Origin: a virus
Length of the DNA: 28,412 nucleotides
Reading direction: 5' to 3' (one strand)
IMG/VR virus record: IMGVR_UViG_3300004095_000009
Span: 1-28,412 of that record
Under the pieces are notes generated by a model, which was given only the letters and a program-made list of their open reading frames with translations, did not search any database and was not told where the DNA came from. The translations under genes and the position numbers were made by a program. Shown piece by piece: positions 1-28,412 of the stretch (its first letter is position 1; each line of letters begins with the position of its first letter).

Positions 1-169
1 AAGGAGCGCCCCCGCCTCCACCGCCAGCTCCACCACCCGCAACAATTAAATATTGAGCAGGTATATAGGAAGGCAAAGTTTTAGCTTGTTGAACAGCTGA
101 TAAATCTAATACCCCAGCAGCGCCAAGCGTTTGATATGGCCCTATAACACTACTGTTATTTCTTTTCAT
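1..169 (-). CDS. Glycine-rich tail fibre/adhesin, N-terminal part only
   Basis: The reverse strand has an ATG at 169-167 that overlaps the stop of the preceding gene (TAATG). From it 56 codons stay open to the window edge, so only the N-terminus is visible. The protein begins MKRNNSSVIGPYQTLG, continues with a short polar stretch, and by about residue 40 reads YLIVAGGGAGGGGGAP. A hydrophobic strand followed by a polyglycine run is typical of glycine-rich domains at the ends of phage tail fibres and adhesins; this is a family resemblance, not proof. Its place downstream of the large fibre and a small protein fits a last host-recognition gene. A glycine-rich structural protein of another kind is possible because most of the gene is missing. 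There is no strong Shine-Dalgarno, so translation probably couples to the gene before it. Confidence 0.72.
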   Translation of the reverse strand, partial: MKRNNSSVIGPYQTLGAAGVLDLSAVQQAKTLPSYIPAQYLIVAGGGAGGGGGGAP

Positions 170-522
170 TACGAAATTACCTCATACGAAGCAACGGCGG
201 TCAAATAACTGTTAACGCTTGCTGTACAACGCAATGTATCTCCCTCTTGAAGGTAGACATAACGGTTCAAAATATCAAGTGAAGCACCCGCAGGAATTGA
301 TATTTGATATGCAATAGGATATGCAGTTGAAGATCGATAAACATCTACGTTAACCGTTGCAGCAGTTGAACCATTAATGTTCGCCACAATTAATGAATTA
401 ACTTTGCAAACAGTGTTGCTTCCGCTTGAATTTGTAATAATTGCGGTTGCTGTAGTTGTTACAGCTAAAACAGCAGTTGTGCCAGTAATAGTATTAGGGC
501 TGGCGATATTTGGTGCGGTCAT
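169..522 (-). CDS. Small beta-rich virion protein in the fibre cluster, unknown function
   Basis: A 117-residue protein lying just downstream of the giant fibre, with a good GGAG Shine-Dalgarno 8 bases before its ATG. It is rich in Thr, Ser, Ala and Val and poor in charge, with alternating hydrophobic and polar residues that suggest beta structure. The N-terminal third is Thr/Ala-rich (TTATAIITN). The segment around YLQEGDTLRCTASV resembles the C-terminal strands of small phage decoration or tail-tip proteins. I do not recognise a named family. Its position between two fibre genes suggests a fibre accessory, tip or decoration role. The stop overlaps the start of the glycine-rich gene, so the two are probably translated together. 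Confidence 0.78.
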   Translation of the reverse strand: MTAPNIASPNTITGTTAVLAVTTTATAIITNSSGSNTVCKVNSLIVANINGSTAATVNVDVYRSSTAYPIAYQISIPAGASLDILNRYVYLQEGDTLRCTASVNSYLTAVASYEVIS

Positions 523-537
523 TTATAACTCCAAAAA

Positions 538-3500
538 TTAACCAAAAATCAAAGCGCGACCAACCACTTGCGCCGAAGTAATACCACTTGTTCCATTAGA
601 TGCAGCAGTAATTTGTCCTTGAGCATTAACGGTTATGTTTGCTGTTGTATAACTACCCGGTGTTACAGCGGTATTAGCAATTGCCACTGTTACCGCAGCA
701 GAACCATTAAAGCTACTACCGGATAATCCCGTTCCAATTGTTAACGCATTCGTAGTATTTGCCGTGACAGTGGTGGACCCACCCAACGATACAGAATTAC
801 CGTTAATGGTTACAGATGAATTTGTTAATGATCCATTTCCAATATTGGTTATCGTATTGTTTGCGCCACTAATGGTTTTTCCGGTCAGCGTTTGCGTACC
901 AGTAAGCGTAGCCACCACTGTTGTATCAATTGCTGCCGTAATAGCAGCTGAACCGTTATAAGATGTACCAGTTAATCCTGTACCTAACGTAAGAGCAAAT
1001 GGATTGACCGCTGTAATCGTAGCTGAACCACCTAAACTAATTGCTGAACCGTTTACAGTTATTGAAGAATTAGCCAGTTGTGCATTAGTAATTGTTCCCG
1101 ATAAAGCTGTAGTAGGTATGGTTGTGGATGCGGTCATCGCACCAGTACCGTTTCCGTACACATAACCCGTTAAGGTAGTAGCACCTGTTCCACCATAACC
1201 AACCGCAATAGTTGCGCCATTCCATGTGGATGTTGTAATAACTCCCGTTGAAGATAAACTAAACAATGCAGTAGTTGCTACACCACCGTTATAAATAGTT
1301 AATCCATCACCTGTGCCAACACTAATACGTCCAAAACCCGTCGCGTAATCAACAACAATACCGTCACCAAATGAACCGGTATAAGAACCTGTTGAATACA
1401 AACCATTGCTCGCAACAATACTGGTTGCGGTAGCTGCGCCCAGCGATGGTGTAGTCAATGATGGGCTAGTTGACAATACGACACTGCCCGAGCCGGTTGT
1501 GCTTGCGCTTGATGCCGCCGTCAATTGGCCTTGAGCATTAACAGTCAAACTTGCAAGCGTATAAGAACCAGCTGTGACAGCTGTGTTGGAAAGTGCAATT
1601 GTTACGCCAGTTGAACCGTTGTAAGACGTACCGGACAAACCTGTGCCAATCGTCAACGTGTTTAAATTCAATCCAAGAGCCACGCCCGAAATAGTCGAAT
1701 TGGTTAATGCGCTATTTGGGATGTTGCTAAAAGTATTGGATGATCCTGACATTGTTTTATTTGTCAGGGTTTGTATTCCGGTAAGTGTTGTTACGACAGT
1801 GGTATCAATTGCTATTGTTACCGCAGTCGCTCCTGTATAACTTGTGCCGGTAAGTCCAGTACCGATTGTCAGTGCATTGGGATTGACAGCTGTAATTGTG
1901 CCTGAACCACCAAGACTAATTGCTGTTCCATTAACAGTAATGGACGAATTTGCTAATTGAGCATTTGTAATCGTCCCACTCAGAGCCGTCGTAGGAATGG
2001 TTGTAGATGCAGTCATTGCACCTGTACCATTGCCGTAAACATAACCAGTTAATGTCGTTGCTCCTGTACCGCCCGATGCTGCTCCTAAAGTACCCGCAAG
2101 CGTTACAGCACCCGATGTTGCAACGGTAGGGGTTAACCCTGATAGAGATGTTTGAAATGTAGATACACCAGCTCCGCCACCGTTTGATGCAGCAGTCACT
2201 CGACCTTGAGCATCAACCGTAATATTTGCACTGGTATAACTTCCGGCGGTAACAGTTGTATTGGTTAACGCAATCGTAGTCGCATTTGATCCGTTATACG
2301 ATGTTCCCGATAATCCTGTGCCAATAGTCAAAGTCGCTAAATTACTTCCAAGCGAAATGCCGGAAATAGTGCTATTTGCCAATTGTGAGTTGGTAATCGT
2401 ACCTGAAAGAGCTGTAGTAGGAATGGTCGTGCTGGCAGTCATTGCGCCAGTTCCATTGCCATACACATAGCCTGTCAGCGTTGTCGCTCCTGTGCCGCCA
2501 TTTGGTACACCTAATATACCAATAATGCTAGACGCATTGGTATATACGTTACGTACTGACGTAAAGAATTGACCGCTTGATGCGCTAGTGACGCAAAATC
2601 CAACCCGCACAGCATAATTTGGTGCAGTTGGCTGAGTGGTAATTAGGTTACCGGCAACCGCATAATCCAAATATAGGGTTTGACCAGCTGTAAATCCGGT
2701 CGTGTTGTAACCCATAACATCACCAAGAATAACAACATATCCATTTGATGACGCAGAAATATTTTGGTTAGCAACACCGATGACGTTTGAAGTTGTAAGG
2801 CTATTTGCTTGAGCAAGCGCAATTGTTGGCAAACCACCGGATTGACCGGTAATGTAAACAGGCTGGCCCAAATTAATTGTTGACTCAGTATTGTTATAAA
2901 CCTGCAACTGCACTTCTTGACCAATTACAATTTCATTATTTGTTACTCCATTGTAATAAGCCAATCCATCAGCAACACCGTCATACCAAACTTTGCCTTT
3001 CAAATAACTTGGCGCGGTTGATTGACTTGTAAATATTTCATTGTCTGAAATAGTTGGTTGGCTTAGTGTCGAAGCTATCGCGCGAACAAATGTACCCGAG
3101 CCAGTTCCGGTATATTCCGAGCTGGTCAAATGGTAATACTGATTAGCAGTACCACCCTGTAACCCCGACAATTGATCGTGTTGGGTAACTAATGGGGTTA
3201 CGACGTTCGATGCGTATTGAGTACCGTTATATGCAGCCGTAACCGTTGTGTTAGCTGTCGATGTTGTAAAACCAATTCCGCCCAGCGAATCCGTCGAATT
3301 AATCGTAAACGCTGGTTGAGTTGTTTGAACAATATACAAACCATAATTAGGCGTAATGTTTGTAATATTTGGTGAAGTCACCCCAAACAATAAATTCCAA
3401 ACCGAACCTGATACCGCCGTTTCGTTTGCGTATGTGCTTGGTACAGTAATCGTAACAACAGTATTTGATGACTTAGCGGTAATCTGATACAAGCCTTGCG

Positions 3501-6500
3501 GTGTTTGAATATACGATGCAAGTGTGTTTGTAGCCGACGCTGTGACGTTTGCAAATGGTGAACCACCGGATGCGGTAATTGTTCTTGACGTACCTGTACC
3601 CGTTGTCGTCAATGTATTGGGTGACGTATAAATGACTTGATAAGTGTTACGAGTAAACGTAGTCGTTCTACCGCCGCCAACACTATTGACACCGATATAA
3701 ATATCAAATGTCCATTGTCCAGCATCAATGGTTGTGCGACCCAATGGAGCTGATAACAAACCAATTGCTGCAACCGTATTGCCGTTAGGATTGGATGACG
3801 CTGTTTGCGTACCACCAGCTGTTACAGGCGCATTGGCAAGCGTAATAATTGGCAATACGTTATTCGTACCCGTACCAGTAATTAATGGCGTTGCATTCCA
3901 AAATGTCGTTCCAGCTCCAACACTACCCGTTTGTGAGCTATTTGCGTTAATCCAGCTAGTACCATTCCATGACAATACTTGACCAGTTGCCGGAGCGCTA
4001 ATAGCAACATCCGACAAATTTTCCAAAGGTATTGTTCCGCTATTTCCTAAACTTACAGTTACGCCAGCAAAAGTAACCGAGCTATTTGCCAATTGAGCAT
4101 TAGTGATCGTGCCGGACAATTTAGTTGTGGGAATGGTCAACGATGCTGTCATCGCTCCTGTACCATTTCCATATATATAACCTGACAAACTGGTTGCGCC
4201 CGTACCGCCGCTTGCGACAGGAATCGTACCCGTTAAAGCCGTTACAGGAATTGTCGTCGATGCTGTGACATTTCCTGACCCATTGGCATACATATACCCG
4301 GTCAAACCAGTTACAGCTAGATTGGTTGTTGTCAGATTGGTAAAAGACTCAGAAGTTGATCCGGGTACTTTATCCCATGCGCCATTTTGGAAAATAGCCC
4401 AATCACCTACATTCCAACCTGAAACACCATTTAATGTCGTATTACCCGCTACTGACACAACGTAATAATAGCCAGCAGTGCCAACCGAAGATGTCAAAGT
4501 TGGTACGTTTGTAGACGCATTCCAAGTTCCCTGATAGGCAGGGGCATTAGTGGCCTGTGTACTTATTGATGTAATTTGTCCTTGCGAGTTAACCGTAATA
4601 ACAGGAATTACGGCAGCCGAGCCATAAGTCCCCGATGTCACGCCACTATTTGCAATAACAATCGTTACTGGAGATGATCCGTTAAAACTTGTACCTGATA
4701 GACCTGTGCCAATAGTTAAAGAATTAGTAGTATTGGCTGTGATTGTTGTCGATCCACCAAGAGATACAGAATTTCCATTAACTGTAATTGATGAATTAAC
4801 TAATGACGAATTACCAATATTGGTTAAAGTATTGGATGCACCACTAATTGTTTTGTTTGTTAAGGTTTGAATACCAGCAAGCGTCGCCACTACCGTCGTA
4901 TCAATAGCAGCAGTAACCGCAGCAGAACCGTTATACGATGTGCCAGTTAAACCATTTCCTAAAGTTAAAGTATAGGGATTAATTGCTGTAATAGTTATCG
5001 AACCACCAAGATTGACGGAATTTCCATTAATCGTTACGGACGAATTAGTTAATCCCGAATTTGGTATCGTTGCATTGATTTGACTTGGTGCAATACTAAT
5101 TGCTACAGCTGACAATGCAGTTAATTGACCTTGTGCATTAACCGTTGCCTCTAATGTGCTGCCAGCGGCTCCATAAGAACCTGACACAACCGTTGTGTTG
5201 GCAATTGAAAAAGTAATCGGTGTTGAACCATTAAAGCTGCCACCTGATAAGCCTGTTCCAGCCGTTAGCGAATAAGGCACATCAGCAGTTACAGTAACCG
5301 ATCCACCCAGCGATACAGGATCACCGTTGATCGTAATGGATGAATACACTAGCGCAGCATTTGGAATGCTAGTCAGGTTTGCGCCTGAACCATAAAACCC
5401 TGAATTAGCCGTAATTGTTGTGCCAACAATCGTTGCGGGATTCGTATTACCGATCGGGGTATTGTTTAAGCTATCAAGTGTTAGTGATACACCTTGAATT
5501 GTGCCGCCTGTAATAGCGACATTATTTGCATTTTGGGTGGACATCGTACCCAATCCGCTTACTTGTGTATTACTAATTGCAATCGATGTCGTCGTTGCTG
5601 TTGTGACTTGGCCCTGTGCATTGGTAGTCAATACCGCAACCGAGCCAGCTGATCCGTATGTGCCAGCTGTACCGACATTACCTAAAGCAATCGTGACAGC
5701 TGCGCTTCCGTTGTAACTGGTCCCGGTCAAACCCGTTCCGATTGTGAGCGCATAAGGATTCACAGCAGTAACTGTTGTGCTACCACCCAACGATACGGAG
5801 TTGCCGTTAATCGTAATTGAGCTGTAATCTAACGCCGAATTTGGGATGAAAGTAAATGTATTTGTCGCGCCGCTGATATTAAGGCCGGTCAGCGTGGACA
5901 AAGAACCGCCCAATGAAATCGAATTCGATCCTAGTGTAATCGAAGAATTGGCAAGACTGCTATTAGGAATTGGAGCATTAATTTGACTTGGCGCAATGCT
6001 GATAGGCGTATTAGCCGCAGCTGTCAATTGCCCTTGAGCATTAACCGTAAAAGAAGGTACGGATGTAGCAACGCCATACGAACCAGCAGTTACGCCAGTA
6101 TTTGTAATGCTAAATTGAGTGCCAGTTAGGGTTAAACCTACTCCGGCAGTATATGTACCTGCGCCGGAAATTTGTGACCAAACAATAGGTGTTGTATCAA
6201 TTACTCCGGTTTGAGGCGCAATCGCTACCCATCCGGTATTTGCATAAAGCGTACCGTAAATTACAAATGTAAGCGCACCCGGTACTTGCGCCCAAGAGGA
6301 CATATCGCTAGAGCGCAACCATGTTGTTGTTGAAGCAATATAAATACCGTTATTAGGGGTATTATTTTGATTTTTTACTAAAACTCGATCACCGGCTACA
6401 GTTGTATAGCCATCAATTATTTGCAAACCTGAAAGAGTAATATTTGCAGTTGTTGCGACCTGACATTCTTGTTTAAATTCGCCTTGCGAATATGAATCGA

Positions 6501-6927
6501 CATATTGTTTGTTTGCCAAATCTGTCGGGTTTACAGGCAAGGTTGAAACTTGTCCTGTTGTTGTCGCCATGTTTGTAAACTGAGCAGAATACAAACCATT
6601 TTCAAGGCCATAAGTTTGAGTAAATATTGCACCTGTACCCGCAGTCATCAAGTTGGCTGCAAAATCATTTGCATTCCATGCTTGAGCTGTTGTACCTTCC
6701 TGACCTCGAACAATCGTAAACGTATCGCCACTTACCGCAGTGACATAGACGATTTCGGTTATTAAACTACTAAATGCAGAAATAAAAGTCAGTGCAAATT
6801 GTTGTCCCGATATCGGCTGCGGGAAATACTGACCAGTTCCAGCTGCCACCGTTACCGATGTTGCGGTACTGGAAATCGGTGCAGCAAGCGTCGTTTGCGC
6901 TTGGTTCGCAAATAAGAAAATGGTCAT
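538..6927 (-). CDS. Giant repeat-built tail fibre protein (2129 aa)
   Basis: This is the largest gene of the window. Residues 1-115 form an anchor domain shared with the 448-residue fibre at 7573-8919. A linker with DLANKQYVD (about 137-144), a motif common in phage fibres, follows. Residues 154-260 match a widespread fibre module (TANITLSGLQ, GDRVLVKNQ, NNGIY). Most of the rest is repeats of about 60-100 residues built on ITVNGNSVSLGG, LTIGTGLTGTSYNGS and TVNAQGQLTAAS. Non-repeat islands include a YQGTWNAST...WNVGDWAIF module (about 795-862), a QYYHLTSSEYTG segment (about 1260-1275) and a GQPVYITGQSGG...GFTAGQTLYLD module (about 1345-1455). Composition is Thr/Ser/Gly/Asn-rich with almost no Lys, as in trimeric beta-fibres. 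It begins 14 bases after the preceding stop with only a weak ribosome site. A role in receptor binding is inferred; a structural scaffold for the neighbouring adhesin is also possible. Confidence 0.9.
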   Translation of the reverse strand: MTIFLFANQAQTTLAAPISSTATSVTVAAGTGQYFPQPISGQQFALTFISAFSSLITEIVYVTAVSGDTFTIVRGQEGTTAQAWNANDFAANLMTAGTGAIFTQTYGLENGLYSAQFTNMATTTGQVSTLPVNPTDLANKQYVDSYSQGEFKQECQVATTANITLSGLQIIDGYTTVAGDRVLVKNQNNTPNNGIYIASTTTWLRSSDMSSWAQVPGALTFVIYGTLYANTGWVAIAPQTGVIDTTPIVWSQISGAGTYTAGVGLTLTGTQFSITNTGVTAGSYGVATSVPSFTVNAQGQLTAAANTPISIAPSQINAPIPNSSLANSSITLGSNSISLGGSLSTLTGLNISGATNTFTFIPNSALDYSSITINGNSVSLGGSTTVTAVNPYALTIGTGLTGTSYNGSAAVTIALGNVGTAGTYGSAGSVAVLTTNAQGQVTTATTTSIAISNTQVSGLGTMSTQNANNVAITGGTIQGVSLTLDSLNNTPIGNTNPATIVGTTITANSGFYGSGANLTSIPNAALVYSSITINGDPVSLGGSVTVTADVPYSLTAGTGLSGGSFNGSTPITFSIANTTVVSGSYGAAGSTLEATVNAQGQLTALSAVAISIAPSQINATIPNSGLTNSSVTINGNSVNLGGSITITAINPYTLTLGNGLTGTSYNGSAAVTAAIDTTVVATLAGIQTLTNKTISGASNTLTNIGNSSLVNSSITVNGNSVSLGGSTTITANTTNSLTIGTGLSGTSFNGSSPVTIVIANSGVTSGTYGSAAVIPVITVNSQGQITSISTQATNAPAYQGTWNASTNVPTLTSSVGTAGYYYVVSVAGNTTLNGVSGWNVGDWAIFQNGAWDKVPGSTSESFTNLTTTNLAVTGLTGYMYANGSGNVTASTTIPVTALTGTIPVASGGTGATSLSGYIYGNGTGAMTASLTIPTTKLSGTITNAQLANSSVTFAGVTVSLGNSGTIPLENLSDVAISAPATGQVLSWNGTSWINANSSQTGSVGAGTTFWNATPLITGTGTNNVLPIITLANAPVTAGGTQTASSNPNGNTVAAIGLLSAPLGRTTIDAGQWTFDIYIGVNSVGGGRTTTFTRNTYQVIYTSPNTLTTTGTGTSRTITASGGSPFANVTASATNTLASYIQTPQGLYQITAKSSNTVVTITVPSTYANETAVSGSVWNLLFGVTSPNITNITPNYGLYIVQTTQPAFTINSTDSLGGIGFTTSTANTTVTAAYNGTQYASNVVTPLVTQHDQLSGLQGGTANQYYHLTSSEYTGTGSGTFVRAIASTLSQPTISDNEIFTSQSTAPSYLKGKVWYDGVADGLAYYNGVTNNEIVIGQEVQLQVYNNTESTINLGQPVYITGQSGGLPTIALAQANSLTTSNVIGVANQNISASSNGYVVILGDVMGYNTTGFTAGQTLYLDYAVAGNLITTQPTAPNYAVRVGFCVTSASSGQFFTSVRNVYTNASSIIGILGVPNGGTGATTLTGYVYGNGTGAMTASTTIPTTALSGTITNSQLANSTISGISLGSNLATLTIGTGLSGTSYNGSNATTIALTNTTVTAGSYTSANITVDAQGRVTAASNGGGAGVSTFQTSLSGLTPTVATSGAVTLAGTLGAASGGTGATTLTGYVYGNGTGAMTASTTIPTTALSGTITNAQLANSSITVNGTAISLGGSGTITAVNPNALTIGTGLTGTSYTGATAVTIAIDTTVVTTLTGIQTLTNKTMSGSSNTFSNIPNSALTNSTISGVALGLNLNTLTIGTGLSGTSYNGSTGVTIALSNTAVTAGSYTLASLTVNAQGQLTAASSASTTGSGSVVLSTSPSLTTPSLGAATATSIVASNGLYSTGSYTGSFGDGIVVDYATGFGRISVGTGDGLTIYNGGVATTALFSLSSTGVITTSTWNGATIAVGYGGTGATTLTGYVYGNGTGAMTASTTIPTTALSGTITNAQLANSSITVNGSAISLGGSATITAVNPFALTLGTGLTGTSYNGSAAITAAIDTTVVATLTGTQTLTGKTISGANNTITNIGNGSLTNSSVTINGNSVSLGGSTTVTANTTNALTIGTGLSGSSFNGSAAVTVAIANTAVTPGSYTTANITVNAQGQITAASNGTSGITSAQVVGRALIFG
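1109..1194 (-). repeat. Fibre block GGTGATTLTGYVYGNGTGAM, copy A
   Basis: One of three copies encoding an identical peptide that includes GGTGATTLTGYVYGNGTGAM and TASTTIPTTA. It aligns without gaps to 1988-2073 and 2414-2499. By hand count it differs from the 1988-2073 copy at about 16 of 86 bases, with no amino-acid change over the shared part. Two more diverged protein-level copies occur near 4120-4310. Confidence 0.85.
1988..2073 (-). repeat. Fibre block GGTGATTLTGYVYGNGTGAM, copy B
   Basis: Second copy of the 86-base block. The peptide is the same as at 1109-1194, with different synonymous codons. Confidence 0.85.
2414..2499 (-). repeat. Fibre block GGTGATTLTGYVYGNGTGAM, copy C
   Basis: Third copy of the 86-base block. 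The peptide is again the same, but the codon choices differ from both other copies. Confidence 0.85.
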
Positions 6928-6941
6928 AATTTGCCAACCAA

Positions 6942-7214
6942 TTAAAGGATGCTATAGGTATCGTTCGCAGCGCCAGTAAATTGCACGTTTGTCACAGGAT
7001 AATTCAAGACATACGCAATTTGTGTCGTTTGAGTAAGCGTCGGCGTAACAGCGGGATAGTATGTTGCACCATTATCAACAGATAATTGAATTGCGCGACT
7101 ACTAGCAGAAGATGTTAAAACAATCGTTGCGGGAAATTGAACCAATTGCAAACCAACGGTTGCGGTTGTGCCTGTCAATGTTCCGGTAATCGGTGAACCA
7201 TAATTGGTATTCAT
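6942..7214 (-). CDS. Small beta-rich protein between fibre genes, unknown function
   Basis: A 90-residue protein starting MNTNYGSPITGTLTG. I chose the ATG at 7214 because AGGA lies 7 bases upstream; an in-frame TTG two codons earlier falls too close to that site. The sequence is Thr/Val-rich with few charges. It contains a segment like those in small phage proteins that describe an offset signal (SSASSRAIQLSVDNGATYYP), suggesting a compact beta-sandwich. It lies between the fibre-assembly chaperone-like gene and the giant fibre. I do not recognise the family. A fibre-linked or decoration role is inferred from position only. Confidence 0.75.
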   Translation of the reverse strand: MNTNYGSPITGTLTGTTATVGLQLVQFPATIVLTSSASSRAIQLSVDNGATYYPAVTPTLTQTTQIAYVLNYPVTNVQFTGAANDTYSIL

Positions 7215-7225
7215 TTTCAATTCCT

Positions 7226-7564
7226 TTAAGTCGTAGTTGGCGCGACAGGCCAGTTAATATTGTTTGGAAAACCGGATTGAGCAGGTACATCTCGCAATGC
7301 TTGACGATAAGTTGCCCATTGAGTTTGTACATCTGAAGTCAAAGGATTGCCCGGAATTTGTGTCCAATCGCTTAATGTAAGCAAATAATTTCTTTTTTTA
7401 ATTGCTTGAACGGCTGTACCCGAAATAGAATTTTCAAAATCTAAATACCTAGCATCATCATCAGCAATCGTTCCCTGATTTGGATATTGCGTAGCATTCT
7501 GAACAGAAGTAAATACTGCAATAACTTTTGTTTGTGTCGAATCTGCAAATTGAACGTATTTCAT
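7226..7564 (-). CDS. Tail fibre assembly chaperone-like protein
   Basis: A 112-residue protein. Its C-terminal half has the pattern of the phage tail-assembly-chaperone family found beside fibre genes (PF16778 type, from memory): RNYLLTLSDWTQIPGNPL, WATYRQALRDVPAQSGFP and NINWPVAPTTT. In that family the conserved core is an SDWTQ...PL segment, then W..YRQ.LRD.P, then a terminal WP.P. The N-terminal half (KYVQFADSTQTKVIAVFTS) is more variable and probably binds the particular fibre. The likely role is folding or trimerising the fibre at 7573-8919, the giant fibre, or both, in the cytoplasm before virion assembly. It starts 8 bases after the stop of the 448-residue fibre gene, which supports translational coupling. 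Confidence 0.72.
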   Translation of the reverse strand: MKYVQFADSTQTKVIAVFTSVQNATQYPNQGTIADDDARYLDFENSISGTAVQAIKKRNYLLTLSDWTQIPGNPLTSDVQTQWATYRQALRDVPAQSGFPNNINWPVAPTTT

Positions 7565-7572
7565 TTTTATCC

Positions 7573-8919
7573 TCAGAATCGATAGCTAGAAATTTCAACG
7601 GTTAAGTTGATTTGGGGTGTGCTTGGTCCCAAATAATAAAAAAGTGTTTGTGGAGTTAAAAATGTTAAATCAGGAAATGGGCTATTAAAACTTGGATAAT
7701 ATGCCTCATAATCATATGTTTGAACACCCTTAATGTAATATTCAAGATAACCTTGAGTATTAATATAAGTATTTCCAGCACAACAATAAGCATTAATTGG
7801 AACAACGCCACTAACATCAAAATTCCCCGATTGAGGAGATGTTGTGTAATTACTTACTTGAAATGAAGTATTATTTGGAAATGTTATCCAGCGATCTTTT
7901 TGATAACCAATAACCAATTGACTTGATGCGGTACGCCAAACACTAATCAGAGCTGAAGCCGTATAACCAGCTGGCATATTTGAACCGCCATAAATACTTG
8001 GCGCAAATATGCTGGTTGTATTTGTAGCAAGAATACTTGTTGCGCCAGTCGATGGATTAAAAATTGCATAAATACCGACATAACCATTTGCTGGAGGACT
8101 ACCCGCATCCATGCCACCAGCGCCCGTAGCTGCCAAATTAATTGACTGACTGTAATTAGCAAGTTGATAAGTAGTTCCGCCAAGTGACGTTTCTACAATA
8201 ATTTCATCAGCAGTAAATGTTGCATTAGACGATGCAGCTGCAATATTCATTCGACCATTTCTAATATCTCCTACAACCGAATTAACTTGCGAAAAACCTG
8301 TTGCTGGATTTTGCATAACATATGCACCAAGGCCAGCGCTCCAAGTAAATTGGCAAGGATAATTTGTTGTAATATCACCGCCCGACAAAGGAATATTATT
8401 TCCTTTAACAATTGGCGCAGATGAAAGAATTGTTGAACCGAGTGTTAATACAAGTGTGCTTGCACCTGTATTGGTATTTGATGCTTTAACAATAAAATTA
8501 AAACCATCAGGAAGGGTTGCAAGCTGAGATGTAATAGTTGCAGTTAATGCGTTGGCTGTTCCCCCAGCTGTGCCATAGGTGTAAATACCTTTTTGCAGCT
8601 GATCTTCTTGAACCATATTGGCCTGAGTACCGCCAGTTGGAAACATTGCAGCGGTATCACCAGCAAGCCAATTTTTAGCCGTTGTTCCATCTTGACCACG
8701 AACAATTGTTATCGTATCGCCAGTTCGCGCAGTAACCAATACAATTTCATTAATCAGGCCAGTAGCAGCATCAACAAAAGTTAAATAAAAACCTTGTCCT
8801 GTGCTTGGATTAGGGAATAGTGAGCCTGTACCTGATTGAAGTGTAGCGGTCAGGGTGGCGCTCGAAATTGGGGCCGCTAGAGTCGTTTTTGCATTGTTTG
8901 CGAATAACAAGATGGTCAT
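7573..8919 (-). CDS. Tail fibre protein (448 aa) sharing its N-terminal anchor with the giant fibre
   Basis: The N-terminal ~105 residues (MTILLFANNAKTTLAAPISS, then TITIVRGQDGTTAKNW) align directly with residues 1-105 of the 2129-residue fibre, so both probably attach to the same baseplate site. Residues about 115-200 resemble a common fibre module (GTAGGTANALTAT, LPDGFNFIVKASNTNTGAST). The C-terminal half is Tyr/Asn/Ser-rich and ends in VEISSYRF. It looks like a unique beta-structured receptor-binding or spike domain with no enzyme motif that I can see. It is the first gene after a 170-base AT-rich gap carrying a promoter-like sequence, so it may head its own transcript. Its role as a receptor-binding fibre is inferred from domain layout and neighbours. 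Confidence 0.85.
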   Translation of the reverse strand: MTILLFANNAKTTLAAPISSATLTATLQSGTGSLFPNPSTGQGFYLTFVDAATGLINEIVLVTARTGDTITIVRGQDGTTAKNWLAGDTAAMFPTGGTQANMVQEDQLQKGIYTYGTAGGTANALTATITSQLATLPDGFNFIVKASNTNTGASTLVLTLGSTILSSAPIVKGNNIPLSGGDITTNYPCQFTWSAGLGAYVMQNPATGFSQVNSVVGDIRNGRMNIAAASSNATFTADEIIVETSLGGTTYQLANYSQSINLAATGAGGMDAGSPPANGYVGIYAIFNPSTGATSILATNTTSIFAPSIYGGSNMPAGYTASALISVWRTASSQLVIGYQKDRWITFPNNTSFQVSNYTTSPQSGNFDVSGVVPINAYCCAGNTYINTQGYLEYYIKGVQTYDYEAYYPSFNSPFPDLTFLTPQTLFYYLGPSTPQINLTVEISSYRF

Positions 8920-8948
8920 AGCAAAGCCTTAATAAGTTTATACTTTAA

Positions 8949-8992
8949 TAAAAAGTAAAGTTATCATGTCCACTTTATATCCTTACTTTTTA
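8949..8992 (-). promoter_or_regulatory. 10-bp perfect inverted repeat ahead of the fibre genes
   Basis: TAAAAAGTAA at 8949-8958 and its exact reverse complement at 8983-8992 are separated by 24 bases. The repeat lies in the 170-base gap (8920-9089) between the last baseplate gene and the first fibre gene. It could be a weak RNA hairpin or an operator. It lacks the GC stem and U tract of an intrinsic terminator. The rest of the gap is AT-rich and I see no open frame of interest in it. Confidence 0.4.
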
Positions 8993-9000
8993 CCTGACAA
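8974..9000 (-). promoter_or_regulatory. Candidate sigma70-like promoter for the fibre genes
   Basis: On the minus strand TTGTCA (9000-8995, five of six matches to the -35 consensus) is followed after 15 bases by TATAAA (8979-8974, five of six matches to the -10 consensus). The 15-base spacer is shorter than ideal. The site is about 55 bases before the ATG of the 448-residue fibre and overlaps the inverted repeat, which would suit a regulated promoter. AT-rich DNA yields such matches by chance, so confidence is low. Confidence 0.3.
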
Positions 9001-9089
9001 AAGTCATGTATTGATTGCACTATTCTACTTCAAGAAAAATTAAAACATCTATTCAATTTACAAGCAAAAGTGAAATATCATATTGAATC

Positions 9090-9698
9090 TTAATATGTAA
9101 CGGTAAATTGATACTGGAATGGTAGCGATAAAACACCAGCATTGATAGCTGATTGAAGTATTGGACCAAGCGTTGAATATACGCCCGGTTTAAGCGCAAT
9201 CAAAACGGCGTGTAATCCCGTAAAGGTCACACTCACATCATAAGTGTTATCAATAGGCAAAGGAAGACCATTTACATCTTTTAAAAAACGAGTAACACGA
9301 TTTTTTAACCATTTGATGTTGAATTGCGTACCGTCGCCTTTATAAAAATTCCATGTAATACAACGCTGAAAAATATCATCCGTTGTCAAATAAAAATTTG
9401 ATGGCCCGATAACAGTTTCTTTGTTGTAAGGCTGAAGGTTATATACATTGGTGTTGTACTCACCAAAAAATGTATATCCACCTTCGGGCAATGTTGGCCT
9501 TGTTAATCCATAAATACCTTTTGCCACCCAATCCAAATCCGCACCGGTTTGAACGGTATAGTTTGGCAAATTTAAATTGTTGAACCAATCAAGATATTGT
9601 TGGGCAAGATTGTTATACGCAGCGACGAATCCCTGAAGATTTTCATCATCAGCGTATTGCTGGTAAAGATAACTTGGGATTATTGTTGTCAGCATCAT
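9090..9698 (-). CDS. Baseplate wedge protein, tail protein I-like
   Basis: A 202-residue protein directly after the gpJ-like gene; its ATG overlaps that gene's stop (TAATG). The N-terminus (LTTIIPSYLYQQYADDENLQ, then YLDWFNNLNLPNYT) and the GADLDWVAKGIYGLTRPTLP segment follow the pattern of myophage baseplate proteins that occupy the gpI or gp53 position after gpJ, in phages related to Pam3 and E217. The middle (ITWNFYKGDGTQFNIKWLK, RVTRFL) is also typical of that group. It probably joins the gpJ-like protein in the wedge and carries the fibres, which are encoded next. Family membership is from memory; the position makes a baseplate role likely. Confidence 0.75.
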   Translation of the reverse strand: MMLTTIIPSYLYQQYADDENLQGFVAAYNNLAQQYLDWFNNLNLPNYTVQTGADLDWVAKGIYGLTRPTLPEGGYTFFGEYNTNVYNLQPYNKETVIGPSNFYLTTDDIFQRCITWNFYKGDGTQFNIKWLKNRVTRFLKDVNGLPLPIDNTYDVSVTFTGLHAVLIALKPGVYSTLGPILQSAINAGVLSLPFQYQFTVTY

Positions 9699-11326
9699 TA
9701 ACCCTGAGTAATGACTACTTGAGCATTAGACGTTTCAAAATAACTTTCAGGATCGCCATAATACAAACCTGTACCCGATTCAGGCGAAACTTCATACCCG
9801 TTAATTTCTACCGTAAACACCATCCGAGATAACAATGTCGGAGGAATAATCCCCGCAATCGCAATTTGAAATACGTTTTGCAATTCAAACAAGTTAATCG
9901 GCTGACCTACATAAATACTATTAATGTAATTAACAATTGCTGGCTGGCCCAGCTGCGCGACCGCAGTAGGCGAAACATAGTTTGTTGATGTCGTATTCCA
10001 TACCAATGAAATATTGACAGTTTGAACAGGCGGATTCACAAAAGTAATATTGTAGGAATCGGGATAGTCATTAATTGAAACCGTCACATTTCGTAAGTTT
10101 GGCGTAACTACGCCGCCGGTTGTCCATGTTCCCTGTGAAACACTATCGAAACCGGTGTAACCCTGAACCGTAACCGTTCCGGGGTTTGTCACTAATGGAT
10201 AAGTGAAAGTATTCGCGCCGGTACGAGTAAACGTGTATGAGCCGTTATAAGCTGTCGGTGTTACTCCATAAATCGTGCCGGATGATGTACCAGTGGGCAA
10301 ACCATGAGGGCTGGCGGTTGTGACCGTAACGACACCCGTTGCCCAAGTCATTGAGGATATTTGGCAATTTAAGCTAAAAGTGTTTTCACTTAAAACAATC
10401 GCTACAAAATTATTGCCATTGACGTTGGACATACCGGTTTCGCCGGTAATTTGAACCACTTGACCCGTTGCGAAACCATGATTAAGCGTTGTCGTCACTA
10501 CAGCAGGATATGCGTTGGTAATACCAGCCACACCCATAGTTGAGCCAACCAAATTGGCAATATCAAATAAGCCGGTAAAAATGGCATTTCCCACTTGGTA
10601 AGGATCGCCGCCGCCACAAATCACTTCCCAATAACTTCCTTGTTGACGCACCGCACAAAGTCGAGCTTGTACGCCGGGGACATTTTGCAATTGGGTTTTC
10701 AAAAACGTCGGCATTCCTTGAGCGACCGCCAAGCCAGCCTGAATAACTTGAGCTTGATAATCTTCTAACGGTTGTGCCGTAGCTCCGGGTAAACCCGCAG
10801 TTTGGTTGGTGCAAGTTAAAGTTACGCCAGCTGGAACGGACGTAACTATTTGGGTAACTGTGCCTGTCGGGACCGCCCATGATCCAGCTGTATTTGCCAA
10901 GCAATAAAGTGCTACGCTTTGACCGCTGGTTGGAATAATTCCTCCATCTTGCACTGTGTATTGATGATTACCATCACTGACAATAAAACCGACGGGAATC
11001 ACAAAACCGGGAGAACCCAAAAAAGTAACGTAAACAGAAGTATTTGAGCCAACGCCTTGTTGAACGCCATAAATCTGTCCCAGCTGATTCAAAATAAACG
11101 AGTTGGCAGTGTAGGGTGTAATGCTATTAAAAAGCTCTACGCGAGCCGAATCAATCAGCGCCAATGCACCTACATCGGTTGAGCTAATATCTTCTATCAA
11201 TGACCCGGGCAAATTAGCCGTATAGCCCGGATTGCTGGCAGCAACCAAGGAAATAAGTTCTTGTTGCAGCGTGGTTGGAGGAGTCGGCTGCAAGCCTGTC
11301 GAATTAACGTCCGTCGTAATGGTCAT
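9698..11326 (-). CDS. Baseplate J-like wedge protein with two inserted surface modules
   Basis: The 542-residue protein has the gpJ core. The N-terminal half contains LPGSLIEDISSTDVGALA, ITPYTANSFILNQLGQIYGV, a VYVTFLGSPGFVIPVGFIVS strand region, and AGLPGATAQPLEDYQAQVIQ. The C-terminal half (NYINSIYVGQPINLFELQNV, then a terminal beta region) resumes the fold. Between them, residues about 266-320 and 323-389 are two FCCH/Ig-like repeats. The second nearly duplicates a module in the sheath gene. In P2, Mu and related phages gpJ forms the wedge that ties hub to fibres and sheath. The start overlaps the gp25-like gene by four bases (ATGA). The gene is longer than typical gpJ mainly because of the inserts. 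Confidence 0.87.
   Translation of the reverse strand: MTITTDVNSTGLQPTPPTTLQQELISLVAASNPGYTANLPGSLIEDISSTDVGALALIDSARVELFNSITPYTANSFILNQLGQIYGVQQGVGSNTSVYVTFLGSPGFVIPVGFIVSDGNHQYTVQDGGIIPTSGQSVALYCLANTAGSWAVPTGTVTQIVTSVPAGVTLTCTNQTAGLPGATAQPLEDYQAQVIQAGLAVAQGMPTFLKTQLQNVPGVQARLCAVRQQGSYWEVICGGGDPYQVGNAIFTGLFDIANLVGSTMGVAGITNAYPAVVTTTLNHGFATGQVVQITGETGMSNVNGNNFVAIVLSENTFSLNCQISSMTWATGVVTVTTASPHGLPTGTSSGTIYGVTPTAYNGSYTFTRTGANTFTYPLVTNPGTVTVQGYTGFDSVSQGTWTTGGVVTPNLRNVTVSINDYPDSYNITFVNPPVQTVNISLVWNTTSTNYVSPTAVAQLGQPAIVNYINSIYVGQPINLFELQNVFQIAIAGIIPPTLLSRMVFTVEINGYEVSPESGTGLYYGDPESYFETSNAQVVITQG
10160..10360 (-). repeat. Ig/FCCH-like module, copy in the gpJ-like gene
   Basis: Residues 323-389 of the gpJ-like protein run from ISSMTWATGVVTVTTASPHG to YPLVTNPGTVTVQG. 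About two thirds of positions match residues 59-126 of the sheath (ISSMTWGTGTVTVTTATAHG to YPLVSNPGSVTVQG). The DNA is also clearly related, for example ccggggtttg and ggataagt are shared on the plus strand in both copies. Confidence 0.88.
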
Positions 11327-11670
11327 ACTGCCACCTGTTGTTGGATTTTCGTGCCTTGGGTCGTAACGATATTAACATCGTAGGTCGGAGTTGTTGACTG
11401 TTGTTTTGTAATTTGCAAACTAGCAAAAAACGGTGAGAATTGTTGTTGCGTCGTCATTACATAAAAGTCAGGGAATACTTGTTGAATAACCGAACGCTGC
11501 GCCGGAATTCCGTAATTAGCATAAAAAGGTGATTCACCAAGGCTTAGTTTTAAGCATTGGATTAAAGTTGTGGCGTAACCGTATTCGAAATTTCCGTTTG
11601 AATCGGATTGGATTTCTACCCAAGACGTAGAACCATCAGAATTTGTTACTCGACCATATGTCCTAGCCAT
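11323..11670 (-). CDS. Baseplate wedge protein, gp25-like
   Basis: A 115-residue protein between the spike and gpJ-like genes, the standard location of the T4 gp25/P2 gpW-like wedge subunit. It has a conserved YGYATTLIQCLKLSLGESPF segment followed by YGIPAQRSVIQQVFPDFYV. In this group of myophages these carry the glycine/proline-rich loop and helix that nucleate sheath assembly. The C-terminus is a beta-rich tail (TPTYDVNIVTTQGTKIQQQV). The ribosome site AAGGGT lies just before the ATG. It overlaps the gpJ-like start by four bases. Assignment rests on size, order and these segments; the textbook gp25 signature is not obvious. Confidence 0.72.
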   Translation of the reverse strand: MARTYGRVTNSDGSTSWVEIQSDSNGNFEYGYATTLIQCLKLSLGESPFYANYGIPAQRSVIQQVFPDFYVMTTQQQFSPFFASLQITKQQSTTPTYDVNIVTTQGTKIQQQVAV

Positions 11671-11679
11671 TTTTTACCC

Positions 11680-12408
11680 TTATATTGGACCCGTAGTTGT
11701 GCCACCACCCGGCTGTACACCACCATGAACGTGACCATCAAGCGAAACTGTTCCAGCTGTAACGTCATTGGTAACGTGAACGGGACCAATAAGGTTAACG
11801 CCAGTACCGCCTCCGGTTCCGGTTGTTTGACTGACAGGGCCGTTTAATTCTATCGCGCCATTCAAAGCAATTAAAGATGAAGTAATTGAAACTTCACTAG
11901 AATTCATCGTAATAGTTGAATTTCCAACCTTCGCTGTAATTCCTGTCGGTGTCAGTGTTACCACCGCACCGCTATTAGTATCCCGAATAACAACACCATT
12001 CGGTCCATAAATTGTCACCGCATCAGGATCAACCGATGACCAATTTTTATTACCAATCGGGAAAAATACTAATGATGTCAAATTGCCGGGATCGCTGAAA
12101 TCAGCTTTACCCGTTCCCAATCCTGACGCACCGCGCAAGCTCACGCTGGCAGCAAAACAAACCCCCAAATCGCCCACTTGTATTGGATAGCGAATATATT
12201 CAGGTCCAAACAATGGTACGGTAACTTGCGGCAAAGTAATGGTCGATGGCGTAATTAAATCAAAAGCCACTGTAACAATCGAGCCGTTCACCTCGACAAC
12301 GTGACAAGGCCATGATTGACCAGCTGCTTGCAATGCGTCATAAATCTTTCGATCAGTGAAAGTATTGATTGACTGTGCAAACGGGATTTTTTGGTCAATA
12401 TTATCCAT
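11680..12408 (-). CDS. Baseplate central spike protein, gpV/gp45-like with HxH tip
   Basis: The 242-residue protein has an N-terminal helix and an OB-fold-like barrel (about 30-135; VVEVNGSIVTVAFDL, PIQVGDLGVCFAAS, LVFFPIGNKNW). A repetitive beta-helix region follows (about 145-220; VTLTPTGITAKVGNSTITM, then INL-type repeats). The tip SLDGHVHGGVQPGGGTTTGP puts His226 and His228 in an HxH motif. In P2 gpV and Mu gp45 the HxH pairs of the trimer bind iron at the sharp apex that pierces the outer membrane. The neighbouring hub, plug and wedge genes fit. It starts two bases after the hub stop, so the pair is translationally coupled. This is one of the most secure assignments in the window. Confidence 0.9.
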   Translation of the reverse strand: MDNIDQKIPFAQSINTFTDRKIYDALQAAGQSWPCHVVEVNGSIVTVAFDLITPSTITLPQVTVPLFGPEYIRYPIQVGDLGVCFAASVSLRGASGLGTGKADFSDPGNLTSLVFFPIGNKNWSSVDPDAVTIYGPNGVVIRDTNSGAVVTLTPTGITAKVGNSTITMNSSEVSITSSLIALNGAIELNGPVSQTTGTGGGTGVNLIGPVHVTNDVTAGTVSLDGHVHGGVQPGGGTTTGPI

Positions 12409-12410
12409 TG

Positions 12411-13448
12411 CTATGCCGTCGGTAATGTATAGGCTTGCACAACCGTTACCCAGCTATTTGCATCGGCTTGCCTAAACAAACCAATGTGACGCACCATTTG
12501 AATATTGAACACGCCTTGAAAGTCCGATACGTTTCGATATTGGGATTGTGATTGCGCTGTAGTAAGAATCAACCCAAGCGTTGATGACAATTCAGGCATT
12601 TTAATTTGACCGCCCACTTTCAAATCAAAGCGCATGACTGTTTTGAATGTCAATGTTTGCGGTCCAATCCAAGTCGGTTGTCCAATCAAATCAGTAAATT
12701 CAATTTGTATTGGTTCAGCAGTTGCCGGAACGGTATAGTCAAAAACATTGATGACATTGTTTTCGTAGGAAAGCTGAATGCCGGGATAATTGGGATTATT
12801 GATAATGCTTAGACTTCGTGTATTCAAAAACTTTGCAAAATCAGTCAAAGTAAAATTTTGAGCCACAATTGTTTCGGGAGCAACTAAGTTTTCGCTGACG
12901 TTGACATTGATTTCCGAAACATTTGGAAACACACTTTGCAAAGTATTTTTAATTGCCACCGAAAATTGAGTGCCGGATTCGCAAGTAAAACTAAAATTGT
13001 AAGGGTCTTGTCTGCTACCAGCTGGTTGCAGCATGATGAAATCAAGCGTTTGGGAAGTTCCCTGCCAATTGCCAAATGCTTGTTGAATTCTCGATTTCAT
13101 CAAGATTCCGTACTGACTTGGCACAGCTAATGGCAATCCTTTAGCCATTCCGCCTGAAATCTCAATATTGCAATACGTTTTCCCATCAGGGCTTGGATTG
13201 AAGTTTGCCGCCTGTGCCATCAAAGGCAGTCCAACCCCATAAACACGCAAAAAAGCGCCGCCCAACGGAGAGTTGTAAACCGATATGGGCAAATCCCATT
13301 CCACATTTAAAGCACCGGGAATGGTCAATAATCCAGCAGAATCTGCTGTGCTAGTGAATGTTCCGTTAAATAAAGTACCGCCATTAAACCCGCTTATTTC
13401 CTTTGGATTGCCATCTTGGTCGGTAATTTTGATTTCATAACGACGCAT
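12411..13448 (-). CDS. Baseplate hub protein (gp27/gpD-like)
   Basis: A 345-residue protein preceding the spike. I chose the ATG at 13448, which overlaps the previous stop as TGATG, over the in-frame TTG one codon earlier. The N-terminal half reads RRYEIKITDQDGNPKEISGF and FLRVYGVGLPLMAQAANFNP. The central and C-terminal parts (QNFTLTDFAKFLNTRSLSII, PQTLTFKTVMRFDLKVGGQI) match the hub of E217/Pam3-like myophages as I remember it. The hub forms the trimeric platform between tube and spike. The order tape measure, Dit-like, plug, hub, spike is that of these phages and strengthens the call. Confidence 0.75.
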   Translation of the reverse strand: MRRYEIKITDQDGNPKEISGFNGGTLFNGTFTSTADSAGLLTIPGALNVEWDLPISVYNSPLGGAFLRVYGVGLPLMAQAANFNPSPDGKTYCNIEISGGMAKGLPLAVPSQYGILMKSRIQQAFGNWQGTSQTLDFIMLQPAGSRQDPYNFSFTCESGTQFSVAIKNTLQSVFPNVSEINVNVSENLVAPETIVAQNFTLTDFAKFLNTRSLSIINNPNYPGIQLSYENNVINVFDYTVPATAEPIQIEFTDLIGQPTWIGPQTLTFKTVMRFDLKVGGQIKMPELSSTLGLILTTAQSQSQYRNVSDFQGVFNIQMVRHIGLFRQADANSWVTVVQAYTLPTA

Positions 13449-13849
13449 CAAATCACCTGAAATTGTTGTGTCGGTGCGCGATAAACCAGCTGAGTTTTAA
13501 AGTAGCCAGCAGTCAATGAAATGTTGTAATTCAATGGCGAGCCAATCAATGGCAAAGCAACAATCAGTTTATTGTTCAAATTGTAAATATTGACGTAATA
13601 ACGCTGACCGTAAATATTCCAATTCACAATGACGTTATAAACCGATCCATCAAATGTCGCTTGGAAACGAAAATTTGAATTGTTGGTAGGTACAAATTGG
13701 ATGACATTATTTACTACAGCAGTCGAGCTTTGATTTGTGCTATAGCTCGATGCAGCGCCCTGAGTATTAATCAACCCGCCCAATAACGGCGAAGTAACCG
13801 AATTGGGGTTATTGATCGTACTGCTTAAACTACTCCATAAATCGCTCAT
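13448..13849 (-). CDS. Baseplate plug protein, cyanophage Pam3 gp18-like
   Basis: A 133-residue protein. Its C-terminal hundred residues are close to the pattern of the Pam3 gp18 plug family: VIQFVPTNNSNFRFQATFDG, VIVNWNIYGQRYYVNIYN, LIVALPLIGSPLNYNISL and GYFKTQLVYRAPTQQFQV. The N-terminal 35 residues are a low-complexity Ser/Asn linker. In that system the protein sits in the baseplate near the tube exit. It overlaps the Dit-like gene by four bases (ATGA) and the hub by one base, so the three are tightly coupled. It contains no enzyme motif. Confidence 0.78.
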   Translation of the reverse strand: MSDLWSSLSSTINNPNSVTSPLLGGLINTQGAASSYSTNQSSTAVVNNVIQFVPTNNSNFRFQATFDGSVYNVIVNWNIYGQRYYVNIYNLNNKLIVALPLIGSPLNYNISLTAGYFKTQLVYRAPTQQFQVI

Positions 13850-14448
13850 ACGGGTGTTCCATTATTGAACGCCGACATCAATGCACCAAGCGTATTTTGT
13901 GGACCTTGCGATACCAAGGGCTGTATGAAATCAAATTGCCAAGCATTTTGTGGCTGCTGGCTGTCAGGTCGGGATACATCAATCAAGTTTGCCAAAATAC
14001 AATTCAGGTAAACGTAAGATGGTGTCGCAACGATATATGTGCCGCCAGCTTGATTATGCAAATCAAGAGCGTATTTCAATGCTGTAAACGTAATCATCTT
14101 TGACACATACCCGCCATTTTTGTTGGCAGGGCAATTCATCAGCATAGATATTTTCAATGGTTTGGCAATGATCGCATTAGCCGCATATTGCTGATTTGCA
14201 AATGGATAAGTTGCGATTTCATTTTCTACCAAGGAGCCGCCGGGTAATGGCCTGAAATGACCAAAAAAGTCATTTAGGTTTAATGGATTATTCCCGTTCA
14301 ATAAAGAAAAACCAAAATTGGCGGCTTCAGTAATTGCAATGATTGGTAACAATGTTCCCGGAATATTCGATGCAAGACCACCCGACAGTATGATCGGTGA
14401 AATTTCATAACCAAGCTGATAGACCGCTTGACCAATATTTGTAGACAT
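13846..14448 (-). CDS. Baseplate/distal tail protein, Dit-like
   Basis: A 200-residue protein right after the tape measure, its ATG overlapping that stop (TAATG). The N-terminus reads LGYEISPIILSGGLASNIPG, then TLLPIIAITEA; the core has PLPGGSLVENEIATYPFANQ, KPLKISMLMNCP, and a C-terminal QNAWQFDFIQPLVSQ. This pattern recurs in myophages of the E217/Pam3 group between tape measure and plug and has been grouped with Dit-like tail proteins. It probably forms the first ring below the tube and receives the hub. The location is secure. The Dit name is from memory and less so. Confidence 0.65.
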   Translation of the reverse strand: MSTNIGQAVYQLGYEISPIILSGGLASNIPGTLLPIIAITEAANFGFSLLNGNNPLNLNDFFGHFRPLPGGSLVENEIATYPFANQQYAANAIIAKPLKISMLMNCPANKNGGYVSKMITFTALKYALDLHNQAGGTYIVATPSYVYLNCILANLIDVSRPDSQQPQNAWQFDFIQPLVSQGPQNTLGALMSAFNNGTPV

Positions 14449-16325
14449 TACGAAACCCCTAGACCTGTGTAGTATCCACCCGCAGCCAACATATTAACCA
14501 TTGTGTCCTGTCCGGGTATCTTAGTCGTTGTTACATTCAGTGCAATTGGCGTTGGATTCCAATTAAGCATTCCTGTTTTTTGCGGTGCAGCGGATGATCC
14601 CGAAGGTGCGGGTGAAACTTTAGTACCACTTTGCAAATAATTTTGAATTTCTTCAGAAGATGCACTTGGCCCACCTTTTTCCAACCATGCCATTGCAGCC
14701 ATAATGTCGGACAAAGTTTTAGGATCAGACATATCAATTTGCTGATTTCTGCCAATACCTGTTTTTTTAGAAATAAAGTTTATGTACGCTTCAGTATTAT
14801 TTTCATTAGGAGGCGCCCATGTACTAATAATTTCTTCAAGTGTTTGCAGTTTTTTATATCCAGCAGCTGCCGATGTGCCAGCGCCATAGCTTTTTAATTG
14901 ATTTGCCATTGCAAGGAAACCCTCTTGCTGTGTGGCAAATTTAGCAAATCCTCCTTCACCTTTTACTGCACCGGGTTGACCAATAAATCTTAAATTTCCG
15001 GGATTGTTATTTCTTTCGGCTAGTGTTGCAGCATTACTTTGATTTCCTGAAGGATTCCAAAAATATCGAAGCCAACTACCGGATTGATCTTTTTGTTTAT
15101 TTTTCAATAATTCAAGTTGATCCGCTTCTCCGCCGGGTTTGTAATATTCTCTATTTTCTTGCGTCGCTGATTTGCTTGGCATAAATTTGCCTACAAATTC
15201 TAAAAATCCTTGCATTGTTTCTGCCATAGCTGAAACATTTTCGATAAATTTATCAACATCTTTTTTGATTTGATCGCCACCTAAATATTTAGCGAATTCT
15301 TCAATTTTTTGACCAAATACATTGATCCATTTTGGTAAATCAGGATTTTTCAAGAATGAAGCAACAAGATCAGAAAAGCTGTCAGCTAAATGACTAAGTG
15401 GTTCAGCAAGCGGAGCCAATCCATTAATGAAAGTGGTTTTGATCTTTTCGCCAGCTTCATTAATCGTGACGCTGAATTCTTGCCATTTTTTAAGAGTTTC
15501 ATCAATAACGTCAAAGGATTTCAAATCCCGCTGATATTTTTCTTCAGCGTCCTTTTGTTCCTTTTCCGTAATCTGAGCCATGCGCCGGGCAGTTTCGACG
15601 GTGATGCCCAACACATCCAAGCCTTGAGCTTGCAATCGCTGCTGTGCGGTAGCAGCTGGTCCTTGTTTGTAAACTTCACCCGCGCGACGCAATAGTTGTG
15701 GCAATAGTTCAGCTGCGCTTTGATTTGGATTCAGCCGGTTTGCACCAAATGCCCATTGTTTTGTAACGTCGGTTTGAGCAGCTGACAATGATCCGAGCAA
15801 AGGATCAACATCGGCATAACGACCATAACCGACGCGAGCTGCGCGAAGTTCTGCGGACGATACGCCTAAACCTTGTGACTGGCGGCGCAAATCGCCAATA
15901 TTAGCCGCGAACGATGTCAGGCCAAACAAACCCCCAGCCCCACCTAATAAACCCGCAGCAAGGCCGATTCCTGACCACCGCAGAAGGTTTAAAGTAGTTG
16001 ATGCAACGCTTTTACCAATGTTGGCAGTTGTTTTGCCGATATTCTCAAATGTGCGCTGAGTATCTTTGGCAATTTTGTTGATTTTTGATTGTTCGGCTGA
16101 AACTTTTGTTTGAGCTGCATAGATGTTGCTCATCGCTGTTGCAGCTTGAACCAAATTCTTTACAGCAGAATCAAAACCTTTGGCGCTTTGTTGAGTAGCC
16201 GAACCAACCTTACCCCACTGGCCCGGCATCTTCCCAAGTTGTGACTGATATTTTTCAAATAGCGCAGCGAATTCTTTAAACGCTTCGTCGTGGATTTCAA
16301 TATCAATGACTGATTTTGTTGCCAT
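14448..16325 (-). CDS. Tape measure protein with C-terminal lysozyme-like domain
   Basis: The 625-residue protein is helical and coiled-coil-rich (about 5-110 and 250-300), with a hydrophobic Gly/Leu-rich stretch at about 115-140, typical of tape measures that set tail length and pass through the host membrane. At about 435-565 there is an embedded domain with ERNNNPGNLRF, GFAKFATQQEGFLAMANQL, a TLEEIISTWAPPNENNTEAY segment and FISKKTGIG. This pattern occurs in virion-associated lysozyme-like proteins. Peptidoglycan cleavage at entry is inferred, and catalytic residues cannot be confirmed by eye. At roughly 1.5 angstrom per residue the tail would be short, under 100 nm. It follows the frameshifted chaperone, the classic order, and that product overlaps its start. 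Confidence 0.82.
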   Translation of the reverse strand: MATKSVIDIEIHDEAFKEFAALFEKYQSQLGKMPGQWGKVGSATQQSAKGFDSAVKNLVQAATAMSNIYAAQTKVSAEQSKINKIAKDTQRTFENIGKTTANIGKSVASTTLNLLRWSGIGLAAGLLGGAGGLFGLTSFAANIGDLRRQSQGLGVSSAELRAARVGYGRYADVDPLLGSLSAAQTDVTKQWAFGANRLNPNQSAAELLPQLLRRAGEVYKQGPAATAQQRLQAQGLDVLGITVETARRMAQITEKEQKDAEEKYQRDLKSFDVIDETLKKWQEFSVTINEAGEKIKTTFINGLAPLAEPLSHLADSFSDLVASFLKNPDLPKWINVFGQKIEEFAKYLGGDQIKKDVDKFIENVSAMAETMQGFLEFVGKFMPSKSATQENREYYKPGGEADQLELLKNKQKDQSGSWLRYFWNPSGNQSNAATLAERNNNPGNLRFIGQPGAVKGEGGFAKFATQQEGFLAMANQLKSYGAGTSAAAGYKKLQTLEEIISTWAPPNENNTEAYINFISKKTGIGRNQQIDMSDPKTLSDIMAAMAWLEKGGPSASSEEIQNYLQSGTKVSPAPSGSSAAPQKTGMLNWNPTPIALNVTTTKIPGQDTMVNMLAAGGYYTGLGVS

Positions 16326-17003
16326 AGATTGCTCTTAATAAATGCCTTTGACGAAATTCGTGTGCGCTTGACTTGAATTCTATATCAACATCCTCGAAAA
16401 ACCTTGAAAAACCTTCCCCTGAAACATAATCTAAACAGGCAGCGACGATGTGATCTCCATCTCGCCAGTATTCTCTACCTCTGTCGATGTCTTCAAGGAA
16501 TTGACGTATTCCGTAGAATCCAATGATGTTGTGTGCGAACCCCATAAGCCGTTCACTGTATCCATGATTCCCTGCACTTGCGCCTTTTTGTTCATCATGG
16601 ACACGCAAGTAAAAAAAATCAGCTCCCCCTGTATCTCCGCGACGGTTTCCTTATCCAATACTTCCTTGTCAATAGCGACCTGAAGTGGAATACTTTGCCA
16701 TCCCTTTTTACCGGGCATGAATACATTCGACAAACGAATGATTTCATTGACTAAACCATTACCAACACCGCCCGGACCGGACCACAAACCCATGTCTTCA
16801 GCGATTTGCTTTAGCATCAGGTATGCAATTCTAGGCCCAGCAATCGCCCCCAATCCCTGAGAGAAGATTCCGGCAAATGTCTTGGAAATAACCAAGAAAT
16901 ATTGCTCGAAAACATCCCGCGAGATCGGGGTGCTGTGAACGTATATTTGTCCTTTTTCCGATTCAATCGGAATTACCAAGTTCAAAGCTCGATTGATTTT
17001 CAC
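16303..17003 (-). CDS. Frameshifted long form of the tail assembly chaperone (predicted, 233 aa)
   Basis: Codons 1-131 of the chaperone run in frame 0 to the TTT at 16613-16611. If the ribosome slips back one base it reads TAC TTG CGT onward and stays open for 102 residues to the TGA at 16305-16303. The new tail contains RVHDEQKGAS, IIGFYGIRQFLEDIDRG and FEDVDIEFKSSAHEF. The long form thus overlaps the tape measure start by 23 bases. In lambda (G and GT) and many tailed phages the gene between tube and tape measure makes such a short and long pair. The long form bridges the tube subunit and the tape measure during assembly and is absent from the virion. Production of this form is predicted, not shown. 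Confidence 0.75.
16431..17003 (-). CDS. Tail assembly chaperone, short form (190 aa)
   Basis: The start is GTG, with AGGA eight bases upstream. The protein begins KINRALNLVIPIESEKGQIY and contains VFEQYFLVISKTFAGIF, GPRIAYLMLKQIAED, an Asn/Gly loop and VFMPGKKGWQSIPLQVAIDK, then a mostly helical half. It lies between the tail tube gene and the tape measure, where tail assembly chaperones are encoded. No virion-type repeat or enzyme motif is present. The C-terminal 59 residues follow the T8 slippery run and are replaced in the frameshifted form. The role is cytoplasmic: holding the tape measure while tube subunits polymerise around it. Confidence 0.78.
   Translation of the reverse strand: MKINRALNLVIPIESEKGQIYVHSTPISRDVFEQYFLVISKTFAGIFSQGLGAIAGPRIAYLMLKQIAEDMGLWSGPGGVGNGLVNEIIRLSNVFMPGKKGWQSIPLQVAIDKEVLDKETVAEIQGELIFFTCVSMMNKKAQVQGIMDTVNGLWGSHTTSLDSTEYVNSLKTSTEVENTGEMEITSSLPV
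16561..16629 (-). promoter_or_regulatory. Programmed -1 frameshift signal
   Basis: Reading the minus strand: GGGGGAG at 16629-16623 resembles an internal Shine-Dalgarno. After CTGA comes a run of eight T at 16618-16611, in which frame-0 codons ATT TTT TTT give a T TTT TTT slip heptamer. Immediately downstream ACTTGCG (16610-16604) is the exact complement of CGCAAGT (16582-16576), and TCCATGAT (16601-16594) is the exact complement of ATCATGGA (16568-16561). The pairs interleave, so together they would form an H-type pseudoknot. Alternatively the second pair, extendable to ten pairs with one G-U, gives a hairpin 7 bases after the slip site. The -1 frame is open from before the T run to 16303. 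Confidence 0.78.
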
Positions 17004-17026
17004 TTTTTCCGTCCTAAAAAGTTATC

Positions 17027-17476
17027 CTACGAAATTAAATCGAAAAGTGAGCTGTTGACGTTGTAGATACCAGCCAAGGTAACAACAAAGCCGGGCTGCA
17101 CACCATCAAATGTTACATCCCGAACCCCCTTCAGGATGCAATTGACGAGTGCATAGTCACTCAAAGCTGCCGAATCAGTAATGATCGAAATGTCGCCAAC
17201 ATTGACGTTGGTTTGAATTTGCGTTTTATACACATCAGCAAGGCTTTGCGATTTCAGCAAGTGCAGCGTCACCGTAGCCATTTGGTATGGTTCGGGTGAA
17301 GTTACGCCTCCGGTTAGCGTTGGGATAAGCAAACCAGCATCGCCATCAAATGCAATACTAATTGCTTCCTTTGCTAAGTAGGGGGCGGTAATGTTCAAGG
17401 TTGCGTTACTCGCATAAACTACAGAACCCCGTAGCCTGTTAAGAGTGCCTTGATTAATTAATGGATTTCCAGCCAT
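17027..17476 (-). CDS. Tail tube protein
   Basis: A 149-residue protein immediately after the sheath gene, with a strong AAGGA ribosome site. It reads GNPLINQGTLNRLRGSVVYA, then APYLAKEAISIAFDGDAG, PEPYQMATVTLHLLKSQSLA, TDSAALSDYALVNCILKGVR and GFVVTLAGIYNVNSSLF. The size, the beta-rich character, the NxGTLNRLRGS-type N-terminus and the order sheath-tube-chaperone-tape measure match myophage tail tube subunits. The tube is the rigid inner channel for DNA. The next gene, in the same direction, is the chaperone needed to polymerise it. Confidence 0.83.
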   Translation of the reverse strand: MAGNPLINQGTLNRLRGSVVYASNATLNITAPYLAKEAISIAFDGDAGLLIPTLTGGVTSPEPYQMATVTLHLLKSQSLADVYKTQIQTNVNVGDISIITDSAALSDYALVNCILKGVRDVTFDGVQPGFVVTLAGIYNVNSSLFDLIS

Positions 17477-17489
17477 GATCTATTTTCCT

Positions 17490-18791
17490 TTATGCGAGAG
17501 CGAATGAGCTGACATTCACGTTGAAAATGATCTGAGTGAAGCCGCGAGCAGGTGTATAAGTGACCGAAAGGCCAGCATATTTACCAATCGCATAATCGCT
17601 CGGATTATCGGTCACATAGGTCGTGAAAGGAACCGCTTGAACCGTTACTGGACCCAACACTAGACCAAATGCAATGCCACTATTCATTGTGCCTTGTGAC
17701 ACTTTTTGTAGCGTATTGATACCAGCTTGGTTGTAATACAACGGATTGATCGGGTTATTCGAACCGTTAATGATTGCATTCGAAATGCTGATATTTACGT
17801 TGATTTGAACCCAATCCACCGAATACCAGTAAGTGTAGTCGTTGCCATCAGCTGTAACACCCCAAAGAATCAGGGTATTGCTAATGCCGCCTTCCGCACC
17901 AGTTCCGATGTAGTTACAGTTCGCAGTACGCAGTAATTGCTGCTGCGCTTGAGTGCCGGTGAATGCCGTAACCCCAACCACATAAGAAAACGCCATTGGC
18001 GTGACTTTGTTGGTATTGGAAGGGTTGTAATTCATTGCCACCCAAAGCATTGCAGCTGGCGACCATTCGGTGCTTGGAGCTGTAACATCTTGACACAATG
18101 AAACAATCGATTTCGTACTGGTGAAGGTCGAATAATTGGCAAGCGTCGCTTTAATCCAAAAGTAGACCGAAGCAGTTGTTGCATCCCAAGTGCGAGCAAA
18201 TGCCAAAAATGTAGAATCATTCGACATTTCCACTGGCAAAGCGTAAGCATAAAATTTATGCAAGTTTGCGTTGATGTAGGTATTTAAAGCAGTAATGCCT
18301 TGAGCGCCTGTTCCAACGCCAAGCTCCAACACATAAATCGCATTTGTTTGACCTTGTGCGAAATAAGTGGTTGCCATTGCAGTCAGCTCGGATACATCTT
18401 CAAGCGTAACAACGCCCTGTACCGTCACAGAGCCGGGGTTTGATACCAACGGATAAGTAAAGGTATTGGTTCCAGTTGAAGTGGCCTGAACCACGCCGTT
18501 GTAACCAGCAGGTGTTACGCCAGCGATTACGACGGGAACGGTGTCACTCGTTGGAATGCCATGTGCCGTAGCGGTAGTGACCGTTACAGTACCTGTACCC
18601 CAAGTCATCGAGCTAATCGTGACCGCACCACTAAGGATGGAAGTTAAATCGGTAAGTTGAGTAAGCAGAGCAGTATTACCCGCCCCGATGGTCGTAGCGC
18701 CTTGCGAAACCAAAGCACCTGTCCGCTGTAGCTGACTTGGTGCTGGCGCAATATTTTGCGTTACGTTAACGGTAACGATTTGAGTAGTCAT
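17490..18791 (-). CDS. Tail sheath protein with inserted surface module
   Basis: The 433-residue protein begins TTQIVTVNVTQNIAPAPSQL and RTGALVSQGATTI, as in sheath-like proteins of Burkholderia and Pseudomonas myophages. Residues 59-126 are an Ig/FCCH-like module also found in the gpJ-like protein. The body includes ELTAMATTYFAQGQTNAIYV, VLELGVGTGAQGITALNTYI and a C-terminal PSDYAIGKYAGLSVTYTPAR-type region ending in beta strands. These resemble the sheath domains that form the contractile outer layer and linking arms. It is followed by the tube gene, as in essentially all myophages. The insert near the N-terminus would presumably project from the sheath surface. Confidence 0.78.
   Translation of the reverse strand: MTTQIVTVNVTQNIAPAPSQLQRTGALVSQGATTIGAGNTALLTQLTDLTSILSGAVTISSMTWGTGTVTVTTATAHGIPTSDTVPVVIAGVTPAGYNGVVQATSTGTNTFTYPLVSNPGSVTVQGVVTLEDVSELTAMATTYFAQGQTNAIYVLELGVGTGAQGITALNTYINANLHKFYAYALPVEMSNDSTFLAFARTWDATTASVYFWIKATLANYSTFTSTKSIVSLCQDVTAPSTEWSPAAMLWVAMNYNPSNTNKVTPMAFSYVVGVTAFTGTQAQQQLLRTANCNYIGTGAEGGISNTLILWGVTADGNDYTYWYSVDWVQINVNISISNAIINGSNNPINPLYYNQAGINTLQKVSQGTMNSGIAFGLVLGPVTVQAVPFTTYVTDNPSDYAIGKYAGLSVTYTPARGFTQIIFNVNVSSFALA
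18414..18614 (-). repeat. Ig/FCCH-like module, copy in the sheath gene
   Basis: Residues 59-126 of the sheath correspond to residues 323-389 of the gpJ-like protein; see 10160-10360. The module contains the motif AHG, then GVTP, YNG, NTFTYPLV and NPG, recurrent in phage surface modules. Confidence 0.88.
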
Positions 18792-18805
18792 TATTGACCC
18801 CTTGA

Positions 18806-19117
18806 TTACGAGTAGCTAACTGCAAGAGTCTGACCAGTACCGGGAACGACAGTGATGCCTGTAGATGTGGGCATATCAACACTGAAAACACCGACGGTTT
18901 GAGGAATAACAAAAATTTGATTCGCTACAGCAGCTGCACCAGTGGTGATACAGTCATTGACTGAACCAACGGCGCTACCAGCTACGAATACGCTAACTTT
19001 AGCAACACGACCAGCGACGGGTTTGATAACCGTAGCGCTAGTGATGTTCAGCACTGTTTTTGTACCGTTGCCGACGATAGCAACATTATTTACTATTGGG
19101 AATGACGTAATTGCCAT
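18806..19117 (-). CDS. Small virion protein ahead of the tail sheath gene
   Basis: A 103-residue protein with GAAGGAAA as ribosome site. It reads TVLNITSATVIKPVAGRVAK, VSVFVAGSAVGSVNDCITTG, then a strand pair ending TGITVVPGTGQTLAVSYS. I know this pattern as a frequent small phage protein of about 95-110 residues, always beside structural genes, whose function is not established. Low charge and alternating Val/Thr suggest a compact beta-sandwich, possibly a decoration protein. Its position between tail completion genes and the sheath is typical of that family. Confidence 0.78.
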   Translation of the reverse strand: MAITSFPIVNNVAIVGNGTKTVLNITSATVIKPVAGRVAKVSVFVAGSAVGSVNDCITTGAAAVANQIFVIPQTVGVFSVDMPTSTGITVVPGTGQTLAVSYS

Positions 19118-19139
19118 GATGATTTCCTTCTATCTGTGT

Positions 19140-20144
19140 TTATGTAGGATAAGGTGCAACGGTTACGTTAATAAATGCTGATTCAATCAGCTTCCTTGCA
19201 ATGTCATTGACTGTCGTTTGATAGTAACTTACATCGAACGTGATAGTCTTTTTCATTGCAATAATGCCAAATTCAGGCTGAGTCATTTTTTCATCCTGAA
19301 TGATCGGCATATTCTGTACGCCAATATTATCCGTATTTAGTGAATAATCATAGACATATTGAGCGAAATTCAATGCTTCATTGTTGCGAATGCCATAGAT
19401 CGTAATTTTGACCTTATCATGCGTGAGCTGATTCGGGTTTGAATTACGATCCTGAAGCGGAAATGCTTGTATTGCGTAAGTATCGGACGGATTAATATCC
19501 ACAGCCGCATACGGTGGCGCAATGTTCTGACCCACCAAATAAGATGGATACATTGGGAAAAATTGATTCAACGACAACCAAATAGGCAAGCTATTCGAAA
19601 CAATAGGGCTAGTCGTGTCAAAACCGGTCATGGAATCGATTAACTGCGTATCCATGACTGAATAAAGCGCATCGCCTCGATAATGGTACAAATCGGCTTG
19701 TTTGTAAAAATTATCGCGTCGGCTAAATGCAAACTTGACCCCATCGCTATTGGTCGCAACATAGATCAAATTGGGGTTTATCAAGTTGAAATCTTGAATC
19801 GGCTGCAATGATGTAAAAATCATATGGTTGTATGCAGTCGTTCTATCTTCAAGCTGGTGCATTTCCGTCGCGTAATGCAATGAGCCTTGAGCCACCAGCT
19901 GGCGCGACGGTAAAGTATTTTTGAATTGATCGAATTCTAAGCGGTTAAATTGAGCAGCGTTATACAGGGCTGAATCAGTCAGCAATGCCGCATTTACCCA
20001 AAATACATAACCATCAAGCGGCAATATCAATTTCACATATAAGGTGAAATTAATTGTTTGGTTTAGCGATAGCGTATTAACGCCTTCAGCAAGGCCAGCG
20101 CCAAGCTGAGTTTTTGCCCCTGCGGTTTCAGCAACGCTTGCCAT
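19140..20144 (-). CDS. Conserved myophage structural protein before the tail genes (unknown role)
   Basis: A 334-residue protein whose ATG overlaps the previous stop as TGATG. It has an Ala/Gly-rich start, then INFTLYVKLILPLDGYVFWV, a HYATEMHQLEDRTTAYNHMI segment, FNLINPNLIYVATNSDGVKF, FSRRDNFYKQADLYHYRGDA and QLTHDKVKITIYGIRNNEAL. It keeps a WL.LNQFFP patch near residue 190. I recognise the overall pattern from head-tail junction regions of E217-type myophages but cannot attach a firm name. It could be a tail terminator or connector component, because it lies between the tail-completion protein and the sheath cluster. No enzyme motif or membrane segment is visible. Confidence 0.78.
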   Translation of the reverse strand: MASVAETAGAKTQLGAGLAEGVNTLSLNQTINFTLYVKLILPLDGYVFWVNAALLTDSALYNAAQFNRLEFDQFKNTLPSRQLVAQGSLHYATEMHQLEDRTTAYNHMIFTSLQPIQDFNLINPNLIYVATNSDGVKFAFSRRDNFYKQADLYHYRGDALYSVMDTQLIDSMTGFDTTSPIVSNSLPIWLSLNQFFPMYPSYLVGQNIAPPYAAVDINPSDTYAIQAFPLQDRNSNPNQLTHDKVKITIYGIRNNEALNFAQYVYDYSLNTDNIGVQNMPIIQDEKMTQPEFGIIAMKKTITFDVSYYQTTVNDIARKLIESAFINVTVAPYPT

Positions 20145-20584
20145 CAGTCAATCCACGCTTTCAAAGATTTTTCGAGTGTGCCGGAATCAATAAATGATGG
20201 ACGGCGGGGACCATAACTACGCACTAATTGCTTGCCTTTTTTCCCTACTTTTTTCTTTCGAAGGGTTTTGCCTTCCAAAGCGGCCTGAGTTGGTACGCCC
20301 GGAATACCAAGCCGTTCCACCTCTTGTAAAGAAATAAATTCTCGCATTCTTTGGCTGATCTTATCTCCCGCACCAGCAAAAGGATTGCCTGAAAACTCGC
20401 CTGTCATCAAATAAGTTTCCATTGCACCTGCAACATCGTTGGCAATAGCGTCCGCCATAAACTGAGCGTTGTTGTCAGCAAAGGCAGAAAATAGGCCGTA
20501 TTTTTCCTCTAGGATGGTTCCCACCCCGAAAGTCGTGTTGCCCAATGGTTCAGGCACATCGATTACGCCTAAGTGAATTTTCAA
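20144..20584 (-). CDS. Head-tail joining/tail completion protein, HK97 gp10-like
   Basis: The 146-residue form starts at TTG 20584-20582, which overlaps the preceding stop (TTGA) and has GGGGA five bases upstream. The first residues then read KIHLGVIDVPEP, as in this family. A longer form from ATG 20620 would add 12 residues but has no ribosome site and overlaps the previous gene by 40 bases. The body contains TILEEKYGLFSAFADNNAQF and a helical middle; the C-terminus (LRKKKVGKKGKQLVRSYGPR, SFIDSGTLEKSLKAWID) is very basic. The TG.L..S...W.D ending is typical of HK97 gp10/phage virion morphogenesis proteins that finish the tail at the connector. Confidence 0.72.
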   Translation of the reverse strand: MKIHLGVIDVPEPLGNTTFGVGTILEEKYGLFSAFADNNAQFMADAIANDVAGAMETYLMTGEFSGNPFAGAGDKISQRMREFISLQEVERLGIPGVPTQAALEGKTLRKKKVGKKGKQLVRSYGPRRPSFIDSGTLEKSLKAWID

Positions 20585-21039
20585 GTCAATCCCCACAAAG
20601 TGCCGATGGTTTGCATCCATGCCAGTGCTTGGCGACCATAGGGGTCCTTGAGACGCTGCAAGTCAATCAAGCTCAAATTGCTTAATCCCTTGCCGATGGT
20701 CAATGATTCGCTAGTGCTTGAATCAGCTGCGCTGTTAATAACGCCAGCCACAAAAGAGTTAATACCATAGCTTGCCCTTGCCGACGCGAACCAAGTTTGT
20801 CCGGCATAATCTTGTTGGAATTGCAACAATTGACTGCCACCCCAATTGTAAACAGTCAGGGTGTAAATATCAGGCGACGCAGTACTGAAATCTAGCGGGA
20901 CCAAATCTAATGCGATTTGAAATGCGTAAGCATAGCCGGGATCGTTATCCGCGAGCGCGACAGTGGGGATTCCCATCACCGCCCTAGACCAAGCGATGAA
21001 GCCAGTAAGTGTCGGAGGGCTAGTGATCGGATCGCTCAT
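20581..21039 (-). CDS. Conserved head-tail connector-region protein, unknown role
   Basis: A 152-residue protein with PPTLTGFIAWSRAVMGIPTV, then ALDLVPLDFSTASPDIYTLT, VYNWGGSQLLQFQQDYAG and a C-terminal SLIDLQRLKDPYGRQALAWM, TIGTLWGLT. The pattern is well kept in myophages of the E217 type just after the capsid genes and before the tail-completion protein, so a connector or head-completion role is inferred. Trp, Tyr and Phe content is high, with little charge. I do not know a named function. The upstream ribosome site is weak and the previous gene ends 12 bases earlier. Confidence 0.75.
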   Translation of the reverse strand: MSDPITSPPTLTGFIAWSRAVMGIPTVALADNDPGYAYAFQIALDLVPLDFSTASPDIYTLTVYNWGGSQLLQFQQDYAGQTWFASARASYGINSFVAGVINSAADSSTSESLTIGKGLSNLSLIDLQRLKDPYGRQALAWMQTIGTLWGLT

Positions 21040-21051
21040 AGTTTCACACTT

Positions 21052-21555
21052 TTAAGATTTGCGGGGTCGTCCGCGACGGGGTGCTATTCCTTCGCGTACC
21101 ACTTCAATAGTCTGTTCGAATTTTACGTCAGAATCAGCAGCATTGCGCTTTTCTTCGATAACTTCTACTTCAAGACCGGATTTTTGTTTCAATCCCATTT
21201 GCTGTGCGGTATTTGCAAGATGTTGATCCGCAGCAGCAGCAGTAATTTTGCGAGCCTCAAGCGCACGATCAATCATTTCCTGATCACGAGCGCTAATTCC
21301 AGCTTCGATATTTTCGACAGAAATTGGCTTGTCCATTTGATACGCAATGCCGCTAAAGCCCTTTTTGACTTTTTTAGCATCTTGAAACCCATATGGTTCA
21401 TGCTGTTTCAGAATGTGATCGATTTCTTCAGGTTGGCCTTCAATGACGATTTGCGAACCAGCGCGAATTTTTTGCATGAAGGGACGGGGATTCTCTAACA
21501 GGCCATATGTAAACTGATGGTCTTGTTTAGAGCAATTGGCGATATAGAGTTTCAT
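21052..21555 (-). CDS. Conserved post-capsid protein with basic RGRP tail, unknown role
   Basis: The start is placed at ATG 21555 (GGGAAA just upstream), giving 167 residues. The longer open frame back to 21627 crosses a structured gap and has no ribosome site. The protein begins MKLYIANCSKQDHQFTYGLL, then RPFMQKIRAGSQIVIEGQPE and EEIDHILKQHEPYGFQDAKK, a block I recognise as conserved in phages after the capsid gene. A helical, charged middle follows (AGISARDQEMIDRALEARKI, TAAAADQHLA). The last residues, RRGRPRKS, resemble an AT-hook, which suggests nucleic-acid contact. The function is not established, and the DNA-binding idea is inference. Confidence 0.78.
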   Translation of the reverse strand: MKLYIANCSKQDHQFTYGLLENPRPFMQKIRAGSQIVIEGQPEEIDHILKQHEPYGFQDAKKVKKGFSGIAYQMDKPISVENIEAGISARDQEMIDRALEARKITAAAADQHLANTAQQMGLKQKSGLEVEVIEEKRNAADSDVKFEQTIEVVREGIAPRRGRPRKS

Positions 21556-21573
21556 GGTATTTCCCGAAAGGGT

Positions 21574-21646
21574 GGGTGACAGATGATGCGGCTTCCTTGT
21601 GGGAAACCCTGCCACCCATTGAATCATTCCCCGGCATCACACGGGG
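21574..21646 (-). promoter_or_regulatory. Structured RNA gap between capsid gene and the next gene
   Basis: On the minus strand, between the capsid stop and ATG 21555, two hairpins stand out. The first is CCCCG-loop-CGGGG (21646-21629), a 5-bp stem with an 8-base loop. The second has outer arms GGGTGGCAG (21617-21609) and CTGTCACCC (21582-21574), nine pairs with one G-U. Inside it GGTTTCC (21608-21602) and GGAAGCC (21596-21590) form seven pairs with one G-U. A further CCC-TTTC-GGG lies by the ribosome site. There is no U tract, so this is not a plain intrinsic terminator. It may be an RNA processing or expression-damping element after the abundant capsid gene. Confidence 0.55.
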
Positions 21647-21663
21647 TTTGTCAATATACCGTC

Positions 21664-22689
21664 TTAGTAGGCAGCAGACAGAATAAACAGACCTTCAGGA
21701 CGAATGCCCCAGCCGGAAGTCGAACGCATCGTGTACAGGGTAGTAATACCACCGTCAGCGATTGGCGTAGGAATTTCAGTAGGTGCGGAAACGTCAGTCA
21801 GCATCAAAGTAGTTGCGGTTTGATTTGGGGTCAAAGTTGCAAATACGTTGGTGTTGATTTGAGCGTTAGCCTTAGGAATCTTTAATTCAGGAGCAACCAA
21901 CAAGATAGCGTCAGTGCCACCAGCGCCTTGACCGATGAGGGTGTCGTCAGCTGCAAAGCTAACGTCATCACCACCTGCCCATTGAGCGACGGTTTCAACC
22001 AAACCAGCTGCGGTTTCAACACCAGCGCCGATACGTTGGAATTGAGTCAATGACACAACGCCGCTGTACGAAATTTGGCTGATAAAGCGTTGAGGAGCCA
22101 AAAACACCAAGCGCAAAGGTTGACCGATTTGCAAGGTGCTGACTTTCAACGTGCCGATCATGTTTAGCAGATACTGAGCAAGCTGGCCCGAATCCCACTT
22201 CGAATAGCCTACGTTACCGTTGGTGTCAGCGCCAAGAGTGGCGGTAGTTGCACCAGCAGTATTGAGTAAGCCTTCGCCGTTGGCGGGGTTGTAACCGTAC
22301 AGCAGAGCATTACGCAGCTGTTGTGCGATACCTTGGCGAGCAGCAAGACGCATTGCTTGGGGTAAAGCATAACCCCATGCACCGGTAGCGGCTTCGTCAA
22401 AGTTATCGTACTGAGCGCGGGTTTGCAAACGGTACGTTGCGGTTGAGATCATCGAAGGAATAACCGATGCGCTTGGCAATTGGTTAACTTGCGATTGGTT
22501 GGCTTGCACTTGAGTGGTCAGCTGGACCTTTTTCGCGTAAACGTAAAGATCAGCCTCACCAATTCGTGGCATTGGATTTTCAGTAGCAAGAGTCGTAAAT
22601 GCACCCGATGCCAAGCTGTATTGCATAATCAGCTCGGGCATCATGTAGTGCGGGTTTACGGTAACAAATGACGGTGCGAAACCTGACAT
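21664..22689 (-). CDS. Major capsid protein (DUF2184-like)
   Basis: A 341-residue protein with a strong AAGGA ribosome site. It begins GFAPSFVTVNPHYMMPELIM, followed by RIGEADLYVYAKKVQLTTQV, then YRLQTRAQYDNFDEAATGAW, QAMRLAARQGIAQQLRNALL and YGYNPANGEGLLNTAGATTA. Later it has PLRLVFLAPQRFISQISYSG and a C-terminal ITTLYTMRSTSGWGIRPEGL. The pattern is that of the DUF2184 group of HK97-fold major capsid proteins in E217/Bcep-type myophages. It forms the procapsid lattice around the scaffold from the upstream composite gene. The neighbours (protease, cement, connector) agree. The gene uses a more regular, GC-richer codon set than the fibre region, as expected for a highly expressed gene. Confidence 0.87.
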   Translation of the reverse strand: MSGFAPSFVTVNPHYMMPELIMQYSLASGAFTTLATENPMPRIGEADLYVYAKKVQLTTQVQANQSQVNQLPSASVIPSMISTATYRLQTRAQYDNFDEAATGAWGYALPQAMRLAARQGIAQQLRNALLYGYNPANGEGLLNTAGATTATLGADTNGNVGYSKWDSGQLAQYLLNMIGTLKVSTLQIGQPLRLVFLAPQRFISQISYSGVVSLTQFQRIGAGVETAAGLVETVAQWAGGDDVSFAADDTLIGQGAGGTDAILLVAPELKIPKANAQINTNVFATLTPNQTATTLMLTDVSAPTEIPTPIADGGITTLYTMRSTSGWGIRPEGLFILSAAY

Positions 22690-22702
22690 GATCGTTTCCT
22701 TA

Positions 22703-23323
22703 TTAGATTAGGCACAAAGCCACTGGTTGGTTGTAAACCCAGTTTGCAGTATTGGAGCCGCTGTTATACGACACCGTTTTATTGCCACTGGCGCTAACTT
22801 TCAAAATCTTCACTGGCAGTGCGGCCTGACCGGATGGTTGGGTCGTGGTCAACACGTTTGTGCTGTAGTTGTAGTACACCGTTGACGATGACAGGTTGCC
22901 ATCCAGTGCAACAACGCTTGCATCACAAGCGAGAGGAATGCGAGCGCCACTACCAAAACGGTAATAGTTAACCGACATACCGGGTGAATACAACGGAGCA
23001 GTTGACTGAGGAGTCGTAATGCCACCGTATGCTTGGTTGAATACGCAAATACCTGATGGTACGGCTGAAGTCGTAGCTTGCAGAATCGTAGCACCAAGGG
23101 TGTCCGTACCGGGTTGTGCAGCCGCACCGGGAATAAATTCCTGAATTGGCACACCGCCCCATAACGGGCTAGTTGCGGAAGTTGAAAGTACGCCACCAGC
23201 CAAGTAAAACTTGACCGCTGGATCGTCTTGTGCATCACCTTGGGTATAACCAGCGCTGTTGGTATTAAATAGACCAGCAGCGTTGGTTGTTGCCATAGGG
23301 TTGATCGAGATTAATGCTGACAT
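22703..23323 (-). CDS. Capsid cement/decoration-like protein
   Basis: A 206-residue protein between the protease-scaffold gene and the major capsid gene, with AAGGAAAT as ribosome site. It contains INPMATTNAAGLFNTNSAG, DDPAVKFYLAGGVLSTSATS, LWGGVPIQEFIPG, and a beta-rich C-terminal half with YYRFGSGARIPLACDASVVA and PVKILKVSASGNKTVSY. This layout (LAGG.LS...PLWGG.PI.E.IP) recurs in structural cement proteins encoded before capsid genes in related myophages. In those phages they decorate and stabilise the shell. Family assignment is from memory; the head-gene position supports it. Confidence 0.72.
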   Translation of the reverse strand: MSALISINPMATTNAAGLFNTNSAGYTQGDAQDDPAVKFYLAGGVLSTSATSPLWGGVPIQEFIPGAAAQPGTDTLGATILQATTSAVPSGICVFNQAYGGITTPQSTAPLYSPGMSVNYYRFGSGARIPLACDASVVALDGNLSSSTVYYNYSTNVLTTTQPSGQAALPVKILKVSASGNKTVSYNSGSNTANWVYNQPVALCLI

Positions 23324-23334
23324 GATCTATTTCC

Positions 23335-24198
23335 TTATCGCTTGTTGTTGTTCAAATTGAATTCTTTGACGCGCATAGAAGGCACTTTAAATGCGTCCAT
23401 CCAGCCAAAGCCACCCTTGAATTTCGTAATCACACGACCAGCGCGATCACGCTCATGGATTTCAATTTCCTGATCTGCTGCATAGGTCAATGGTGACTTA
23501 GCGGCAGCTTGTGCGTCAGCAAAAATCTGCTTCTCAGCAAGCGACAACAATTTTGCATCTTTGATAGCTGCAAGGTTGATGTCCTTATATGCGTCGGAGT
23601 AGGCTTGCAAGCCGCGCAATAGGCGTTTACGGTATGACAACAAACTTTCGCCCTTCAAAGGACGGGAAGCTGATTTGCCAAACGATGCCATTACGCTGTC
23701 AGCTTTAGCTTGAGCGTCAGCATATTTAGCTTCTTCTTCATCGGCCTTCATAGCTTCTTCTTCATCATCGCACATTGCATCATCATCAGGCTTCATTTCG
23801 CCAGCTGGACCATGCTCTTTAGGATCAGAGCCTTCAGCGTCGTCTTTACGCTTTTTGGCATCTTTACGATGTTTCATGTCGTCGTCTTTACGATCATCTT
23901 CATCGTCATCGTCGCACATGGCATCATCGTCGTCGTCTTTGCGTTTTTTGTCCATCTTACGCATCATTTCGCGTTTAGCTTCAGATTCGGATTCTTCTTC
24001 CTCATCATCGTCCTTACGCATACGATCATCATCATCTTTTTTGGCCTTTTTCTTGTCAGCAGCTGTGACCAGTGGGGGCGCGGGTAAAGTTTTCTCCATT
24101 TCGTCAACGCGAGCAATAACATTGCCCAACATTGATAGAATGGCATCGAGTTTATCGCCTTGGGCATCTGCCTTCGGCGCGGTAGTATTGTCTGACAT
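23335..24198 (-). CDS. Nested head scaffold protein from an internal in-frame start (predicted, 287 aa)
   Basis: Within the composite gene, Met562 (ATG 24198-24196) is preceded by GAGGT at 24210-24206, seven bases away, a better ribosome site than that of the full gene. The product would start MSDNTTAPKADAQGDKLDAI, with a helical segment (ILSMLGNVIARVDEMEKTLP), a long Asp/Glu/Lys-rich region and the conserved C-terminus. This is the usual composition of phage scaffolding proteins. Nested in-frame scaffold genes are known in lambda (Nu3 within C). The internal start lies just after the protease domain ends, which is where such a start should be. Expression is predicted only. Confidence 0.6.
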   Translation of the reverse strand: MSDNTTAPKADAQGDKLDAILSMLGNVIARVDEMEKTLPAPPLVTAADKKKAKKDDDDRMRKDDDEEEESESEAKREMMRKMDKKRKDDDDDAMCDDDDEDDRKDDDMKHRKDAKKRKDDAEGSDPKEHGPAGEMKPDDDAMCDDEEEAMKADEEEAKYADAQAKADSVMASFGKSASRPLKGESLLSYRKRLLRGLQAYSDAYKDINLAAIKDAKLLSLAEKQIFADAQAAAKSPLTYAADQEIEIHERDRAGRVITKFKGGFGWMDAFKVPSMRVKEFNLNNNKR

Positions 24199-25881
24199 AG
24201 CAGATACCTCAGGGTTAGTTAGTAAAACTCCGGCTGGATCGCCACCTTTGTCCCAAACTCCTTTAGAGCCACGAGCTTTCGTAACGATTGCTATATGGTC
24301 CAAAAGGAAGGGTACACCTTCAATCAGAAGCGGTTCTCCGTTTTCTGTCGTTAGTGTAGTATTTCCGGCGGTATTGTCAAATACCACCGATGGCGAAGTG
24401 CTAATTTCTCCTTCACAAATCTCGTCAATAGAGCTTTGATCGTAAATCTTAGCAATTCCCCATACTTCATCGCCCTTGATGTACGGTAGCATCACCGTCC
24501 CGACAGCTCGGTCTTTGAATTCTTTGGAAGTTAAAACGGCTGATTCAGGATGGTCCATGATGACAACCAAACCCTGACAGCGCTTTAAAAATTCGTCATT
24601 GAGATATAGCGACGGATCGCGCCAAACGTGTTCGCCAATGCTTGAACGATAAGCTAATCCGGTCCCGGTAATGCGGATCGATAGCAACATCACGTTGGCG
24701 TACATTTGCGGACTAGGCAATACGCCTTCGCGCATCAGCTCCGCCATATCAAATTCTGTTTTTGCCATCGCTACACGAAAGGCCACATCAAGGCCGGGAT
24801 GCAATGGCATGGGAGGATTTTTAGGATCGCACCAATCGTAACCACTTGATTCGTAATTCAGCTTGACATCGCCCTTATTTACGTCGCGAGCAATATATGT
24901 GCAGAATTGACCATCGTCGTGCAACACTTCGAGCTTGCCTTCATACTTTAGGCCGGTTTCTTCTTCGCATTCGCGACGGGCGCATTCCTCAAGTGTTTCA
25001 TCATGTTTTTGATGACCACCGGGTACGCACCAAGTGCCGGGGAAATCACCGCCACCCATGCCACGACGAATAAGCAGCGTTTCGCCTTCGGGTGTCATAA
25101 ACATAATCCCGGACGAACGACCAATTGGACCATCGTGCATAATCGGATCGACAGCAAGCGGAGCAGCTGCTACTGGATCGGCGGCATCAGGCACACAGTT
25201 TGGCACTTGTTTGCCGTCTTTTTCCTTCATACCCAATTGCTTATATCCCTGCCAGCAAGGATCGTCATCAGGTATAGCGGACACATAATCTAAAATACTA
25301 TCGCAGATTTTTGAAAGATCGCCTTTCAAATCATCATCACATTTCCATTTTCTAAGCGCTTTGTTGATTCTCGAATCAGGGTCGTGCGCCGTTTTGGATG
25401 ACGTTAATTTTGCTTTCATACCCTTCATGCGGGCGCAGAATGATGCTTTTCTTGATCCGCCTTCGGGTTGGGGCGCTTTTAAATGTGCGCCATGAGTTTT
25501 GTTGTACGATTCGCGGCCTTTTTCATTCAAGCCGCCATTTTTGTTTTTGCCTTCCTTGGTTTGCCATGCCTCGGAATCATCCTCAAAGCGCGGAACAGTT
25601 TCGTTCTCATCGTCTTTGAGTTCACTTAGATGTTTGAAAATTTCGGCAAGTTCGTTCGACAAACCTTTTAATTCGTTGCGCTTTTCACCAGCGCGAACCA
25701 TGATATCGGAATCTTCCTTTTTATTTTTTTCGGTCGGCAAAGCCAGCAATGATGGTGCTTCCATCGTATCTTTGCTGTGTTTAATAAATTTTTTGGCGGC
25801 GGCTTTCGGAATACCGATGTTGCTCTTACCGGTAGCGGCGGCGTACATGGCTTTGCGTTGTTTTTCCGAAGCGAATGGCAT
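23335..25881 (-). CDS. Composite head protein: Nudix hydrolase, DUF2213-like prohead protease and acidic scaffold (848 aa)
   Basis: Residues 1-36 hold PFASEKQRKAMYAAATGKS, a motif seen at the start of phage structural polyproteins. Residues 103-181 resemble DUF6321 (NKNGGLNEKGRESYN, SFCARMKGMK). A QLGMKEKDGKQVPNCVP motif lies at 215-231. Residues about 254-370 form a Nudix domain with a complete box: Gly289, Glu295, Arg303, Glu304, Glu307, Glu308, Gly310. Residues about 373-550 match DUF2213 prohead proteases (SSIGEHVWRDP, VIMDHPES with His444, STSPSV with Ser494). Residues 606-725 are extremely acidic and Lys-rich, scaffold-like. A conserved C-terminus follows. In related phages protease and scaffold are often one gene, so the Nudix and DUF6321-like inserts are the unusual part. 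The start is two bases after the previous stop with a weak ribosome site, suggesting coupling. Confidence 0.85.
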   Translation of the reverse strand: MPFASEKQRKAMYAAATGKSNIGIPKAAAKKFIKHSKDTMEAPSLLALPTEKNKKEDSDIMVRAGEKRNELKGLSNELAEIFKHLSELKDDENETVPRFEDDSEAWQTKEGKNKNGGLNEKGRESYNKTHGAHLKAPQPEGGSRKASFCARMKGMKAKLTSSKTAHDPDSRINKALRKWKCDDDLKGDLSKICDSILDYVSAIPDDDPCWQGYKQLGMKEKDGKQVPNCVPDAADPVAAAPLAVDPIMHDGPIGRSSGIMFMTPEGETLLIRRGMGGGDFPGTWCVPGGHQKHDETLEECARRECEEETGLKYEGKLEVLHDDGQFCTYIARDVNKGDVKLNYESSGYDWCDPKNPPMPLHPGLDVAFRVAMAKTEFDMAELMREGVLPSPQMYANVMLLSIRITGTGLAYRSSIGEHVWRDPSLYLNDEFLKRCQGLVVIMDHPESAVLTSKEFKDRAVGTVMLPYIKGDEVWGIAKIYDQSSIDEICEGEISTSPSVVFDNTAGNTTLTTENGEPLLIEGVPFLLDHIAIVTKARGSKGVWDKGGDPAGVLLTNPEVSAMSDNTTAPKADAQGDKLDAILSMLGNVIARVDEMEKTLPAPPLVTAADKKKAKKDDDDRMRKDDDEEEESESEAKREMMRKMDKKRKDDDDDAMCDDDDEDDRKDDDMKHRKDAKKRKDDAEGSDPKEHGPAGEMKPDDDAMCDDEEEAMKADEEEAKYADAQAKADSVMASFGKSASRPLKGESLLSYRKRLLRGLQAYSDAYKDINLAAIKDAKLLSLAEKQIFADAQAAAKSPLTYAADQEIEIHERDRAGRVITKFKGGFGWMDAFKVPSMRVKEFNLNNNKR

Positions 25882-25883
25882 AT

Positions 25884-26690
25884 CTATGCGGCCTTAGACA
25901 TTTTTGCAGATTCTAACGCAATTTTGCCTTTATCTGTCAACAAATCTTTCATGTCGCGCAAGTTGTAAATGTATGAGTAATTGCACCGACAAAACACTTC
26001 CTCGCCGGGTTGCGTGATTTGGTCGGTATATCCGTTTTTTGGATCGAGATAACCGGCCTTGTCCGCCCAGCTGCCGCGCACGACGTATATTTTTTCGTCG
26101 CGCTCTTTATGATCTTTGCGATAATCGTAATTGATTTGTCGCCAATGTGAATGCCAGCGACCACCAATTGCGCCATTGTCCATCGCTACAATTTCATTGA
26201 TGTTTGAAACCAGTTTGTGCGTTTGGTCAATAATTACCCGGCGCTGTTCAAATGTGACATTGCCAAGCGATTTTTTGATCTTTTGCTTTTCTTTGACCCG
26301 GTTAACAATGTCCGTTCCGCCCGGCGGTATTGATGTGGCCCAGCCTTCAAAGCGGCGCAGCAAATTGCTAATTGACTCTTGACGATTGTATTTAATGAGA
26401 TTGACGCTTGCCATGATGCGTCGATCAAGTTCAGCGCGAAGGCTTGGTTTTAGCTTTTCGATGCTGTAGCGTGAAACGTGTTTGTTGACTAATCCACCTT
26501 TTGTGACCAGCCGAGTAAATGCAGCAGTCAAAGATTTTTCCATCGCTACTTGCATTTGATGCTCGGGGATCATTTGTGCAATAGCTGCCTCTTTCAGCAG
26601 CCGCACCCAACGCTCGACGCGACCCTGTGAGTCGAATCCGTATTCTATAAAATCATTAACCCCAGCGGTCAATACTTCAAAGAATGTCAT
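25884..26690 (-). CDS. Head morphogenesis protein, Mu gpF/SPP1 gp7-like
   Basis: The 268-residue protein begins directly after the stop of the HTH gene. The N-terminal two thirds are helical and basic (VERWVRLLKEAAIAQMIPE, ISNLLRRFEGWATSIPPG). The C-terminal third has the family pattern: FEQRRVIIDQTHKLVSNINE, a WHSHWRQINYDYRKDHKERD segment with His and Arg, and PGEEVFCRCNYSYIYN with paired Cys. Mu gpF-like minor head proteins are encoded between portal and protease genes and enter the procapsid. Their exact role is not settled. Order and motifs agree. The portal gene, normally immediately upstream, is instead not visible in the 1.7 kb to its right. Confidence 0.75.
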   Translation of the reverse strand: MTFFEVLTAGVNDFIEYGFDSQGRVERWVRLLKEAAIAQMIPEHQMQVAMEKSLTAAFTRLVTKGGLVNKHVSRYSIEKLKPSLRAELDRRIMASVNLIKYNRQESISNLLRRFEGWATSIPPGGTDIVNRVKEKQKIKKSLGNVTFEQRRVIIDQTHKLVSNINEIVAMDNGAIGGRWHSHWRQINYDYRKDHKERDEKIYVVRGSWADKAGYLDPKNGYTDQITQPGEEVFCRCNYSYIYNLRDMKDLLTDKGKIALESAKMSKAA

Positions 26691-26891
26691 TTATTCCCTT
26701 GATCTTTTTATCAAGAATAATTCCCAAGCTGCCGGGTGCATTCGGGATTTGCCATTTTCGTATCTACTCCAACGGGCTTGGGTAGTATAGATCAAAGATG
26801 CCGCGCTGGTTTGAGAAATTTCACCTCGCGCAGCGATAATTTGTTGTGGGGTTGGGACGGTCCCAGCCGCCCCCCGGTTGCGTTGATTCAT
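26691..26891 (-). CDS. Small XRE-like helix-turn-helix protein
   Basis: A 66-residue protein. Its start overlaps the preceding stop (TAATG) and its stop abuts the head morphogenesis start. After a basic N-terminus (NQRNRGAAGTVP) it reads TPQQIIAARGEISQTSAASL, then YTTQARWSRYENGKSRMHPA and AWELFLIK. This is the usual pattern of very short Cro/XRE-type DNA-binding proteins in phages: an AAR...QT.AA turn, a recognition helix around W.RYENG, and AWELFL. It is basic overall, as expected for DNA binding. It could regulate the module it lies in. The target is unknown, and an unusual location inside a head operon is noted separately. Confidence 0.75.
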   Translation of the reverse strand: MNQRNRGAAGTVPTPQQIIAARGEISQTSAASLIYTTQARWSRYENGKSRMHPAAWELFLIKRSRE

Positions 26892-27073
26892 TAGAAATAC
26901 CCCACTAAGTATTTTTCATAGTCATAAATGGCGATTGCGTAATACTCACCGCGCTTTTCTAAGGTATAGGTCCAACCATCTTCATCATTGGAGTTGGATA
27001 AAATAACTGCTTTAGCTCTTTCGTATGACATAAGGGTAAGAGGTATTGGCTTTTCTTCAACTATAAAGTGCAT
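26891..27073 (-). CDS. Small protein of unknown function (60 aa)
   Basis: A 60-residue acidic/aromatic protein: MHFIVEEKPIPLTLMSYERA, then AVILSNSNDEDGWTYTLEKR and EYYAIAIYDYEKYLVGYF. It has an excellent GAAAGGAG ribosome site with the 11-base segment shared by two neighbours. The WTYTLEKRGEYYAIAIYD part looks like a small beta-sheet. It overlaps the HTH gene by one base. I do not recognise a family. The strong ribosome site and tight packing argue it is real. Confidence 0.72.
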   Translation of the reverse strand: MHFIVEEKPIPLTLMSYERAKAVILSNSNDEDGWTYTLEKRGEYYAIAIYDYEKYLVGYF

Positions 27074-27092
27074 TTCAATCTCCTTTCGTGAA

Positions 27093-27106
27093 GGCCCCGG
27101 AGGGCC
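27093..27106 (-). promoter_or_regulatory. Intergenic hairpin with UCCG tetraloop
   Basis: Minus strand GGCCC-TCCG-GGGCC, between the stop at 27113 and the ATG at 27073. A C-G pair closes a UNCG-class loop, which is exceptionally stable in RNA. It has no U tract. It is followed by the shared segment CACGAAAGGAG (27090-27080) that carries the next ribosome site. Confidence 0.78.
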
Positions 27107-27112
27107 AATTAA

Positions 27113-27346
27113 TTAACCTTTGACTACTCCGATCAAGTTTCCGTCCATAATTTCAAACAGAACCTTTTTGGCGAGGTTTAAGGTTTGTCGTGCAACTTCA
27201 GCATCGCCATAAGAGAGGCACTCTTGTGCGTCGGACATCAAGCCAGCGACAACCATTGATGCACCGCTAAACTTGTAGGTAATTCCATTTTTCATTTCGG
27301 CAATAAATTCAGCCGGGTCACATCCGTACATTTTTAATTCATCCAT
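27113..27346 (-). CDS. Small protein of unknown function (77 aa)
   Basis: A 77-residue protein: MDELKMYGCDPAEFIAEMKN, then YKFSGASMVVAGLMSDAQEC and ARQTLNLAKKVLFEIMDG. It looks helical, with one likely short hairpin near residue 24. The ribosome site GAAAGGAG is preceded by the shared CAC, giving the same 11 bases as in the neighbours. I do not recognise the family; similar small proteins occur in phage and plasmid accessory cassettes. It is real on the strength of its ribosome site and flanking hairpins. Confidence 0.75.
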   Translation of the reverse strand: MDELKMYGCDPAEFIAEMKNGITYKFSGASMVVAGLMSDAQECLSYGDAEVARQTLNLAKKVLFEIMDGNLIGVVKG

Positions 27347-27364
27347 TTTTAGCTCCTTTCGTGT

Positions 27365-27378
27365 GGCCCCGAAGGGCC
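27365..27378 (-). promoter_or_regulatory. Intergenic hairpin with UUCG tetraloop
   Basis: Minus strand GGCCC-TTCG-GGGCC, the canonical C(UUCG)G hairpin, between the stop at 27385 and the ATG at 27346. No U tract follows. CUUCGG hairpins are known between genes of phage T4 mRNA. It is followed by CACGAAAGGAG at 27363-27353. Confidence 0.82.
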
Positions 27379-27384
27379 GGTTAA

Positions 27385-27669
27385 TTATGCTTCAACAAAA
27401 ACGTAACTAACTTGGGGAAGATCATCTCGGACATTGTTGTATTCGTAAATATCTTCCATGCCGTTAAAACTGCCGTATTCAAACTGATCGCAATACCCCT
27501 TCAAAATTGCTAACCGATCAGGACTCAAATCGCTAACTCGAACCACAATTGAGCTGCCACCGGAATAACTTTGACCGCGAACGCTACCGACAAAACCGTT
27601 TGCCTTCATAAAGGCACGAATCATTTTCCCGGCGCGGGAGTAGTTGCTGACAAAACGACTTTTTTCCAT
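27385..27669 (-). CDS. Small protein resembling the LPD29 polyvalent-protein domain
   Basis: The 94-residue protein reads SNYSRAGKMIRAFMKANGFV, then GSVRGQSYSGGSSIVVRVSD and a C-terminal QFEYGSFNGMEDIYEYNNVR. The SGGSSI strand followed by an FxGMxDxYEY segment recalls the LPD29 domain of large polyvalent proteins of phages and conjugative elements; this is from memory and the hit would need a profile search. LPD domains occur in proteins thought to travel into the new host with DNA. Here it stands alone. The ribosome site is in CACGAAAGGAG (27686-27676). A plausible promoter lies just upstream. Confidence 0.75.
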   Translation of the reverse strand: MEKSRFVSNYSRAGKMIRAFMKANGFVGSVRGQSYSGGSSIVVRVSDLSPDRLAILKGYCDQFEYGSFNGMEDIYEYNNVRDDLPQVSYVFVEA

Positions 27670-27704
27670 TTCTATCTCCTTTCGTGTTTAACTTCCATAT
27701 CTAC

Positions 27705-27733
27705 ATAGTATGCTTATTTGGCATATAACGCAA
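27705..27733 (-). promoter_or_regulatory. Candidate sigma70-like promoter in the 95-base gap
   Basis: On the minus strand TTGCGT (27733-27728) and TACTAT (27710-27705) are spaced by 17 bases. Matches to consensus are three of six and four of six. The gap 27670-27764 is the widest and most AT-rich of the small-gene cassette, and a start about 7 bases after the -10 would leave a leader of about 30 bases before the LPD29-like gene. Support is moderate at best. Confidence 0.35.
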
Positions 27734-27764
27734 GATAAATATAATACTTTGTTGCTTTTTGACA

Positions 27765-27989
27765 CTAACATCCCGAGTTACCGGAAACGGGAAATTCAAA
27801 CCCCAGCTCATCAATCAATACGTCGCGCACTTTTTCGCGGTCAAAAGAATCGCCACAAAAATCCCATTCTCGGAAAGTCAGTATTTTCATTGCATCCAAA
27901 ACATCTTTTTTACGCAATCCAATAATTGGATAAATGCCCCGAATGCCATAAAAGCTCATCACATAATCAACAAACATTTTTTTATTCAT
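27765..27989 (-). CDS. Small protein of unknown function (74 aa)
   Basis: The start is chosen at the second of two adjacent ATG codons (27989) because GGGAG lies six bases ahead of it, against three for the first (27992). The open frame extends further back, but that part would run through the 28004-28017 hairpin. The product reads MNKKMFVDYVMSFYGIRGIY, PIIGLRKKDVLDAMKILTFR and SFDREKVRDVLIDELGFEFP. It looks helical and basic at first, then acidic. I do not recognise the family. The intergenic hairpin before it and the ribosome site support its reality. Confidence 0.72.
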   Translation of the reverse strand: MNKKMFVDYVMSFYGIRGIYPIIGLRKKDVLDAMKILTFREWDFCGDSFDREKVRDVLIDELGFEFPVSGNSGC

Positions 27990-28003
27990 CATTCGCTCCC
28001 AAT

Positions 28004-28017
28004 GGGGCCGCAGCCCC
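28004..28017 (-). promoter_or_regulatory. Intergenic hairpin with UGCG tetraloop
   Basis: Minus strand GGGGC-TGCG-GCCCC between the stop at 28023 and the next start. It is the third UNCG-type loop closed by C-G in this cassette. Its stem differs in sequence from the other two, so it is not a simple copy. Confidence 0.75.
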
Positions 28018-28022
28018 AAGTA

Positions 28023-28244
28023 TTATTTTTTAGACTTTTTCCCAAGCAATCCCAACGAGATCGAACCCGGCACTTGCGGCCCGTACATACTGATTTTGTA
28101 TTCAGCATCAGCTGGCAATGGCACATACCACAGCTCGAACGAGACCTTACCGGTTTTCATAAATTTGATAACCGATTCGATGTCCTCACCGGTCCTCCAT
28201 TCGTAAACCGACGCAGCGTAAAAGTGAAATTCTTGCTTTTCCAT
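28023..28244 (-). CDS. Small protein of unknown function (73 aa)
   Basis: The start is ATG 28244, with GGAG seven bases upstream inside the end of the previous gene; the frame is open further back but lacks a ribosome site. The product reads MEKQEFHFYAASVYEWRTGE, SVIKFMKTGKVSFELWYVPL, PADAEYKISMYGPQVPGSIS and a Lys-rich end. The ELWYVP.P..A.Y.I..Y.P.V motif recurs, as I recall, in small phage and plasmid accessory proteins of unknown role. An aromatic beta-strand core seems likely. No enzyme motif is visible. Confidence 0.72.
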   Translation of the reverse strand: MEKQEFHFYAASVYEWRTGEDIESVIKFMKTGKVSFELWYVPLPADAEYKISMYGPQVPGSISLGLLGKKSKK

Positions 28245-28246
28245 GA

Positions 28247-28411
28247 TTATCTCCAGCAAATAAAACCAAGACCTTCCAACATTTCCAAATAATCTGCCAA
28301 CAAAGATTTTCGGACGCGAATACCACAGCAACCAATTCCGTAACGCTCAGCAAAATATTTTTTTGCCTCGGGACCTAATGGTTTGATTTCGACATCAACG
28401 TCATCAAACGA
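28247..28411 (-). CDS. C-terminal end of a gene cut by the window edge
   Basis: Reading in from the right edge, one frame stays open for 54 codons and stops at TAA 28249-28247, two bases before the next ATG. The encoded end includes FDDVDVEIKPLGPEAKKYFA, ERYGIGCCGIRVRKSLLADY and LEMLEGLGFICWR. It looks like a small basic/helical protein with a CC pair. The frame ends in the position expected for a tightly packed upstream gene, and the ribosome site of the next gene lies in its last codons. The start, length and family cannot be judged. Confidence 0.65.
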   Translation of the reverse strand, partial: SFDDVDVEIKPLGPEAKKYFAERYGIGCCGIRVRKSLLADYLEMLEGLGFICWR

Positions 28412-28412
28412 A

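Follow-up and report, generated by a model that had tools for sequence, protein, structure and literature searches.

The gene that lies between the tail tube and tape measure genes of this viral DNA raises the question of whether it encodes one tail assembly chaperone or two, the second being made by ribosomes that change frame within the gene. We addressed this question in the whole 28,412-nt stretch of IMG/VR record IMGVR_UViG_3300004095_000009 (hereafter the window) and in homologues of its chaperone locus. An earlier note on this DNA had proposed a dnaX-like three-part frameshift signal at 16561-16629, consisting of an SD-like GGGGGAG, a slippery T run and downstream segments that might form a pseudoknot.

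Gene layout and predicted products

The window and the phage records L029-L036 share the gene order sheath-tube-chaperone-tape measure, which places the chaperone gene between the major tail (tube) and tape measure genes, as in G/GT-type systems (Table 1). GGGGGAG, the T8 run and the in-frame T_TTT_TTT are all present on the minus strand where the earlier note had put them, and translation confirmed its ORF lengths of 190 and 233 aa as well as a 102-residue -1 frame that reaches the start of the tape measure gene. This frame ends at a stop codon at 16303, beyond the tape measure ATG at 16325, and the predicted fusion comprises 131 + 102 = 233 aa. The T8 run at 16618..16611 is the sole sense-strand run of seven or more T residues within the 28 kb window.

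Two other proteins encoded in the window are worth recording. The tape measure protein (14448-16325, minus strand) contains a lysozyme/transglycosylase-like stretch at about residues 430-565 that matches PHROG 7182/873, and relatives of this protein are annotated as lytic transglycosylase. Beside the capsid genes, positions 23335-25881 (minus strand) encode an 848-aa protein that combines DUF6321, NUDIX and DUF2213 in one chain, an unusual fusion.

Table 1. Positions of the chaperone locus features in the window.
Feature	Position	Strand	Remarks
Zero-frame tail assembly chaperone ORF, 'G' part	17003..16431	minus	190 aa, GTG start; PHROG 11810
SD-like GGGGGAG	16629..16623	minus	Gly-Glu codons; 5 nt from heptamer; unsupported as stimulator
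T8 run	16618..16611	minus	zero-frame reading ATT TTT TTT ACT
Slippery heptamer T_TTT_TTT	16617..16611	minus	in-frame X_XXY_YYZ
-1 frame extension, 'T' part	16611..16303	minus	102 aa + stop; PHROG 14324
Spacer, slip site to hairpin	16610..16605	minus	6 nt
Hairpin 5' arm GTGTCCATGAT	16604..16594	minus	11 bp; probable clade-specific stimulator
Hairpin 3' arm ATCATGGATAC	16568..16558	minus	25-nt loop between arms
Tape measure protein	14448..16325	minus	ATG at 16325; start overlaps end of -1 extension
Sheath / tube genes beside chaperone	17490-18791 / 17027-17476

Conservation of the slip site, the -1 frame and the extension

Homologues were collected from viral contigs, species genomes and phage records and duplicates were dropped, giving 79 distinct homologues that form 24 clades at 75% identity and diverge to about 27% identity. 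All 79 encode a Phe-Phe pair as TTT TTT and 78 contain T_TTT_TTT (T8 in 74, T7 in 4), so that, as in G/GT-type genes, a conserved heptamer lies in frame within the 3' portion of the upstream ORF. All 79 also have an open -1 frame, with fusion lengths of 223-245 aa. A comparison of the T run and both frames in homologues had been suggested as a check of the original proposal, and these counts bear it out. With each clade represented by a single sequence and by its own codon frequencies, we calculated that this heptamer conservation would arise by chance with a probability of about 10^-29.6, a figure that overstates the case because the clades are treated as independent. As the clade-wise chance is this small, codon use cannot account for conservation of the heptamer. 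In the Shewanella clade (61-65% GC), the other Phe codons of the gene are TTC in 15 of 15 cases, and TTT TTT is nonetheless retained in 7 of 7. Across 461 kb of loci, 78 of the 85 sense-strand runs of seven or more T residues are located at the slip site.

A second scan used the extension as its only seed and was therefore blind to the slip site. Among the at least 10 new haplotypes that it recovered, 7 carry the same kind of heptamer and one more has T9; most of these sequences have T8, with T7 in L169 and T_TTT_TTC in L170. In L180 (about 2490-2502), which has T9, the chaperone and the extension are fused in a single frame, which could be due to a sequencing error in the homopolymer or could represent a natural variant restricted to the long form. 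The canonical heptamer is missing in three distinct homologues. L026 (around 3380-3392) has C_TTT_TTT, with the -1 frame and hairpin intact, and L166 (about 2420-2440) and L167 (about 2435-2456) read GTA TAT TTT ACA, with T4 only, and keep the extension. All three retain T_TTT, where one tRNA could slip, and in E. coli the class of U_UU.Y tetramers ranks second (PMC4066793). Production of the extension in L166 and L167 would need such a single-tRNA slip or another route; in both, a hairpin lies almost directly after the slip position, and that of L166 is stable (z -1.4, modestly below shuffles).

Of 5426 complete E. coli genomes, 90 carry close copies of the locus, and eight E. coli prophage copies, that of the laboratory strain E. 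coli W included, have T8 and the extension in 8 of 8 cases. A decayed prophage copy in Yersinia similis (L124, 2440-2720) has lost the N-terminus of the chaperone and kept T8 and the extension frame. As a separate matter, records OK094664 and OP650936, named 'Hujiaoplasma phage zrk29-1' and Shewanella phage vB_Sb_QDWS, agree in length (47902) and have identical chaperones, and the host entry of 'Hujiaoplasma phage zrk29-1' (a Tenericutes bacterium) looks doubtful.

The extension itself was found by tblastn in all of the viral-contig loci and in nearly all of the phage loci, and the Shewanella copy is read in its -1 frame. It is alignable across 29 members, all of which (29/29) match PHROG 14324. 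In the window's clade, pN/pS is 0.24 where only the -1 frame codes, and zero-frame synonymous change declines from 0.44 before the slip site to 0.29 after it, with values of 0.18-0.23 in the last 40 codons. Together, these comparisons indicate that the extension is a real, conserved protein domain under purifying selection, and the overlapping -1 ORF has in this respect the conserved C-terminal domain of a G/GT-type gene.

A conserved domain of this kind could also be encoded by a separate gene with its own start codon, such as the TTG at 16608, and require no frameshift; many members have a TTG or ATG 8 nt into the -1 frame. However, when we searched the -1 frame of the Yersinia phage records L032 and L036 for ATG, GTG or TTG, we found none, several further members have no start before about 180 nt of this frame, and the TTG at 16608 is missing from the close relatives L010, L017 and L021. 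As L032 and L036 have no possible start codon in the -1 frame, a separate gene is excluded as a general reading, and we give it almost no weight for the window. Like that of G/GT-type genes, the -1 ORF has no independent start, there being none in L032 and L036 and an unconserved TTG elsewhere. The sequence data strongly support the alternative gene model, in which 190-aa and 233-aa chaperones would be produced via programmed -1 frameshifting in the tail-chaperone position.

A fusion of the same kind could be obtained if RNA polymerase slipped on T8 to yield mRNA with one U fewer (or two extra), which would then be translated normally. Most members have a homopolymeric run of 8, runs of A or T, which are under-represented in E. 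coli genes, may cause RNA polymerase to slip (PMC4066793), and both Thermus dnaX and Shigella spa13 use transcriptional slippage (PMC5009743). Against this explanation, members with T7, T6 and even T4 still have the -1 extension; the run ends on a zero-frame codon boundary, or fits T_TTT_TTC (L170), as tandem tRNA slippage requires; and a hairpin 6 nt downstream is where a ribosomal stimulator is expected. We consider transcriptional slippage improbable as the source of the fusion, and a combined reading, in which the homopolymer acts as a regulator that permits slippage of ribosomes as well as of RNA polymerase, with a length that evolves in opposition to hairpin strength, is in our view rather unlikely. 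If the combined reading were true, the short-to-long ratio would be tuned by interchangeable parts, for example T_TTT plus a hairpin in L166 and L167, or T9 in L180. Programmed -1 ribosomal frameshifting on T_TTT_TTT is, on the evidence of these comparisons, the highly probable explanation for the organization of this gene.

Candidate stimulators of ribosomal frameshifting

Downstream of the heptamer, GTGTCCATGAT and ATCATGGATAC form an 11-bp stem that contains one G-U pair, and its inner part is the TCCATGAT/ATCATGGA stem of the earlier note. This stem exists as a hairpin and is conserved in its own clade, but it has 11 bp, lies 6 nt from the slip site instead of 7-9 and ends at 16558, outside the interval first given for the signal. 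The 6-nt spacer falls in the usual range of 5-8 nt (PMC4066793). When the 62 nt downstream were shuffled with dinucleotides preserved, an 8-bp Watson-Crick stem arose in 0.7% of cases. Of 87 windows along the gene, the one at +6 has the lowest mean z in the clade of the window (-3.9), a location with which L026 and L027 agree. Like the heptamer, the -1 frame and the extension, the hairpin is conserved: in 13 distinct sequences of the window's clade, 98.6% of cells in the 11-bp hairpin are paired, compared to at most 49% in controls slid by 1-3 columns, and RNAalifold independently recovers the same hairpin.

One pair of the hairpin covaries (GC, AU, GU and UA), and the codons involved specify -1 frame residues Val, Ile or Phe on one side and Tyr, His or Asn on the other. 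As these changes alter -1 frame amino acids, pairing was kept while the protein changed, with the covariation amounting to one pair and few events. When both proteins must stay the same, the window's clade permits just 2-8 nucleotide sequences over 60 nt; most of the stem is thus not free to vary, and this dual-coding null leaves too few alternatives for a demonstration of selection on the hairpin. We conclude that selection on the hairpin RNA beyond dual coding is likely, and that the hairpin probably stimulates frameshifting in the window's clade. Downstream structure was not found family-wide, mean z being near 0 beyond the window's clade and its nearest neighbors. Only the window's clade has this stem-loop 5-9 nt past the slip site, as in dnaX-type signals; in L067, another stem, of 12 bp, lies roughly as far from the slip site.

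As a variant of the frameshifting explanation, the stimulator could be an H-type pseudoknot formed by ACTTGCG/CGCAAGT together with TCCATGAT/ATCATGGA, the interleaved pairs to which the earlier note had drawn attention. Both complementary pairs do exist, and interleaved 7+8 stems were found in 0 of 3000 dinucleotide shuffles of the 62 nt downstream. However, besides the window, only its closest relative (L002) has ACTTGCG/CGCAAGT in full, and the stem is already broken in L006; across the clade, 69% of the cells of this first stem are paired, and 80 of 500 shuffles scored as high. Its geometry suggests that the first stem would begin without a spacer, inside the mRNA channel of the ribosome, and that the full 11-bp second stem would leave 0 nucleotides for loop 1. 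We rejected the pseudoknot on the grounds that its first stem lacks conservation and that the fold is doubtful on steric grounds, and we judge it very unlikely to be the stimulator.

A dnaX-type signal includes an upstream SD stimulator at about 10 nt. In a second variant of the frameshifting explanation, the SD-like GGGGGAG, the slippery run and the stem-loop would act jointly as such a trio. GGGGGAG is predicted to pair with the anti-SD at -9.4 kcal/mol, and most relatives have GGTGA or GGCGA at this position. This pairing is, however, no better than expected from codon choice (mean of -8.1 kcal/mol for the six upstream codons vs -7.7 for random synonymous codons encoding the same peptide), many members, close relatives among them, have a weak GGCGAA (-4.6 kcal/mol in the close relatives), the Shewanella clade is without Gly-Glu at this position, and the spacing of 5 nt between GGGGGAG and the heptamer is outside the 6-17 nt range that has been searched as stimulatory (PMC4066793). 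With no selection beyond the codons and a 5-nt spacing, the SD stimulator was rejected; GGGGGAG is best seen as Gly-Glu codons, and the trio has little probability in our assessment. The description of the locus as a dnaX-like three-part signal is therefore one that we do not retain, as its SD-like part does not rise above codon use and is badly spaced and its pseudoknot is not conserved.

Proposed mechanism and relation to known systems

From these data we infer a scheme for the slippage event, its rate, the role of the stimulator and the function in assembly. In this scheme, the majority of ribosomes would start at the GTG at 17003, terminate at 16431 and yield the 190-aa chaperone. In a minority of ribosomes, the tRNA-Phe molecules occupying the P and A sites at T_TTT_TTT would move back one base, TAC would be read next in the -1 frame, and the product would be a fusion of the first 131 residues to the 102-residue C-terminal domain. 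U_UU.U_UU.U shifts at >0.1% in E. coli without a stimulator (PMC4066793), and low shift rates suffice for lambda, where the ratio is 30:1 (PMC5009743). In the window's clade, the hairpin would probably pause the ribosome and raise the rate, and in the rest of the family the heptamer seems to work with no conserved stimulator. If the two products behave like lambda gpG and gpGT, the short form may coat the tape measure protein and the fusion may recruit the tail tube protein.

Gene position, the -1 extension and the overlap of this extension with the start of the tape measure gene all correspond to lambda G/GT (PMC5009743) and P2 E/E+E' (PMC3091744). Among named Foldseek matches to the structural model of the chaperone (pLDDT 84), the best is a tail assembly chaperone from a myovirus (E 8.4e-3, prob 0.99), and several further weak matches to viral models are also named tail assembly chaperone. 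Sequence searches of Pfam and PDB returned no match linking either protein to a solved chaperone, a PDB fold search returned no usable match to a solved structure, and the extension model, which is of low confidence, returned no Foldseek match. For these reasons, the molecular roles that we suggest for the chaperone and the fusion are drawn by analogy.

Both PHROG 11810 (chaperones) and PHROG 14324 (extensions) are listed as 'unknown function'. The RefSeq records that we inspected contain the short ORF only, as a hypothetical protein, and every one of them misses the -1 extension; in an E. coli RefSeq locus (L212, 1501-2182), the annotated part is the 205-aa zero-frame ORF only. We found no prior description of this chaperone family in the literature searched, and one of the 5 prophage clusters in PMC4066793 may represent it. 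The kind of frameshift is already known, and this phage and prophage family was previously unannotated for it. Our analysis assigns a likely function and a corrected gene model with two products to the PHROG 11810/14324 family, whose many diverged members constitute a natural series on the tuning of an all-U heptamer with and without a hairpin.

The lambda gpG/gpGT frameshift, for which PMC5009743 and PMC3091744 both cite Xu, Hendrix and Duda (2004), shares with the present system its place adjoining the tape measure gene, its -1 direction and its pair of short and C-terminally extended products. Unlike lambda, the system described here has an all-T slip site, a sheath (contractile) tail, a 102-aa extension and a hairpin conserved in one clade, and no sequence homology to lambda was detected. 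The lambda case has been reviewed (PMC5009743). E. coli dnaX likewise combines a slippery heptamer with a downstream stem-loop, whereas here an SD stimulator is unsupported, the heptamer is all T and the shifted product is longer, not shorter. The G/T genes of phage 9g also have a U-run slip site in a tail-chaperone gene (CCCUUUUUUU; PMC4276943), but 9g is a siphovirus and its shift is -2 rather than the -1 proposed here. In P2, E and E+E' are produced at TTTTTTG with no downstream structure (PMC3091744). This system and ours have in common a contractile tail, a T-rich heptamer, a position between the tube and tape measure genes and a -1 shift; they differ in the heptamer (T_TTT_TTT followed by A here, T_TTT_TTG in P2), in the length of the chaperone (190 aa here, 91 in P2) and in the 11-bp hairpin of the window's clade, as P2 and its relatives are without downstream structure. 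From these comparisons, we conclude that the present system most likely works like, and is, a tail-chaperone frameshift of the lambda G/GT or P2 E/E+E' type.
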